Shown here piece after piece: positions 1 to 64,000 of a stretch of 64,000 nt of DNA (position 1 is its first letter; each line of letters begins with the position of its first letter). Made by a program: the position numbers and the translations under genes. Under the pieces are notes generated by a model. That model worked only from the letters and a program-made list of their open reading frames with translations, was not told the origin of the DNA and searched no databases. This stretch comes from Myxococcales bacterium (GTDB lineage Bacteria; Myxococcota; Myxococcia; Myxococcales; Anaeromyxobacteraceae), in the NCBI GenBank assembly GCA_021806645.1, contig JAJZQX010000001.1:186001-250000 (forward strand), read 5' to 3'.

Positions 1-570
1 ATCTACCCGACCCACCGGCTGCTCTTCGGGTTGAAGGACCCGTCGCTGGCCGCGCTCCTGCCGCGGCTGGAGCACTACTTCAAGGTCCAGCTGGTGGAGG
101 AGAGCCTCCGCAAGCCGGTCGGGCGCGCCTGGGCGGTGGCCCGGCTCGGCGAGCACGCCGGCAAGGCAACCGCCTTCCTCATGGTGACCGCCGAGGACCA
201 GCGCGCCCGCATCCTCACCCTGCGCGACGACGTCGATCTCTCCGACACCGAGCTGCCGGCCAACCGGACGCTCCGGGCGCTCGACGTCACGGTGCTCCAC
301 GCGGTCCTCTTCCAGCACCTGCTCGGCCTCTCTCCACGCTCGCAGGAGAACGAGGAGAACCTCACCTACGTCCGCGACGCCGGCGAGGCGGTCAACCGTG
401 TCCTCTCCGGCGAGCACCAGGTGGGGTTCCTGCTCAACCCGACGCCCATGTGGCAGGTGGAGGCGGTGGGCGACGCCGGCGAGACCATGCCGCAGAAGAG
501 CACGCTCTTCGCGCCACGGCTGCCGAGCGGCCTGGTGATGCGGGCCATCGACCCGCACCAGCGGCCATAA
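1..570 (+). CDS. DUF1015 family protein, C-terminal part (cut by window edge)
   Basis: The frame is open from base 1 to a TAA at 568-570, so about 189 residues of the C-terminal part are visible and the start lies outside the window. The visible part opens with IYPTHRLLFGL and ends with MPQKSTLFAPRLPSGLVM, both typical of the C-terminal region of DUF1015 proteins, a family of about 400 residues with no established biochemical role. No catalytic motif can be named. A short non-coding gap separates it from hemB on the same strand. Family assignment is from remembered motif patterns. Confidence 0.75.
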   Translation: MYPTHRLLFGLKDPSLAALLPRLEHYFKVQLVEESLRKPVGRAWAVARLGEHAGKATAFLMVTAEDQRARILTLRDDVDLSDTELPANRTLRALDVTVLHAVLFQHLLGLSPRSQENEENLTYVRDAGEAVNRVLSGEHQVGFLLNPTPMWQVEAVGDAGETMPQKSTLFAPRLPSGLVMRAIDPHQRP

Positions 571-778
571 TCGCGACGGCGCCGGCTTCTGGTGGCGCCG
601 CCGCAAGCTCTGTGCACTGCTCCTCACCTGGACCACTCCCCGTGGGGACGGGAGTCCCGTCGGCCAGGTCCCGACCCCCCAAGGCCCCAACCGGTGCCGT
701 CACGGGTGGGCCGCGGCCGGCCGGTCGAATGGCCGCTCGCGACTTTCCCGCCGCCCGCGGTTGGGCTAGAGATCGCCC

Positions 779-1804
779 ATGCCCTTTCCGCAGGAACGCC
801 CACGCAGGATGCGCCGCACCGAGGCGCTGCGTCGCCTCGTCCGCGAGACGGTGCTGTCCCCCGACGACCTGGTCTGGCCGCTCTTCGCGGTCCCGGGGCA
901 AAAGGTCCGCCACGCCGTGAAGAGCATGCCGGGCGTCTTCCAGCTCTCGGTCGACGAGCTGGTGGCCGAGGCGCAGGCCGGGTGGGAGGCCGGCGTCCGC
1001 TCCGTAATCCTCTTCGGCATCCCGGAGCGGAAGGACGCCGCCGGCTCCGGCGCCTACGCCGAGGACGGCATCATCCCGCGCGCGGTCCGGGCGCTGAAGC
1101 AGGCGCTCCCCGGGCTGGTCGTCATGACCGACGTCTGCATGTGCGAGTACACCGACCACGGTCACTGCGGCATCCTCAAGGCCCCGGTGGCCGGCGGTCC
1201 CGGGCAGGACCTGGTGGTCGACAACGACCTGACCCTGCCGCTGCTGGCGCGCGAGGCGGTGGCCCACGCCAGGGCCGGCGCCGACGTGGTGGCGCCGTCC
1301 GACATGATGGACGGCCGGGTCGCCGCCATCCGCCAGGGGCTCGACGCGGCCGGCTTCACCGACGTCCCCATCCTATCCTACGCCGCCAAGTTCGCCGGCG
1401 CCTTCTACGGCCCGTTCCGCGACGCGGCCGAGAGCGCGCCGGTGGAGGGGCCGGGCGTGCCGAAGGACCGCAAGGGCTACCAGATGGATCCGGCCAACGG
1501 GCGCGAGGCGCTCCGCGAAGTGGCGCTCGACATCGCCGAGGGCGCCGACATGGTGATGGTGAAGCCGGCCGTACCCTACCTCGACATCGTCCGGCAGGTC
1601 CGCGACCGCTTCGACGTGCCGGTGAGCGCCTACCACGTGAGCGGTGAGTACGCGATGATCAAGGCCGCCGCCGAGCGCGGCTGGATCGACGGCGAGCGCG
1701 TCATGCTGGAGACGCTGCTCTGCTGCCGGCGCGCCGGCGCCGACTTCATCCTCACCTACGCGGCCAGGGACGTGGCCGCCACTCTGACCGGGGCCACGCG
1801 GTGA
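779..1804 (+). CDS. hemB: delta-aminolevulinic acid dehydratase (porphobilinogen synthase)
   Basis: Cytoplasmic enzyme that condenses two 5-aminolevulinate molecules to porphobilinogen, the second common step of tetrapyrrole (heme) synthesis. The 341-residue length is normal. The Schiff-base lysines are visible as K204 ([14 protein letters not shown]) and K262 ([10 protein letters not shown]). The metal site [14 protein letters not shown] (C120, C122, C130) has the three cysteines of the zinc-dependent class. The ATG at 779 is used; it has no strong Shine-Dalgarno sequence. The stop overlaps the GTG of the next gene by four bases, so hemB heads a coupled hemB/small protein/RDD cluster. Confidence 0.97.
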
Positions 1805-2010
1805 GCGGCGGCGGCGACGGCTCCTACCGGGTGGTGGAGGTGTCGCCCGTCGCCGAGGAGACCCTCGAGCAGGCGCTCAACGGCCGCGCCGCCGAGGGCT
1901 GGAGCTTCGAGTCGATCCATTTCGTGACCCGCGAGGCCTCGCACCGCCCCGCCATGGCCTACCTCTTCTTCGTGCGCCAGGCGCCGGCGCGGAAGGGGAA
2001 GCGGTCGTGA
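1801..2010 (+). CDS. small DUF4177-like protein
   Basis: A 69-residue protein starting at a GTG that overlaps the hemB stop (GTGA) and ending with a TGA that overlaps the next GTG start, so all three genes are probably translationally coupled. It reads YRVVEV near the N-terminus, then an amphipathic helix and [10 protein letters not shown], then YLFFVRQ near the end. This alternation of strand, helix, GW(E/S) and strand resembles DUF4177 proteins, which have no known activity. No membrane segment or catalytic residues are seen. Confidence 0.6.
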
Positions 2011-2567
2011 ACGCCGCCGAGCCCCGCCGCGACCAGCCGCCGTATGCCAAGGCCGACCTCACGCTGCGCGGCCTGGCGCGTGGCTTCGACTTCGCCATCG
2101 CGCTGGTGCTCGGGCTGGCCGCGCCCTTCGTGGTCGGGCCGCTGCTGGCGGCCGGCTATCTTGCCGTGGCCGACGGGCTGCTCCACGGCCAGTCCCCGGG
2201 CAAGCGGATGTTCGGCGTGCGCGTGGTGGTGCCGGCGCGGCGGGTCTCGGCCGGCTTCGCCGAGTCGCTGCAGCGCAACGCCCTCTTCGCCGTGGTGGCG
2301 CTCTGCTGGGCGCTCCCGCTGCTCTGGCCGGTCTTCCTGCTGGTGGGCCTGCCGGTGGTCGCGGTCGAGGCCTGGCGGGCCTGGCGCGAGCCGCTCGGCC
2401 GCCGCTACGGCGACGTGATGGCCGAGACGCAGGTGGTTGACGGCAAGGTGATGCTCGGCGATCCCGCGCCCGCCCGGCTCGGCGCCGTCACCCCGGCCCC
2501 TCCCGGCCAGGCCGCGCGCACCGCCGGGGAGCCGCCCGCCTTTCACCCGTCACCGCCGGCGTGCTAG
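2007..2567 (+). CDS. RDD family membrane protein
   Basis: A 186-residue protein with a GTG start overlapping the preceding stop by four bases. The RDD signature is visible as RGFDFAIALVLGL in the first membrane helix, followed by a second hydrophobic segment, the conserved GQSPGKRMFGVRVV segment and a third pair of helices (ALFAVVALCWALPLLWPVFLLVGLPVV region). RDD proteins are small inner-membrane proteins; some have been linked to ion transport, but no substrate can be assigned. The last 35 residues are Pro/Ala-rich and look unstructured. Confidence 0.8.
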   Translation: MNAAEPRRDQPPYAKADLTLRGLARGFDFAIALVLGLAAPFVVGPLLAAGYLAVADGLLHGQSPGKRMFGVRVVVPARRVSAGFAESLQRNALFAVVALCWALPLLWPVFLLVGLPVVAVEAWRAWREPLGRRYGDVMAETQVVDGKVMLGDPAPARLGAVTPAPPGQAARTAGEPPAFHPSPPAC

Positions 2568-2613
2568 GTATGGCCCCCCGGATTTCCCGACCTTGGACTC
2601 CCCAGGAGGAAGC

Positions 2614-2721
2614 ATGGCCAACTCGAAGAGCAAGCACATCCGCATGAAGGCCCGCCGTCGCCAGCAGTGGAAGGCGCAGAAGAAGCGCCAGGCGGCCGCC
2701 AAGAAGTCGACCAAGAAGTAG
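2614..2721 (+). CDS. 35-residue highly basic protein
   Basis: A short frame from ATG 2614 to TAG 2719-2721, preceded by a strong Shine-Dalgarno AGGAGGA at 2604-2610 three bases before the ATG. The product (starts MANSKSKHIRMKARRRQQWK, ends KKSTKK) contains about 17 Lys/Arg in 35 residues and no acidic residue, like small ribosomal or nucleic-acid-binding proteins. It does not match a ribosomal protein I know. The strong ribosome site and clean codon usage argue that it is real. It lies just after the RDD gene and ends about 75 bases before a convergent gene. Confidence 0.65.
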   Translation: MANSKSKHIRMKARRRQQWKAQKKRQAAAKKSTKK

Positions 2722-2795
2722 GCGGACCAAGTCGAGGCAGCTGGCGGGCGGGGGAAACCCCGCCCGGCGCATGTCCAGGGCTCGACCGCGTGGCC

Positions 2796-3728
2796 CTAGA
2801 ATATCAGCCCGACGCCGAGCTCCGGTCCCTCGAAACGCGCCGCGGGGCCGGTACGCGAGTCGCCGGCCACGTCGATGACCCGGTAGCCGCCGAGCAACGA
2901 GAACGGTCCGGCGCGGAGCGCCACCGCGGCCCGCAGGTCGACGACCTGGACCGGGAAGGGCGTGAGGCGGGCGTGCCCCTCGAGGCCGAACGGGCCGACC
3001 AGGCCGAGGTTGGCCGAGGCGCCGACGTCGGGGCCAAAGGCGTCGGTGGGACCGCCGTAAGTCGAGACCGGGACCGAGAGCCAGGAGCCGCCCGCCTGGA
3101 GCCGAAGCCGGTAGGCCGGGCCCTCCAGGATCGGGAAGGCGAAGTGGGCCGAGCCGAAGCCATAGGCGTCCTGCGAGCCGTCGAGGCCACCGGCCATGAC
3201 CCCGCCATGGCTCGGCGCGAAGGCGTCGATGGCCAGGTCGAAGCCGCCGCGCCGGCCGTCCACGGTGAAGGCCAGCCCCACCGCGCCGCTGGTGCCCGAG
3301 CCGGCAGCCCCGGTGGCGCGCATGGTGGACGCGAGCCGATGAGCGGGAGGGGCCCCCTCGACGCCATAGGCGGGGAACGGCTCAGGATAGAGCGGGTAGA
3401 GCGGGGCGTAGCCATAACCCCATCCAAAGCCCCACCAGTACGGAGGAGGGTAGTAGACCGGCGGCGGGGAGCCCCACGAGCCTGAGCTCGCGCCCGGCCC
3501 GGGCGGCGGGGGTCGGCGCGACGTGGGCGGCGGCGGGCGAGTCGCGGTGGCCTCCGGGGGTGGTGGGCGATCGGCCCGGGATGGGGCAGCCAGCGCGGGC
3601 TCGGGCTGATCGGTGCGCGCCGAGGGCGCCGGGGATCTCGACGGCGGCGGCGGGCGTGTGCGCCCCTGCGCCCCGGCGAGCACCGGGGTGGCAAGGAGCA
3701 GGGCGAGCGAGACGGACGTGATGCGCAT
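2796..3728 (-). CDS. exported Pro-rich protein with outer-membrane beta-barrel-like C-terminus
   Basis: A 310-residue product starting at ATG 3726-3728, chosen because GGAGGT lies just upstream and a signal peptide follows at once (MRITSVSLALLLATPVLAGAQ). After the signal come about 75 residues rich in Pro, Arg and Ser, then a Tyr/Trp/Pro/Gly stretch (PPPYWWGFGWGYGYAPLYP), then about 180 residues of alternating strands ending in GVGLIF, a terminal Phe typical of outer-membrane barrels. Function unknown. It is convergent with the 35-residue protein gene. An in-frame start 10 codons earlier would disrupt the signal peptide. Confidence 0.7.
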   Translation of the reverse strand: MRITSVSLALLLATPVLAGAQGRTRPPPPSRSPAPSARTDQPEPALAAPSRADRPPPPEATATRPPPPTSRRPPPPGPGASSGSWGSPPPVYYPPPYWWGFGWGYGYAPLYPLYPEPFPAYGVEGAPPAHRLASTMRATGAAGSGTSGAVGLAFTVDGRRGGFDLAIDAFAPSHGGVMAGGLDGSQDAYGFGSAHFAFPILEGPAYRLRLQAGGSWLSVPVSTYGGPTDAFGPDVGASANLGLVGPFGLEGHARLTPFPVQVVDLRAAVALRAGPFSLLGGYRVIDVAGDSRTGPAARFEGPELGVGLIF

Positions 3729-3927
3729 GGCCAGACCTCCGGGGACGTCAGAGAGCAACCCCGGTGCCAGCGGGGGTGCGCGCGGTGGGGCTCTCCAACC
3801 GACCGACGTCCCAAGCAGTTTGCGCCGGGGAGGGCGACGCCGTCGAGTGGCGTGCCGTGGAGGGACACTCCGGTGACGCCGCCAATCGACACATGGGCGC
3901 GGCTCTGGCCGCGGGTCACGAACGGGC

Positions 3928-3957
3928 TTGACGCGGGCGGCGGGGGCGCGCTAATAA
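3928..3957 (+). promoter_or_regulatory. sigma-70 type promoter of tRNA-Ala
   Basis: TTGACG at 3928-3933 and TAATAA at 3952-3957 are separated by 18 bases, and the tRNA begins 35 bases further on. The -35 matches 5 of 6 consensus bases and the -10 about 3 of 6. The short AT-rich patch stands out in very GC-rich surroundings. Confidence 0.55.
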
Positions 3958-3991
3958 CCGCCCTCCCTGATGTCCGGGGAGCAATGACCTT

Positions 3992-4067
3992 GGGCTCGTG
4001 GCGCAGCTGGGAGCGCGCCTGAATGGCATTCAGGAGGTCACCGGTTCGATCCCGGTCGGGTCCACCA
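3992..4067 (+). tRNA. tRNA-Ala (anticodon GGC)
   Basis: The 76-base sequence folds by eye into a full cloverleaf. The acceptor stem GGGCTCG/CGGGTCC includes the G3:U70 pair that identifies alanine tRNA. The D arm is GCGC/GCGC, the anticodon stem CCTGA/TCAGG with loop ATGGCAT gives anticodon GGC (reads GCC/GCU), and the T arm is ACCGG-TTCGATC-CCGGT. CCA is encoded at 4065-4067. No second tRNA follows. Confidence 0.97.
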
Positions 4068-4133
4068 GTACAGATGAACGCGGGCGGCCAGGTGACTGGC
4101 CGCCCGTCTCATTGGAGGGTTGCGAAGTCGCCG

Positions 4134-4400
4134 CTACTGCGGCTTGAACTCGGGCGGCGCGTCGGCGCCCGGCCCGAAGAAGAACTGTTCGCACTGCCCG
4201 TAGAGGATCTGGGTGGTGCGGGGATCGGCCGGCGAGAGCCGGTACTCGTTCATGATCATCTTGAAGTGCTCGAGCCACATCTTCCAGGCCTCCTGGGAGA
4301 CCTCGTCGAAGACACGCTGCCCCAGTTCGTTGGGGAACGGCTTGAAGGTCATCCCGGGGAGTTCCCGGCCGAGCTTCCTGCACATCACCATCCGCGCCAT
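4134..4400 (-). CDS. yggX: probable Fe(2+)-trafficking protein (YggX family)
   Basis: An 88-residue protein starting at ATG 4398-4400 ([19 protein letters not shown]). The family is 85-90 residues long and begins MxRxVxCxKL, so this start fits better than the one 21 codons upstream. The conserved N-terminal Cys (C7), the [19 protein letters not shown] block and the [14 protein letters not shown] helix are all present. YggX proteins protect Fe-S enzymes and may buffer iron in the cytoplasm. It lies downstream of a small XRE regulator on the same strand (95-base gap), so the two may be co-transcribed. The name comes from family motifs. Confidence 0.93.
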
Positions 4401-4495
4401 GCGCCGCCTCGCGTTCCTCGAAAGTGGACGCGAAAAGATAGTCGATCCGCCCGGGCGATGCACGCCAGGTTGCGCCCGGGACGGACCGGCCGGTT

Positions 4496-4702
4496 CTAGC
4501 CGAGCAGGTTGAGCGGGTTGACGGAGAGCGCCTTGGCGAGCTGTTCCAGCGTCCCCAGCGGCGGTGTGCGCTGCCCGCGCTCCAGCATCGAGATGTACGA
4601 GACCGACAGGCCGGCCTTGCGGGCGAGCGCCTCCTGCGAGAGCTTGCGGCGCATCCGCTCCGACTTGAGGTTGTCAGCGAACTTGTCAGCGAGACTGGCC
4701 AT
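4496..4702 (-). CDS. small XRE-family helix-turn-helix regulator
   Basis: A 68-residue protein from ATG 4700-4702, with GAGGAG about 10 bases upstream. Nearly all of it is one Cro/C1-type helix-turn-helix domain: [23 protein letters not shown] is the helix-turn-helix core, followed by [16 protein letters not shown]. No ligand or dimerisation domain is attached. Two tandem palindromes and a candidate promoter lie 47-110 bases upstream on its own strand, which suggests self-repression. It precedes yggX and may control it. Targets elsewhere cannot be judged. Confidence 0.88.
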
Positions 4703-4748
4703 GGCGTGGTGCTCCTCGTGGATCGACGGGCGAAGTGGTTCGCGGGGT

Positions 4749-4778
4749 CCTGCACTGCAGGTGGTGTCCGCACTGCGG
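4749..4778 (-). promoter_or_regulatory. tandem palindromic operator of the XRE gene
   Basis: Two related palindromes with an odd central base lie side by side: CCTGCACTGCAGG (4749-4761) and CCGCACTGCGG (4768-4778). Both share the core GCACTGC, and their centres are 18 bases apart. They sit just downstream of a candidate -10 box and upstream of the XRE start, the usual place for operators of a self-repressing small helix-turn-helix protein. The binding partner is inferred from position. Confidence 0.5.
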
Positions 4779-4781
4779 GGA

Positions 4782-4811
4782 ATAGCACTTCGAGCGGACG
4801 ATTGCTGTCCC
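4782..4811 (-). promoter_or_regulatory. candidate promoter of XRE-yggX
   Basis: Read on the minus strand, GGGACA (4806-4811) and TGCTAT (4782-4787) are separated by 18 bases. The match to sigma-70 consensus is modest (4/6 and 3/6), but the placement directly before the tandem palindromes makes it plausible. Confidence 0.35.
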
Positions 4812-4940
4812 ACGATAGAGTGGCCCTGCCCGGCCATCGCACTCCAAGTAAATCCATCCCGGCGAGGTGAAACTGACCCATGCACGGGTGGTCCAGGCAA
4901 GCAACCAGGGGGCGCCGAGGGGTCAACGCCGGCGGGGGCT

Positions 4941-6158
4941 CTAGCCCTCGGCGGAAGGGCCAAGCACGATGGCCTCGACGCTCGCGCCGCGCGCAAACCT
5001 GGCGCGCCCCGCCGGCAGGACCGCGAACGCGCCCACATCCGCGGTCGAGGTGAGATCGCCGCTCACCTGCGTCCGGAGCGGCACCACCCACGCCTCGCCG
5101 TGGCGCGAAACCACCCGTGACCGCAGGTAGACGGCCAGTTCCGGAGGCTTAGCTTGCGGGGTGTCGAGCCGGGCCCGGATCACGATCCGTCCGGAGCCCG
5201 GGAGTCCCCCCAGCGCACGGAGGGCGGGCCGGGCGAAGAGCTCGAAGCCCACCAGGGCGCTGGCCGGATTGCCAGGCAGGCCGAAGACCAGCGTGCGCGC
5301 GAGCCGCCCGAAGAGGAGCGGCTTGCCCGGCCGCATCGCCACCCGCCAGAAGTCGATGGCGGCGCCCGCGTCGGCCAGCGCGCCACGGACCAGGTCTCGC
5401 TCGCCCACCGAGACGCCGCCGATGGTGAGCAGGACGTCGGCGGAGCGGGCCCGGACGATGGCCCGGCGCAGCGCCGCGGGGCGATCCGGCGCGATCCCGA
5501 GGAGGCGGGGCTCGCCGCCGGCCTCGCGCACGGCCGCGGCCAGCGCATGGGCATTCGACTCTATGATCTGGCCGAGCCCGGGGCGCCGCCCGAGGGGCAC
5601 CACCTCGTCGCCGGTGGCCAGGATCGCGACCACCGGCCGCCGCGCCACCGGCACGCGGACGAAGCCGAGCGCCGCCGCCAGGCCGATGGCGCCCGGATCG
5701 AGCCGCGTTCCGGCGGGGAGGGCCACCGCGCCGCGGACCACGTCGCTGCCGGGCGGTCGCACGAAGCGCCCCGCCTCGCCGGCCCGCTCGAAGCGGGCCT
5801 CGGCGCCGCTCACCGCCACCCGCTCCTGCATCTCGACGCCGTCGGCGCCGCGCGGCAGCGGCGCTCCGGTGAAGATCCGCAGGCAGGTCCCGGGGCGCAG
5901 CGTCCCGCGCCACGGGTGACCGGCCGCGACCGTGCCGGCGACCCGAAGCCGAACGCCGGGGCGCGGCACCTGAGCGGCCCGGAAGGCGAAGCCGTCCATG
6001 GTGGAGGTGGCGAAGGAGGGCAGCGGCGCGCGGGCGCGGAGCGGAGCAGCCAGCGCGCGCCCTGCCGCGTCGGCCAGCGGCACCCGTTCGGACTCGAGCG
6101 GCCCCAGCCGGCGGGCCTGGGCGAGGATGCGGTCGAGGGCCTCGGCCGGGGAGATCAC
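4941..6158 (-). CDS. moeA: molybdopterin molybdenumtransferase
   Basis: A 405-residue cytoplasmic enzyme that inserts molybdate into adenylated molybdopterin in molybdenum cofactor synthesis. The GTG at 6156-6158 is chosen because the MoeA family starts at this point (ISPAEALDRILAQA) and the length is then normal; the open frame upstream is not MoeA-like. Visible family motifs are TMDGFAFRA, RIFTGAPLPRGAD, ILATGDEVVPLG, IIESNAHAL, TIGGVSVGERD, MRPGKPLLFG and FGLPGNPASA. Divergent from rnr. No other molybdenum cofactor gene is in the window. Confidence 0.95.
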   Translation of the reverse strand: MISPAEALDRILAQARRLGPLESERVPLADAAGRALAAPLRARAPLPSFATSTMDGFAFRAAQVPRPGVRLRVAGTVAAGHPWRGTLRPGTCLRIFTGAPLPRGADGVEMQERVAVSGAEARFERAGEAGRFVRPPGSDVVRGAVALPAGTRLDPGAIGLAAALGFVRVPVARRPVVAILATGDEVVPLGRRPGLGQIIESNAHALAAAVREAGGEPRLLGIAPDRPAALRRAIVRARSADVLLTIGGVSVGERDLVRGALADAGAAIDFWRVAMRPGKPLLFGRLARTLVFGLPGNPASALVGFELFARPALRALGGLPGSGRIVIRARLDTPQAKPPELAVYLRSRVVSRHGEAWVVPLRTQVSGDLTSTADVGAFAVLPAGRARFARGASVEAIVLGPSAEG

Positions 6159-6290
6159 AGCCGACTCATAGCACCACCCGGCCGGCGCGCCAGCGTTTCC
6201 GGGCGGGCCCCGTGGCGCTTGGCGCGGGAGGGGTGCGGTGGGAGGGCCGTCGCCCCCCGGCGCGTTCACATGTAGACTGCCCGCCAACGA

Positions 6291-8756
6291 ATGACCGACC
6301 AGAACAGGCGTGAGCGCCGCCAGGATGCGCTCCTCTCCGCTCTCCGCACCGCCGGCCGTCCCGCCGGCGTCCAGGAGTTGATGCAACGGGCGGGGCTCCA
6401 TGACGGCGACCAGACCGAGGCCAAGCGGATCCTGCGGGACCTGGTCCGCGACGGCACGGCGACGCGTGAGGGCAAGCGGTTCATCCTGGCTGGCGAGGCC
6501 GGCGGTGGCGTCGTCCGAGCCCCGGGCCAGCCGGGCCGGGAGGGCAAGGGCCCACGCGGCGGCGGGCGGAGCGACGGCGTGCTCGGCACGCTGACGCGCC
6601 ACCGTGACGGCTTCGGCTTCGTGGCCCGCCTCGATCGGAACGGCGAGGACATCTTCCTGCCGCCGGGCGAGGCCACCCGCGCGCTCGACGGCGACGTGGT
6701 TCGGGTCGAGGTGGTGCCGGGGCGGGGCGGCCGCTCGGCCGGGCGGCTGCTCGAGGTGGTGGAGCGGCGCCGCCGGTTCCTCATCGGCACCTACCGGGCC
6801 GGACGGCGTGGCGCCGCGGTGGTGCCCGGCGACGTGACGCTCGGCTTCGAGGTCCCGGTCCCCGATTCGAAGCTGGCCACCGAGGGCGACGTGGTCAAGG
6901 TGGCGCTGGCGCCCGGCACCGGTCCGCTGGCGGGCGAGGTGATCGAGGTGATCGGCCGCCCCGGCGAGCCGCGCGTCGAGGTGCTGGGGGTGGCCTACGC
7001 CAAGGGGTTCGCCGACGTCTTCCCCGAGGCGGTGCTGGCCGACGCGGAGCGGGTGCCGGATCAGGTCCGGCCCGAGGACCGGGTGGGGCGGCGCGACCTG
7101 ACCTCGCTGCCGCTCGTCACCATCGACGGGGAAGACGCCCGCGACTTCGACGACGCCGTCTACCTGGAGCGGCTGCCGGCTGGGAAGGGGGGCGCGGCCT
7201 GGCGGCTGGTGGTGGCCATCGCCGACGTCTCGAACTATGTCCGGCAGGGTTCGGCGCTCGACGACGAGGCGCTGCGGCGCGGCACCAGCGTCTACTTCCC
7301 GATGCAGGTGCTGCCCATGCTCCCGGAGCGGCTCAGCAACGGCATCTGCTCGCTCAACCCCGACGTGGAGCGGCTCTGCATGGTGGCCGACATGCTAATC
7401 GGCCCGCGCGGCGAGCCGAAGGGGGTCGAGGTCTACCAGGCGGTCATGAAGAGCGCGGCGCGCTGCACCTACACCGAGGTGGCGCAGGTGCTCGACGGCC
7501 AGCCGGTCCCGCACCGCGAGCGGTTCCGCCCCCAGTTCATGCTCATGGGCGAGTTGCAGGAGCAGCTCACCGCCATGAGGCGGCGGCGCGGCGCCATCGA
7601 CTTCGACCTCCCCGAGGCCAAGATCCTGGTGGACGAGGCGGGGCACGTCAGCGGCATCGAGAAGCGGCCGCGCAACCGGGCCCACCGGGTCGTCGAGGAG
7701 TTCATGCTGGCCGCCAACGAGGCGGTGGCGCTCTGGTTCTCGGCGCGCGAGCTGCCGACCATCTACCGGATCCACGGCACGCCCGACGAGGAGAAGCTGC
7801 GCGCCTTCGTCGAGCTGGCCGAGGCCCACGGCTTCGCGGTGCCTGCCGGCGCGCTCGACCCGCGGGCCCTCGACGAGTTGCTCACCAGGCTGCAGGGCCA
7901 CGCCCAGCAGCGGGCGCTCAACCAGCTGCTCCTGCGCGCCATGATGCAGGCGGTCTACTCGCCCGAGGACTCCGGGCACTTCGGCCTGGCCGCCGACCAC
8001 TACCTCCACTTCACCTCGCCCATCCGGCGTTACCCCGACCTGGTGGTCCACCGCCTGCTGCGCGAGGAGTGGGCCCGGCGCGAGGGGCAGGCGGCCAGGC
8101 GGACCACCGAGGAGGAGCTGGCCGAGCTGGCGTCGCGCTCCAGCGAGCGCGAGCGGGCGGCCATGGAGGCGGAGCGGGAGATCGCCTCCTACTACGCGGC
8201 CCTCTTCATGAAGGACAAGGTGGGAGAGCGCTACCCCGGCAACGTGGCGGCGGTGGCCGAGCCGGGGCTCTTCGTGGAGCTCACCCCCTTCTTCGTCGAA
8301 GGGCTGGTGCGGGCCGAGACCCTCCCCGGCCTGTTCGACCTCGACCCGGTCCACCACGCGCTGCTCGATCGCGGCACCGGCCGCGCCTTCCGCGTCGGCG
8401 ATCCGGTCGAGGTGCAGGTGGCCGACGTGAGCATCGAGCGGCGGCGAATCGACCTGGCGCTGGTCTCCGAGATGCCGAGGTCGGATCCGGCGCTGCAGGG
8501 CGGTCCCCGACCACCGGGGCGGAAGCGGCTGCTCGACGGCGGCGCGAGGGGCGGCCGTGGCGGCAAGGCGGGCGCGGGCCGGCCAGGCGGGAGCAAGCCG
8601 GCCGGGCGGGGCGCGGCGCCCATGGCGAAGGGCGGCTCCAGGCCGGGCGGCGGCAAGAAGGATGGCGCGCCTGGCCACGGCGGCAAGGGCGGGCGCCCGG
8701 GTGGCGGGAAGCCTGGCCGAGGCGGCGGTCGGCGCGGCGGGCGCGGGCGGCGTTAG
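6291..8756 (+). CDS. rnr: ribonuclease R
   Basis: An 821-residue 3'-to-5' exoribonuclease of the RNase II/R family that degrades structured RNA in the cytoplasm. Domain order: winged helix (about 1-65), cold-shock-like OB region (about 85-230), RNB catalytic domain (about 250-600), S1 domain (about 640-725) and a basic tail. The catalytic aspartate motif reads TIDGEDARDFDDAV near residue 280, and DHYLHFTSPIRRYPDL is the usual RNB signature. The last 75 residues are an unusually Gly/Arg/Lys-rich RGG-type tail, likely to bind RNA. ATG 6291 has no clear Shine-Dalgarno. Confidence 0.97.
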   Translation: MTDQNRRERRQDALLSALRTAGRPAGVQELMQRAGLHDGDQTEAKRILRDLVRDGTATREGKRFILAGEAGGGVVRAPGQPGREGKGPRGGGRSDGVLGTLTRHRDGFGFVARLDRNGEDIFLPPGEATRALDGDVVRVEVVPGRGGRSAGRLLEVVERRRRFLIGTYRAGRRGAAVVPGDVTLGFEVPVPDSKLATEGDVVKVALAPGTGPLAGEVIEVIGRPGEPRVEVLGVAYAKGFADVFPEAVLADAERVPDQVRPEDRVGRRDLTSLPLVTIDGEDARDFDDAVYLERLPAGKGGAAWRLVVAIADVSNYVRQGSALDDEALRRGTSVYFPMQVLPMLPERLSNGICSLNPDVERLCMVADMLIGPRGEPKGVEVYQAVMKSAARCTYTEVAQVLDGQPVPHRERFRPQFMLMGELQEQLTAMRRRRGAIDFDLPEAKILVDEAGHVSGIEKRPRNRAHRVVEEFMLAANEAVALWFSARELPTIYRIHGTPDEEKLRAFVELAEAHGFAVPAGALDPRALDELLTRLQGHAQQRALNQLLLRAMMQAVYSPEDSGHFGLAADHYLHFTSPIRRYPDLVVHRLLREEWARREGQAARRTTEEELAELASRSSERERAAMEAEREIASYYAALFMKDKVGERYPGNVAAVAEPGLFVELTPFFVEGLVRAETLPGLFDLDPVHHALLDRGTGRAFRVGDPVEVQVADVSIERRRIDLALVSEMPRSDPALQGGPRPPGRKRLLDGGARGGRGGKAGAGRPGGSKPAGRGAAPMAKGGSRPGGGKKDGAPGHGGKGGRPGGGKPGRGGGRRGGRGRR

Positions 8757-8782
8757 GCAGGCGACCCGGTGCGGAGCTCTCG

Positions 8783-9526
8783 ATGACCCTGGCCAACGCT
8801 GGACTCCTGGCTGCCGCATCCATGGGCGCGGGCGTGGTGAACGCCATCGCCGGCGGCGGCACGCTGCTCACCTTTCCGGCGCTGCTGGCCATCGGCGTCG
8901 GGCCGGTGGCCGCCAACGCCACCAACACCGTGGCGCTCTGGCCGGGGCAGCTCTCCGGCGCGTGGGCCTACCGGCGCCACCTCGCCGACGAGAAGAAGGT
9001 GGCGCTGGCGCTGGCCATCCCGTCGCTGGTGGGCGGGGTGCTCGGCTCGCTGCTGGTGCTCTGGCTCCCGGAGCGGATCTTCGCGGCGGTGGTCCCGTGG
9101 CTGATCGTCTTCGCCTGCCTGCTGCTGGCCTTCCAGGGGCCGCTGAAGCGGCTGCTGGAGAGCGTGCCGGGGAGCGACCACCCGGCCACCGCCTGGCTCA
9201 TCCAGCTGGCGGTCTCCGTCTACGGCGGCTACTTCGGCGCCGGCATGGGGATCCTGATGCTGGCGGCCATGGGGATCCTGCTCAAGTCCAGCCTGCAGCA
9301 CGCCAACGGCCTCAAGGTGCTCTTCTCGTTCCTCATCAACGGGGTGGCGGCGCTCGTCTTCCTGGGCGCCGGCGCGGCGCACCTGCCGGAGGCGGCGCTG
9401 ATGGCGGTGGCGTCCGGGCTGGGTGGCTGGGGCGGCGCGCACCTCGCCCAGCGGCTGCCGCCGGCGGCGATGCGCTGGGTGGCGATCGCCGTGGGGATGT
9501 ACGCCGCGGCCCGGATGCTCTGGTAG
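8783..9526 (+). CDS. TauE/SafE (TSUP) family permease
   Basis: A 247-residue integral membrane protein starting at ATG 8783, 26 bases after rnr. It has about eight hydrophobic segments in two halves. The N-terminal half has GAGVVNAIAGGGTLLTFPALLAIGV and ATNTVALWPG; the C-terminal half has YGGYFGAGMGILMLAAMGIL and NGLKVLFSFLIN, the paired repeats typical of TSUP proteins. The family moves sulfite, sulfoacetate and other small organosulfur or organic anions; the substrate here is unknown. It is convergent with the first liv operon. Confidence 0.9.
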   Translation: MTLANAGLLAAASMGAGVVNAIAGGGTLLTFPALLAIGVGPVAANATNTVALWPGQLSGAWAYRRHLADEKKVALALAIPSLVGGVLGSLLVLWLPERIFAAVVPWLIVFACLLLAFQGPLKRLLESVPGSDHPATAWLIQLAVSVYGGYFGAGMGILMLAAMGILLKSSLQHANGLKVLFSFLINGVAALVFLGAGAAHLPEAALMAVASGLGGWGGAHLAQRLPPAAMRWVAIAVGMYAAARMLW

Positions 9527-9536
9527 CCGCCGCCGC

Positions 9537-10241
9537 TCAGATCCCCATGAAGGCCTTGCGGACGTGGTCGTTGCCGAGCAACTCGGCGCCGGTGCCGGTG
9601 AGGACCACGCGGCCGGTCTCCAGCACGTAGGCGCGGGTGGAGATCTTGAGCGACTGGTAGACGTTCTGCTCCACCAGCAGGATGGTCGTCCCCTGCGCGT
9701 TGATCTGCTTGATGATCTCGAAGATGCTCTTCACGAAGAGCGGCGAGAGGCCCAGGCTCGGCTCGTCGAGGAGCAGCAGCTTGGGGTTGGCCATGAGCCC
9801 GCGGGCGATGGCCAGCATCTGTTGCTCGCCACCCGACATGGTGCCGCCCAGCTGCTTGCGCCGCTCCGCCAGGCGCGGGAAGAGCGAGAAGGCCCGGTCC
9901 ATGTTGCGGGCGCGATCGGGGCGGGTGGCCGGCAGGTAGGAGCCCATCCGCAGGTTCTCCACCACCGTCAGCTCCGGGAAGATGCGGCGCGCCTCCGGCA
10001 CCTGCACCAGCCCGTGCGCCACCACCTGGTGCGGCTGGAGCCTGGCGAGATCGGCCCCCTCGAAGCTGATCGAGCCGCCGGATGGCTTGAGCAGGCGGGA
10101 GATGTTGCGGAGGATGGTCGACTTGCCGGCGCCGTTGGCCCCGACCACGGTGACGATCTCGCCCTGCTGGACGTCGAGGTCGACGCCCCACAGCACCTGC
10201 AGGTCCCCGTAGGCGTAGGTGAGCTGCTTGATCTCAAGCAT
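9537..10241 (-). CDS. livF: branched-chain amino acid-type ABC transporter ATPase (LivF)
   Basis: A 234-residue ATP-binding subunit, last gene of the livKHMGF operon. Walker A is GANGAGKST (34-42), the signature is MSGGEQQMLAIARGL, and Walker B is LLLLDEPSLGLSP, followed by the H-loop-equivalent LVEQN that is usual in LivF. Energises uptake of branched-chain amino acids or related hydrophobic substrates at the inner membrane. Its start overlaps the end of livG by eight bases. The true substrate cannot be read from the ATPase. Confidence 0.93.
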   Translation of the reverse strand: MLEIKQLTYAYGDLQVLWGVDLDVQQGEIVTVVGANGAGKSTILRNISRLLKPSGGSISFEGADLARLQPHQVVAHGLVQVPEARRIFPELTVVENLRMGSYLPATRPDRARNMDRAFSLFPRLAERRKQLGGTMSGGEQQMLAIARGLMANPKLLLLDEPSLGLSPLFVKSIFEIIKQINAQGTTILLVEQNVYQSLKISTRAYVLETGRVVLTGTGAELLGNDHVRKAFMGI

Positions 10242-10959
10242 CGACGGCCTCTCCGAGGTAGGCGGTGATCACGTCCCTGTTGGTGGCCACCTCCCGCGGC
10301 GGGCCCTCGGCCAGCTTCTCGCCCGAGTTGAGCACCACCAGCCTGTCCGAGAGCCGCATGATGGCCTTCATGTCGTGCTCGATCACGACCTGCGTGAGCC
10401 CGAGCCTCTTCAGCTCGAGGATGAGCAGGATGATCTCCTCCGACTCGGACTGGTTGAGCCCACCCATCACCTCGTCGAGCAGCAGCAGCTCGGGCCTGGT
10501 GGCCAGCGCGCGCGCCACCTCCAGCTTCTTGCGCTCGCCGATGGGCAGGCCACCGGCCAGGAAGCCGGCCTTGCCCTCGAGCCGGACCACGTGGAGCTGT
10601 TCCCTGGCCGCCTCGCGCGCCACCCTCAGCGAGTGGGTCCGGGCCAGGGCGCCCACCATGACGTTGTCGAGCACCGTCATCTTGGCCAGCGGCCGGACCT
10701 TCTGCCAGGTGCGGACCATGCCGAGCCGGCAGACCGCGTCGGGCTGCAGCCCGTTGACGCGGACGCCCTTGAAGAGCACCTCGCCCCTGGTGGGCGGGTA
10801 GTAGCCGGTTATGCAGTTGAAGAGGGTGGTCTTGCCGGCGCCGTTGGGGCCGATCAGGCCGACGATCTCGCCGAGGCCGACGTCGAAGCTGACGTCGGAG
10901 TTGGCGGCCAGGCCGCCGAAGTGCTTGGAGACGTGCTGGATCTCGAGGATGGCGGGCAT
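10234..10959 (-). CDS. livG: branched-chain amino acid-type ABC transporter ATPase (LivG)
   Basis: A 241-residue ATPase starting at ATG 10957-10959 (MPAILEIQHVSKHFGG). Walker A GPNGAGKT is at 37-44 and Walker B LLLLDEVMGGL is followed by VVIEHDM (switch His). The signature region reads LPIGERKKLEVARAL rather than LSGGQ; LivG proteins often vary here, so this is not taken as inactivating. Partner of LivF beneath LivH/LivM. It lies 17 bases after livM and overlaps livF. Confidence 0.93.
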   Translation of the reverse strand: MPAILEIQHVSKHFGGLAANSDVSFDVGLGEIVGLIGPNGAGKTTLFNCITGYYPPTRGEVLFKGVRVNGLQPDAVCRLGMVRTWQKVRPLAKMTVLDNVMVGALARTHSLRVAREAAREQLHVVRLEGKAGFLAGGLPIGERKKLEVARALATRPELLLLDEVMGGLNQSESEEIILLILELKRLGLTQVVIEHDMKAIMRLSDRLVVLNSGEKLAEGPPREVATNRDVITAYLGEAVDA

Positions 10960-10976
10960 GGGCTGGCTCCGGAGCT

Positions 10977-12083
10977 TCAGGCCGCGGCGGCGGGCCGGGA
11001 GGGTGGTCCGCGCCGGGCGGCCAGCCGCTTCCTCAGGCGCGCCGTGGCGCCGCGGAGCAGCCCGAGGAAGCCCTCCGGAGCGAAGAGGACCACCACCACC
11101 ACCAGCACGCCGTAGAAGAGCACGTGGGCGTTGGAGAGGTGGGCCTCGATGAAGTTCACCGTGGGCGACTCGTCGCTCATCACGCCGGCCTGCACCAGCC
11201 ACTTGGGGTTGCGCAGCGTCTCGGAGAGGAGGACCAGCACGACCGATCCGACCACCGGGCCGAGGATGGTGCCGATGCCGCCGATGATGCAGATGAGCAC
11301 CATCTGCACCGAGACGTCGATGCCGAAGGCGATGTTGGGGTCGATGAAGCGGACGTAGAGGGCGAAGAGGCCGCCGGCGCTGGCGGTGAAGGCGGCCGAG
11401 ATCATCAGCGCCAGGTTCTTGTGGAGGGTGGGGTTGATGCCGAGGCTGTGGGCGGCGTCCTGATCCTCGCGGATGGCCTGGAAGGTGTAGCCGAGCTTGC
11501 TGTGCTGGACCAGCCAGTTGGCCGAGACCACGATCACCGCCAGCCCCAGCGTGGCGTAGAAGAAGGGCACCTTGCCGAGGAACTTCACGGTGAACCAGGG
11601 GGTGGTGAGCGGCGGGATCCCGCTCAGCAGGATCCCCTCGGCGCCTCGCGTGAAGTCCCTGAAGTGGAGCGCCGCCAGCCGGATGATCTCGGCCATGGCG
11701 ATCGAGGCCAGCACGAAGTAGGGGCCGCGAAGCCGGAAGGTGATGCTGCCGATGATCACCGAGAGGATCAGCGAGCCGGCGACGGCCAGGCCGATGCCGT
11801 ACCAGGGGGCGACCTGGTGCTGCTCCAGCAGCAGCATGGTGATGTAGCCGCCGATCCCGAAGTAGGCGGCGTGCCCCACCGAGTACTGGCCGGCGTAGCC
11901 GCCCACCACGTTCCAGGCCGATCCCTGGGCGATGGCCAGGAAGACCATGATCCACATGTGGAGGATGAGCGGCTTGTGCGACAGCTGCGGCACCAGCGCC
12001 ACCAGCAGGATGACCGCCAGGTAGGCGAGGAAGGCCGGGGCCGAGAAGCCGCGCGGGGCGCGGAGAAGGGCGCGCGGTGGCAT
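10977..12083 (-). CDS. livM: branched-chain amino acid-type ABC permease (LivM)
   Basis: A 368-residue inner-membrane permease with about 9-10 hydrophobic segments. Family motifs include NVVGGYAGQYSVGHAAYFGIGGY near the N-terminus and the EAA-like cytoplasmic loop AIREDQDAAHSLGIN that contacts the ATPase, then GGIGTILGPVVGS. The last 25 residues are Arg/Pro/Ala-rich and cytoplasmic. The ATG shares one base with the livH stop (TGATG), implying coupled translation. Confidence 0.94.
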   Translation of the reverse strand: MPPRALLRAPRGFSAPAFLAYLAVILLVALVPQLSHKPLILHMWIMVFLAIAQGSAWNVVGGYAGQYSVGHAAYFGIGGYITMLLLEQHQVAPWYGIGLAVAGSLILSVIIGSITFRLRGPYFVLASIAMAEIIRLAALHFRDFTRGAEGILLSGIPPLTTPWFTVKFLGKVPFFYATLGLAVIVVSANWLVQHSKLGYTFQAIREDQDAAHSLGINPTLHKNLALMISAAFTASAGGLFALYVRFIDPNIAFGIDVSVQMVLICIIGGIGTILGPVVGSVVLVLLSETLRNPKWLVQAGVMSDESPTVNFIEAHLSNAHVLFYGVLVVVVVLFAPEGFLGLLRGATARLRKRLAARRGPPSRPAAAA

Positions 12084-12949
12084 CAGGTCCTCGACTTGCC
12101 GAGCAGGCCGGAGGGGCGGAAGAGGAGGATGAGCAGGAAGAGGACGTAGACCACCAGCTCCTTCAGGCCGCTGGCCACGTAGACCGCCGAGAGCGACTCG
12201 GTGACGCCGATGAGGATGCCGCCGAGCGTGGCGCCGACGACGCTCCCCATGCCGCCCAGCACCACCACCACGAAGGCCTTGAGCGTGAAGGGGCCGCCCA
12301 CCTGGGGGAAGATGTAGTAGGTGGGCGCCAGCAGCGCGCCGGCGATCCCGGCCAGCGCCGTGCCGAGGCCGAAGGCCAGCACCGACATCCGCTTCACGTT
12401 GATCCCCATGAGCTGGGCCGCGTCGCGATCCTGCGCGGTGGCCCGGATGGCCTGACCGGTGTCGGTGGTCTGCAGGAACCAGAAGAGCGCGCCGGTGATG
12501 GCCACCGTCACCAGGAACGAGAAGAGCAGCGGCTCCGAGACCGAGAGGCCGAAGAGCCGGAACGAGGAGGACGAGTAGCTGGTGGTGAGGATGCGGTAGT
12601 CGGAGGTGAACCCCAGCATCACCGCGTTGCTCATCACCAGCCCGAGGCCGATGGTGAGCAGGATCTGGTTCTGGGGCAGCGCGTCGAGCACGCGGTTGAT
12701 GAAGACCTTCTGCAGGAGCGCGCCCCAGAGGAAGAGCACCGGCGCCGTGATCAGCAGCGAGAGGTACGGGTCGATGTTGAAGAGGGTGAAGAGCCCCCAG
12801 GTGACGTACATGCCGAGCATCAGCAGGTCGCCGTGGGCGAAGTTGATGACCCGCATCACGCCGAAGATGATGGTCAGGCCGATGCCGATGAGCGCGTAGA
12901 CGCCGCCCACCAGGACGCCAGACAGCAAGGACTGGAAGAAGACGTTCAT
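12083..12949 (-). CDS. livH: branched-chain amino acid-type ABC permease (LivH)
   Basis: A 288-residue permease with about eight membrane segments. Motifs: GLTIIFGVMRVINFAHGDLLMLGMY near the start, AIRATAQDRDAAQLMGINV as the ATPase-contact loop, and VVLGGMGSVVGATLGGILIGV. Forms the channel with LivM. It is separated from livK by 97 bases containing two GC-rich hairpins that may lower expression of the membrane genes relative to the binding protein. Confidence 0.94.
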   Translation of the reverse strand: MNVFFQSLLSGVLVGGVYALIGIGLTIIFGVMRVINFAHGDLLMLGMYVTWGLFTLFNIDPYLSLLITAPVLFLWGALLQKVFINRVLDALPQNQILLTIGLGLVMSNAVMLGFTSDYRILTTSYSSSSFRLFGLSVSEPLLFSFLVTVAITGALFWFLQTTDTGQAIRATAQDRDAAQLMGINVKRMSVLAFGLGTALAGIAGALLAPTYYIFPQVGGPFTLKAFVVVVLGGMGSVVGATLGGILIGVTESLSAVYVASGLKELVVYVLFLLILLFRPSGLLGKSRT

Positions 12950-12961
12950 CGGGGCCTCGTT

Positions 12962-13008
12962 CCCGCGGAGCGCGGGCCGGGGGAGGAGGAGGCGGCCGTG
13001 TGGCCGCC
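12962..13008 (-). promoter_or_regulatory. two intercistronic hairpins between livK and livH
   Basis: Two perfect inverted repeats lie in the gap: CCCGCG-gag-CGCGGG (12962-12976) and GGCGGCC-gtgt-GGCCGCC (12991-13008). Neither is followed by a T tract on the minus strand, so they look like mRNA-stabilising or attenuating hairpins rather than full terminators. Such elements are common between binding-protein and permease genes. Confidence 0.5.
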
Positions 13009-13046
13009 CCCCCCGGTGCTAGGTGATCGGTGAGACGGTGCCGGCG

Positions 13047-14210
13047 CTACTTCCAGCCGGGGAAGGGGTAGACCGCCTTGGCCTTGGCGACGGCCGGCGG
13101 GTAGACGGTCACCGACTTGCCGCCCTGGTACTGGACGACCGGCATGGCGACCTTGTTCTGGTTGTTGAAGCCGTCGTAGGCCTGGAACTTCACCTCACCC
13201 ATGATGGTCTGCCAGGAGCCGGTGGCCAGCGCCTCGCGGACCTTGGCGCGGTCGGCGCCACCCTTGGCGACGGCGGCGCCCACCACCATCATCGAGGTGT
13301 AGGTGCAGGCGGCGTGGTAGGTCGGCCGCTTGCCGAACCTGGCCTGGTAACGGGCGGCGAAGGCGGCCGCGCTGGGGCGGGAGTCCGGCGTCCACTGCGT
13401 CACCGAGAAGACGTTGGTGGAGATGTCCCGCTCGCCCTCGAACTGGGAGGTGTCGAAGCCGGCGCCGCCGCCAAGGAAGGCCTGCGGCTTGAGCCCGAGC
13501 TCGCGCGACTGGCGCATCAGCAGGATGGCGTCGGCCACGTAGGAGACCATGAAGACCAGGTCGGGGTTCTGACCCTTGACCTTGGCGAGGGTGGAGCGGT
13601 AGTCGGGCGAGCCCTTCTGGTAGGCCTCCTCGGCCACCACCTTGAGCCCCTTGCTCACCGCGTACTCCTTGCCGACCTTGGAGAGCGACGAGCCGAAGTC
13701 GGTAGACTCGTAGATGAAGGCCACGGTCTTGGGCTTGCCGAAGGCGAGGGCCGCGTCGATCAGCGACCGGGCGTAGACGTGGGCCGGGGCGTTCACGCGG
13801 AACACCCACTTGTACCCCTGCCGCGTGATGTCCTCCTTGGAGGCGGCCGGGATGACCTCGGAGACGCCGTACTGCTCGGCCTGCTTGGCCACCGCGTTGG
13901 CGCAGGCCGAGGTGTACGGGCCGACGACGGCGGTGACCTCGTCGCCGGTGGCCAGCTGCTCGATGGCGCTGATGGCCTTGTCGGGCTTGCCGGTGTCGTC
14001 CTGGCGGATCACCTTGAGGTCGAGCCCCTGCTTCTTGAGGTCCTCGAGGGCCAGGTCGAGACCGTTGGTCATGGTCTCGCCGATGGGGGCCTCGGCGCCG
14101 GTGATGGTGTTGATGAACCCGATCTTGACTGGCGCCGCCCCGGCCAGGCCGGGGAGGGCGAGCGCCGAGGCGATCACCGCGGACAGGATGCGAGACATGG
14201 GCTTCTTCAT
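13047..14210 (-). CDS. livK: periplasmic branched-chain amino acid-type binding protein (LivK)
   Basis: A 387-residue exported solute-binding protein. ATG 14208-14210 is chosen because TTGGAGGA lies about 7-10 bases upstream and a signal peptide follows (SRILSAVIASALALPGLAGA). The mature part begins VKIGFINTITGAEAPIGE, the typical start of the Leu/Ile/Val-binding family, with VVGPYTSACANAV and AFIYESTDFG further on. First gene of the livKHMGF operon. The ligand could be a branched-chain amino acid, another amino acid, or an aromatic or short-chain acid. Confidence 0.93.
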   Translation of the reverse strand: MKKPMSRILSAVIASALALPGLAGAAPVKIGFINTITGAEAPIGETMTNGLDLALEDLKKQGLDLKVIRQDDTGKPDKAISAIEQLATGDEVTAVVGPYTSACANAVAKQAEQYGVSEVIPAASKEDITRQGYKWVFRVNAPAHVYARSLIDAALAFGKPKTVAFIYESTDFGSSLSKVGKEYAVSKGLKVVAEEAYQKGSPDYRSTLAKVKGQNPDLVFMVSYVADAILLMRQSRELGLKPQAFLGGGAGFDTSQFEGERDISTNVFSVTQWTPDSRPSAAAFAARYQARFGKRPTYHAACTYTSMMVVGAAVAKGGADRAKVREALATGSWQTIMGEVKFQAYDGFNNQNKVAMPVVQYQGGKSVTVYPPAVAKAKAVYPFPGWK

Positions 14211-14282
14211 GTGGGGTCCTCCAAGCAAGAGGGATTGGGTGCGGAGAGGGGAGTCTGCACGGGATGCTCCGCCGGGCGCTAC

Positions 14283-14296
14283 TGCGGAGATCCGCA
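14283..14296. promoter_or_regulatory. palindrome upstream of livK
   Basis: TGCGGA-ga-TCCGCA, a 14-bp dyad with 6-bp arms, lies 73-86 bases before the livK ATG inside the only gap upstream of the operon. It is a plausible operator, but no regulator gene adjoins it and the promoter itself is not clear. Confidence 0.3.
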
Positions 14297-14386
14297 ATGC
14301 GCCCACGGTGGAGCACGATACCCCCAAAGTAGCCCTCGGCCCGGTTCGATTTCAGGTGGCGCGCCGTCGAGGCGGGAGACCCGGTC

Positions 14387-15406
14387 TCAGCGCGGCGTGG
14401 GGTCGAAGCCGGTCGCCGCGTGGATGGAGCGCAGGAACTCCCGGCCCACCCGGTCTTCCATGGCTCGGTGGACCGGCAGGAGCGCCCGGACGAAGCGCTG
14501 GCGCTCTTCGCGGGAGGGGAGGAAGACCACGGTGGTCCCGGCCCGGCGCACCGCCTCCAGATCGGCCGCCTCCTTCTCACGTGAGAGCCGGTTGGCGAGC
14601 GCGGTGGCCTCCCCGAGCGCCTGCTCCAGGGCCCGCCGTACGTCGGCCGGCAGCGCCTCCCAGAAGCGCCGGTTGGCGATGACGGCGTAGCCCAGGTAGC
14701 CGTGGTGCGTCAGCGTGAGGTGGCGCTGCACCCGGTGCATGCCCTGGGTGTAGAAGTTGGAGACCGGGTTCTCGCAGCCGTCCACCACGCCGGCCTCCAG
14801 GGCCCGGTAGACGTCGGGGAAGGGGAGCACCTGCGGCAGCGCGCCCAGCGCCCGCATCTGCGCGTCGATTACGCCGGACGCCTGGATGCGCATGCGCAGC
14901 CCCTTGAAGTCCTCCGGGCGGCGCAGCGGCCGGTTGGCCGAGAAGGACTTGAACCCGGCGTCCCAGAAGGCCAACCCCACGATCCCCTTCGGCTCGAGCT
15001 TGAGCAGCAGGGCCTTGCCGACCGGCCCCTCGGTGACCCGGTGGAGCGCCGCCTCGTCCTCGAACAGGAACGGCAGGTCGAAGGCCTCGAACTCCTTCAC
15101 GCCGAGCGGGCCGAACTTGGAGAGGGACGGGGCCAGCAGCTCCACGGCGCCGAGCTGCAGCGCCTGGATCTCCTCGTAGTCCTTGTAGCCGGTGCCGTTG
15201 GGGAAGACGTCCACGCGCACCCGGCCGCCGGTGAGCTCGGCCGCCCGCCGCTTGAAGAGCTCGGCGGCCTGCCCCTTGGGCGTGTCCACCGCCACCACGT
15301 GGCTGAAGCGGATGACGATGGGCGTCGAGGCCAGGACGGCGGCGGGGAAGGCCGCCAAGGTGACGAGGGAGAGGAGGGCGAGGAGGCGTCGCGCCAGGCT
15401 GGGCAT
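14387..15406 (-). CDS. TRAP-type solute-binding protein (DctP family)
   Basis: A 339-residue exported protein: signal peptide MPSLARRLLALLSLVTLAAFPAAVLA, then IRFSHVVAVDTPKGQAAELFKRRAAE, the usual opening of DctP proteins. The ligand-binding region has LRMRIQASGVIDAQMRALGA (the conserved Arg that contacts a carboxylate) and GVVDGCENPVSNFYTQG. The family binds C4-dicarboxylates, sialic acid and other organic acids. No DctQ or DctM membrane genes adjoin it; instead it is divergent from a histidine kinase/response regulator pair, so it may act as the ligand receptor of that sensor or work with transporter subunits elsewhere. Confidence 0.9.
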   Translation of the reverse strand: MPSLARRLLALLSLVTLAAFPAAVLASTPIVIRFSHVVAVDTPKGQAAELFKRRAAELTGGRVRVDVFPNGTGYKDYEEIQALQLGAVELLAPSLSKFGPLGVKEFEAFDLPFLFEDEAALHRVTEGPVGKALLLKLEPKGIVGLAFWDAGFKSFSANRPLRRPEDFKGLRMRIQASGVIDAQMRALGALPQVLPFPDVYRALEAGVVDGCENPVSNFYTQGMHRVQRHLTLTHHGYLGYAVIANRRFWEALPADVRRALEQALGEATALANRLSREKEAADLEAVRRAGTTVVFLPSREERQRFVRALLPVHRAMEDRVGREFLRSIHAATGFDPTPR

Positions 15407-15519
15407 GGGGTGGCCGGATGATGCCCCGGCGCAGCGGCCGGCGTCGAGGGCGCCCGGGGGTATTGCGCCCCTTCCGCCTCGCCGGGCAGGATGTCCCCTC
15501 CTGCTCGAGCCCCCTCGCG

Positions 15520-17517
15520 ATGGCCTCCCACCTCAACCCCGCCCCGCGCGATCCGGCCGAGCGCCCCCGGCCTCACTGGCTCTGGCACGCCCCCCGGGTC
15601 TCGGTCGCGCTCTTCGTGGTGGCCTTCCTCGCGTTGCTCTGGGTGAAGCACCGCCAGGAGACGGACGAGGCGCGCGACGCCCTGGTGCGGGACATCCTCT
15701 GGGTGGAGCAGAACATCCGCTTCAACCTGGACCGCGAGGTGGAGCAGCTCCAGCAGCTGGATCGCGGCCCGGGCGGCCGGCCGCTCGACCAGGCCGGCCT
15801 GGAGCTCCTGGTCTCCCACCTGCTCCCCACCAGCCCCGGGCTGGTGCAGGTGGTGGTGCTAGACGAGCGCGGCCACGTGGTGGCGGGGGCGCCGCAGCCG
15901 GTGGTCCCGGGGGCCCCGTTCGTCTTCGAGGGGGAGGGGCGGGACCGCCGCGAGACCGCCTACCGGTTGGCGCTCAGCACCGGCAACCCGGCCTGGGGGC
16001 CGGCCTTCGCCGAGGGGAGGGAGCACCGCCTCGAGGTCTACGTGCCACGCCTCCGCGGCGGCCAGCGCGCCGGCGCGGTGGTGGGCGTCCACGTCCTGGA
16101 CGGCCTGCTGTCCGGCCTGGTCCCCTGGTGGCTGGCGGAGAAGCACCGGGTCACCATCCGCGACGCCGGTGGGGTGGTGGTGGCCGCCAAGTCGAACGTG
16201 GAGGCGCGGGCGTCCGAGGAGCGGACGCACCAGGTGCCGCTCGAGCCGCCCGGGCAGGGGCTGGTGCTCCACCTCGCCTCCTACCCCGGGACGACGCAGC
16301 TCCTTCCCAGCCTCATCACCGCGGCCCTGATCGGGCTGGCCGGCGCCCTGTTCTGGAACCTCTGGGCGCTGCGTCGCCACATCCACTGGCGGCTCGCCAC
16401 CGAGCAGGCCCTGCGCGCCGAGCACGGCTTCAGGAAGGCCATGGAGGACTCGCTCCACACCGGGATGCGGGCGGTGGACCTCGACGGCCGCGTGGTCTAC
16501 GTGAACCCGGCCTTCTGCCGCATGGTCGGCTTCGGAGCCGACGAGCTGGTCGGGGAGCGCGTCGCTTCGCGCCCCTACTGGCCTCCCGAGGAGGAGGCTC
16601 GCATCGTCGAGTCCCTCCGGTCGGCGCGCCAGGGAGGGCCATCGCCCACCGGCATCGAGCTGAGGCTGATGCGGCGCGACGGCGAGCGGTTCGACGCCCT
16701 GCTCTACGAGGCGCCGCTCATCGACGCCGACGGGCGCCAGACCGGCTGGATGGGCTCGGTGCTGGACATCACCGAGCGCAAGCAGGCTCGCGAGCGTGCG
16801 CGCCAGCAGGAGGAGAAGCTGGCCGCCACCGCCCGCCTGGTGACCATGGGCGAGATGGCCTCGGCGCTGGCCCATGAGCTGAACCAGCCGCTGGCGGCCA
16901 TCGCCGGCTACACCACCGGCTGCCTCAACCTGCTCGCCTCCGGTGGCACCGCGACCAGGGGCATCGAGGAGGCGCTGCGGAAGGCGGCCCAGCAGGCGCA
17001 GCGGGCCGGCCAGATCATCCGGCGCGTCCACGAGTTCGTGCGCCAGCGCGAGCCGACCCGCACCGCGGTGGACCTCAACGCCACCGTGGAGGAGGTGGTG
17101 GGTTTCGCCGAGGCCGAGGCCCGCACGCGGCAGGTGCGAGTCACGGTGGCGCTGGCCGATCGGGCTCCGGAGCTCCAGGCCGACCCGGTGCTCCTGCAGC
17201 AGGTGCTGCTCAACCTGGTGCGCAACGGCATGGACGCCATGGCCACCACCCCCCCGGCGGAGCGGCGGCTCACGGTCACCGTGACCCGCGCCGCGTCTTC
17301 GGTCACGGTGGCGGTGGCCGACCGGGGCAGCGGCCTCACCCCCCAGGTTCGCGAGCGGATGTTCCAGCCCTTCTTCACCACCAAGGCGGGCGGCATGGGG
17401 ATGGGGCTCCACATCTGCCGCTCCATCATGGAGACCCACGGCGGCCGGGTCTGGGCCGAGCCCGGCCCGGGCGGCGGCACGGTCTTCGCGTTCTCGCTCC
17501 CGGTGGAGGAAACGTGA
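15520..17517 (+). CDS. membrane sensor histidine kinase with PAS domain
   Basis: About 665 residues from ATG 15520; an earlier in-frame ATG at 15418 would add 34 residues. Order: membrane segment (about 26-42), periplasmic sensor region (about 45-260), second membrane segment (about 263-283), PAS domain (about 300-425, with VVYVNPAFCRMVGF), HisKA with the phospho-acceptor His in SALAHELNQPL (H452), and HATPase_c with LLNLVRNGMDAM, VADRGSGL and FFTTKAGGMGMGLHIC. This resembles FixL/DctB-type kinases. The stop overlaps the regulator start by four bases. Confidence 0.93.
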   Translation: MASHLNPAPRDPAERPRPHWLWHAPRVSVALFVVAFLALLWVKHRQETDEARDALVRDILWVEQNIRFNLDREVEQLQQLDRGPGGRPLDQAGLELLVSHLLPTSPGLVQVVVLDERGHVVAGAPQPVVPGAPFVFEGEGRDRRETAYRLALSTGNPAWGPAFAEGREHRLEVYVPRLRGGQRAGAVVGVHVLDGLLSGLVPWWLAEKHRVTIRDAGGVVVAAKSNVEARASEERTHQVPLEPPGQGLVLHLASYPGTTQLLPSLITAALIGLAGALFWNLWALRRHIHWRLATEQALRAEHGFRKAMEDSLHTGMRAVDLDGRVVYVNPAFCRMVGFGADELVGERVASRPYWPPEEEARIVESLRSARQGGPSPTGIELRLMRRDGERFDALLYEAPLIDADGRQTGWMGSVLDITERKQARERARQQEEKLAATARLVTMGEMASALAHELNQPLAAIAGYTTGCLNLLASGGTATRGIEEALRKAAQQAQRAGQIIRRVHEFVRQREPTRTAVDLNATVEEVVGFAEAEARTRQVRVTVALADRAPELQADPVLLQQVLLNLVRNGMDAMATTPPAERRLTVTVTRAASSVTVAVADRGSGLTPQVRERMFQPFFTTKAGGMGMGLHICRSIMETHGGRVWAEPGPGGGTVFAFSLPVEET

Positions 17518-18119
17518 GCCAGGCCACCGTCCACGTGGTGGACGACGACGGGGCCATCCGCGACGCGCTGGCATGGCTGCTCGGCTCGCGCGGTCTGTCC
17601 ACCAGCACCTGGCCCTCGGCCGAGGCCTTCCTGGCCGGCCACGACCCGTCCCAGCCCGGCTGCCTGGTGCTGGACATCCGCATGGAGGGGATGAGCGGCA
17701 TCGAGCTGTTCGACGCCCTGCGCGCCGGCGCCTCGCCGCTGCCGGTCATCTTCCTGACCGGCCACGGCGACGTACCGCTCGCCGTGAACGCCCTCAAGAA
17801 GGGGGCCTTCGACTTCGTGGAGAAGCCGTTCAACGACAACCAGCTGGTGGACCTGGTCATCGAGGCCCTGCGGCACGACCAGTCCCGCCGCGGGGAGCGG
17901 GCCGCCGAGGCGAGCCTGGCGGCGCGGCTGGGCCAGCTCACGGCCCGCGAGCGCGAGGTCATGGAGTGGGTGCTGCGCGGCGCGCCCAACAAGGCCATCG
18001 CCGACCAGCTCGGGCTGGCCATGCGCACCGTGGAGGTCCACCGGGCGCGCCTCTTCGAGAAGATGGGGGTCCGCTCGGCGGTGGAGCTGGCGCAGGTCCT
18101 GACGCCGGCCAGGCGGTAG
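17514..18119 (+). CDS. FixJ/NarL-type response regulator
   Basis: A 201-residue regulator with GTG start overlapping the kinase stop (GTGA). Receiver domain 5-120: acidic pocket D10/D11, phospho-acceptor D54 (LVLDIRMEGM), FLTGHGD and the conserved Lys in VEKPF (K104). C-terminal LuxR-type helix-turn-helix: LTAREREVMEWVLRGAPNKAIADQLG and MRTVEVHRARLFEKMGV. It is the partner of the upstream kinase. Likely targets are the divergent binding-protein gene and the porin just downstream; this is inferred from position. Confidence 0.95.
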   Translation: MSQATVHVVDDDGAIRDALAWLLGSRGLSTSTWPSAEAFLAGHDPSQPGCLVLDIRMEGMSGIELFDALRAGASPLPVIFLTGHGDVPLAVNALKKGAFDFVEKPFNDNQLVDLVIEALRHDQSRRGERAAEASLAARLGQLTAREREVMEWVLRGAPNKAIADQLGLAMRTVEVHRARLFEKMGVRSAVELAQVLTPARR

Positions 18120-18142
18120 TGCCTGGGGCTGGGCACTCCCGG

Positions 18143-18185
18143 AAAAAAAAGGGAAGGGCGCCCGAGCCCGAAGGCAAGGGCGCCC
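18143..18185 (-). terminator. intrinsic terminator of the porin gene
   Basis: On the minus strand, after the porin stop, GGGCGCCC (18178-18185) pairs with GGGCGCCC (18156-18163) across a 14-base loop, and a run of eight T (18143-18150 on the plus strand as A) follows after TTCCC. The same hairpin may also stop convergent transcription from the response regulator. Confidence 0.8.
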
Positions 18186-18203
18186 CTGGTTCGAAGCGGG
18201 TGA

Positions 18204-19412
18204 CTAGAACTTCAGCTGCGACGAGATGCCGATCTGCGTGGCGTCCTGCTTGGTGGTCGGGGCCGTCGCGGTGGCGCCACGGTACTCGGTGGTGACCTGG
18301 GCGTACTCGACGCCGAAGCGCCAGGCCTTGCCGGCGTTGAAGAGCAGGCCGGCCGCGAGCTGGTCGTTGTTGATGCGGGCGTTGTTCCCGGAGTTGGTCT
18401 TGTCCGCTTCGGCGTGGCCGAGCCCCAGGGTGATCCAGGCCCACGGGACCGGCTTGAGGATCGCCTGCGCCCAGTAGCCCGAGGACTTCTGCGCCTTGAC
18501 GGCGCCGGCGGCGCCGTAGGTGGCGGTGGCGATGGCGTTGTAGGTGTCGTCCGCCCCCTCGCCCGTGTAGAACTCGCCCTTCACCTGCGCGTACCTGGTC
18601 AGGCCGAGATCGAGGTCTACGCCGAGCATGCTGCCCTTGACGTCCTGCTGGTTGGCCGTGCCGTAGGCCAGTCGGCGGGTGCTGGACATGTAGCCGACGC
18701 CCAGGGCCGCGGTGACGTCCGGGCCGAACTTGCCGGTGGCGCCGACGCGGGCCTCGATGTTGGGCATGCGCGACTGGTTGCCGGCGCCGAAGTCCACGGC
18801 CGACGCGTCGCTGGTCGCCGGGGAGAGGGCGGCCACGGCGGCGTTGATGCCGATGTCGCCGAAGGTGTTGGCGTAGCCGAGACGGAACTGCGGCGAGCGG
18901 CGCCAGAGGTTGCCGGCCTGCCAGAAGAGCGGCTTGGCCACCCAGGCCAGGCTCTCGGCGAAGAGCGTGTTGACGAGGCCGTACTCCTGGCCGGCGAGCA
19001 CCGAGACGTTGCCGGCGCTGGTCTTCCAGGTGGCGGTCATCGCCGCCAGGCGGAGCCGCATCAAGGCATTGTACCAGGCGGTGGAGTTGAGGGCCGCATT
19101 CTGGCCTCCGCTGAAGTCGAACTCCAGCACGCCGCTGAGGTCGGCGCCGGACCAGTCGTCCTTGGTGGCCATCCTGAAGCCGATGCGCGACTGGCGGCCG
19201 CTGAAGAGGACGGAGCCGCCGCGGAGCGCGGCCTGGGCTGCACCGGGGTAGTCCTGGTCGGCGAGGGAGTTCCCGGTGAAGAACCCGTTGGCCAGGATGA
19301 AGCCATACGGGGTGAGCTTGACGCCGTCGGCTGCGGGGGCGGTCTGGGCGATGGCGGCGAGCGGGAGCGACAGCGCGAGCACGCCGGCAAGGAGCTTTCT
19401 TGATGCGGTCAT
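18204..19412 (-). CDS. outer-membrane porin
   Basis: A 402-residue exported barrel protein. Signal peptide about 1-22 (KLLAGVLALSLPLAAIAQ). The mature chain begins VKLTPYGFILANGFF and continues as alternating amphipathic strands with Gly/Asn/Asp-rich loops, ending SSQLKF; the terminal Phe is the usual outer-membrane insertion signal. The phosphate-selective/OprP-like or general porin family is possible, and the solute is unknown. It stands alone with its own terminator, convergent with the two-component regulator, whose system may control it. Confidence 0.82.
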   Translation of the reverse strand: MTASRKLLAGVLALSLPLAAIAQTAPAADGVKLTPYGFILANGFFTGNSLADQDYPGAAQAALRGGSVLFSGRQSRIGFRMATKDDWSGADLSGVLEFDFSGGQNAALNSTAWYNALMRLRLAAMTATWKTSAGNVSVLAGQEYGLVNTLFAESLAWVAKPLFWQAGNLWRRSPQFRLGYANTFGDIGINAAVAALSPATSDASAVDFGAGNQSRMPNIEARVGATGKFGPDVTAALGVGYMSSTRRLAYGTANQQDVKGSMLGVDLDLGLTRYAQVKGEFYTGEGADDTYNAIATATYGAAGAVKAQKSSGYWAQAILKPVPWAWITLGLGHAEADKTNSGNNARINNDQLAAGLLFNAGKAWRFGVEYAQVTTEYRGATATAPTTKQDATQIGISSQLKF

Positions 19413-19458
19413 TCACAGCCTCCGAAACGTGAACCTGGTTGTCCCTGGGTATTTGCGA

Positions 19459-19477
19459 AGTGGGGGCCCAGTGGGGG
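19459..19477. repeat. 11-bp spaced direct repeat upstream of the porin
   Basis: AGTGGGGG occurs at 19459-19466 and again at 19470-19477, one helical turn apart, 47-65 bases before the porin start. It could bind a regulator dimer on one DNA face. The repeat is G-rich and short, so chance is possible. Confidence 0.3.
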
Positions 19478-19617
19478 TCGAAAAGCTAGCACAGAGCCCG
19501 GACCGGTCATGGCAATTCCGACGACGCGCCGCGGCAGTCCTCGCGGTCCAGCGAGCAAGTGCCCGAAAAGACGGGAGCCCGCTCGGGACGCGTCGATCGC
19601 GGAGGCAGGACTGACCG

Positions 19618-22008
19618 TCAGCGTGCCAGCGTCACGATGGTGACGGCGTCGCCGCCTTCGTGCTGGTCGCCCCGGCGATGCGTGGCCACGTACGGTGAGG
19701 CCGCCAGCGCCTCACGCAGCGCCTGCTTCAGCGCGCCGGTCCCGTGGCCGTGAAGGATGAGGCACTGGGGTTCCCCTTCGGCGTAGAGCCGGTCGAGGAA
19801 CCTTTCCACCTCGCGCAGCAGCTCCTCCACGCGCAGCCCGCGAACGTCGAGCCGCCGGTCCTCGAGCCGGACCGCATCCGGGCGGGCCTCCCCGGCGCGG
19901 GCCAGCCGGTCGGCGGCGCTGGTGCCGAGGTTGGCCTGGCGGGCCGTTCCCGTCAGGGCCACCAGGTCGGCGAGCGGCCGGCGCACCTTCAGGGGGCCGG
20001 CCTGCACCAGCGCCTGCTTGCCGTCGACCGAGAGCACCTCGCCCTCCTGCCCGAGCGAGGCGATCCGGACCCGCACGCCAGGCCGGAGCTGGCCGCCCGG
20101 CAGCGCCTCCGCCGACGTCTCGGCCTGCGCCGCGGCCCGCTTCGAGGCCCCCTCCACCTGGGCCTTCCAGGCCTCCAGCTGCGCCGCCGCCTCGCTCGCC
20201 TTCTTGACGGAGGGCTGGGCCTGCAGCGAGGCGAGCAGCTCCGCAACCTCGCCGCGGGCCGCCTCCAGCTCGCCGGCGATGGCCTCCCCGACCCGGGCCG
20301 CCGCCGCCCGCTCGGCCCGGTGGGCCTCGTCCTCCCGCGCCCGCGCCGCCGACTCGGCCTGGCGCGCCGCCACGGCCGCCCGCTCCGCCACCTCCCGCGC
20401 CGCGGCCAGCGCCGCCCGCTCGGCGTCGAGCGCCGCCAGGGCCTCGCCCAGCGCCCCGCCGTGGCCGCTGCGCGCCGCCCGGGCACGCGCCACCACCGCC
20501 GCCGGCAGCCCGACCCGCGCCGCCACCTCGATGGCCGAGGAGCTGCCTGGAGAGCCGAGGTGGAGCTGGTAGGTGGGGGCCAGCCGCTCGGCGTCGAAGC
20601 CGACCCGGGCGTTGGCGTAGGTGGTGTCGGTGAGGGCCAGCGCCTTCAGCTCGTCCAGGTGGGTGGTGACCAGCACGGTGGCGCCGCGCGCCAGCAGCGC
20701 CTCGAGGATGGCCGCCGCCAGCGCCGCCCCCTCGCGCGGATCGGTGTCGGCGGCGATCTCGTCCACCAGCACCAGCGAGCCGGGGATGGCGCCGGCCAGC
20801 ATCTCCTTCACCGCGGTGAGGTGGGCGGTGAAGGTGGAGAGGTCCTGGTGCAGGTCGCCCCGCTCGTCGATGGCGGCCTTCACCTCCAGGAAGAAGGGGA
20901 GGCGCGAGCCCTCGGCGGCCGGGACCGGCAGGCCGGCGCGCAGCATCATGGCCGAGAGCCCGACCGCGCTGATGGCCACGGTCTTGCCGCCGCCGTTCGG
21001 ACCCGAGACGACGAGCGCCCGCGCCGGCGCGCCCATGCGGACGTGGCTGGCCACCACCATCTTCCCCTGCAGCACCAGCAGGGGGTGGCGCAGCGAGAGC
21101 AGCTCGAAACCGTCGCGCTCGGCGCATAGCGCCGGGGCATGGGCGTCGAGGTCGGAGGCGAGCCGCGCCGCCCCCTCCAGCGCGTCCAGCTCGGCCAGCA
21201 CCGCCAGCCCGCGAGTGAGCGCCGCGGCGCGCCCGGTCACCGCGGTCGAGAGCTCGCGCAGGATGCGGGCCTCCTCCTCGGCGGCGGTGGCGTTGGCGAT
21301 GGCCAGCTCGTTCCCCAGCTCGACCATGCCTTCCGGCTCGACGAAGAGGGTCTGGCCCGACTGCGAGGCGTTGTGGACGATGCCCGGGAAGGCGGAGCGG
21401 GCGCTGGCCAGGATCGGCAGCACGTACCGCTCGTTCCGGATGGTGAAGTAGCGGTCGCGCAGGTGGCGCTCCATCTCGGGGTCGGAGAGGTAGCCGTCCA
21501 CCTGCGCCTTCAAGGCCCGGTGCAGGCCGCGGCTCCGCTCGCGCGCGGTCGCCAGCTCGACGCTGGCCCGGTCGGAGACGGCGCCCGAGGGCTCGATGGC
21601 CCGCTCGATCCGGTCGGCCAGCCGCTCGTCCGGCGCCAGCGGCTCGGCCAGCGCCGAGAGCCGTGGCGCATCGCCGGCGCGGGCCAGCAGCGCCGCGCGG
21701 GTCCTGGCCACGGCGCGGGCCAGCGCCGCCACCTCGCGCAGCTCCAGCGGCTCGAGCACGCCGCCCCGGGTGGCCCGGTCTAGCGAGCCCTCCACGTCGG
21801 CCAGCCCTCCGAACGGGAGCGAGGTGCCGGTCTCGGAGAGGCGGCGCGCCTCGTCGACGCGGGCCAGCGCTTCGGTGGCAGCGGCGGCGTCGGGAAGGAA
21901 GGGCAGGGCCAGGGCCCGGCGCTGGCCGGCCGGGAGCCGGCAGCGCGCTGCGAGGGCGGCGAGGATCTCGGGCCAGCCGAGCTGGGCCAGGGTGCGGTCG
22001 TGGCTCAT
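19618..22008 (-). CDS. mutS2: MutS2 family protein with Smr domain
   Basis: A 796-residue protein of normal MutS2 length. The N-terminal two-thirds hold the MutS core: Walker A reads VSGPNGGGKTVAISAVGL (usually GPNxGGKT), then LSTFTAHL and Walker B SLVLVDEIAADTDPREG, with VTTHLDELK after it. A long Ala/Glu/Arg-rich coiled coil (about 510-620) follows, then the C-terminal Smr nuclease domain with LDVRGLRVEEL and HGHGTGALKQALREAL. MutS2 suppresses recombination and rescues collided ribosomes in different bacteria; which applies here is not visible. Single gene, no operon partner. Confidence 0.96.
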   Translation of the reverse strand: MSHDRTLAQLGWPEILAALAARCRLPAGQRRALALPFLPDAAAATEALARVDEARRLSETGTSLPFGGLADVEGSLDRATRGGVLEPLELREVAALARAVARTRAALLARAGDAPRLSALAEPLAPDERLADRIERAIEPSGAVSDRASVELATARERSRGLHRALKAQVDGYLSDPEMERHLRDRYFTIRNERYVLPILASARSAFPGIVHNASQSGQTLFVEPEGMVELGNELAIANATAAEEEARILRELSTAVTGRAAALTRGLAVLAELDALEGAARLASDLDAHAPALCAERDGFELLSLRHPLLVLQGKMVVASHVRMGAPARALVVSGPNGGGKTVAISAVGLSAMMLRAGLPVPAAEGSRLPFFLEVKAAIDERGDLHQDLSTFTAHLTAVKEMLAGAIPGSLVLVDEIAADTDPREGAALAAAILEALLARGATVLVTTHLDELKALALTDTTYANARVGFDAERLAPTYQLHLGSPGSSSAIEVAARVGLPAAVVARARAARSGHGGALGEALAALDAERAALAAAREVAERAAVAARQAESAARAREDEAHRAERAAAARVGEAIAGELEAARGEVAELLASLQAQPSVKKASEAAAQLEAWKAQVEGASKRAAAQAETSAEALPGGQLRPGVRVRIASLGQEGEVLSVDGKQALVQAGPLKVRRPLADLVALTGTARQANLGTSAADRLARAGEARPDAVRLEDRRLDVRGLRVEELLREVERFLDRLYAEGEPQCLILHGHGTGALKQALREALAASPYVATHRRGDQHEGGDAVTIVTLAR

Positions 22009-22072
22009 TTGGTTCGGCGCGGTCCTACCCCGTATCAGGCAGATTCCACAACTTCGCGGGTATCATGCTCAA

Positions 22073-22900
22073 GTGAAACGCCTCGCCCTCCTCGCCGGCC
22101 TCGTCTCCCTCTCCGCACTGACCAGCTGCGCCCGCTCGCCCGCGAAGCTGGTCCGGTCCAGGCCCGCCGGTCCCGCCAGGCTCGCCGGGCCGATCTGCGC
22201 GGTCCCGCCGAAGGGGGCGGTCCCGGCCGGTCCGGGTGCCCGTGACGCCGGGCCTCGCCCCGAGGTGCTGGTGGCCCGTGCCCGCCAGCTACGGTCCGAG
22301 GGCGATCACGCCGGATCGCTGAAGCGGCTGGAGCAGGCGGCGGTGCTGGCCCCGGACGACGCCGATGTCTGCCTCGAGCTGGCCGACCTGCTGGTGGCCG
22401 ACGAAGCCGACCTCGACCGGGCTGGAGCCATGCTCCAGGCCATCCCCGCCAGCCATCCGGGGCGCGACGCCGCGCTGGGGCGGCTGGCCGAGCTGCGCGG
22501 TGACGAGGAGACGGCCCAGGCGGCCTACGCCCGCCACCTGGCGGTGGTGGACGACCCGGAGATCCGGCTGCGCCGGGCCGTGGCGCTGGAGCGGCTGGGG
22601 CGCGACGCCGAAGCCACCGCCGAGCTGGAGCGGCTGCGAGCCGCCGACCCGGGGAGCGCCGTCGTGCGCGCGCGGCTGGCGGAGCGGTACGAGGCGGCCG
22701 GCCGGCTGGACGAGGCCGAGGCGGAGCTGCGCACGCTGGCGGACGCGATCCCGGATCGTCCGGAGGGGTGGCGCCGGCTGGCCGCCTTCTGCGGGCGCCA
22801 CGGGATCGACGAACATCCGTCCTGCGCCCTGGCCAGGGCCCGGCTGGCCGGCGCGCCGGCCCAGCGCGAGCTGCGGCCGCTGCTGCCGACGGGGAAGTAG
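22073..22900 (+). CDS. TPR lipoprotein
   Basis: A 275-residue product from GTG 22073, chosen because the signal peptide KRLALLAGLVSLSALTSC begins immediately and ends in a lipobox-like LTSC. After a Pro/Arg-rich linker come about five tetratricopeptide-like helical pairs (for example LKRLEQAAVLAPDDADVCLE and RRAVALERLGRDAEATAELE). It is likely an envelope scaffold for protein contacts. Divergent from mutS2 with about 64 bases between the starts. No partner can be named. Confidence 0.75.
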   Translation: MKRLALLAGLVSLSALTSCARSPAKLVRSRPAGPARLAGPICAVPPKGAVPAGPGARDAGPRPEVLVARARQLRSEGDHAGSLKRLEQAAVLAPDDADVCLELADLLVADEADLDRAGAMLQAIPASHPGRDAALGRLAELRGDEETAQAAYARHLAVVDDPEIRLRRAVALERLGRDAEATAELERLRAADPGSAVVRARLAERYEAAGRLDEAEAELRTLADAIPDRPEGWRRLAAFCGRHGIDEHPSCALARARLAGAPAQRELRPLLPTGK

Positions 22901-23215
22901 ACGCCTGGCGGTGAGCGGCGCAGGGGACAGCGTGCCGCGTCAGCACGGTTCTCCGCCGCACCGGCCGGCCTTCCGACCCAGCCACCACTGATCGTCTCGA
23001 TGGGAAGTTATCATTCGTGACAACATCCTTCGGCGTCGACGACTCCCTTCCGGCCTCCCTCACTACCGGCCTGACGGCCTGCCTCGCGCCGCGCCGGGCG
23101 CGACTCACATTCGCGCTCGACGTACCGCTCGAGGCGGTCGTCGAGGGCACCCGGTCGGAAGGGGTGATCACTCCCCTGGCGCCTGTCCGGCGGCCGCGGC
23201 ACCGGGGGCCGGGCG
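22901..23215. other. intergenic stretch without a supported gene
   Basis: This 315-base gap lies between the end of the TPR lipoprotein and the end of the dehydrogenase gene (convergent). Frames of about 75 codons exist on both strands but have no ribosome site and no protein-like pattern. No tRNA, clear terminator or repeat is seen. Local GC falls slightly around 22980-23060. Confidence 0.5.
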
Positions 23216-24001
23216 CTACTGCGCCGTGTAGCCGCCATCGACGATGAACGGCACGCCGGTGACGCCGCCTGCCAGCTCGCCGGCCAGGAAGACGACGGCG
23301 GCGGAGATCTCGGCGACCGAGAGCAGCCGCCGCAGCGGCACCAGCGGGTAGATGACCTCCTCCAGCACCCGCTCCAGCGCCACGCCGCGGGTGCGGGCCA
23401 GGTCGGCCAGCTGGTTCCGGACCAGCGGCGTGTCGACGTAGCCGGGGCAGAGGGCGTTGACGGTGATGCCGTGGGGGGCGCCCTCCAGCGCGGCCACCTT
23501 GGTCAGCCCGAGCAGGCCGTGCTTGGCCGAGTTGTAGCCGGCCTTGCCGGCGAAGCCGACCAGCCCGTTGATGGAGGCGACGTTGACGACGCGCCCCCAG
23601 CGCCGCGACTTCATGAGCGGGAAGGCGCGCTTGATGGCCAGGAACGGCGCCACCAGCATCACCTTGAGGAGCAGCTCGAACTTCTCGGTGGGGAACTCCT
23701 CGATGGGGGCGATGTGCTGGAGGCCGGCGTTGTTGACGAGGATGTCGAGCCGGCCCCACTTCGCCGCCGCCGCGTCGATGGCCCCGTTGAGCTCCGCCTC
23801 GCGCGTCACGTCGCAGGGCGCGGCCAGAACCTCGAGCCCGTGCGCCCGCAGCCCGGCCACGGCGGCGTCGAGCGCCGGGCCGGGCCGGTCGGAGACCGCC
23901 AGCCGGGCCCCGCTCCGGCCGAGGTCGAGGGCCACCTGCAGCCCGATGCCACCCGCCGCGCCGGTGATGAATGCGACACGCTGCTCGATGGGCTGCGCCA
24001 T
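23216..24001 (-). CDS. short-chain dehydrogenase, probable D-3-hydroxybutyrate dehydrogenase
   Basis: A 261-residue classical SDR. NAD-binding motif TGAAGGIG (13-20), NNAG (90-93), catalytic S143, Y156 and K160 (YNSAKHG). The segments NNAGLQHIAPIEEFPTEKF and ALCPGYVDTPLVRNQ are hallmarks of bacterial D-beta-hydroxybutyrate dehydrogenase, which interconverts 3-hydroxybutyrate and acetoacetate with NAD. GCGGAGG lies about 8 bases before ATG 23999-24001. It follows livM of the second transport operon by 31 bases and is probably co-transcribed, tying uptake to ketone-body or polyhydroxybutyrate metabolism. Confidence 0.87.
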   Translation of the reverse strand: MAQPIEQRVAFITGAAGGIGLQVALDLGRSGARLAVSDRPGPALDAAVAGLRAHGLEVLAAPCDVTREAELNGAIDAAAAKWGRLDILVNNAGLQHIAPIEEFPTEKFELLLKVMLVAPFLAIKRAFPLMKSRRWGRVVNVASINGLVGFAGKAGYNSAKHGLLGLTKVAALEGAPHGITVNALCPGYVDTPLVRNQLADLARTRGVALERVLEEVIYPLVPLRRLLSVAEISAAVVFLAGELAGGVTGVPFIVDGGYTAQ

Positions 24002-24032
24002 CTGGAGTGCCTCCGCGGGGTCCCTCGGCCCG

Positions 24033-25016
24033 CTAGATCGGGAAGTTGCGGGCGAAGTGGAGCGCCTCGCCGACCAGCCCGCGCCGGAAGGCCAGCACCC
24101 CGACCACGAAGACGCTGCCGATGATGACCGTGACCCAGTCGCCGACGCCGGAGAGGTAATTGTCCATGGTCACCACCACCAGGGCACCCACCGACGGACC
24201 CATCACCGTCCCCATGCCGCCGAGCAGCGTCATCAGCACCACCTCTCCCGACTTGTGCCAGTGGGCGTCGGTGAGGGTGGCGAACTGGAGCACCAGCGCC
24301 TTGGTGGCGCCGGCCAGCCCGGAGAGCCCGGCCGAGATCACGAAGGCCACCAGCTTGTAGCGGTCCACGTCGTAGCCGAGCGAGAGCGCGCGCGGCTCGT
24401 TCTCGCGGATGGAGCGGAGCACGTGGCCGAAAGGTGAGTGGATGGTCCGGTAGATGACGAAGAAGCCGAGCAGGAAGATGGCGTAGACCAGGTAGTAGAG
24501 GGGCAGCGTCCGGTCGAGCGGGATCAGGCCGAAGAGCGTGCCGCGCGGGATCCCCTGCAGGCCGTCCTCGCCGCCGGTGAACGGGAGCTGGACCGCCAGG
24601 AAGTAGAGCATCTGGGCGAAGCCGAGCGTGATCATGGCGAAGTAGATGCCGGAGCGCCGGATGGCCAGCCCACCGATGAGCAGCCCGAGCAGCGTGGCCA
24701 CCGCGGTGCCGGCCAGCAGCCCCAGCTCGGGGGGCCAGCCCCACTCCTTGAGCACGTGGCCGGTGACGTAGCCGGCGCTCCCCAGGAAGGCGGCGTGGCC
24801 GAAGGAGAGCAGGCCGGTGTAGCCGAGCAGCAGGTTGAAGGCACTGGCGAAGAGGGCCATGCAGAGCACGTTCATGAGGAAGACCGGGTAGACCGCCAGC
24901 GGCAGCGCCAGCCCCGACAGCGCCATGGCGATGAAGAAGGCCCTCTTGCGGCCGGGCGTGATGATGCCGGCCCGGTACGCGGCGCGGGCCTCCTGTAGTC
25001 CCGGCGGTCCGCTCAC
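24033..25016 (-). CDS. livM: branched-chain amino acid-type ABC permease (LivM), second operon
   Basis: A 327-residue permease from GTG 25014-25016, which overlaps the livH stop (GTGA). About nine membrane segments; motifs LLLGYTGLLSFGHAAFLGSAGYV, RSIRENEPRALSLGYDVDRYK (ATPase-contact loop) and LLGGMGTVMGPSVGA. It differs clearly from the LivM of the first operon, so the two systems are paralogues, not a recent duplication. The GTG start is supported by the overlap and by the protein N-terminus. Confidence 0.93.
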   Translation of the reverse strand: MSGPPGLQEARAAYRAGIITPGRKRAFFIAMALSGLALPLAVYPVFLMNVLCMALFASAFNLLLGYTGLLSFGHAAFLGSAGYVTGHVLKEWGWPPELGLLAGTAVATLLGLLIGGLAIRRSGIYFAMITLGFAQMLYFLAVQLPFTGGEDGLQGIPRGTLFGLIPLDRTLPLYYLVYAIFLLGFFVIYRTIHSPFGHVLRSIRENEPRALSLGYDVDRYKLVAFVISAGLSGLAGATKALVLQFATLTDAHWHKSGEVVLMTLLGGMGTVMGPSVGALVVVTMDNYLSGVGDWVTVIIGSVFVVGVLAFRRGLVGEALHFARNFPI

Positions 25017-25876
25017 GTCTCCCTCCCGAACAGGCCGGCCGGGCGCAGGAGCAGCACCACGGCCATGATGGCGAAGATCACGGTCGCGGCGGCCGGCGGG
25101 TAGAAGTACTTGGTCAGCCCCTCCACCAGCCCCAGCCCGAGGCCGGTCAGGATCGATCCGAGGATGGAGCCCATGCCGCCGACCACCACCACCGCGAAGA
25201 CCACGATGATGAGCGAGGAGCCCATCGACGGGCTGACCTGGTAGATGGGCGCGGCCATGACGCCGGCGAAGCCGGCCAGGGCCACGCCGAAGCCGAAGGT
25301 GAGCGTCATCATCAACGGCACGTTGACGCCGAACGCCTGGAGCAGTCGCGGGTTCTCGGTGCCGGCGCGCAGGTAGGCGCCCAGCCTGGTCCGCTCGATG
25401 ACGAACCAGCTGCCGAAGCAGACCACCAGCGAGACCAGCACCACCCAGGCCCGGTACCTGGGCAGGTACATGAAGCCCAGGTTGGTGCCGCCCTGCAGCG
25501 CCTCCGGGACCGGGTAGGAGCTCCCGGAGTTGCCGTAGGCGTGGTGGAAGAGCCCCTCGATGATCAGGGTAAGACCGAAGGTGAAGAGGAGGCCGTACAG
25601 GTTGTCGAGCTGGTAGAGCCGGCGCAGCATGGTGCGTTCCACCACCATGCCGAGCACGCCGACCGCCAGCGGGGAGAGGAGCAGGGCCGGCCAGTAGCCG
25701 ATCCCCAGCTCGCTCAACCCCAGCCACGCCAGGAAGGCCCCGGTCATGTAGAGGGCCCCGTGGGCGAAGTTCACGACGTTGACCAGGCCGAAGATGACGG
25801 CCAGCCCCAGCGAGAGCAGGGCGTAGAACGAGCCGTTGATGAGCCCCACCAGCAGCTGTCCGTAGAGCGCCTGCAT
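25013..25876 (-). CDS. livH: branched-chain amino acid-type ABC permease (LivH), second operon
   Basis: A 287-residue permease, about eight membrane segments. Motifs: LGLAVIFGLVNVVNFAHGALYM, AGTENPRLLQAFGVNV as coupling loop, and VVVGGMGSILGSILTG. Starts 22 bases after the binding-protein gene and overlaps livM by four bases. It forms the channel of the second Liv-type transporter with the adjacent LivM. Confidence 0.93.
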   Translation of the reverse strand: MQALYGQLLVGLINGSFYALLSLGLAVIFGLVNVVNFAHGALYMTGAFLAWLGLSELGIGYWPALLLSPLAVGVLGMVVERTMLRRLYQLDNLYGLLFTFGLTLIIEGLFHHAYGNSGSSYPVPEALQGGTNLGFMYLPRYRAWVVLVSLVVCFGSWFVIERTRLGAYLRAGTENPRLLQAFGVNVPLMMTLTFGFGVALAGFAGVMAAPIYQVSPSMGSSLIIVVFAVVVVGGMGSILGSILTGLGLGLVEGLTKYFYPPAAATVIFAIMAVVLLLRPAGLFGRET

Positions 25877-25898
25877 GCGGCCTCCTCCTCGACGCCGG

Positions 25899-27122
25899 CT
25901 ACTTCTTCACGGCCAGCGGGCAGGCCTGCGCCTCGACCGAGGGGAAGGCCTCGGCGGCCGGGATGGTCTTGACGATCCTGTAGTAGTCCCACGGGTACTT
26001 CGACTGCTCGGGCGTCTTGACCTGCACCAGGTACATGTCGTGGCGGAAGAGGCCGTCGGGGCCGATCTTCCCCTTGGCGAAGAAGTCGTTGACCGGCGCG
26101 GCCTTCATCTTGGCGATGACGGCGTCGGCGCCGTCGGTGCCGGCCGCCTTGACGGCCTGGAGGTAGTGGGTGACCGCGGAGTAGAGGCCGGCCTGCACCA
26201 TGGTCGGCATGGCCTTCTTCTCGTTGCCGGGGAGGGACTGGAAGCGCTTCGACCAGGCGCGGGTGGCGTCGTTGCGGTCCCAGTAGAAGGCGGTGGTCAG
26301 GTACATGTTCTTGGCGGCGGCGAGCCCGAGGCTGTGGACGTCCGAGATGAAGACCAGCAGGCCGGCCAGGGTCTGCTTCGGGGTCAGGCCGAACTCGGCC
26401 GCCTGCTTGATGGTGTTGATGGTGTCGGCGCCGGCGTTGGCCATGCCGACCACCTGGGCGCCGGAGGCCTGGGCCTGCAGCAGGTAGCTGGAGAAGTCGC
26501 TGGTGCTCTGGGGGTGGCGGACCGAGCCGAGCACCTTGCCGCCCGACTCGACGACCACCTTGGCGGTGTCGGCCTCCAGCGACTTGCCGAAGACGTAGTC
26601 GGCGGTGATGAAGAACCAGGTCTTGCCGCCGTTCTTCACCACCTCCCGGCCGGTGCCGTTGGCGAGCGCCCAGTTGTTGTAGGTGTAGTGGACGTTGTAG
26701 GGGGTGCACTTCTCGCCGGTGATGGCGGTGGTGGCCGGACCGGAGAGCAGGGTGATGCGCTTCTTCTCCGCCGCCACCGGCATGACCGCCAGGGCCGTGC
26801 CGCTGTTTACGAGGTCGGCCACCACGTCCACCTGGTTCTCGTCGAACCACTTGCGGGCGGTGTTGGATGCGATGTCGGCCTTGTTCTGGTGGTCTGCGGA
26901 GATCACGTCGATGGGCTTGCCCAGCACCTTGCCGCCGAAGTCGGCCACCGCCATCTTCACGGCCAGCACCGAGCCCGGTCCGGCCAGGTCGGAGTAGAAG
27001 CCGGTCATGTCGGTGAGGACGCCGATGCGGACCACGCCGTCGGAGACCTTGCCGGCGGCGCGCCCGGGCGCGGGGAGGGTGAGCAATGCGACGGCCATCA
27101 GGAGGGATGCGAACGTTCTCAT
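25899..27122 (-). CDS. periplasmic Liv-type binding protein, second operon
   Basis: A 407-residue exported protein. The ATG at 27120-27122 is preferred to the adjacent GTG at 27125; AAGAGG lies upstream. Signal peptide MRTFASLLMAVALLTLPAPGRA. The mature part begins VRIGVLTDMTGFYSDLAGPG and has DVVADLVNSGTALAV and WFFITADYVFGKSLEAD. This branch of the Leu/Ile/Val-binding family includes proteins that bind amides, aromatic acids and other substrates, so amino acid specificity is uncertain. It sits between the ATPase genes and the permease genes. Confidence 0.9.
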   Translation of the reverse strand: MRTFASLLMAVALLTLPAPGRAAGKVSDGVVRIGVLTDMTGFYSDLAGPGSVLAVKMAVADFGGKVLGKPIDVISADHQNKADIASNTARKWFDENQVDVVADLVNSGTALAVMPVAAEKKRITLLSGPATTAITGEKCTPYNVHYTYNNWALANGTGREVVKNGGKTWFFITADYVFGKSLEADTAKVVVESGGKVLGSVRHPQSTSDFSSYLLQAQASGAQVVGMANAGADTINTIKQAAEFGLTPKQTLAGLLVFISDVHSLGLAAAKNMYLTTAFYWDRNDATRAWSKRFQSLPGNEKKAMPTMVQAGLYSAVTHYLQAVKAAGTDGADAVIAKMKAAPVNDFFAKGKIGPDGLFRHDMYLVQVKTPEQSKYPWDYYRIVKTIPAAEAFPSVEAQACPLAVKK

Positions 27123-27153
27123 CACGAACCTCTTTTCCAGTCGGTGGATGCAG

Positions 27154-27875
27154 CTAGACGCCTAGGTATCCTTGCAGCTTGGTCATGCTCGCTTCGAGTT
27201 GGTCCTTCTCGATCATGTCGACGATGCGGCCGTGCTCGACCACGTAGTGGCGGTCGGCGAGCCGGGCCGCGAAGCGGAAGTTCTGCTCCACCAGCACCAC
27301 GGTGAAGCCTCGCTCCTTCAAGGTGGCGACCGTCCGCCCCAGGGCCTGCACGATGACCGGCGCCAGCCCCTCGGTGATCTCGTCGAGGAGCAGCAGCTTG
27401 GCGCCGACGCGCAGGATGCGGGCCATGGCCAGCATCTGCTGCTCGCCGCCGGAGAGCCGGCTGCCCGGGCTCTTCCGGCGCTCCTTGAGGTTGGGGAACA
27501 TGGCGTAGAGCTCGTCCATGGAGAGCCCGCCGCTCCCCACCGCCGGCAGCAACATCAGGTTCTCCTCGGCCGAGAGGCTGGCGAAGATGCCGCGCTCCTC
27601 GGGGCAGTAGCCGATGCCGAGCTGGACGATCTTGTGCGTGGGCCGGCCGATGGTCTCGCGCCCGTTGAGCATCACCGAGCCGGTCCGGCGGCTGGTGAGG
27701 CCCAGGATGGCCTTGAGCGTGGTGGTCCGCCCCGAGCCGTTGCGGCCGAGCAAGGTCACCAGCTCGCCGCGGTTGACGCGGAAGTCCATGCCGTGGAGGA
27801 TGTGCGACTCGCCGTAAAAGGCGTGCAGGTCGGTGACCCGCAGCAGCTCGAGCGACGGGGAGACGATGTCGGCGC

Positions 27876-27879
<4 letters not shown>
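27154..27879 (-). CDS. livF: Liv-type ABC transporter ATPase (LivF), second operon, with Arg in Walker A
   Basis: A 241-residue ATPase whose ATG overlaps the livG stop (ATGA). Signature LSGGEQQMLAMARIL and Walker B LLLLDEITEGLAP are intact. The Walker A reads GRNGSGRTTT (45-54): the invariant Lys is Arg51, encoded CGG at 27738-27740 on the plus strand read in reverse. I recall similar GRNGxGR(S/T) forms in some LivF relatives, so it may be tolerated, with the partner LivG providing a normal site. All other motifs look functional. Confidence 0.9.
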
Positions 27880-28654
<775 letters not shown>

Positions 28655-28658
<4 letters not shown>

Positions 28659-28720
28659 GCGGCGGCTCCGGAGGCGTCCCACCCGTCGAGCGCCTGTTCC
28701 ACCGAAGCGAAGACCTTCAT
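28655..28720 (-). CDS. 21-codon leader reading frame before livG
   Basis: On the minus strand ATG 28718-28720 is preceded by AAGGAG (28727-28732) with ideal 6-base spacing. The frame codes for MKVFASVEQALDGWDASGAA plus one Ala and stops with a TGA that overlaps the livG GTG (GTGA). This is the best ribosome site in the operon leader, so ribosomes would be delivered to livG through it. It could be a coupling or regulatory leader peptide, or the remnant of a longer gene: the sequence faintly recalls the start of CoA-transferase subunits, which is only an impression. Confidence 0.55.
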
Positions 28721-28739
28721 CCTGCGCTCCTTGTGGGAA

Positions 28740-28782
28740 GATCGGCCGGCCGCCGTGCTAGCTCAGGAGCTATAGGCCGATC
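28740..28782 (-). promoter_or_regulatory. structured leader element with nested inverted repeats
   Basis: GATCGGCC (28740-28747) is the exact complement of GGCCGATC (28775-28782), and the enclosed sequence holds a second stem TAGCT/AGCTA. In the mRNA started at the sigma-54 promoter it would form about 20 bases after the transcript start and just before the leader ORF ribosome site. No T tract follows, so it is not a simple terminator. Confidence 0.45.
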
Positions 28783-28811
28783 GCGAAAAGTTTTCCGAAC
28801 ACTTTGGAGAA

Positions 28812-28827
28812 AGCAGCAGGCGTGCCA
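28812..28827 (-). promoter_or_regulatory. sigma-54 (-24/-12) promoter of the second liv operon
   Basis: The minus strand reads TGGCACG-CCTG-CTGCT, matching 11 of the 12 fixed positions of the sigma-54 consensus TGGCACG-N4-TTGCW, including the essential GG and GC ten bases apart. The predicted start is near 28801, about 80 bases before the leader ORF. The gene immediately upstream encodes a sigma-54 activator. Confidence 0.75.
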
Positions 28828-28865
28828 AATGGGTTCAGATGGGGTCATACATCAAACGTAAATGA

Positions 28866-28878
28866 TATCAATATGTTC
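28866..28878 (+). promoter_or_regulatory. IHF-like site
   Basis: TATCAATATGTTC matches the IHF consensus WATCAANNNNTTR at all fixed positions except the last. It lies about 70 bases upstream of the predicted sigma-54 start, between promoter and palindrome, where IHF normally bends DNA to bring the activator to the polymerase. The surroundings are AT-rich, which raises the chance of a random match. The direct repeat CGTAAAT (28857-28863 and 28878-28884, 21 bases apart) flanks it. Confidence 0.45.
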
Positions 28879-28948
28879 GTAAATTAATTCCGATCCGGGA
28901 GCTATCGCTGAGGGACGACTAATCCAAAAAGCTGGACAACGCGAAGGA

Positions 28949-28960
28949 GTTGCGCGCAAC
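28949..28960. promoter_or_regulatory. 12-bp palindrome, candidate activator site (UAS)
   Basis: GTTGCGCGCAAC is a perfect 12-bp dyad about 150 bases upstream of the predicted sigma-54 start. Fis-type helix-turn-helix domains of sigma-54 activators bind such dyads 80-200 bases upstream of promoters. Binding by the adjacent regulator is inferred. Confidence 0.45.
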
Positions 28961-29008
28961 AGGGAGCGCCCAATCCGACTGTTTTCGGCCCATAAGGAGG
29001 TGATCCAT

Positions 29009-30481
29009 TTATTTGGATGCCGAGTCCGGAGATCCGGACTTTTCGTCGGGCCCGCTCCCGGCCAGCCCGTGCAGTCCCAGCTTGGCGTACACCGACGATC
29101 GGCTGATCCCGAGGCGCGCCGCGGCCGCCAGCCGGTCCCCGTGCACCTCCTTGAGCGCCCGCCGCAGGATCTCCCGCTCCGAGAGCCGAAGCTGGGCCTT
29201 CAGGCTGGTCCCCTCGGCGGCGGCGGCGCCAGCGGCTCCGGCGAGCAGGGACTGCGGCAGGTCGTCCCGGGTGACGACGCTGCCGCTCTTCACGTAGAGC
29301 GCCTGCTCCAGCACGTTGCGCAGCTCGCGAACGTTGCCTGGCCAGGGGTGGCTCCGGAGCGCGGCGACGGCGGAGTCGTCCAGCCCCTCGACCGGGACAC
29401 CGGTCTCGCGCTCCAGCTGCCGCAGGATCTGCTCGGTGAGCAGCGGCAGGTCGTCGCGCCGCTCCCGCAGCGGCGGGATCTCGAGCCGCATCACGTTGAG
29501 CCGGTAGTAGAGGTCGTGCCGGAACGTCCCCTGCTCCAGCAGCGGCTCCAGCCGACGGTTGGTGGCCGCCACGATCCGGACGTCGATGGCCTCGGGCTGG
29601 TCGGCGCCAACCGGCTCCACCTCGCGCTCCTGTAGCACCCGCAGCAGCTTGGCCTGCATGGCCAGCGGCAGCTCGCTGATCTCGTCGAGGAAGAGCGTCC
29701 CGCCGTCGGCCAGGCTGAACTTGCCCTTCTTGCCCCGAGCGCGGGCGCCGGTGAAGGAGCCCTCCTTGTAGCCGAACAGCTCCGACTCGAAGAGCTCGGC
29801 CGGGATGGCGGCGCAGTTCACCTTGAGGAAGGGGCGCAGGGCCCGGCCGCTCTCGACGTGGATGGCGTGGGCGAACAGCTCCTTGCCGGTGCCGCTCTCC
29901 CCCACCAGCAGCACGGTGGTGTCGCTGCGCGCCACCTTGCGGGCCAGGTCCTTCACCCGCTCGAGCTGCTCGTCCTGCCCCACGATCTGCTCGAAGCTGT
30001 AGCGGGCGCCCAGGTGCTTGTTCAGCTCGGTCTTGTAGTAGTCCAGCTCCTTCTTCAGGTTCCGGAAGCGGCCGGACATGGCGAAGAGGTCGTCTATGTC
30101 CTGGAACTGGATGGTGCCGACCACCGCCACCAGCTTACCCTGCTCGAAGATGGGGATGCGATTGCAGATCATCTCGTGGCCGCGGATCTTCTGGACATGG
30201 GCGATCTCGGGGACGCCGGTCCTGGCCACGAGGTGCATCCGGGTGTTCTCGACCACCTCGGTCACGTGGCGTCCGACCAGGGCTCGCACCGGCTTGCCGA
30301 GGAACTCGGCATAGGCCTTGTTGACCTTGAGGATGCGCCCCTCGGCGTCGACGATGATCAGCCCCTCGTAGGCGTTGCCGAGCGCGTCCTCGAGCATGCC
30401 GCGCTCCTTCTCACAGGCGTCGGCCCTGGCCACCAGGCTGGTGATCAACCGGTGGACCCAGCCGCCGCGCCGGACTCTCAC
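29009..30481 (-). CDS. PAS domain sigma-54-dependent transcriptional activator
   Basis: A 490-residue activator starting at GTG 30479-30481, which overlaps the upstream stop (GTGA). PAS domain about 30-150 ([22 protein letters not shown]). AAA+ domain about 165-400: Walker A GESGTGKE, sigma-54 contact loop GSFTGA (usually GAFTGA), Walker [37 protein letters not shown] and [12 protein letters not shown]. The C-terminal Fis-type helix-turn-helix is [18 protein letters not shown]. It lacks a receiver domain, so activity is probably set by a ligand at the PAS domain. Its target is very likely the adjacent liv operon. Confidence 0.93.
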
Positions 30482-30921
30482 GGGGCCGGAGCCTCCACCA
30501 CCGCCCGCGTCATCATCCGGTCGAGCACCCACGCCAGCGCCGCCGCGCGCGGCAGGCCGAAGGCCATGCTGGCGATCGCCACCGGCCAGGGCGCCGAGAG
30601 GTAGAGGGTGAACATGGCGCCGCTGGTGAGGAGCCAGATCCCGGCCAGCAGCAGCCCGAGCTTGCGCCGCCGCCGCTCCACCTCGAAGAAGGCGGCGGCG
30701 AAGACGGCGGCGATCAGCCCGTTGATGGCGCAGGTCACCACCGAGATGGCGTTGACGCCCAGCAGCCCGAGCATCTCGCGGAAGATATCGCTCATGTACG
30801 GCAGCAGCAGGTAGGGCGGGGTGGTGGCCGTGAAGATCCGGCCCACGGTGTCGAAGGCGAGGTGCACCAGCGTCGCGGCGAGCGCGAGCCGGGCCAGGCG
30901 CGGCGGTGCGGACGACGGCAT
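30478..30921 (-). CDS. small four-helix membrane protein coupled to the sigma-54 activator
   Basis: A 147-residue protein with four hydrophobic segments (about 10-30, 55-80, 85-105 and 110-130) separated by a basic loop VERRRRKLG. I do not recognise the family. The last four bases overlap the activator start, so the two are translationally coupled and probably work together, for instance as a membrane sensor or anchor for the PAS activator. The ATG at 30919-30921 begins MPSSAPPRLARLALAATLVH. Confidence refers to its being a gene. Confidence 0.75.
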   Translation of the reverse strand: MPSSAPPRLARLALAATLVHLAFDTVGRIFTATTPPYLLLPYMSDIFREMLGLLGVNAISVVTCAINGLIAAVFAAAFFEVERRRRKLGLLLAGIWLLTSGAMFTLYLSAPWPVAIASMAFGLPRAAALAWVLDRMMTRAVVEAPAP

Positions 30922-31038
30922 GGTCCGGTCGTAGCAGGCCGGGGCGCCTCACGCCAGCGCCGCCGTGCTCGCCACCGGCGCCGCCTCCGGAAGCCCGTGG
31001 CGTAGTAGGGTGCCGCCGTGGTGCGCCTCCCCCCAGCC

Positions 31039-31626
31039 ATGACGGAGCGCCGTGACGACGCCATGCTGGTGGCCGCCGCCCGGCGTGGCGACGCCGGCGC
31101 CCACCGCGCCCTCTACGACCGCTTCCGGCCGGCGGTCTGGCGGGTGGCCCGAGGCTTCGCCGACTTTGACGCCGACGACGTGGACGACGTGGTGCAGGAG
31201 AGCTTCGTCCGCGCTTTTCGCGGCCTCGCCAAGCTGAAGGAGCCGGAGCGCGTCGGTCCCTGGCTCCTGACCATCGCCCGCAACCGGGCCCTGACGCGGC
31301 TGGCCCGGCGCCGGGCCGGTGGCGAGCTGGCCGAGGAACTGGCGCGCGAGGCCGAGGTGGCCGCCACCGAGGAGCAGGGGGGCCCCGATCCGGAGGCCGG
31401 CGCCGAGCTGGAGCTGGTCAGGCGGCTCATCTCCGAACTCCCCGAGGGGCCGGAGAAGGAGACAGTCCACCTCTTCTACGTGGAGGGGGCGCTCTCGGCC
31501 CGCGAGATCGCCGACCGGCTCGGCGTCGGCAAGAGCGCCATCACCATGCGGCTGGAGCGGTTCCGGGCCAAGGTGAAGCGACGCGTGCTGGCCGAAGTGG
31601 CCAGGTTGAGGGGAGAGGGGTCATGA
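31039..31626 (+). CDS. ECF-type RNA polymerase sigma factor
   Basis: About 195 residues from ATG 31039; a GTG at 31018 would add seven residues, and neither start has a good Shine-Dalgarno. Region 2 is seen as LVAAARRGDAGAHRALYDRFRP and DDVVQESFVRAFRGLAKL; region 4 as GALSAREIADRLGVGKSAITMRLERFRAKV. There is no region 3 or long extension. The stop overlaps the next ATG (ATGA), coupling it to a membrane anti-sigma factor. It probably directs transcription of the caspase and lipoprotein genes after an envelope signal. Confidence 0.94.
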   Translation: MTERRDDAMLVAAARRGDAGAHRALYDRFRPAVWRVARGFADFDADDVDDVVQESFVRAFRGLAKLKEPERVGPWLLTIARNRALTRLARRRAGGELAEELAREAEVAATEEQGGPDPEAGAELELVRRLISELPEGPEKETVHLFYVEGALSAREIADRLGVGKSAITMRLERFRAKVKRRVLAEVARLRGEGS

Positions 31627-32435
31627 GGGTGATGCACCTGACGATCCCCACCTACACGGCGCTCCTGGACGGTACCCTTCCCGAGACAGAGGCGCGCGAG
31701 CTGGGGTCCCACCTCGAGGCCGGCTGCGAGGTGTGCGAGCGCTGGCTGGCGGAGCGGCCCACGGCCGACCGGCTCGACGGGGACGTGGACCTGGCGCTGG
31801 GAGCCCTGTCCGCGTCGAACGCCGGTGCGAACGCCGGTGCCGGAAACGACCTCGAGTTCGCTCGCATCACGCGCGCGCTGGCCGCCGTGGCGACGCCGTC
31901 CGCGCTCCGTCGCCGCTGGGCGGGCGGGCTGGCGGTGGCCGCGGCGCTCGCGGTGGCCGGCGTGGCGGTGCTGGTGCAGCGCGGCGCGGGGCCGGACCGA
32001 TGGGATGGCACCAAGGGGGCGGTCGCGCAGGCGGTGCCGCTCCGGCTCCGCTTCCTCGTCCTCCAGGACGGCCCTGGACCGGTTCCCGGGATCGAGAAGG
32101 GCGTCTCGGGCCAGGCGGTGCCGGCCGAGGCCAGCCTCCAGTTCCAGGTCGAGCTGGGGCGAGAGGCCGACGTGGTGCTGGCGCGCGCCGCCGGCGGCTC
32201 GGCCGAGCCGTTCTTCCACGCCCGGCTCCCGGCCGGCCGCACCGTGGTCTCGGTGTCCGGCCAGCCGGCGGCCTACCCGCTGGCCCAGCTGACCGGCCCG
32301 CAGCGCTTCCTGGCGCTGGCCGGCGAGCAGCCCATCGAGCCGGCCGACGTCGACCGCGCCGCCCGGGGTTCGGCCGCCGGGGCGGGGCCGGGACAGCCGA
32401 TCTCCCTCGACGTGATCGAGGTGCAGGTCCGCTGA
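31623..32435 (+). CDS. membrane anti-sigma factor
   Basis: A 270-residue protein coupled to the sigma gene by a 4-base overlap. The N-terminal 45 residues carry a zinc-type motif H30-x4-C35-x2-C38 (SHLEAGCEVCERW), the cytoplasmic sigma-binding module. One membrane segment follows at about 99-118 after a short Arg cluster, and about 150 residues lie outside the cytoplasm (beta-rich, LRFLVLQDG and LQFQVELGREADVVLARAA), without a known sensor fold. It probably holds the ECF factor inactive until proteolysis or a conformational change. Assignment rests on the motif, topology and position. Confidence 0.85.
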   Translation: MRVMHLTIPTYTALLDGTLPETEARELGSHLEAGCEVCERWLAERPTADRLDGDVDLALGALSASNAGANAGAGNDLEFARITRALAAVATPSALRRRWAGGLAVAAALAVAGVAVLVQRGAGPDRWDGTKGAVAQAVPLRLRFLVLQDGPGPVPGIEKGVSGQAVPAEASLQFQVELGREADVVLARAAGGSAEPFFHARLPAGRTVVSVSGQPAAYPLAQLTGPQRFLALAGEQPIEPADVDRAARGSAAGAGPGQPISLDVIEVQVR

Positions 32436-32472
32436 TGGAGGGGTAGCCGGGACCGCGCGATTCCGGCATGCA

Positions 32473-34167
32473 ATGGAGCGAATGGACCTGACGACCAGAG
32501 GGAGGCGTTGCGCTGGTGGCCTCCAGGCCGTCCTGGCCGTGGCTTGCCTTGGGTGCGCCGGCGCGCCCGTCGCGGGGCGGGCCGAGAAGGGCGGGCTGGT
32601 CCCGGTCGCCGTCTCTCGCGACACGCTGGCCGCGGCGCACCGGCCCCGCCGCGTGGCCCTGCTGGTCGGGGTGCAGAAGTTCGACGACCCGCAGTGGCGT
32701 CCGCTCCGCTTCCCGGAGGCCGACGCCGTGGCGTTCGGCGACGTGCTTCGCGACGCCGGGAAGGGCGCCTTCGACGAGGTCGAGGTGCTGGGCGGTGCGC
32801 TCACCCGCGACGGGTTCAGGTCGGCGCTGCAGCGGTTGGCCGGGCGGACCCGCGACGAGCAGGACACGGTGGTCCTCTACCTCTCCTCGCACGGCACGCT
32901 GGCTCGCGACGCCAGCGGGCGGCTGCGGCGCTACCTGGTCCTCTCCGACACCTCGATGGCCGACGTGCCCGGCACCGCCTTCTCGATGGACGAGCTGAAG
33001 CGGGACTTCGACCGGCTCCGCTCCCGCCGCAAGGTGCTGGTGCTGGCCACCTGCCACTCGGGTGGCGGCAAGTCGCTGCTGCCCGACGGCGTCCAGCATG
33101 AGCTGGCCGGCATCAAGACCGGTTTCTTCGTCCGGCCCATCGAGGAGGTGAGCCGCGCCAGCGTGGTGCTGGCCGCCAGCGACTGGGGCGAGACCGCGCG
33201 CGAGGACGAGCAGCTCGGGCACGACATCTACACCCACTTCCTCGTCGAGGCGCTGCGCCTCGGCGCCGACCGGAACGGCGACGGCGCGGTCACCGCGTCG
33301 GAGGCCCATGACTACGCCCGGCGCATGACCTACCAGTTCACCGGCGGCCGCCAGCGTCCCAGCGCCGAGTCGACCGAGGTGGGTGTGGATCCCATCGTGC
33401 TGGTGGGCAAGGTGCTGCGGGTGGGCAAGCCCGAGCTCTACAGCTACGCCCCGAACCTGGACGGCTTCGAGATCCTGGTGGACGGCAAGCCGCTGGCCGA
33501 GCTGCCGGGTGGGGTGGCGGTCGATCCCGGGCGCTACCGCGTCCAGGTCACCAAGGGCGGCGGGCCGGCCCTCTTCGACGGCCGGGTGGCGCTCGGCGCC
33601 GGCCAGCGGATCGACCTGCAGGACCTGGTGACCCAGGCCGAGGGGCGCTGGGAGGTCGGGCCGCGCGTCGGCCTCTTCAGCTTCATCGACCAGGCGAGCC
33701 GGGAGCAGCTGCTCGGACCGTCCGGGACGGTGGGCGTCACCGCCTCGCTGCGCGACTGGCCGGCGCGCCACCTGACGCTCCGGGTGGACGTGGCCGGCGC
33801 CAGCGGGCGCGCGAGCTACCGGCCCTCCGGGGTCAACGCCGGCTATGACTACCAGCTCTTCAACGCCGGCGTGGCGGTGGCGTGGCGCGCCGAGCCGCGC
33901 TGGCTGCGGGGCGGCTCGCTGCTGGCCGGTCCGCGCCTCTCGGCGCTGCGCGTGGCCCGCCAGTTCGTGCTCGAGCTGGCCTCGGCGCCGCAGACCTACT
34001 TCACGCTGACGCCGGGGCTGCTGCTCGGCGCCGACTTCCCCGTCTGGAAGGGCGTGGTGGCCTCGACCGAGCTGCACCTCGACTGGGCGGTGGTGAAGGT
34101 GGATGGCCAGGACCGCTCGACCGGCTTCGGCGAGTGGATGATCGGCGTGGGATACCGGTTCCAGTAG
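32473..34167 (+). CDS. secreted caspase-fold (C14) protein with EF-hand loop and C-terminal barrel-like domain
   Basis: A 564-residue exported protein; ATG 32482 is an alternative start. An N-terminal hydrophobic segment (about 16-30, AVLAVACLGCAG) could be a signal or lipoprotein signal, though the lipobox is not canonical. The caspase domain spans about 60-260 with the catalytic His in LYLSSHGT (H140) and Cys in LATCHSGG (C194). A perfect EF-hand loop DRNGDGAVTASE (266-277) follows, then a PEGA-like domain (about 330-380, GFEILVDGKPLAELPGGVAV) and about 175 residues of barrel-like strands ending GVGYRF plus Gln. It lies 37 bases after the anti-sigma gene. Confidence 0.88.
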   Translation: MERMDLTTRGRRCAGGLQAVLAVACLGCAGAPVAGRAEKGGLVPVAVSRDTLAAAHRPRRVALLVGVQKFDDPQWRPLRFPEADAVAFGDVLRDAGKGAFDEVEVLGGALTRDGFRSALQRLAGRTRDEQDTVVLYLSSHGTLARDASGRLRRYLVLSDTSMADVPGTAFSMDELKRDFDRLRSRRKVLVLATCHSGGGKSLLPDGVQHELAGIKTGFFVRPIEEVSRASVVLAASDWGETAREDEQLGHDIYTHFLVEALRLGADRNGDGAVTASEAHDYARRMTYQFTGGRQRPSAESTEVGVDPIVLVGKVLRVGKPELYSYAPNLDGFEILVDGKPLAELPGGVAVDPGRYRVQVTKGGGPALFDGRVALGAGQRIDLQDLVTQAEGRWEVGPRVGLFSFIDQASREQLLGPSGTVGVTASLRDWPARHLTLRVDVAGASGRASYRPSGVNAGYDYQLFNAGVAVAWRAEPRWLRGGSLLAGPRLSALRVARQFVLELASAPQTYFTLTPGLLLGADFPVWKGVVASTELHLDWAVVKVDGQDRSTGFGEWMIGVGYRFQ

Positions 34168-34181
34168 AGAGGTGACCGAAG

Positions 34182-35450
34182 ATGGCTACGCGGGGTCACA
34201 TGAGCGGGTGGAACGGGATGAGGTCCTGGCGTCAACTCGCCCTCGTGGCGCTCATGGGGCTGGCCGGCTGCGGCGAGCTGGAGACGCCCGATTTCGCCCA
34301 TGGCTCGATCGCCGGGCGGGTGGTGGGGGCCCAGCTCGACGGGTTCGCCTATCCGCTCGGCCACCCGGAGCTGAAGAAGCTGGTGGAGGCCGACGGGTCG
34401 TTCCGGTTCGACGACCTGCCGGTGGGATCGACGCGGCTGCTGGTCTACGACGACCTGCTCCCGGACGGGAAGACCCGCCGCGCCGAGCTGGTCGAGGTGG
34501 TGGTCCCAGGCGCCGGCGTGGCTCGCTTCCAGCGGAACGGCGAGAACGCGCCCGTTTCGCCTTCGGACAAGATGGCCTGGGCGGGGGCCGTCGTCGCCAC
34601 CGTGTCGCCGGACGGCGGCGGCATCGCGGCGGCGCCCCGGTTCGAGGTGGTGGGGACCAGGCTGGCGGCCGCGCCGCTCCCCGGGAGCGCCGCGGTCAAC
34701 CTCGGGCTGCTCCCCGCGGCCTCGGGCGTATACCAGCTCACCGCGTCGGCCGCTGGCTACAAGACCGCCACGCGGCCCATCGACGTGGTCAGCGCCACCA
34801 ACGGCTACGACGTGGCGCTCGAGATCGACACCAGCGGGAGCGGCCCATACGGCTGCGACGCGGCCGGTGGTGGCTGCGTCAACGGGCTCAAGTGCGACGC
34901 GGCCAGCGGCCGGTGCGTGCAGTGCCTGGCGGACGGCGACTGCGCCACCGGCTCCTGCGACGTCGACGAGCACTTCTGCACGGCGCCGCCGCCCGGTGGT
35001 GCTGGGGACGGGGCGGTCTGCGCCAGCTGCTCCTCCGACACGCAGTGCCAGGGCGTGACGCTCAGCATGGCCGGGACGCCCAGCGCCGGCCGGTGCGAAC
35101 TGGCGCCACTGGCGACGAGCGGCTACTGCACCTGGTCGCTGTGGCCGGGTTACGGGAGTTTTTGCCCGGCCGGCTTCTTGTTCCTCCCGGACGCCACGGG
35201 GATCGACCGTTGCGTCCCGGCCGACTCCTGCGAGGCCTACTTCGATAGGTTCGGCCAGGGGTGCTTCACCGACGAGAGCTGCCGGTCCGGGGGCGAGCTG
35301 GCGGGCGCCATCTGCTACGGCGCCGATCCGGCCGGCGAGGTCCCAGGCTACTGCACCGCGGAGTGCAGGGTGCTTTCCACTCCACCCGACAGCTGCGTGG
35401 TTCCCGGCTTCCACTGCGACCCGGGCCTGAAGTACTGCCTGCGCGATTGA
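34182..35450 (+). CDS. Cys-rich lipoprotein with carboxypeptidase-regulatory-like domain
   Basis: A 422-residue lipoprotein, 14 bases after the caspase gene, with GAGAGGTG before ATG 34182. The lipobox is canonical (LMGLAGCGEL). Residues about 40-115 (IAGRVVG, SFRFDDLPVGSTRLLVYDD) look like a beta-sandwich of the carboxypeptidase regulatory type, a second such unit follows to about 215, and the last 200 residues hold over 25 Cys in short repeats such as GCVNGLKCDAASGRCVQCLA, common in myxobacterial surface proteins. It is probably a surface-exposed partner of the caspase-barrel protein. Its ligand is unknown. Confidence 0.82.
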   Translation: MATRGHMSGWNGMRSWRQLALVALMGLAGCGELETPDFAHGSIAGRVVGAQLDGFAYPLGHPELKKLVEADGSFRFDDLPVGSTRLLVYDDLLPDGKTRRAELVEVVVPGAGVARFQRNGENAPVSPSDKMAWAGAVVATVSPDGGGIAAAPRFEVVGTRLAAAPLPGSAAVNLGLLPAASGVYQLTASAAGYKTATRPIDVVSATNGYDVALEIDTSGSGPYGCDAAGGGCVNGLKCDAASGRCVQCLADGDCATGSCDVDEHFCTAPPPGGAGDGAVCASCSSDTQCQGVTLSMAGTPSAGRCELAPLATSGYCTWSLWPGYGSFCPAGFLFLPDATGIDRCVPADSCEAYFDRFGQGCFTDESCRSGGELAGAICYGADPAGEVPGYCTAECRVLSTPPDSCVVPGFHCDPGLKYCLRD

Positions 35451-35518
35451 CCCGATCGGCGTCGCGCACGCCCCCGTGGCGAGGTAGAAGAGGGGCTCAT
35501 CGCCTCCGAGGGGTCCAC

Positions 35519-36970
35519 ATGAAGCCCGCCTCCCTGCCGGCCACCTTGCTGCTCGCCGCTTGCGCCCTGGCGCCGCTCGTCGCCAGCGCCGCACCGGACG
35601 GCGGGGGCGCCTCCCCACCCGCCGCGAGGCCGCTCACGCTGGCCGAGGTCAGCCGCGCCTTCACCGCCGTCGACGACGCCGAGCGGCACGGGGCGCTGCC
35701 GGATTCGAGGAACAGCTGGCTGGCCGCCGCCGCGGCCAACCGGGAGGACCCCGCGCCCCGGGTCCTGGCCGCCTACGCGCTGCCGCACGGGGAGGAGACC
35801 TGGGCCGAGCTCAAGCGCCTGTCCAGCCAGTTCAGGGAGTCGGCCATCCCGTGGGTCGCCATGTGGCGCATCTACCTGGAGTGGGGCGTGATCGACCAGG
35901 TCGAACGCTCCATCCAGGACGTTCACCAGGTGGACAAGGCGAACTGGCTGGTCGGGCTCATCGAGGCGGCGGTGGCCGAGCGGCGCGGGCGGCTGGGGCC
36001 GGCCACGTCCGGCTACAGGGCGGTGCTGGCGATCGACCCCGCCAACGTCGATGCCCACGTCGGGCTGGCTCGGCTGGCGCTGGCGGCCGGCGACGAGGTG
36101 TCCGCGCGGCAGGAGGCCAACGCCGCGCTGGAGGCGCTGCCGGGGCACGCGCCGGCGCTGGTGGTGCTGGCGGGGCTGGCCGAGGCGCGCGGCGACGTGA
36201 ACGCCTCGGTCGCGCTCTACCGGAAGGTGGTCGCCGCCAGCTCCCGCGACCGGAACTCGCGCGTGAAGCTGGCCAGGCTGCTGCTGCGGCAAGGAGACAC
36301 CTCGGGGTCGCGCGACCAGTGGAAGGCGGCGCTGGCGCTCAAGGAAGACGCCGAGACGCTGGTGGCGCTGGCCGAGGCGGCGCGGCTCTGCGGCGACACC
36401 GCCACCGAGCAGCGCTCGCTGGAGCGGCTCTCGGCGCTCGACCCCGGCAGCGTCGAGTGGCGGCGCGTCGCCGAGATCCGGATCCAGGCCAACGACACCG
36501 CCGGGGCCGAGCGGGCCCTGCGGCAGGCCGTCTCCCGTGACGCCAAGGATCCCCAGAACCACCTGGCGCTGGGGCGGCTGCTGGCGGCTTCGGGGCGGGT
36601 CGGAGAAGGGCTGGAGCACCTGCGCGCGGCGGGCGAGATCGCGGTCGCCGACCGAGAGGCCGTCGAGCGGCGGATCAACCTCCGCAAGCAGTCCAGGCCG
36701 GGCCTGGCGGCGCTGCAGCGGGCCGTGGGCGCCCTCATCGACAAGACCTACCGGCAGCGGCTCAAGGAGCATCCGCGCCTTTCGGGCAAGCTGACCATCC
36801 GGGTGACCTCCGACGCCTCGGGGCGCGCCGCGCTCGTCGAGGTGCTCGAGGACACCCTCCACGACGACGACGTCCGGGCCTGCGCCTACTGGAACCTGAA
36901 GGATGCCGCCTACCCCGCCCAGAAGCCGGGCCGCTCCTCGTTCAGCTTCACGCTCCGGCCGGGCCGCTGA
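35519..36970 (+). CDS. exported TPR protein with AgmX/TonB-like C-terminal domain
   Basis: A 483-residue protein with signal peptide KPASLPATLLLAACALAPLVASA. About eight TPR-like units fill residues 60-400 (for example GYRAVLAIDPANVDAHVGLA and ERALRQAVSRDAKDPQNHLA). The last 90 residues (LSGKLTIRVTSDASGRAALV, DDDVRACAYWNLKDAAYPAQ, SFSFTLRP) resemble the AgmX/PglI-type C-terminal domain of myxobacterial proteins, itself TonB-like. It lies 68 bases after the lipoprotein gene, probably in the same unit. The next gene overlaps its 3' end by 68 bases. Confidence 0.78.
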   Translation: MKPASLPATLLLAACALAPLVASAAPDGGGASPPAARPLTLAEVSRAFTAVDDAERHGALPDSRNSWLAAAAANREDPAPRVLAAYALPHGEETWAELKRLSSQFRESAIPWVAMWRIYLEWGVIDQVERSIQDVHQVDKANWLVGLIEAAVAERRGRLGPATSGYRAVLAIDPANVDAHVGLARLALAAGDEVSARQEANAALEALPGHAPALVVLAGLAEARGDVNASVALYRKVVAASSRDRNSRVKLARLLLRQGDTSGSRDQWKAALALKEDAETLVALAEAARLCGDTATEQRSLERLSALDPGSVEWRRVAEIRIQANDTAGAERALRQAVSRDAKDPQNHLALGRLLAASGRVGEGLEHLRAAGEIAVADREAVERRINLRKQSRPGLAALQRAVGALIDKTYRQRLKEHPRLSGKLTIRVTSDASGRAALVEVLEDTLHDDDVRACAYWNLKDAAYPAQKPGRSSFSFTLRPGR

Positions 36971-38153
36971 GCCGCCGGTCGCCGTCGGGCTGGAGGTCCT
37001 GCTCCGGGCCCGGGGCGGGCCGCTGCGCGGCCGCCGCGTCGGGCTGATCTGCAACCCCACCACGGTGGACCGCCGCCTGCGGCACGCGGCGGACCTGCTC
37101 CACGCGCTGCCGGGCGTGACGCTCTCGGCGCTCTTCGGCCCCGAGCACGGCGTCCGCGGCGACGCGCCGTACATGGCGGCGGTGGAGGGAGGGACCGACG
37201 ACGCCACCGGCCTGCCCGTCCACTCGCTGTACGGGGCGACGCGCGAGTCGCTGCAGCCGTCCCCCGGGGCCCTGGCCGGGCTCGACGCGCTCTGCTTCGA
37301 CGTCCAGGACGTCGGGGCCCGCTACTTCACCTACCAGGCCACCATGCTGCTCTGCATGGAGGCGGCGGCCAGTGCCGGGCTGGCCTTCGTGGTGCTCGAT
37401 CGGCCCAACCCCATCGGCGGCGAGGCCGTGGAGGGCCCCGGGCTCCACCCCGGCTTCACGAGCTTCTGCGGGCTGCACGATCTGGCGCCTCGCCACGGGT
37501 TGACGGTGGGGGAGCTGGCCAGGCTCTTCGTGGCCGAGCGCCGGCTCGATCTCGACCTCACCGTGGTGCCGTGCCAGGGCTGGCGGCGCGGGCAGGGGTT
37601 CCGTGCCACCGGGCGGCCCTGGGTCCTGCCCTCGCCCAACATGCCGACGCCGGAGACGGCGCTGGTCTACCCCGGGATGTGCCTGCTGGAAGGGACCAAC
37701 CTCTCCGAGGGGCGGGGGACGACGCGGCCGTTCGAGTTCTTCGGCGCGCCCTGGCTAGACCCGGCCCGCCTGGCGGCGGCGCTCTCGGCGGAGCGGTTGC
37801 CCGGCGTCCGGTTCCGCCCGGCCAGCTTCACGCCGACCTGGGACAAGCACGCCGGCGCCCGCTGCCACGGCGTCGAGCTCCATGTCCACGACGTCGAGGC
37901 CTTCCGGCCCTTCCGCACCGGGCTGGCGTGCGTGCTCCAGGCCCGGGCGCAGGCGCCCGAGCGGTTCCGCTGGCGGACCGAGACCTACGAGTTCGTGGAC
38001 GGCGTGCCGGCCTTCGACCTGCTCTGCGGCTCGGCCCGGGAACGGACCGCCATCGAGGCCGGCGCCACGCTCGGCGACCTGGTGGCGGCGTACACCGCCG
38101 AGGAGCGGGCCTTCGCCAGGCGGCGGGCCCGGTTCCTCGCCTATCATGGCTGA
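36903..38153 (+). CDS. namZ: DUF1343 protein, probable exo-beta-N-acetylmuramidase (NamZ family)
   Basis: A 416-residue protein of the YbbC/NamZ (GH171) family, which removes N-acetylmuramic acid from the ends of peptidoglycan fragments. Family motifs: GLICNPTTVDRR, ALFGPEHGVRGDA, LPVHSLYGATR, LCFDVQDVGARYFTYQATM, VVLDRPNPIGG, SPNMPTPETALVYPGMCLLEGTNLSEGRGT (whole motif at about 243-273), and SFTPTWDKHAG. The ATG 36903 overlaps the TPR gene by 68 bases; the first 28 residues are Pro/Arg/Ser-rich with no signal peptide, and no better start is seen. It overlaps nadD by eight bases. Confidence 0.88.
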   Translation: MPPTPPRSRAAPRSASRSGRAAEPPVAVGLEVLLRARGGPLRGRRVGLICNPTTVDRRLRHAADLLHALPGVTLSALFGPEHGVRGDAPYMAAVEGGTDDATGLPVHSLYGATRESLQPSPGALAGLDALCFDVQDVGARYFTYQATMLLCMEAAASAGLAFVVLDRPNPIGGEAVEGPGLHPGFTSFCGLHDLAPRHGLTVGELARLFVAERRLDLDLTVVPCQGWRRGQGFRATGRPWVLPSPNMPTPETALVYPGMCLLEGTNLSEGRGTTRPFEFFGAPWLDPARLAAALSAERLPGVRFRPASFTPTWDKHAGARCHGVELHVHDVEAFRPFRTGLACVLQARAQAPERFRWRTETYEFVDGVPAFDLLCGSARERTAIEAGATLGDLVAAYTAEERAFARRRARFLAYHG

Positions 38154-38721
38154 CGTGGACTCCCGACCCGAGATCGCCCTGCTGGGCGGCTCCTTCAACC
38201 CGCCGCACGTGGCGCACGTGATGGCGACCTGGTGGGCGCTGGCGACGCAGGGTGTCCGTGAGGCCTGGCTGCTCCCCACCTGGCGCCACCCGTTCGGCAA
38301 GGAGCTGGCGCCGTGGGAGGATCGGGTGCGGATGTGCGAGCTGGCCGTGGCGCAGGTGCGCGGCGCCCACGTCTGCACGGCGGAGGAGGCGCTGCGCGAC
38401 GACCCGCTCTGCGGCCGGACCGCCCGCACGCTGGAGCACCTCGTCGAGCAGCACCCCGACCTGCGGTTCGCCCTGCTGGTGGGCGCCGACCTGCTGCCCG
38501 AGACGCCACGCTGGTACCGCTGGGACCGGGTGACCGAGCTGGCGCGAGTGGTGGTGGTGGGACGGCAGGGGTACCCCGGGGGAGAGGGGCCGGCGCTGCC
38601 GGCCATCTCCTCGTCGGAGATCCGCGAGCGGCTGGAGCGCGGCCAGCCGGTGGACGGGCTGGTGCCGCGCCGGGTCCTCGCCCATCTCCGATCGCGCGGC
38701 CTGTACGGAGCGAAGCCCTGA
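38146..38721 (+). CDS. nadD: nicotinate-nucleotide adenylyltransferase
   Basis: A 191-residue cytoplasmic enzyme that adenylates nicotinate mononucleotide to deamido-NAD. The nucleotidyltransferase signature GGSFNPPHVAHVMAT carries the HxxH motif, and the C-terminal ISSSEIRERLERG is the usual ISSTxIR motif. LLVGADLLPETPRWYRW is also typical. ATG 38146 overlaps the namZ stop by eight bases. nadC, a second NAD gene, is 13 kb downstream. Confidence 0.95.
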   Translation: MADVDSRPEIALLGGSFNPPHVAHVMATWWALATQGVREAWLLPTWRHPFGKELAPWEDRVRMCELAVAQVRGAHVCTAEEALRDDPLCGRTARTLEHLVEQHPDLRFALLVGADLLPETPRWYRWDRVTELARVVVVGRQGYPGGEGPALPAISSSEIRERLERGQPVDGLVPRRVLAHLRSRGLYGAKP

Positions 38722-38755
38722 TTGGGTCTTGTATCTGGGGGCGGAATGCGGCGGA

Positions 38756-38956
38756 ATGCCGCACATGGATCCGAACCCGCAGGCCCAGACCTCCCGCCTC
38801 CTTCCGCGAATCGGGATGTACGCGTCCGCGTTCGGCGTCTTCGCGTGCGGCTGGCTGGCCATGAAGACCGACGACTGGCGGCTCATCGTCGGGCTGACCG
38901 CGCTGGCCGGCGTGGCCGGGATCGCGGCTTCGGCCTTCGGAAAGCGGGCCGGGTAG
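38756..38956 (+). CDS. small two-helix membrane protein, unrecognised
   Basis: A 66-residue frame beginning MPHMDPNPQAQTSRLLPRIG and followed by two hydrophobic segments (GMYASAFGVFACGWLAM and LIVGLTALAGVAGIAASAF) joined by KTDDWR, ending in GKRAG. The start is uncertain: ATG 38765 is possible, and GGCGGA just before 38756 is a weak ribosome site. Composition is protein-like and unlike random GC-rich frames. It lies 34 bases after nadD on the same strand and is convergent with the Clp gene. Confidence 0.55.
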   Translation: MPHMDPNPQAQTSRLLPRIGMYASAFGVFACGWLAMKTDDWRLIVGLTALAGVAGIAASAFGKRAG

Positions 38957-38990
38957 ATCGGCCTGGGCCCGGTCGAGGCGGGAGACGCCG

Positions 38991-41432
<2,442 letters not shown>

Positions 41433-41731
41433 GTACCCGCGAGGTTGCGATATCGGTCGCAACCCGTCAATTTTTCGGCTGATCTCGGGGATCCCGGGCG
41501 GCTGATCCCCGACGGCGTGTTCGACCTGGCGCGCCACGGCCGGGCATGGTTCGTGCGGCCTTCCCCGCCCAGCTTGCGCAGGGTGGCTCCGATGTGGACC
41601 CGCCGACCACCCACACCCTGTGGTCTGTTGTCACGGTCCGTGAGTCCCGTAACCGCGGGGCTTCGCCGATCGACGCTGCATGCTACGGATGATGCGAAGC
41701 ACACTCAGCTCCACCGGCACCGGGAGACCAC
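41433..41731. other. divergent intergenic region, Clp gene and beta-barrel gene
   Basis: This 299-base gap holds the Clp operator-like repeat, a second inverted repeat GGGGATC/GATCCCC (41487-41493 and 41504-41510) without a T tract, and the leader of the next plus-strand gene with GGGAG before its ATG. Frames across it look non-coding. No clear -10/-35 pair is seen for the plus-strand gene. Confidence 0.5.
41443..41464. promoter_or_regulatory. 22-base inverted repeat at the Clp gene start
   Basis: GGTTGCGA-tatcgg-TCGCAACC is a perfect 8-bp dyad ending 11 bases before the Clp ATG. Read on the minus strand it lies just after a TTGACG (41465-41470) that could be the -35 element, so it would cover the spacer and -10 region of a near-leaderless promoter. 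The position fits a repressor operator. It is not the CIRCE sequence. Confidence 0.5.
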
Positions 41732-42583
41732 ATGAGACTCGCTTCGCTGATCCTCGCAGCGCTCGTCACCCTGTCCCCGGCGATCGCCCCTGCCGAGGAG
41801 GCAGCCGCCCCCGGGTCAGACAGGGCGGGAGCGCCGGCCGACGCGCCGGTCCCGGCCACGCCGTCTCCCGAGCCCGCGCCGATCGCCACGCCGAGGGCGC
41901 CCGCTAACATGCCGCTCGAGCCCGCCGCGGGGAAGCCCCTCAAGCGCTTCAAGTTCGGGTGCTGGGGCGCCCTTCCGTTCGGAGAGAAGTTCTACACGGC
42001 CATCACGCCCGCGGACGCGTCCTACCAGGTCAACAAGCCCGACACGAGCTGGGCCTTAGGCATCGTCGCTCAATACCGGATCGCGTCGGCGTACCGAGTC
42101 TTTGTCGATGGCGGCTTGTACCGCGAGAGCGTGCAGGTGGCGAAGGCCGGGCAGACGGCGGGTTCCTTCTGGGTCTACGAGCAGACCGGCTACACCACGC
42201 ACTCCATCGGTCCGTTCGACAAGAACGCCCGCTTCTACATGGACACGACCGCGCTTCGACTGGGCGCCGCCTACGCCATGCCGCTCGGCTCGTTCGAGGC
42301 TTGGGTCGGCGCCACCGTCGGCGTCTACGCGTGGCAGGCCACCTACGGGACGGACGACCGGACGTCGAAGTGGGGACAGACGTCGGGAACGGTCACTGGC
42401 TTGACGCTCATCATGGGCGCCGACATGCCCCTGGATGATGCGTTGAGCGTGGGCCTCTTCGCCGACCTCGCCTCGCCGGTTGCGGACGGGCAGATGCACG
42501 ACCTCTTCAGGGCCGGCTGGACCTGGACCGTCAACCATCACGTGATGGGCCCCTACCGGATCGGGCTGCGGCTGCTCTTCTGA
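41732..42583 (+). CDS. exported outer-membrane barrel-like protein, unrecognised
   Basis: A 283-residue protein with GGGAG before ATG 41732. Signal peptide RLASLILAALVTLSPAIAPA, a Pro/Ala-rich linker to about residue 65, then about 215 residues of alternating strands rich in Tyr/Trp/Gly (FGCWGALPFGEKFYTAI, VFVDGGLYRESVQV, LGAAYAMPLGSFEAWVGATV) ending YRIGLRLLF. The terminal Phe and strand pattern fit a small outer-membrane barrel. Codon usage is somewhat less GC-rich than its neighbours (more GGA, TCC, AAG-T mixes by eye). No relative is recognised. Confidence 0.72.
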   Translation: MRLASLILAALVTLSPAIAPAEEAAAPGSDRAGAPADAPVPATPSPEPAPIATPRAPANMPLEPAAGKPLKRFKFGCWGALPFGEKFYTAITPADASYQVNKPDTSWALGIVAQYRIASAYRVFVDGGLYRESVQVAKAGQTAGSFWVYEQTGYTTHSIGPFDKNARFYMDTTALRLGAAYAMPLGSFEAWVGATVGVYAWQATYGTDDRTSKWGQTSGTVTGLTLIMGADMPLDDALSVGLFADLASPVADGQMHDLFRAGWTWTVNHHVMGPYRIGLRLLF

Positions 42584-42730
42584 GCCGAGCGCAACGAAGG
42601 CGGTGCAGAACGAACTGGTAGGTGGGCCGTGTCGTTGTGCCACAGCCGCACACGCTCTGGTGGCTCAGCGCTGGGTACGGCATGCTGCCCTGGTCGTACG
42701 GTCGAGAGGCCGCCAGCTCCGGGAGCGCAC

Positions 42731-43333
42731 GTGTCGACCACCTTCGATGGACTGCGACGTCCTGCGCTGGCGCTGCTTGGTGCCTGGTGTGTCCTCGCGG
42801 ACACGTCCTGTGAGAGTCATGGCGTCTGCTGCCGGTACCCCGCGACCGTGACGGCCACCGTCCCCGTCACGTGGACGGTGGCCGGCCAGTCGGCGGTCAC
42901 AGGCTGCGCGGCGGTGGGGGCGACGCAGGTCCGCGCGGAGTTCCACGGCCCTGAGGGCGCAGAGGTAATGGCCGGCGCGCCTTGCGTCTCCGGGCAGGCC
43001 ACCTTCCAGGCCCGGCTCTTCGAGGACATGGGCTGGACCCACTCAGCCGGCTTCGCCATCCTCCGCCTCCTCGACGCCGCCTCGAGCGAACTCACCGCCT
43101 TCAAGGTGTACCTGGTGTGGGACTCGGGGAAGGTGACTGCAGAAGCGCCTCTCGTCCTGGCCTCGCCGGGCGGCTCGATCCGCTACCGCTGGTGCCTGGG
43201 GCTCTCGACGGGCGGCACGCTCCGCATAACCGCCCAGGGCCCAATGTGGCACGAGGAGACGGAGGCGGTGGCCGGCGCGACCGAGCGCACCCTGAGCGCC
43301 CTCGCGCTGGGGCAATACGAGCTCAGCGCCTAG
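42731..43333 (+). CDS. exported protein, unrecognised
   Basis: A 200-residue product from GTG 42731, chosen because CGGGAG lies seven bases upstream; the open frame upstream of it is Cys/Arg-rich and not protein-like. A hydrophobic N-terminal segment (PALALLGAWCVLA) precedes a Cys-rich stretch (DTSCESHGVCCRYP) and then beta-rich sequence (TVTATVPVTWTVAGQSAV, TAFKVYLVWDSGKV, GTLRITAQGPM). It may be secreted or lipid-anchored, but no canonical lipobox is seen. It follows the barrel protein by 147 bases. Confidence 0.55.
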   Translation: MSTTFDGLRRPALALLGAWCVLADTSCESHGVCCRYPATVTATVPVTWTVAGQSAVTGCAAVGATQVRAEFHGPEGAEVMAGAPCVSGQATFQARLFEDMGWTHSAGFAILRLLDAASSELTAFKVYLVWDSGKVTAEAPLVLASPGGSIRYRWCLGLSTGGTLRITAQGPMWHEETEAVAGATERTLSALALGQYELSA

Positions 43334-43461
43334 GCGGGCGGCGGCCAGACGGGTATCGGCCCGGCGTCACGGCTCGTGAACGTGGCGGACGGCGTGGAGG
43401 TGCTGGTGGCGGTCGATCCCTGTCCGCCGTGATCCGACGCTGGTGGCCGTCTGGCTCCCGG

Positions 43462-44298
43462 TCAGTCCAGCCCCCGCGCCCAGAACTCGTCCTCGTCGAG
43501 GCCGAGGAAGTGGCCCACCTCGTGGACCAGCGTGGTGGCGATCTCCTCCTCCAGCTGGGCGCGGCTGGTGGCGGTCCGCTCCAGGTTGCGCTGGTAGAGG
43601 ACGATGGAGGAGGGGAGGTGGCTCCACGGGTCGGCCGAGAGCTTCTGGCCGTACGGCGCGCCGCGGAAGAGGCCGAGTATGGTGGGCGGCAGCGGCGGAT
43701 CGGACTCGACCAGGTCGTGGTCGGCCGGCAGGTCCTCGACCGTGACCGGGACGTTGGCGAGGTAGCTCCGCACCGCCTCGGGGATGGCGTCGAGGGCCCG
43801 CTCCACGGCGGAGTCGAAGTCGCGGCGCGAGAGCTTGACCGGCCTGGGGAAGCCCTCGGGATCGAGCTTCCGTGCCCGGGCCAGGCGCCGGTCGGCCTCG
43901 GGCCAGTCGCCGCGCCGCTCCGCCAGCAGGCCGAGCAGCTGGTGGGCGCGGGCCTCGCCGGGCTCCTGCTTCGCCATCGACGTCGCGGCGGCTCGGGCCT
44001 CGTCGAAGCGGCAGAGCTCGAAGAGCGCCTCGGCCCGGTCGAGCGAGGCGTCGAGGTGGTCGGGGGCCAGCCGGAGGGCCTCGTCGAGCGCCGCCACCGC
44101 CGCCGCCGGATCGGCCAGCTCCAGCAGCGCGGCCCCCTGGAGCCAGAGCAGGTCGGCGGCCAGCAGGTCGTCGCCCTCGCGGCGCGCCTGCTTCGCCCCC
44201 TTGCGCGCCAGCGTGAGCGCCCGCTCGGCGTCGCCGTCCTGGAGGGCCACGGCGGCGGCGTCGAAGCGCGGATCGGGCGCGTCGGGATCGGGGGTCAC
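43462..44298 (-). CDS. TPR protein with zincin-type metallopeptidase domain
   Basis: A 278-residue protein without signal peptide. Residues 10-140 form about four TPR-like units (ALLELADPAAAVAALDEALR and others). Residues about 155-278 match the small zincin family (PF06262, formerly DUF1025): FDSAVERALDAIPEAVRSYLA, VEDLPADHDLV, ILGLFRGAPYG, SSIVLYQRNLER and the metal motif TLVHEVGHFLGLDEDE (HExxH at 259-263). It is a predicted zinc protease with unknown substrate. TPR fused to this domain is less usual than the domain alone. It lies 22 bases after the GGDEF gene on the same strand. Confidence 0.87.
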   Translation of the reverse strand: MTPDPDAPDPRFDAAAVALQDGDAERALTLARKGAKQARREGDDLLAADLLWLQGAALLELADPAAAVAALDEALRLAPDHLDASLDRAEALFELCRFDEARAAATSMAKQEPGEARAHQLLGLLAERRGDWPEADRRLARARKLDPEGFPRPVKLSRRDFDSAVERALDAIPEAVRSYLANVPVTVEDLPADHDLVESDPPLPPTILGLFRGAPYGQKLSADPWSHLPSSIVLYQRNLERTATSRAQLEEEIATTLVHEVGHFLGLDEDEFWARGLD

Positions 44299-44320
44299 GG
44301 AGGAGGGGTCCGGCGGGGCA

Positions 44321-45691
44321 CTACCGCTCCCGCGCCGGCGGCAGGTCGTGCGCCGCCATGTAGACCACGTTCCGCGTGGTCCGCTTGCCGCGGTACATGG
44401 CCCGGTCGGCCAGGTCGATGATCTCCGCCTTGGTGCTGGCGTGCTCGGGGAAGCTGGCGAGGCCGATGGAGGCGGTGACGCGCACCGGCGTGGCCTCGCG
44501 GGAGAGGAAGCGGTGATCCTCGATGGCGCGGCGGACCCGCTCCGCGACCTTGAGCCCGCCGCCCGAGTCGATGCCGGTGAGGATCACCACGTACTCGTCG
44601 CCGCCGTAGCGGACCACCACGTCCTCGTCGCGGACGCAGGAGCGCAGGACCCGCGCCACCTCGACCAGCAGGCGGGAGCCGGAGAGGTGGCCATGCTGGT
44701 CGTTGACCCCCTTGAAGTGGTCGAGGTCGAGGAAGAGGAGCGTGAACGGCCGCCCGCCGGCCAGCTCGCGGTCGACCACCATGTCGAGGTAGCGGGTGTT
44801 GTAGAGATGGGTGAGGTCGTCGAGGTAGGCGAGGTGCTCGACCTGCTTCAAGCGGCCGAGGTTGCGCAGCGCCAGGGCGAGGTGGCGGGCCAGGAAGGCG
44901 GCGCTCTCCCGCATCTCCGCGCTGGGCGGCTCGTCGGGGAAGGCCAGCGCGGCGCCCACCGTGCCGACCTCGTCCACCAGTGGCAGGCAGAAGGCTCGGC
45001 GCGTCGGCTGGCCGTCGCCGCCCAGCTCCAGGAAGCGCGGTTCGGCGCCCGAGAGCCTGGCCAGCGGAGCGCGCGCCGCCTCGAGCAGGCCGGCCGCCGC
45101 CTGGTACTCGAGCCCGTGGGCGCCGGAGAGGACCCAGCTGCGGTCGGTCGCCACCTCGGCCAGCAACGTCTCTCTCGCACCGCTGGTGCTGGCCACGGCG
45201 GCCAGCCCCATGGGCACCAGGCGATCCCGGTCGAGGGTGGCCGAGAGCCGCTGGCAGGTCTCGAACAGCTTGAGGTGGCCGCGCAGCGTCATGTTCTCTG
45301 CCAGCAGCGCGCGGGTGGCGAGGCTGCGGTGGACGGCGTGCTGCAGGGCCTCGGGCGTGACCGGCTTGACCAGGTAGTCCGAGGCGCCCGACTTCATGGC
45401 GCGCACCGCCGGATCGACCTTGTCGAGCGCGGTGATCATCACCACCTCGAGGTTGGCGTCGAGCTGCTTGGCGGCGCTGAGGAGGTCGATGCCCGACGAG
45501 CCGGGGAGGATCACGTCGGCCACCAGCACGTCGAAGTGGCGAGCCTGGAGGATGACTAGGGCGGCCTCGGCGTCGGCGACCACCTCGACGTCGAAGCCGG
45601 CCGCCCGGAGGTAGTCCGAGTAGACGGTTCGAGCGAAGCGCTCGTCATCGACCAGCAGGACCGCGTGGGCCACTGGCAGGCAGGATATCAT
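44321..45691 (-). CDS. REC-GAF-GGDEF diguanylate cyclase
   Basis: A 456-residue cytoplasmic response regulator that makes cyclic-di-GMP. Receiver domain 9-125 with D59 as phospho-acceptor (VLVADVILPG) and VKPVTPEAL. A GAF-like region follows (about 150-285). The GGDEF domain is 295-445: DDLTHLYNTRYLD, FLDLDHFKGVNDQHGH, active site GGDEY (363-367), and the inhibitory I-site RDED (354-357) five residues before it. All catalytic residues look intact. The ATG 45689-45691 is six bases from the start of the divergent CheW-like gene; a GTG at 45673 is an alternative. Confidence 0.93.
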   Translation of the reverse strand: MISCLPVAHAVLLVDDERFARTVYSDYLRAAGFDVEVVADAEAALVILQARHFDVLVADVILPGSSGIDLLSAAKQLDANLEVVMITALDKVDPAVRAMKSGASDYLVKPVTPEALQHAVHRSLATRALLAENMTLRGHLKLFETCQRLSATLDRDRLVPMGLAAVASTSGARETLLAEVATDRSWVLSGAHGLEYQAAAGLLEAARAPLARLSGAEPRFLELGGDGQPTRRAFCLPLVDEVGTVGAALAFPDEPPSAEMRESAAFLARHLALALRNLGRLKQVEHLAYLDDLTHLYNTRYLDMVVDRELAGGRPFTLLFLDLDHFKGVNDQHGHLSGSRLLVEVARVLRSCVRDEDVVVRYGGDEYVVILTGIDSGGGLKVAERVRRAIEDHRFLSREATPVRVTASIGLASFPEHASTKAEIIDLADRAMYRGKRTTRNVVYMAAHDLPPARER

Positions 45692-45697
45692 GGCCGG

Positions 45698-46480
45698 GTG
45701 AGCTCACTCCCCTCCGAGCGGAAGGCGCTGATCTTCTCGGCCGGTGGCGTGCGGCTGGCGCTGCGGCTGGCGCAGCTGCGCGAGATCCGCGAGCTGGCGC
45801 CCGGGGAGGGGCAGGTGGTGAGGCGGGGCGAGCCGGTGCCGACCGCCTGGGTCTCCACGGTGCTGGGGCTTCCGGCCGGGACGGCGCGCTTCGCGCTGGT
45901 CACCGAGGACACGCCCCAGGCGGCGCTGCGGGTCGAGGCGCTCCACGGCATCGTGGATCTCGGCGACGCCGAGGTCTTCCAGCTGCCGGCCCACACGCTG
46001 GTGCCGCCGCCGTCGCCGTTCGCCGGCGCGCTGGTGGTGAATGGGCTGGTGGCGCTGGAGCTGGCGGTCTCCTCGCTGGGCTTCGCGCCGCTGGCGCCGG
46101 CGGAGGATCCGTCCGAGGCGCCCGGCTCGCTCGGCCCGTGGCCGGAGCGCGAGCTGCGGTTCACCCGCGGTCCATTGACCTTCGGCGTGCCGGTGTCGCT
46201 GGTGGTGGCGGTGAGGGACGCGCCAGCGCTGGCGACGGTGCCGCTGGCGCCGCGGTCGCACCGCGGGCTGCTCTACCACGGGCGGGCCATCCACCCCGTC
46301 ATCGACGTGGGGGTCTTCTTCGGCCTGGCGCCGTCGCTGATCCCGCCGGAGGTCCTGCTGCTCGACGCCGGAGGCGCGGCCATCGGCGTGGTGGCCGACA
46401 AGGTGCTGGGGCTCGACCGCGGGCGCGAGGACGACGGGGTGATGCGGCCGCCGTGGGACACGCTGTTCGGGGGCGGGTAG
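45698..46480 (+). CDS. double CheW-like protein
   Basis: About 260 residues from GTG 45698 (SSLPSERKALIFSAGGVRLA). Two CheW-like halves are visible: 9-125 (LIFSAGGVRLALRLAQLREIREL, ALRVEALHGIVDLGDAEVF) and 150-255 (LRFTRGPLTFGVPVSLVVAV, LLYHGRAIHPVIDVGVFFGL, AIGVVADKVLGLDRG). CheW domains couple chemoreceptors to CheA. No cheA or receptor gene adjoins; the divergent neighbour is a diguanylate cyclase, so this may link a Che-like system to c-di-GMP. The first half is more divergent than the second. Start is tentative. Confidence 0.72.
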   Translation: MSSLPSERKALIFSAGGVRLALRLAQLREIRELAPGEGQVVRRGEPVPTAWVSTVLGLPAGTARFALVTEDTPQAALRVEALHGIVDLGDAEVFQLPAHTLVPPPSPFAGALVVNGLVALELAVSSLGFAPLAPAEDPSEAPGSLGPWPERELRFTRGPLTFGVPVSLVVAVRDAPALATVPLAPRSHRGLLYHGRAIHPVIDVGVFFGLAPSLIPPEVLLLDAGGAAIGVVADKVLGLDRGREDDGVMRPPWDTLFGGG

Positions 46481-46492
46481 GGCGCGGGCGCC

Positions 46493-47380
46493 ATGGAGCC
46501 GCTGGTGGTCGCCCTCGTCATCGCCTCCGCCTTCCTCCACGCGCTCTGGAACGCCGCGCTCAAGAAGCAGCCGGATCCGGAGGGAGCGTCGGTCGCCATC
46601 CTCGCGGTGGCGATCGCGGTGGCCTGGGCGGCATTGCCGTTCGCCGGCGGCGCGGTGCTTCCGGGCCTGGCAGGGACCGGTTGGTCGCTGGCGGCCGGGA
46701 TCTGCGAGGGCGGCTACTTCGTGACCCTGGCGCTGGCGTTGCGGTCGGCGCCGCTCGGAACCGTCTACACGGTCTCCCGGGGTGGCGCGCTGGCGGCGGT
46801 CTGGCCGGTGTCGGCGCTCTGGTTTGCGGAGGCGATCAGCGGCCGGGCGGCGATGGGCGCCGCGGGCGTTGGTCTCGGACTGGTCCTGGTCGGCGTCGAC
46901 CGGCGAGATCGCGCGTCGGCGAGCGGCGTCCTCTGGGCGGTGGCGTGCGCGGGGTTCATCGCTGGATACACACTCTTCTACAAGGCCGCGTTGGCGGCCG
47001 GCGCCGAGCCCACCGCGGTCTTCGCCATCGCGCTGGCCGTCGCGTTGCCGGTCAACCTCCTGCGCCTCGGGCGTGGCGGCGTGACTCGCGTGCAGGCGGC
47101 GCTGGGCGTGAGCCCGCTGGTCGTCATGAGCGCCGGCGTGCTCTGCACCGCGTCGTTTCTCCTGTTCCTGGCGGCGCTCGCCCGCGGCGGCGCCGGCGCG
47201 GCCATCACCCTGCGTAACAGCTCGATCGTGTTCACCATGGTGCTGGCGTGGCTGATGGGAGAGCGGCCGGGCCCAAGGCAATGGGTTGGCACGGTGGCGG
47301 TGGTGGTGGGGGTGGTGGTGCTCGGATGGCCCTGTGACGGGGCCGGAGGCCTCCCGCCGTCACCGCCTAGACACGCGTAA
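46493..47380 (+). CDS. DMT/EamA family transporter
   Basis: A 295-residue inner-membrane protein with ten hydrophobic segments in two EamA repeats: VVALVIASAFLHALWNAALKK opens the first, and GVLWAVACAGFIAGYTLFYKA the second. LRSAPLGTVYTVSRGGALAAV and TLRNSSIVFTMVLAWLMGERP are the usual helix 4/9 conserved segments. The family exports or imports small metabolites; the substrate is unknown. ATG 46493 is 12 bases after the CheW-like gene. Confidence 0.88.
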   Translation: MEPLVVALVIASAFLHALWNAALKKQPDPEGASVAILAVAIAVAWAALPFAGGAVLPGLAGTGWSLAAGICEGGYFVTLALALRSAPLGTVYTVSRGGALAAVWPVSALWFAEAISGRAAMGAAGVGLGLVLVGVDRRDRASASGVLWAVACAGFIAGYTLFYKAALAAGAEPTAVFAIALAVALPVNLLRLGRGGVTRVQAALGVSPLVVMSAGVLCTASFLLFLAALARGGAGAAITLRNSSIVFTMVLAWLMGERPGPRQWVGTVAVVVGVVVLGWPCDGAGGLPPSPPRHA

Positions 47381-47393
47381 AGCCCCGGGAATC

Positions 47394-47423
47394 TTGACAC
47401 TCGGGAGAGCGCGGCGGTACTCC
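47394..47423 (+). promoter_or_regulatory. candidate promoter of the receiver/Pro-repeat gene
   Basis: A perfect TTGACA (47394-47399) is followed after 17-18 bases by a weak -10 (GTACTC or TACTCC, to 47423). The ATG at 47458 follows by about 35 bases. The perfect -35 in GC-rich DNA is the main support. Confidence 0.45.
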
Positions 47424-47457
47424 AATGGGAGCGCCAACTCAGCCTTCGGGACCCTCC

Positions 47458-49023
47458 ATGCCCAAGAACCTGCTCCTCGCGGACGACTCGATCACCATCC
47501 AGAAGGTGGTCGCCATCACGTTCGCCAGCGAGGACTACGCCGTCAGCGTCGTCGACAACGGCGAGGAGGCGGTGGCGAAGGCGAGGGCCGCGAGGCCCGA
47601 CGTGATCCTGCTCGACGCCGTGATGCCCAAGAAGAACGGCTACGAGGCCTGCGAGGCGATCAAGGCCGACCCGGCCCTGGCCGGTGTCCCGGTCATCCTG
47701 CTGGCCGGCACCTTCGAGCAGTTCGACGAGGCGCGCGCCAGGGCGGTCCGGGCCGACGCCTTCATCCAGAAGCCGTTCGAGAGCCAGGCGCTCATCAACA
47801 AGGTCCGCGAGCTGGTCGAGGGGAGGGCGCCCGTCACCGCGCCCGGCGCGACACCGCTCGCCTATGGCGCCCCCGCCGGCGCGCCAGCGCCGGCGCCGCA
47901 GCCGGTGGCCGCCGCCCCCAGGGCTGCCGCTCCGCCCGCTGCTCCGCCGGCTCCGGTCCGCCCGGCCTGGTCACAGACGCCGGCGGCGGCACGTCCACCC
48001 GCGGGGGAGGTCCCGCCACCTGCCGCGGCACGTCCACCTCTGGGTGCGGTCCCGCCACCGGCCGCTCGTCCACCAGCGGGCGCGGTGCCGCCGCCCGGCG
48101 CACGTCCGCCGCCCGGCGCGTTCCCGCCTCCGGGCGCTCGCCCGCCGGCAGGCGCCGTTCCTCCTCCAGGCGCGCGCCCGCCTCCTGGAGCCATTCCGCC
48201 GCCCGGCGCCCGTCCGCCCCCAGGCGTCTTCCCTCCCGCGGCCGCTCGTCCGCCGGCGGCGGCCCCCTCGCCGCCTCCGCCGTCCGCCCGTCCCTTCGCT
48301 CCGGCCGCGGCTGCCGCCGCGCCGAAGCCCTTGGCGCCACCGCCCGCTTCCGCTCCACCCAGGCCCTTCGCGACTCCGGCTCCCTCGCCCTTCGGGCCAC
48401 GTCCGCCCGCTCCGGCCCATCTCTCGGCGAGGGCGGATCCCTACGGGCTCGACGTGGCCGCGCCCAGGCCCCCGCCGCCCGCACCGCCGGCCGCCCCACA
48501 GGCGCCGGCCGCGTCCGAGGACGACTGGAGCGACATCGAGGTGACCCCGCCCGAGCCGGCGGTGCGCCGCTCGCCCATCGCCGCCGCACCCACCGCTTTC
48601 AAGGCCCCAGCCCACCAGGCCCCGTTCGTGGCGCCGCCACCTCCCGCCCCCGAGCCAACCGTGGAGCCGACGCTCGAGTTGGAGCCGACGCTCGAGCTGG
48701 AGCCGGCCGGTAGCAGCTTCGAGCCGATCGACCTGCCGGCCGAGGAGGCGGGCGAGCCGCCGGAGCTGGCGCCGATGCACGAGTTCGTCCCACCCGCGGC
48801 CACCACCGGCCACCAGCCGGCCCCGGCCATCGTGCCGGGCGGCGCCGGCATGGTCGCCGGCCAGGCCACGCCGGCCGATGGCGGCGAGGCGGTGCTGCGC
48901 GAGGCGCTCTCCATGGCCTCGCGCGAGGTCATCGAGCGCGTCGTGTGGGAAGTGGTCCCCCAGCTCGCCGAGACCATCATCCGCGAGAACCTCGACCGGC
49001 TCGTGAAGGCGCGCCAGGCCTAA
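47458..49023 (+). CDS. receiver domain protein with Pro-rich repeat linker (RomR-like layout)
   Basis: A 521-residue protein from ATG 47458. The receiver domain (1-122) has D9/D10, phospho-acceptor D53 (VILLDAVMPKKNGYE), LLAGTFEQFDEARA and FIQKPF (K105). Then about 200 residues of Pro/Ala/Gly/Arg, including four 12-residue repeats, and a more acidic stretch (EPTLELEPTLELEP). The last 50 residues are an amphipathic helical region (VLREALSMASREVIERVVWE, LAETIIRENLDRLVK). Receiver, Pro-rich linker and Glu-rich/helical tail is the layout of RomR, the myxobacterial polarity protein. The domain order is seen; the RomR link is inferred. Confidence 0.75.
   Translation: MPKNLLLADDSITIQKVVAITFASEDYAVSVVDNGEEAVAKARAARPDVILLDAVMPKKNGYEACEAIKADPALAGVPVILLAGTFEQFDEARARAVRADAFIQKPFESQALINKVRELVEGRAPVTAPGATPLAYGAPAGAPAPAPQPVAAAPRAAAPPAAPPAPVRPAWSQTPAAARPPAGEVPPPAAARPPLGAVPPPAARPPAGAVPPPGARPPPGAFPPPGARPPAGAVPPPGARPPPGAIPPPGARPPPGVFPPAAARPPAAAPSPPPPSARPFAPAAAAAAPKPLAPPPASAPPRPFATPAPSPFGPRPPAPAHLSARADPYGLDVAAPRPPPPAPPAAPQAPAASEDDWSDIEVTPPEPAVRRSPIAAAPTAFKAPAHQAPFVAPPPPAPEPTVEPTLELEPTLELEPAGSSFEPIDLPAEEAGEPPELAPMHEFVPPAATTGHQPAPAIVPGGAGMVAGQATPADGGEAVLREALSMASREVIERVVWEVVPQLAETIIRENLDRLVKARQA
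48088..48231 (+). repeat. four tandem 36-bp coding repeats
   Basis: Four consecutive 12-codon units of the form PPPGARPPxGxx (PPPGARPPPGAF, PPPGARPPAGAV, PPPGARPPPGAI, PPPGARPPPGVF) lie inside the receiver protein. Synonymous bases differ between units, so the repeat is old or selected at protein level. Partial units flank it on both sides. Confidence 0.8.
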
Positions 49024-49134
49024 CGGTCGATCAAGAGGTCGTCCCAGCCCGCCAGGCCCATTGCCCGAACCAACCCGCGCCAGCCGTGCCTCCGCCCGCC
49101 GCGGACGCCCGCGCCAGTGGCGCCAGGAGTAGAC

Positions 49135-52100
49135 GTGGAACAGCAGAACGACGCACCGCAGGCCCAACCCGTGACCGAGCTGGCCAAGGGGTACGAGCAC
49201 CGCGAGGTGGAGGCCCGCTGGTACAAGCTCTGGAAGGAGCGCGGCTACTTCCACGGCGACGAGCACGATCGGACCCGGCCGGCCTTCTCCATCGTGCTGC
49301 CGCCGCCCAACGTGACCGGCTCGCTCCACCTCGGCCACGCGCTCACCGCCACGCTGCAGGACATCCTGATCCGCTGGAAGAAGCTCTCCGGCTTCAACAC
49401 CATGTGGCTCCCCGGCACCGACCACGCCGGCATCGCCACGCAGATGGTGGTGGAGAAGGAGCTGAAGCGGACCGAGAAGAAGAGCCGCCACGACCTCGGC
49501 CGCGCCGAGTTCCTGAGGCGGGTCTGGGCCTGGAAGGAGCAGTACGGCTCGCGCATCGGCCAGCAGCACGAGGCGCTTGGCGCCTGCCTCGACTGGGAGC
49601 GCGAGCGCTTCACCATGGACGAGGGGCTCTCCAGGGCGGTGCGCGAGGTCTTCGTGCGCCTCCACGAGGAAGGGCTCATCTACCGGGAGAAGAAGCTCAT
49701 CAACTGGTGCACCGACTGCCGCACCGCGCTCTCCGACCTCGAGGTGGAGCACGAGGAGGCGCACCAGGGCGAGCTCTGGAGCTTCGCCTACCCGCTCGCC
49801 GACGGCTCGGGCGAGATCGTGGTCGCCACCACCCGCCCCGAGACCATGCTGGGCGACACCGCCATCGCCGTCCACCCCGACGACGATCGGTACCGGGCCC
49901 TGGTCGGCAAGAAGGTCCGGCACCCACTCCTGGGGCGGGAGTTCCCCATCGTCGCCGACGCCATCCTGGTCGACCCGAAGTTCGGCACCGGCGCGGTCAA
50001 GGTGACGCCGGCCCATGATTTCAACGACTTCGAGGTGGGCAAGCGCCACGGCCTCGAGTTCATCAACATCCTCGAGCTGGACGGCAAGCTCAACGCCGCC
50101 GCCGGGCCGCTGGCCGGCCTCGACCGCGTCGCGGCCCGCGCCGAGGTGAAGCGGCTCGTCGGCGAGCTGGGGCTCGACCGTGGCGCCCGGCTCCACCTCC
50201 TGCCGCTGGGCCGTTGCCAGCGCTCCCAGACGGTGCTGGAGCCGCTCCTCTCCGACCAGTGGTACGTGAAGATCGCGCCGCTGGCGGGGCCGGCCATCGA
50301 GGCGGTGGAGCAGGGGAAGACCAGGTTCGTCCCCGAGCAGTGGACCAACACCTACATGGCCTGGATGCGCAACATCCACGACTGGTGCATCAGCCGCCAG
50401 CTCTGGTGGGGCCACCAGATCCCGGCCTGGTACTGCCCGGACGGCCACGTCACCGTGGCGCGCCAGACCCCGTCCGCCTGCTCGACCTGCGGGAGCGCCG
50501 CTCTGCGGCAGGACGAGGACGTGCTCGACACCTGGTTCTCGTCCGGCCTCTGGCCCTTCTCCACCATGGGCTGGCCGGACCGGACCGACACGCTCAAGAC
50601 CTTCTACCCGACCTCGGTGATGGAGACCGGCCACGACATCATCTTCTTTTGGGTGGCCCGGATGATGATGATGGGGATCCACTTCATGGGCGAGGTGCCG
50701 TTCAAGACGGTCTACCTCCACCCAATGGTCCGTGACTCCAAGGGCCAGAAGATGTCCAAGACCCGGGGGAACGTCATCGACCCCCTGGTGGTCAGCGAGA
50801 AGTACGGCGCCGACGCGCTCCGCTTCACGCTGGCCGCGCTCACCGCGCAGGGGCGGGACATCAAGCTGGCCGACGAGCGGATCGAGGGCTACCGCGCCTT
50901 CGCCAACAAGCTCTGGAACGCCTCGCGCTTCGCCCTCATGAACCTGGAGGGGCACGTGGACGGCGGCGGCGATCCGCGCGCCGCGGCGCGCACGCCGGCC
51001 GACCGCTGGATCCTGGCCCGGCTGCAGCGGGCGGTGAACGAGACGGTCGAGGCGCTGGAGGCCTTTCACTTCAACGACGCCGCCAACACCGTCTACCACT
51101 TCGTCTGGCACGAGCTCTGCGACTGGTACATCGAGCTGTCCAAGGAGGCGCTCTCCGCCGACGACGCCGGGAAGAAGGCGGCGGCGCAGGCGGTCCTGGT
51201 CCACTGCCTGAAGACCAGCTACCTGCTGCTCCACCCCTTCATGCCCTTCATCACCGAGGAGCTCTGGGGCGTGCTGCGGACCCGCGTCGGGGCCACCGGC
51301 TGGCCCGACTCGATCATGGCGGGGCGCTACCCGGCGGTCGGCCCCGTGGACGTGGACGCTGAAAGGGCGTTCACCCCGATCCTCGGCATCATCGCCGCCA
51401 TCCGGAACATCCGCGGCGAGATGAACATCGCCTTCAAGGTGGCGCTCGGGCGGGCCACCCCGGTCCACGTCGCCGTGGCCGATACCGCCACCCACGCCTT
51501 GCTGCATGCGGGCGAGTCCAGGCGGATCTCCCGGCTCACCAACGTGGAGCACCTGCAACTCCATCTCGCCGCCGCCACCCCGCGCGTGCCACAATCGGCC
51601 GTCGGCGTCGGGAACGGCTTCGAGGTCCGGGTTCCGCTCGCCGGTGTCATCGACGTGGCCGCCGAGACGGCGCGCATCGACAAGGAGCTGGCCAGGGTAG
51701 ACGCCGACCTGGACGGGATCGAGAAGAAGCTGTCGAACCCCAACTTCGTGGCGCGTGCGCCGGCGGAGGTGGTCGAGAAGGATCGGGCCCGCGGCGACGA
51801 GCTGCGGACGACGAGGCAGAAGCTGATCAACCACCGGGCCGTCATGCAGGGCCCGGATCAACCGCCGGAGGAGAAGACCATGGAGACCAACAACCCGAAT
51901 CCGAACCAGTCCAGCCCGCCCGCGCAGCCCGTCGCCGATAGGATGGAGCAGGCCGCCTCGGCGGTGGTCGAGGCGGCCAAGGACGCCATGCAGGCCGTCC
52001 AGACGCAGGCCGGGGAGTTCGAGAAGGCGGCGGCGCCGGTCATCGCGCAGGCCAGGCAGGCCGTGAAGAAGGCCTACGCCAGGGCCAAGAAGGCCGTGAA

Positions 52101-52251
52101 GAAGGCCGCCAAGCAGGCGGGCAAGAAGAAGCCAGCCAAGAAGGCCGCGAAGAACGCCGTGAAGAAGAAGGTGGCCAAGAAGAAGGTCGCCAGGAAGGCC
52201 GTGAAGAAGGTGGCCAAGAAGAAGGGCGGCAAGAAGGGCAAGAAGAAGTAA
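49135..52251 (+). CDS. valS: valyl-tRNA synthetase with in-frame histone H1-like tail
   Basis: A 1038-residue protein from GTG 49135, chosen for AGGAG five bases upstream; a GTG at 49117 is possible. ValRS attaches valine to tRNA-Val. Signature 1 is PPPNVTGSLHLGHALT (HLGH 65-68); signature 2 is KMSKT (539-543) in SKGQKMSKTRGN. The editing domain, the WDW-like DTWFSSGLWPFSTMGWP and the C-terminal coiled coil (ETARIDKELARVDADL, FVARAPAEVVEKDRARG) are normal. The family should end near residue 910; here the frame continues through a Lys/Ala-rich, H1-like tail of about 120 residues with an internal start signal. nadC begins two bases after the stop. Confidence 0.95.
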   Translation: MEQQNDAPQAQPVTELAKGYEHREVEARWYKLWKERGYFHGDEHDRTRPAFSIVLPPPNVTGSLHLGHALTATLQDILIRWKKLSGFNTMWLPGTDHAGIATQMVVEKELKRTEKKSRHDLGRAEFLRRVWAWKEQYGSRIGQQHEALGACLDWERERFTMDEGLSRAVREVFVRLHEEGLIYREKKLINWCTDCRTALSDLEVEHEEAHQGELWSFAYPLADGSGEIVVATTRPETMLGDTAIAVHPDDDRYRALVGKKVRHPLLGREFPIVADAILVDPKFGTGAVKVTPAHDFNDFEVGKRHGLEFINILELDGKLNAAAGPLAGLDRVAARAEVKRLVGELGLDRGARLHLLPLGRCQRSQTVLEPLLSDQWYVKIAPLAGPAIEAVEQGKTRFVPEQWTNTYMAWMRNIHDWCISRQLWWGHQIPAWYCPDGHVTVARQTPSACSTCGSAALRQDEDVLDTWFSSGLWPFSTMGWPDRTDTLKTFYPTSVMETGHDIIFFWVARMMMMGIHFMGEVPFKTVYLHPMVRDSKGQKMSKTRGNVIDPLVVSEKYGADALRFTLAALTAQGRDIKLADERIEGYRAFANKLWNASRFALMNLEGHVDGGGDPRAAARTPADRWILARLQRAVNETVEALEAFHFNDAANTVYHFVWHELCDWYIELSKEALSADDAGKKAAAQAVLVHCLKTSYLLLHPFMPFITEELWGVLRTRVGATGWPDSIMAGRYPAVGPVDVDAERAFTPILGIIAAIRNIRGEMNIAFKVALGRATPVHVAVADTATHALLHAGESRRISRLTNVEHLQLHLAAATPRVPQSAVGVGNGFEVRVPLAGVIDVAAETARIDKELARVDADLDGIEKKLSNPNFVARAPAEVVEKDRARGDELRTTRQKLINHRAVMQGPDQPPEEKTMETNNPNPNQSSPPAQPVADRMEQAASAVVEAAKDAMQAVQTQAGEFEKAAAPVIAQARQAVKKAYARAKKAVKKAAKQAGKKKPAKKAAKNAVKKKVAKKKVARKAVKKVAKKKGGKKGKKK
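51880..52251 (+). CDS. histone H1-like Lys/Ala-rich protein, internal in-frame start within valS
   Basis: ATG 51880 is in frame with valS (codon 916) and is preceded by GGAGGAG (51867-51873) six bases upstream, an almost perfect ribosome site. The product would be 123 residues: METNNPNPNQSSPPAQPVAD, a helical stretch (ASAVVEAAKDAMQAVQTQAG), then about 65 residues of AVKKA/AKKK repeats as in bacterial histone H1-like DNA-binding proteins. It could be made separately, only as the ValRS tail, or both. No stop codon separates the two parts in the sequence given. A lost stop codon or a sequencing error are alternatives. Confidence 0.6.
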   Translation: METNNPNPNQSSPPAQPVADRMEQAASAVVEAAKDAMQAVQTQAGEFEKAAAPVIAQARQAVKKAYARAKKAVKKAAKQAGKKKPAKKAAKNAVKKKVAKKKVARKAVKKVAKKKGGKKGKKK

Positions 52252-52253
52252 CC

Positions 52254-53090
52254 GTGGCGCGGCTCTCCGCCCACGCCGAGCGGCTGGTGGAGCTGGCGCT
52301 CGAGGAGGATCTGGTCCTCGGCGACGCCACCAGCGAGGCCACCATCGAGGCCGCGGCGCGCGGCGCGGCCCGGTTCCTCGCCAAGGAGGAGCTGGTCCTC
52401 GCCGGCAGCGCGGTCGCCGTACACGTCTTCGAGCGGCTCGGCTGCACCTGCCGCTTCGACGTCGAGGACGGCGCGCGGGTGGCCTCCGGGACCTGGTTCG
52501 GCCGGGCGGAGGGGCCGGTGCGGGGGCTGCTCGGCGCCGAGCGGACCGCGCTAAACTTCCTGCAGCGGCTCTCCGGCGTGGCCACCACCACGCGACGCTG
52601 CGCCGATGCCCTGGCGGCCGGTGGAGGCAAGACCCGCCTGCTCGACACCCGCAAGACCACGCCGGGCTGGCGGCTGCTGGAGAAGGCCGCGGTCCGGGCC
52701 GGCGGCGGCACCAACCACCGCGTCAGCCTGGGCGACGGCGTGCTCATCAAGGACAACCACGTGGCCGCCTGCGGTGGGGTGGGCGAGGCGGTCCGGCGGG
52801 CGCGGGCGCGGGCCGGGGCCATGCTCAAGATCGAGGTGGAGGTGGTGGACCTGCCCGGGCTCGACGCCGCCATCGCGGCCGGGGCCGACATCGTCCTCCT
52901 CGACAACATGACCGACGAGGCCATGGCCGCCGCGGTGCAGCGGGCCGCCGGCCGGGTGCTGCTGGAGGCCTCCGGCAACATGACGCTGGAGCGGCTCCCC
53001 CGCGTGGCCGCCACCGGGGTCGACTTCGTCTCGATGGGGGCGCTGACCCACTCGGCCCGGGCGGTGGACATCTCGCTGGAGCTCGCCTGA
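52254..53090 (+). CDS. nadC: nicotinate-nucleotide pyrophosphorylase (carboxylating)
   Basis: A 278-residue enzyme that converts quinolinate and PRPP to nicotinate mononucleotide in de novo NAD synthesis. GTG 52254 follows the valS stop by two bases. Family motifs: [59 protein letters not shown] (contacts quinolinate and phosphate, about 124-152), [29 protein letters not shown] and [18 protein letters not shown]. All are intact. Probably co-transcribed with valS. Confidence 0.96.
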
Positions 53091-53110
53091 GCGCGCCTCG
53101 TCGGCGTCGA

Positions 53111-53139
53111 TTGACACCCTCGCGCCGGCCCACCAAGAT
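53111..53139 (+). promoter_or_regulatory. candidate promoter of birA
   Basis: A perfect TTGACA (53111-53116) is followed 17 bases later by CAAGAT (53134-53139), which keeps the A2, A5 and T6 of the -10 box. The GTG start at 53149 would then be only about 3 bases from the transcript start, suggesting a leaderless mRNA. No Shine-Dalgarno precedes the GTG, which fits. Confidence 0.45.
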
Positions 53140-53148
53140 CGACGCGGC

Positions 53149-54153
53149 GTGACCCTCGAAACGGCAGCGAGCGACAGCGCGGAGCAGATCCTGGCCTTCC
53201 TGGCCGAGGCCGGCGACGACGTCGTTTCCGGCGAGGCCATCAGCGACAAGCTCGGCCTCACCCGCGCCGCCGTCTGGAAGCAGGTCGAGGCGCTGCGCGG
53301 GCAGGGGTACCGGATCGACGCGGTGGCCACGCGCGGCTACCGGCTGGTCACCGTGCCCGACCGGCTGCGGGCCCTGGAGCTGCGGCCGCTCCTCAACACC
53401 CACGACATCGGCCAGGTGCTCCACTGCTTCGAGTCGCTCGGCTCGACCAACGACCAGGCCAAGGCGCTGGCCGAGGACGGCGCCGGCCACGGCGAGGTGG
53501 TGGTGGCCGAGGGCCAGACCGGGGGGCGGGGGCGACGTGGCCGCGCCTGGGTGATGGCGCCCGGACGCAACGTGGCCTTCTCGGTGGTGCTGCGCCCCTC
53601 CGGCTTGCCGACCGAGCGCGCCCCCGAGCTGACGCTGGTGGCCTCGCTGGCCGTCTGCGATGCCCTGCGCAGCGCCGGTGTCGAGGCCGGCATCAAGTGG
53701 CCCAACGACATCCTGGTGGGGGGCCGGAAGATCGCAGGCATCCTCACCGAGCTGGCGGCCGAGCCCGACGCGGTCCACTGGGTGGTGGTCGGCGTCGGCG
53801 TCAACGTCAACGCCCGCGAGGAGGACTTCCCGCCCGAGCTGCGCGGGCAGGCCACCAGCGTCCTCCTGGAGCGCGGGCAGCCGGCGCCGCGCGCCCTCTT
53901 CCTCGCCGCCTGCCTCACGCTGCTGGAGGAGTGGTACGAGCGGCACGCCGAGGAGGGGTTCGAGCCGATCCGCGAGGCCTGGAAGGCGCGCTCGGTCACG
54001 CTGGGGCGGGACGTCCTGGTCCAGCTCGACGGCCGGGAGGTGGTGGGACGGGCCGAGGAGCTCGACGCCACCGGGGCGCTGCTGGTCCGCACCGCGGCCG
54101 GGATCGAGCGGATCACCTCGGGCGACGTTGCGCTGCTCCGGCCTCGCGGCTAA
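53149..54153 (+). CDS. birA: biotin-[acetyl-CoA carboxylase] ligase with N-terminal helix-turn-helix
   Basis: A 334-residue bifunctional BirA. The N-terminal winged helix (about 8-65: AEQILAFLAEAGDDVVSGEA, LGLTRAAVWKQVEALRGQGY) is the form that represses biotin genes. The catalytic part has the biotinyl-AMP loop TGGRGRRGRAW, IKWPNDILVGGRKIAGIL and WVVVGVGVNVNARE. It attaches biotin to carrier domains of carboxylases, such as the carboxylase encoded at the right edge of the window. GTG start, probably leaderless. coaX follows by 9 bases. Confidence 0.95.
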   Translation: MTLETAASDSAEQILAFLAEAGDDVVSGEAISDKLGLTRAAVWKQVEALRGQGYRIDAVATRGYRLVTVPDRLRALELRPLLNTHDIGQVLHCFESLGSTNDQAKALAEDGAGHGEVVVAEGQTGGRGRRGRAWVMAPGRNVAFSVVLRPSGLPTERAPELTLVASLAVCDALRSAGVEAGIKWPNDILVGGRKIAGILTELAAEPDAVHWVVVGVGVNVNAREEDFPPELRGQATSVLLERGQPAPRALFLAACLTLLEEWYERHAEEGFEPIREAWKARSVTLGRDVLVQLDGREVVGRAEELDATGALLVRTAAGIERITSGDVALLRPRG

Positions 54154-54162
54154 CCTCCCGCC

Positions 54163-54923
<761 letters not shown>

Positions 54924-54927
<4 letters not shown>

Positions 54928-55481
54928 CCGGCGAGACGGCCAGCGCCCTGGGCGACGGCGGCGCCGCGGCTGGCGGCGAAGGGTCGCTCGAGGAGGGGCT
55001 CGCGGCCTTCTCGGCGCGGGACCTGCCCGGCGCCCACGCCGCCTTCGAACGGGCCCACCGGCGCGCTCCACGCGAGCCACGTGCCATGTCCTGGTACGGC
55101 GTGACCCTGGTGCTGGTGGAGAGGAACATCACCCTGGGGATCTCGCTCTGCGACGAGGCGCTCCGCCCGTCGCCCAACGATCCCGAGCTGCTGCTCAACT
55201 CGGCGCGCGTCCACCTGGCGCTCAACCAGCGGCAGCGGGCGGCGCGCGCCATCACCCGCGGCCTGGTGGCCTGGCCCGATCACCCCGCGCTGCTGGCCGC
55301 GCGCGACGCGCTCGGCTCCCGGCGTGCCCCGGTGATCCCGTTCCTGCCGCGCGACAACCCGCTCAACCGCCTGCTCGGGCGGCTTCGCCACCGCTGGGCG
55401 ACCCGGAACCGCCCGCCCCATGCGCTGGCGCCGGAAACCCTTGGCCTCCCCGTCGATGCCGGCGCACCGCCTCGGAGTTGA
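54924..55481 (+). CDS. small TPR-like protein
   Basis: A 185-residue cytoplasmic protein with GTG start overlapping the coaX stop (GTGA). Three TPR-like units span about 25-130 (GLAAFSARDLPGAHAAFERA, GISLCDEALRPSPNDPELLL, HLALNQRQRAARAITRGLVA). The C-terminal 50 residues are basic and Pro-rich (NPLNRLLGRLRHRWATRNRP). No specific family is recognised. Position suggests co-expression with birA and coaX. Confidence 0.75.
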
Positions 55482-55484
55482 ACC

Positions 55485-56624
55485 ATGTCCGACTGTCCGC
55501 TCTCCCTCGACGTCCTCCCCAAGCCATTGCAGAAGCACGCCGACGAGAAGGCGCCGCTCCCGCTGCGGCTCATGGGCGCCAAGGGGCTGGTGCCGGCGGT
55601 GGCCGCGCCGGACCTGGTGACGCTGCTCTACGTCCTCGCCTTCGACCCCGAGGGCGAGGTGCGGGAGACGGCCACGCGCACCGCCACCGGGCTGCCCGAC
55701 AAGATCTACGGCGTGGCGCTGCGGGCCGAGGGGGTGCGCGGGCCGGTGCTCGACTGGCTGGCCGATCGGTTCGCCGGCAACGAGCAGGCCATGGAGCTCA
55801 TCCTGCTCAACCCGTCGACGCTCGACGAGACCATGGCGCGGCTGGCGCCGGTGGTCTCCAGGCCTCTGATGGAGATCATCCGGCAGAACGAGCTCCGCCT
55901 GCTCCGCCACGACGGGATCATCCGGTCGCTCTGCCAGAACCCCAACGCCACCGGGGCGGCCATCGACGGCGCCTGCGACTTCTGCGTCCGGAACGGGCTC
56001 CTGCTGCTCGACGTGCCGCAGCTGGTCGAGGCGCACAAGCGCGTCCACGGCGTCGATCCCACCGTTCACCCGCCGCCGGAGGGCGAGACCGCCGAGAAGC
56101 TGATGAGCGAGTTCCGTGAGGAGCTGGCGGTCGAGCAGGCCGAGGGGGTCCAGCGCCCCGCCGAGACCCCCGAGGACACCTCCCGCAAGCTCAACATGAC
56201 CCAGCGGATCGTGCAGATGTCCGTCTCGCAGAAGATCAAGCTGGCCACGCTGGGCAACCACGAGGCGCGCACGTTGCTGCTGCGCGACTCCAACAAGCTG
56301 GTCTGCATGGCGGCGGTCAACAGCCCGCGCATCACCGACGGTGAGATCCTCGGCCTGGCCAACTCGCGCACAGTCAACGCCGACGTGCTGCGGTACATCT
56401 ACTCCAACCGGGAGTTCACCCGGACCTACGTCGTCAAGGTGTCGCTGGTGAAGAACCCCAAGGTGCCGCTCCCCACCGCACTGAAGTTCCTGTTCACGCT
56501 CCAGGAGAAGGACATCAAGGAGCTGGCCCGCGACCGCAACGTCCCGCAGACCATCCAGTCGCAGGCCAAGGCCTTCCTGATGAAGAAGGAGCAGGCGGCC
56601 CGGGCGAACATGGACAAGAAGTAG
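55485..56624 (+). CDS. conserved HEAT-like protein of unknown function
   Basis: A 379-residue soluble protein, three bases after the TPR gene. The N-terminal half looks like helical repeats (DLVTLLYVLAFDPEGEVRET, LAPVVSRPLMEIIRQNELRL). The C-terminal part is strikingly regular and, as I recall, conserved among deltaproteobacteria: QKIKLATLGNHEARTLLLRD, SNKLVCMAAVNSPRITDGEI, ADVLRYIYSNREFTRTYVVK and LVKNPKVPLPTALKFLFTLQ, ending in a short Lys-rich tail. The linker at 200-235 is Glu-rich. No activity is known to me. Confidence 0.8.
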   Translation: MSDCPLSLDVLPKPLQKHADEKAPLPLRLMGAKGLVPAVAAPDLVTLLYVLAFDPEGEVRETATRTATGLPDKIYGVALRAEGVRGPVLDWLADRFAGNEQAMELILLNPSTLDETMARLAPVVSRPLMEIIRQNELRLLRHDGIIRSLCQNPNATGAAIDGACDFCVRNGLLLLDVPQLVEAHKRVHGVDPTVHPPPEGETAEKLMSEFREELAVEQAEGVQRPAETPEDTSRKLNMTQRIVQMSVSQKIKLATLGNHEARTLLLRDSNKLVCMAAVNSPRITDGEILGLANSRTVNADVLRYIYSNREFTRTYVVKVSLVKNPKVPLPTALKFLFTLQEKDIKELARDRNVPQTIQSQAKAFLMKKEQAARANMDKK

Positions 56625-56646
56625 TGAAGGTCGGGGATACCTGGAG

Positions 56647-58251
56647 ATGAGCGCGACGCACCGACCCAGCCTGCTGCGATCGGCGGCGGTGGTGTCGTTC
56701 ATGACGCTGCTGAGCCGGTTCACGGGGCTCGTTCAGACCTTCTTCCTCAGCCACGTGCTGGGGGCGGGCGCGGCGGCGGACGCCTACGCGGTGGCTTTCC
56801 GCCTGCCCAACCTGTTGCGGCGCTTCACGGCCGAAGGCACCATGACCGCGGCCTTCCTCCCGACCCTGGCGGAGGCCGAGGCAGCCGAAGGCGAGGCGGC
56901 CGTGAAGGCCGTGGCCGCTCGTTTCCTGGGCACACTGCTGGCCCTCCTGCTGCTCGGCGTGGCGCTGGTGCTGCTCCTCATGGGACCCCTGGCTGACCTG
57001 CTCACCCAGGGACGCCCCGAGGTCCAGGGCGAGCTCACGGCGAAGCTGGGCCGCATCATGTTCCCCTACCTGGCCCTGGTCAGCCTCACGGCGGGCTTCA
57101 CGGGCCTGCTGAACCTGCGCCACCGCTTCGCCCTGGCCGCCTCGGTCTCGGTGTTCTGGAACCTGGCCTTCATCTCCTTCGGTTGGACCACCTTGAAGGT
57201 GATGGAGCGAGGCGGCGCCGTTCCCCTCGAGACCGTGGCCGTCGTATGCGCCTTCGCGGTGCTGGCCGGCGGGGTGCTGCAGTTGGCGGTGGTGCTCCCC
57301 GCCATCCGAAAGGAGGGCTTCGGTCTCGCCTTCGGGCTGCACCTGCGGGATCCGTGGGTGCTCAAGGCGCTGAAGCGCATGGGCCCGGGGCTGCTGGCCG
57401 CGGGCATCTACCCCATCAACGCCCTCATCAGCACCATCCTGGCCTCCCGGCTTCCGGACGGCGCCCAGATGGTGCTCTACAACAGCGGCATGATGGGCGA
57501 GATGGTGCTGGGACTCTTCGCCATGAGCCTCGCCACCGCCGGCCTGCCCACCCTGTCGCGCCAGGCCGAGGCCCGGGACTGGCCCGCCCTGAACCGCAGC
57601 CTCACCCAGTCCATCTCCGCGTCGGCGCTGCTGGTGCTGCCGGCCTCCGTGGGGCTCGCCGTGCTGGCGCGGCCCATCTGCGCCCTGGTCTTTCGCACGG
57701 GGGCCTACACCCCCGCCGCCTCGGACTGGACGGCCCTCACCCTGGTCTTCCAGTCCGTGGGGCTGGTCTTCGTGGCGGCCCAGCGCCTGGGCAACCAGGC
57801 CCTCTACGCCCTCAAGGACTACCGCGGCCCCGCCGCCCTGGCCGGGGGAACCCTGGTGCTGAACGTGGCGCTCAGCCTCGTGCTGCTCGAACCCCTGGGC
57901 ACCGGCGGCCTGGCCCTGGCCAACGGGCTCGCCAGCCTCGCGGGCCTGCTGGGTGTGGTGCTGCGCCTGCGCCCACGCCTGCCCGGCATGGACCTCGGTC
58001 CGCTGCTGGATTCCGTGGCCCGTGCTCTCGCCGCCTGCGCGCTCATGGGCTTGCTGGCCTGGGGCGGGGGGCGGCTGCTCTCCCTCGAAGCACCTCACGC
58101 CTTCACCCGTGCGGCCCTGGCCCTGCGACTGCTGCCCCTGGTGGCACTCTGTGCGGCGATCTATGGCGCGTTCGCCGCGGCCCTGGGCCACCCCGAAGCA
58201 CGGGAACTGGCCAGGAAGATCGGTCGGAAGCTGCGCACCCCCGGACCGTAG
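56647..58251 (+). CDS. murJ: lipid II flippase MurJ/MviN
   Basis: A 534-residue inner-membrane protein with about 14 hydrophobic segments that flips lipid II for peptidoglycan synthesis. Conserved segments: FMTLLSRFTGLVQTFFLSHVLGAG, ADAYAVAFRLPNLLRRFTAEGTMTAAFLP (about 38-66, with the functional Arg residues), FPYLALVSLTAGFTGLLN and PINALISTILASRLPDGA. ATG 56647 is 22 bases after the preceding gene. Codon choice differs by eye from the neighbours (more CGA, GAA, GCA, ACA and ACG), which suggests a different origin or an unusual history. Confidence 0.94.
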   Translation: MSATHRPSLLRSAAVVSFMTLLSRFTGLVQTFFLSHVLGAGAAADAYAVAFRLPNLLRRFTAEGTMTAAFLPTLAEAEAAEGEAAVKAVAARFLGTLLALLLLGVALVLLLMGPLADLLTQGRPEVQGELTAKLGRIMFPYLALVSLTAGFTGLLNLRHRFALAASVSVFWNLAFISFGWTTLKVMERGGAVPLETVAVVCAFAVLAGGVLQLAVVLPAIRKEGFGLAFGLHLRDPWVLKALKRMGPGLLAAGIYPINALISTILASRLPDGAQMVLYNSGMMGEMVLGLFAMSLATAGLPTLSRQAEARDWPALNRSLTQSISASALLVLPASVGLAVLARPICALVFRTGAYTPAASDWTALTLVFQSVGLVFVAAQRLGNQALYALKDYRGPAALAGGTLVLNVALSLVLLEPLGTGGLALANGLASLAGLLGVVLRLRPRLPGMDLGPLLDSVARALAACALMGLLAWGGGRLLSLEAPHAFTRAALALRLLPLVALCAAIYGAFAAALGHPEARELARKIGRKLRTPGP

Positions 58252-58286
58252 TGCGCCTGATGGTTCGGCTGACCGAGTTCGTCTGA

Positions 58287-58308
58287 CCGGGCGGAGGAAG
58301 CGGCCCGG
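58287..58308. terminator. weak hairpin between convergent genes
   Basis: CCGGGC (58287-58292) pairs with GCCCGG (58303-58308) across ten bases in the short gap between murJ and the convergent S41 protease gene. No T tract follows on either strand, so its role as a terminator is uncertain. Confidence 0.3.
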
Positions 58309-60114
58309 CTACCGCTTCCGCCGTTCGGCCGCCAACCTCGCCGCCAGCTCGGTCGTCCGGACCAGCGCCAGGTCGGTTCCAGCCCGGCGTGATCGACGTG
58401 ATTCCCGCGCCGTCGCACCGAGCCGTTCAAGGGCCTCCGCCAGCGTCGGATCCCGGTCCACGTCGCACCCATCGAGCGGCATCGCCGGCGCCGGCGAGGG
58501 CAGCGCCCACGGCAGCGACGATTCGGTCGCGGCCCCCTCCGTCGCCGGCGCGATCACCAGATCCGCCTGGACCCCGGCGCCCTGTGGCGACGAGCCATCC
58601 GGCAGGAAGAAGAGAGCGGTCGTGACGTAGAGTGCACCGGTCGGCAATTCGCCGTCGAAGACGTCCTGCATGGTCCCCTTGCCGAAGGTGCGCTCCGTGC
58701 CGACCACCAGCGCCCGCCCACGCGCGCGCAGTGCACCCGCCACGATCTCGCAGCCGGAGGCGGTCTCCTCGTCCACCAGCACCAGCACCGGGCCGGCGTA
58801 GGCCCGCTCCGGCGCCGGGTCGTACACCACCTCGTCCGGCGCCCCGCGCCTGTGGACGCTCACCACCGGGCCGCCGGTCAGGAAGAGCCCGGCGATGGCC
58901 GCCGAGGTCGAGAGGTAGCCGCCGGTGCAGCCCCGCAGATCCAGCACCACGGCGTCGGGGGGACGGCGCCCGAGGTGGAGCGCCCGCTCCACCGCTTCCG
59001 CGGTGTCCTGGTCCACCTCGTCCACGCGCGTCACCAGCACGCGCAGCCCCCGTTCGATGCGCGACGTGGCGGTGACCGACATGTTCCGGTCCTGCAGCAC
59101 CTGGCGCACCAGCTGGATGCGCCGCGGCGGCCCCAGCCGGTGTCCCGAGGGTCGCGCCACCGTGAGCGGCACGGCCTCCTCGTAGGCGTCGAGCAGGGAC
59201 GAGACCTCGCCGGCGTCGAGGTCCGCGATGGGGGTGGCCCCGACCTTCGTGATGACGTCACCCACGCGCAGCCCGCGGTGCCTCGCGGCCGGCGACCCCG
59301 GGTGGAGTCCGGCCACCGGCAGGCCGCCCGGGACCGGATCGCCCAGCTCCAGCCCGAGCAGGCCGGCCTGGGGATTCAGCTCGCGGTCCGACTGGTCGGC
59401 CTCTTCCTCGGTCTCATATCGGCTGTGCGGATCGAGGGCGTGGGCGAAGGCGTTGACCAGGTCGGCGGCCCCACGGCCGGCCAGCCGCCGTCGCGACAGG
59501 TCCAGCCACCGGAGCGCCCGTCGCGCGCCGAAGGCCCGGGCGACCGGCCACGAGGCCGAGCCTCGAACACGCCAGGCCTCGCCGAGCGCGTCACCCGCGA
59601 GGAGGGTCCGCAGAGCGCCGGCGTCTTCCGGGGGCTCGTCGGTCTGCTGGGGCTCCTCCTCCGGAGGCTCGGCGGGCAGCGTGCCGGCGAGCAGCTCGGA
59701 GGTGGGGAACAGGTCAGCCGCCCGGGCGAGCGCCGATCTCACCGTGGACAGCTGCGCCTGGAGGTGGTCGCAGCGGCCGGCGGTTCGCTCGGCCAGCAGC
59801 GCGGCGGCCGTGGTGGTGGAGGCTCGGCCCTTGATCGCCGCGATGTCCTCGGCCGTCAACCAGGGGTGGTCGGCGATCAGCGCGTCGGCCAGCAGGTCGC
59901 GGGCCCGGGTGGCCAGTTCCGGGGTGAGCCGGTCATGGACGACATGGCGTGCCACCGCGAGGTCGATCATCGCCCAGGCGTCGGCGCAGCTGGGTGGGCC
60001 GCGGACCGGGGCGGCAGTGACGGCGCCGGCCGGGAGCGACGCCGGCGACGCCGCCAGGGTGGTGGGGAGCGCGAAGAGGGCGAGCGCGAGCCGGAGCGGC
60101 GAAGCGTGGATCAT
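58309..60114 (-). CDS. S41 family (C-terminal processing) peptidase with PDZ domain
   Basis: A 601-residue exported protease from ATG 60112-60114, chosen because a signal peptide follows (SPLRLALALFALPTTLAASP). An N-terminal helical region (to about 230) is followed by a PDZ domain (about 265-345: GLLGLELGDPVPGGLPVAGL, RGLRVGDVITKVGATPIADL) and the S41 core. The Ser-Lys dyad is present: S453 in DEETASGCEIVAG and K479 in RTFGKGTMQ. It cleaves envelope proteins near their C-termini; the substrate is unknown. It is downstream of the ferredoxin gene but separated from it by a hairpin terminator. Confidence 0.9.
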   Translation of the reverse strand: MIHASPLRLALALFALPTTLAASPASLPAGAVTAAPVRGPPSCADAWAMIDLAVARHVVHDRLTPELATRARDLLADALIADHPWLTAEDIAAIKGRASTTTAAALLAERTAGRCDHLQAQLSTVRSALARAADLFPTSELLAGTLPAEPPEEEPQQTDEPPEDAGALRTLLAGDALGEAWRVRGSASWPVARAFGARRALRWLDLSRRRLAGRGAADLVNAFAHALDPHSRYETEEEADQSDRELNPQAGLLGLELGDPVPGGLPVAGLHPGSPAARHRGLRVGDVITKVGATPIADLDAGEVSSLLDAYEEAVPLTVARPSGHRLGPPRRIQLVRQVLQDRNMSVTATSRIERGLRVLVTRVDEVDQDTAEAVERALHLGRRPPDAVVLDLRGCTGGYLSTSAAIAGLFLTGGPVVSVHRRGAPDEVVYDPAPERAYAGPVLVLVDEETASGCEIVAGALRARGRALVVGTERTFGKGTMQDVFDGELPTGALYVTTALFFLPDGSSPQGAGVQADLVIAPATEGAATESSLPWALPSPAPAMPLDGCDVDRDPTLAEALERLGATARESRRSRRAGTDLALVRTTELAARLAAERRKR

Positions 60115-60177
60115 GAAAGCACCACGGTAGTGTGCCCGGGCACCAAACTCCAGCACACGACTCAAGAGCCCGAAACG

Positions 60178-60206
60178 CGGAGACCCCGCCATTGACGGGG
60201 TCTCCG
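60178..60206 (-). terminator. strong hairpin terminator after the ferredoxin gene
   Basis: A perfect 11-bp stem CGGAGACCCCG (60178-60188) / CGGGGTCTCCG (60196-60206) with a 7-base loop lies 37 bases after the ferredoxin stop. On the minus strand only a short TTT follows, so it may need Rho or act in RNA stability. It separates the ferredoxin from the S41 protease gene. Confidence 0.65.
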
Positions 60207-60242
60207 GGACCGTCGAGGCGCGGGCCTCGCGGACTGGTCAGG

Positions 60243-60431
60243 CTAGAGCTTGACGATGCACTCGGTCGGGCAGACTTCCAGGCACGCCGACTTGCCGCCG
60301 TGGGAGGCGCACTCGTCGCACTTGGCCGCGTCGATCACGTACGTGTCATCGCCCTCGGCGATCGCCTCGCTGGGGCACTCGGCGGCACAGGCGCCACAGC
60401 TGGTGCAGTCCTCGGTGATCTTGTTCGCCAT
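60243..60431 (-). CDS. 2[4Fe-4S] ferredoxin (Allochromatium type)
   Basis: A 62-residue electron carrier from ATG 60429-60431 with GGAGAG six bases upstream. Cluster one: C9-x2-C12-x2-C15-x3-C19-P. Cluster two: C38-x2-C41-x8-C50-x3-C54-P; the x8 spacing is the insertion typical of Allochromatium vinosum-type ferredoxins, which have very low potentials. An extra Cys58 follows. It stands alone with its own terminator; the redox partner is not in view. Confidence 0.95.
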   Translation of the reverse strand: MANKITEDCTSCGACAAECPSEAIAEGDDTYVIDAAKCDECASHGGKSACLEVCPTECIVKL

Positions 60432-61383
60432 CTCGTCTCTCCGTCGTTTGGGTTGGTCGAGGTCTGTCCGGAGCGCCAATGTGGAGTCAACCGGTCCGAA
60501 TCCTCTGGACTTTCATGGAGATGCATGGGGCGCACCAGCCGCGGCCCCACCGGAATGTCGCGGATCATGGGGAGGTTGCGCTACTCGGCGCGGTGGCCTC
60601 GCCGGCGCGACGCGCGGCGACTGCGCGTCTCGGTGGCCAACTCGCAAGAAATGCGAGGACCGGCGCCGTCCAGAATCCCTCGGCGCCCCGGGGCTCGGCC
60701 GCCCGCGGGGAGCGCTCAAGGCCGAAGCGGTGGCCAGGGGGCGGCGTCGCCCGAGGCGTCCACCCGGACCTTGGTGTGCGCCGGACCGCGCCAGATGCTA
60801 CCGGCGATCACCCGCCCTGGAAGCCACGGGTAGGTGGAGCGGGCGGCGTCGGACGTGAACACCGCGGGGGACGGGGGCGGCACGTCCGGTACCGCCGCGG
60901 GGAAGCCCTCTTCGGTGACTGGGATGACCAGCGGCTGCGGGCTGAGACCGCGGCCGCCGCGGCGCTGGCGACGGGCGGACCGGTCGTGGCGTGGCTTGGA
61001 GTGGCGAGGTTCGTTCAAGTTGCGGTGCTCCGATCACGTCTCTGGGAAGGCGCTCGCTCTTTCGGGCGGCGGCCAGGCTCGCGTTGTCGGCGTAGGCGCT
61101 GGCGGTGGTTCGGCTCGCGGCGGGAATCCCCGACCGCATGGCCACGAGACTTATAGCAGAACTTCGTCTGGGGCGCAGGTGACGATGTGGCGTCGCGCCG
61201 GGGAATGACGCGATGTGCCAGCAAGGATTGAAAGAAATGGGGCTCGAATGGCTTGCCTCGTGGCGCTCGCCTTGTCAGGATGCGCGTCCCATCATGACCA
61301 CGCAGCGATGCAACCGCGCGGGTTAATTGACCTATCCGCTCGACTACTCCCGCGCCCGCCGCAAGGAACGAGGAACGCGCCAA
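60432..61383. other. about 0.95 kb with no confident gene
   Basis: This gap lies between the start of the ferredoxin gene and the carboxyltransferase gene (divergent). It must contain both promoters: TTGACT (minus strand, 60485-60490) is a candidate -35 for the ferredoxin. Several frames of 75-125 codons exist on both strands with Arg/Pro/Gly-rich shadow-like composition; the least unlikely is listed separately. GC drops around 61140-61340. No RNA gene or repeat is recognised. Confidence 0.5.
60716..61018 (-). CDS. doubtful 100-codon frame
   Basis: A TTG-started frame with GGAG about nine bases upstream. The first 25 residues are Arg-rich, but the middle (LVIPVTEEGFPAAVPDVPPP, YPWLPGRVIAGSIWRGPAHT) looks more protein-like than the other frames in this gap. 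No family is recognised and no signal peptide is seen. It could equally be non-coding. It is listed because it is the best candidate in a long empty stretch. Confidence 0.25.
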   Translation of the reverse strand: MNEPRHSKPRHDRSARRQRRGGRGLSPQPLVIPVTEEGFPAAVPDVPPPSPAVFTSDAARSTYPWLPGRVIAGSIWRGPAHTKVRVDASGDAAPWPPLRP

Positions 61384-63108
61384 ATGACCACGAAGGCCGT
61401 CAGACCGTCCCTGATCAATCCGCTCGACCCGCCGGAGAAGGTGGAGTTCACGATCCCTGGCGAGATCTCCCGCGCCACCGGCCCTTACGAAGAGGCGATG
61501 AAGGAGGGCTACGACCTCATCCAGCGCCCGGTCCGCTCGGTGCCGGTAGACGCCATCGAGAAGCAGCACCTCAAGAAGCGGATGACGGTATGGGAACGGC
61601 TCAAGGTGCTCTCGGCGAAGCCGCCCAACGTCCTCTACCAGAACTGGGGCAAGAACCTCGACGGCGCCTCGCTGGTCACCGCCATCCTCGACATCGGCGG
61701 TCGCGACGTGGCCGTCTACGGCCACGATTTCACGGTCCGTGCCGGCTCGATGGACGCCACCAACGGCAACAAGCTGGCGCGGCTCTTCCGCATGGCCGGC
61801 GACAAGGGGATGCCGCTGGTCGGCATGAACGACTCCGCCGGCGCCTTCGTGCCGGCCGGCGTCGGTGGCCTCGACGGCTACGCCGAGGCCTTCACCGCGC
61901 TTCGCAAGATCAGCGGCGTGGTCCCGTCGATCATGTGCATGTTCGGCTTCAACGCCGGCGGCGGCTCCTACCTGCCGCGCCAGGGCAGCTTCGTGATCCA
62001 GCCGCGCGACACCTTCATCGGCCTGACCGGTCCCGGCGTGGTCAAGTCGGTGCTCGGCGAGGACATCACGCCCGAGGAGCTGGGCGGCCCCAAGGTCCAC
62101 GGCGCCTCCGGCGTCGCCGACCTGACCGTGCAGGACGAGCTGGCGGCGCTGCGCCAGGTGGTGCGGCTGCTCGCCTACCTCCCCGACAACAACCGGGTCC
62201 CCGCGCCCTTCCAGCCCACCAGCGATCCCATCGACCGCAAGACCTGGGAGATCAACACGCTGCTGAAGAAGGCCTTCAACTCGCCGACCGGCTTCAACAC
62301 GCCCTTCGACGTGTCGATCATCATCCAGGCCGTCTGCGACTACGGCGACTACTTCGAGATCCAGCCGGAGCGTGCCCGCGAGGCGGTCACCGCCTTTGGC
62401 CGGCTCGGCGGCCAGGTGGTCGGCTTCGTGGCCAACAACAGCGCCGTCGGCTCCGGCCAGATCGACTGCGACTCCGCGCTGAAGATCGCCAGGTTCGTCC
62501 GCTTCTGCAACATCTACAACATCCCCATCATCTTCATGGAGGACACCACCGGCTTCCTCCCCGGCCGCGAGCAGGAGGCCCGCGGCATCGTGCAGGCCGG
62601 CCGCTCCATGCTCGACGCCATCGTGGACGTGCGGACGCCCCGCATCCTCCTCATCCTGCGCAACGCCTTCGGCGGCGCCTACGCCTCCTACAACAACTAC
62701 CCGACCGGCGCCGACCTGGTGCTGGCGCTCCCCACCACCCGCCTCGCGGTGATGGGGCCGGCCGGCAAGGAGTTCGTCTACAAGGACGAGGTCCGCAAGC
62801 TCCGCGGCGCGGCAGCCGAGCTGGTGAAGAAGGGGATCGCCACCCGCGCCGCCGCCGGCAGCGACGCCGCGCAGGCCAGGAAGGACGCCGAGAAGGAGGC
62901 GGCCGAATGGGTGAAGGGTCAGGAGACGCTGCTCAACCAGCGGTACGAGAAGGAGCTGATGAACCCGAAGGAAGGGCTCTCGCTCGGCTCCATCTCCTCC
63001 ATCGTCATGCCCACCGACCTCCGGCAGGCGCTGGCCGGGAACATCGGCTTCCTGATGCGCCACTACCAGCCCTCCCCGATGACCGGCCCGCAGCGCGAGT
63101 TCCACTGA
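61384..63108 (+). CDS. biotin-dependent acyl-CoA carboxylase, carboxyltransferase subunit
   Basis: A 574-residue carboxyltransferase of the propionyl/acyl-CoA carboxylase beta type, from ATG 61384 (GAGGAAC upstream); an earlier in-frame start at 61327 is less likely. The N-half has [57 protein letters not shown] and [16 protein letters not shown]; the C-half has [35 protein letters not shown] and [20 protein letters not shown]. It transfers carboxyl from biotin to an acyl-CoA; the acyl group cannot be told. It is followed 50 bases later by a biotin carboxylase-like gene. Confidence 0.88.
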
Positions 63109-63158
63109 GCAACGGCCCGATCGCCCACCGCCCGCCACTCGTCGAGAGAGAGAGACCG

Positions 63159-64000
63159 ATGGCCCAGCCGACCGACCTGTACCGCCACAACCCGCTCATC
63201 CACCGCGACCGCCGCCTCGGCGAGTCGAGGTCCGAGTGGGTCCGCTCCTTCGCCTGCACCGACCTGAAGCCGCTCATCGTCTGCCGCGGCCCCATCCGCA
63301 AGGAGGCCATGGACGTCTTCGAGGAGATGGGGATCACCCGCTACGGGATCCTGCTCTCGGAGAAGGACTCGATCGTCTACCCGAACGCGCTGGCGCCCGA
63401 GCTGCGCCAGTTCAACGACACCAGCCGCGTCCACCGGGTGCCCGACTACTCCGGCGCCAGCAAGGAGGAGCGCGTCGAGCGGATGAACCAGATCGTGCAG
63501 ATCGCCCAAGACAACGGCTACGACGCGGTCTTCGCCGGCTACGGCTTCATGGCCGAGGACGAGGAGTTCGTCGCCACCGTCGAGAAGGCCGGCCTCAAGT
63601 TCATCGGCCCCAACTCGACCACCCAGGCCCGCGCCGGCAAGAAGGACGAGGCCAAGCGGACCGCGCTGGAGGTGAAGGTCAGCGTCACCCCGGGCATCAA
63701 CAACGTCACCGCGCGGACCGTGGTCTCCAAGTTCCCCAGCCGCAAGCAGCTGCTGGCGGTCATCGAGGCCCGCAAGCTGGCCGTCGACCCCAGGGTGGCC
63801 GCCGACGAGAAGCTCTCGCTCGAGGACCTGGCCGACCAGATCCTGGCCGCCTGCTACGCCACCGGCCAGGACCTCTACACCATCGACGAGCTGGGCGCGC
63901 AGGTGCAGAAGGAGGTCGTGGCCATGTTCAAGGAGCACCCGCGCAGCCGGGTGCGCCTCAAGGCCATCGGCGGCGGCGGCGGCAAGGGCCAGCGCATCCT
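63159..64000 (+). CDS. divergent biotin carboxylase / ATP-grasp subunit (cut by window edge)
   Basis: The frame from ATG 63159 (GAGAGAGAG upstream) is open to the end of the window, about 280 residues. It reads as a biotin carboxylase N-domain: LKPLIVCRGPIRKEAMDVFE (in place of NRGEIA), DAVFAGYGFMAEDEEFVATV (usually HPGYGFLSEN) and GLKFIGPNSTTQARAGKKDE, then the ATP-grasp glycine loop KAIGGGGGKGQRI. Between VSVTPGINN and the glycine loop there are about 80-90 residues, where typical enzymes have about 30, so it carries an insertion. It is probably the partner of the preceding carboxyltransferase. Confidence 0.8.
   Translation, partial: MAQPTDLYRHNPLIHRDRRLGESRSEWVRSFACTDLKPLIVCRGPIRKEAMDVFEEMGITRYGILLSEKDSIVYPNALAPELRQFNDTSRVHRVPDYSGASKEERVERMNQIVQIAQDNGYDAVFAGYGFMAEDEEFVATVEKAGLKFIGPNSTTQARAGKKDEAKRTALEVKVSVTPGINNVTARTVVSKFPSRKQLLAVIEARKLAVDPRVAADEKLSLEDLADQILAACYATGQDLYTIDELGAQVQKEVVAMFKEHPRSRVRLKAIGGGGGKGQRI

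Follow-up and report, generated by a model that had tools for sequence, protein, structure and literature searches.

In-frame internal products as such are of a known kind (PMC11899642). In the Haloferax gene cas8b an in-frame internal start yields the C-terminal product Cas11b (PMC11899642), and SpaO gives SpaO-short in the same manner (PMC13059759). AlgP of Pseudomonas aeruginosa, an H1-like protein with KPAA repeats, attaches to DNA and sets the spacing of polyphosphate granules (PMC9239181). Among the tRNA synthetases, the cyanobacterial ValRS carries an appended CAAD domain that anchors the enzyme to thylakoid membranes (PMC4893482), while human LysRS has a disordered N-terminal domain that interacts with tRNA (PMC6213541).

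The gene analysed here is the valS of a myxobacterium, located within a window of 64,000 nucleotides (the whole stretch of DNA that was analysed). It occupies 49117–52251 of the forward strand as a single frame running from GTG to TAA, and encodes 1044 amino acids (~116 kDa). The homology to ValRS stops at around residue 905, at the end of the final conserved domain, the tRNA-binding coiled-coil arm (Pfam PF10458, residues 846–905, 51652–51831, forward strand). The frame then passes without a stop into a basic C-terminal tail, as the initial annotation had claimed and as both the sequence and the list of open reading frames bear out. The length of about 120 residues given there agrees with the 123 residues that follow the internal ATG described below; counted from the end of the ValRS homology the tail is rather longer, at ~130 residues. 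Its C-terminal 64 residues (52057–52248, forward strand) form a Lys/Ala-rich repeat region with 30 lysine and two arginine residues, and neither aspartate nor glutamate. The tail has the H1-like composition of the Hc1, HC2 and AlgP type, with low-complexity Lys/Ala repeats and few or no acidic residues, and with it ValRS has a computed pI of 9.2, compared with 6.5 for the enzyme without it.

The fusion itself is already present in existing annotation. The curated NCBIfam model NF011492 (PRK14900, valine--tRNA ligase) takes in the tail, since its match extends over residues 19–1044 (1845.7 bits; curated cut-off 1783). Pfam scans of the tail gave no H1-like family and nothing meaningful, a search of its own genome with Pfam Hc1 (PF07432) gave no match, and the CAAD domain is absent from the Pfam and NCBIfam matches of the valS product. 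The tail has no other match in its own genome, and a search of 13 genomes for a second copy gave only the valS copies in genus g1 and hence no stand-alone paralogue, though the low complexity of the sequence weakens this search. A search of plasmid DNA gave no match. Downstream lies a nadC-like gene (52254–53090, forward strand; named from its own sequence), with a GTG start two bases past the valS TAA (52251–52254) and a weak Shine–Dalgarno sequence (−4.1 kcal/mol). Given the weakness of this site and the two-base gap, its translation is possibly coupled to termination of valS or of the free tail.

The linker that precedes the tail (codons for QPPEEKT, 51859–51879, forward strand) holds an internal ribosome-binding site in its DNA. 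The Shine–Dalgarno sequence GGAGGAG (51867–51873, forward strand) is followed by AAGACC and then by ATG 51880, which lies in the valS frame. It opens an in-frame internal gene of 123 codons (51880–52251, forward strand), encoding a candidate free H1-like protein of 13.0 kDa and pI 10.7. The arrangement of site, 6-base spacing and in-frame ATG is just as initially reported, and it stands above chance. The pairing of ATG 51880 with the anti-Shine–Dalgarno sequence (−9.5 kcal/mol) is the strongest among all ATGs of the valS frame, and is stronger than that of the candidate starts of seven genes of the window (−0.7 to −7.0 kcal/mol); one mid-gene GTG in valS pairs at −9.8 kcal/mol, above ATG 51880. 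For 28 loci, drawn from lineages that possess such a tail ATG, pairing of −9.3 kcal/mol or stronger is found at 26 of the 28 tail-start ATGs, compared with three of the 399 in-frame ATGs of valS bodies. Families f5 and f7, the majority of fused lineages in f1 (apparently Anaeromyxobacteraceae) and several genera of f4 (apparently Myxococcaceae) have a Shine–Dalgarno sequence ahead of the first in-frame ATG of the tail. GGAGG is reached in each of the three codon phases, xxG-GAG-Gxx (encoding EE, RED or REG), AGG-AGG (RR) and GGA-GGx (GG). A start codon and a ribosome-binding site are thus conserved at the level of the nucleotides. The internal start looks selected, and in some lineages selection would appear to act on the nucleotides of the GGAGG site and not on the encoded residues.

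It is probable that this one gene gives rise to two in-frame products: ValRS with its tail, and a separate H1-like protein of 13 kDa. Ribosomes initiating at 49117 would make ValRS with the strongly basic tail. This is probably disordered and, adjoining the tRNA-binding coiled-coil arm, would most likely add non-specific affinity for tRNA, rRNA or DNA. Ribosomes initiating at ATG 51880, by way of GGAGGAG inside the coding sequence, would make the tail alone. The free tail would be a small nucleic-acid-binding protein, H1- or AlgP-like, made in step with valS transcription. Use of the internal start in this organism is our inference, as is the binding of nucleic acid by the two forms.

Alternatively the fused ValRS could be the sole product, with GGAGG and the ATG being either a by-product of a Glu/Arg-rich linker or a programmed pause for ValRS folding; this seems to us unlikely. 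The linkers are indeed rich in Glu and GC. Synonymous resampling is not significant in the valS of the window (p = 0.53) or in most lineages other than g4, as GGAG arises easily from Glu codons. Within genus g4 (Anaeromyxobacter) both Arg codons are AGG in nine out of nine loci, where AGG makes up 1.6% of the Arg codons of valS, and resampling gives p values of 0.0004 to 0.007; locus L028 gives p = 0.02. A pause would need neither an ATG 5–8 bases downstream nor an unstructured window. The region from −30 to +33 around the internal ATG has a folding energy of −9 to −18 kcal/mol; most windows of the gene body fold more strongly, and in most loci the region is among the least structured tenth of these. 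Tails that lack the start have a median folding energy of −24.6 kcal/mol and are not unusually unstructured, these controls coming mostly from another family, which limits the comparison, with L018 and L019 as controls from the same family. The linkers of start-less tails also argue against a by-product, as they are structured and rarely SD-like (of 510 codon positions, 16 or 3% have a strong site).

The 3′ end of valS was read in 124 Myxococcales genomes from 44 genera. The tail is fused in 110, absent from 12 and encoded by a separate gene in two (G131 and G132); some of the fused entries are interrupted by contig ends, and the genomes share ancestry so that the counts are not independent. 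Fused tails are present in several families of the order, including in single-contig genomes; outgroups such as Polyangium are tailless. Within the genus of the window, the fusion and its site recur in G001 and G002, and G003 has no tail. The initial annotation had considered a recent loss of a stop codon between two adjacent genes. Such a loss, or a sequencing or assembly error that fused two genes in this genome, was rejected on the basis of the order-wide survey and can be given almost no credence. The tailless G003 would fit it, but the fusion is widespread in the order, occurs in many independent assemblies, is shared with an identical site by the two further genomes of the genus, and is part of PRK14900.

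The internal start is more variable than the fusion. Among the 110 fused genomes it is strong in 34 and has a weak Shine–Dalgarno sequence in 36, while 40 have no ATG start; the last group includes two genomes of genus g16 in which GTG replaces the ATG and the Shine–Dalgarno sequence is intact. The weak class comprises mainly Myxococcus- and Corallococcus-like genera, where GGAG derives from a conserved APE motif. The predicted start of the free form is strong in Anaeromyxobacteraceae and their relatives, and weak or absent in many Myxococcaceae. Because many of the latter have no ATG or only a weak site, the free form is not required everywhere. Persistence of the fusion where the internal start is absent is what would be expected if tailed ValRS were the only product. 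It also bears on the opposite proposal, that the free H1-like protein is the sole functional product of the tail and its fusion to ValRS a tolerated, functionless read-through. This is very unlikely: many lineages are fused without a start, the opposite being seen in one genus, the stop-free fusion is found in 110 of the 124 genomes, and linker length varies between loci always by whole codons so that the frame is kept. The viable separate state of G131 and G132 and the same-genus tailless ValRS (L005) are the points in its favour.

In G131 and G132, which belong to one genus, valS terminates ...LSRI-TGA and the next open reading frame, encoding the basic protein, opens CCTGGAGGAACG-ATG-SERTPEEM. 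The DNA following the TGA reads CCT GGA GGA ACG ATG TCC GAG AGA ACA CCG GAA GAG ATG. In G097, their sister on the ValRS tree with a support of 100, the corresponding segment is RI-KPEGT-MSEKTPEEM, fused in frame, and RI and M are equally many codons apart in all three. Most simply, the separate gene starts at the ATG homologous to that of the fused tail, which is difficult to reconcile with a fused ValRS as sole product. The Shine–Dalgarno sequence is retained in the split genus while the residues over it have changed from PEGT (G097) to PGGT. On the tree the split genomes branch from among fused ones, so the simplest reading is the gain of an in-frame stop; the alternative is that a stop was lost in G097. 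On the same tree, made by a quick method that gave long-branch warnings, the five states of tail and start require 15 changes and the strong Shine–Dalgarno state alone requires nine. Tail and start have therefore been lost on repeated occasions, and possibly regained. Since fusion without a start is common and the split rare, the fused form is more widely retained and appears more constrained than the free product.

The stable dual-coding design that the initial annotation had offered as its other possibility is favoured by the conservation of site and ATG, their independence of codon phase, the AGG codons, the low structure and the natural split; it does not hold as a universal arrangement, many Myxococcaceae being fused without an internal start. 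On balance we favour valS as a two-product gene in much of the order, which would make a ValRS tethered to nucleic acid together with a free H1-like protein that binds RNA or belongs to the nucleoid, the amount of the latter tied to synthetase expression and the two splittable by a single in-frame stop.

The tails differ in other respects. A short TPR-like motif, DHHDLGVAYMSMGLVDDAMREF, lies between the linker and the basic region in L142, L145, L027, L151 and other tails of f4, f2 and f3, which are Myxococcaceae-like lineages. It matches Pfam TPR_2 weakly (E = 0.025), using an approximate query in which the first two residues (EE) differ from L142. Long Asp/Glu-rich stretches precede the basic repeats in L150, L152 and L155 (genus g29) and in L146 and L156 (g27), and might mask the basic part of the tail at these loci. 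In the single-contig genome G050 a frame change and a TAG end the tail before its TPR-like and basic parts (L187 and L272), which is either a genuine truncation or an error. A second, divergent valS-like gene accompanies the tailed valS in G091:C4 and G093:C24; the second copy in G093 (L231) is without a basic tail. The record BNCN01000007.1 (L094), titled Comamonas sp. KCTC 72670, contains a Myxococcus-like tailed valS and is probably misnamed.

Our search of open-licence papers found none on the valS tail or its internal start, and a tRNA synthetase gene with a conserved in-frame start for an H1-like product appears to be undescribed there. If true, a housekeeping tRNA synthetase gene would contain a conserved in-frame internal start, with a natural split as a control, and myxobacteria would gain a small basic protein hidden by annotation of the fused gene. 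As the same tail could be compared among close relatives in fused, free, split or absent form, it also offers a clean test of why enzymes of bacteria bear H1-like tails.

PRK14900 describes the same protein with its tail included, and the model is silent on the internal start and on the function of the tail. The CAAD-bearing ValRS is similar in that a domain has been appended to this enzyme in one bacterial lineage, but CAAD is a membrane anchor whereas the tail is highly basic. Human LysRS shares a disordered appended extension with an RNA-binding role, as predicted for the valS tail; it is a different, eukaryotic enzyme in which the extension is N-terminal and there is no separate product from an internal start. 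AlgP is the likely analogue of the free product, having the same Lys/Ala-rich composition resembling the tail of H1. It is however a protein in its own right that binds DNA and has an H1-like domain at its C-terminus, outside any synthetase, and no sequence family uniting AlgP with the valS tail was found. Cas11b and SpaO-short correspond in that one gene gives both the complete protein and, from an internal in-frame start, its C-terminal part, as predicted for valS. The valS case differs from both in that the host gene encodes an essential tRNA synthetase and the predicted short product resembles H1.
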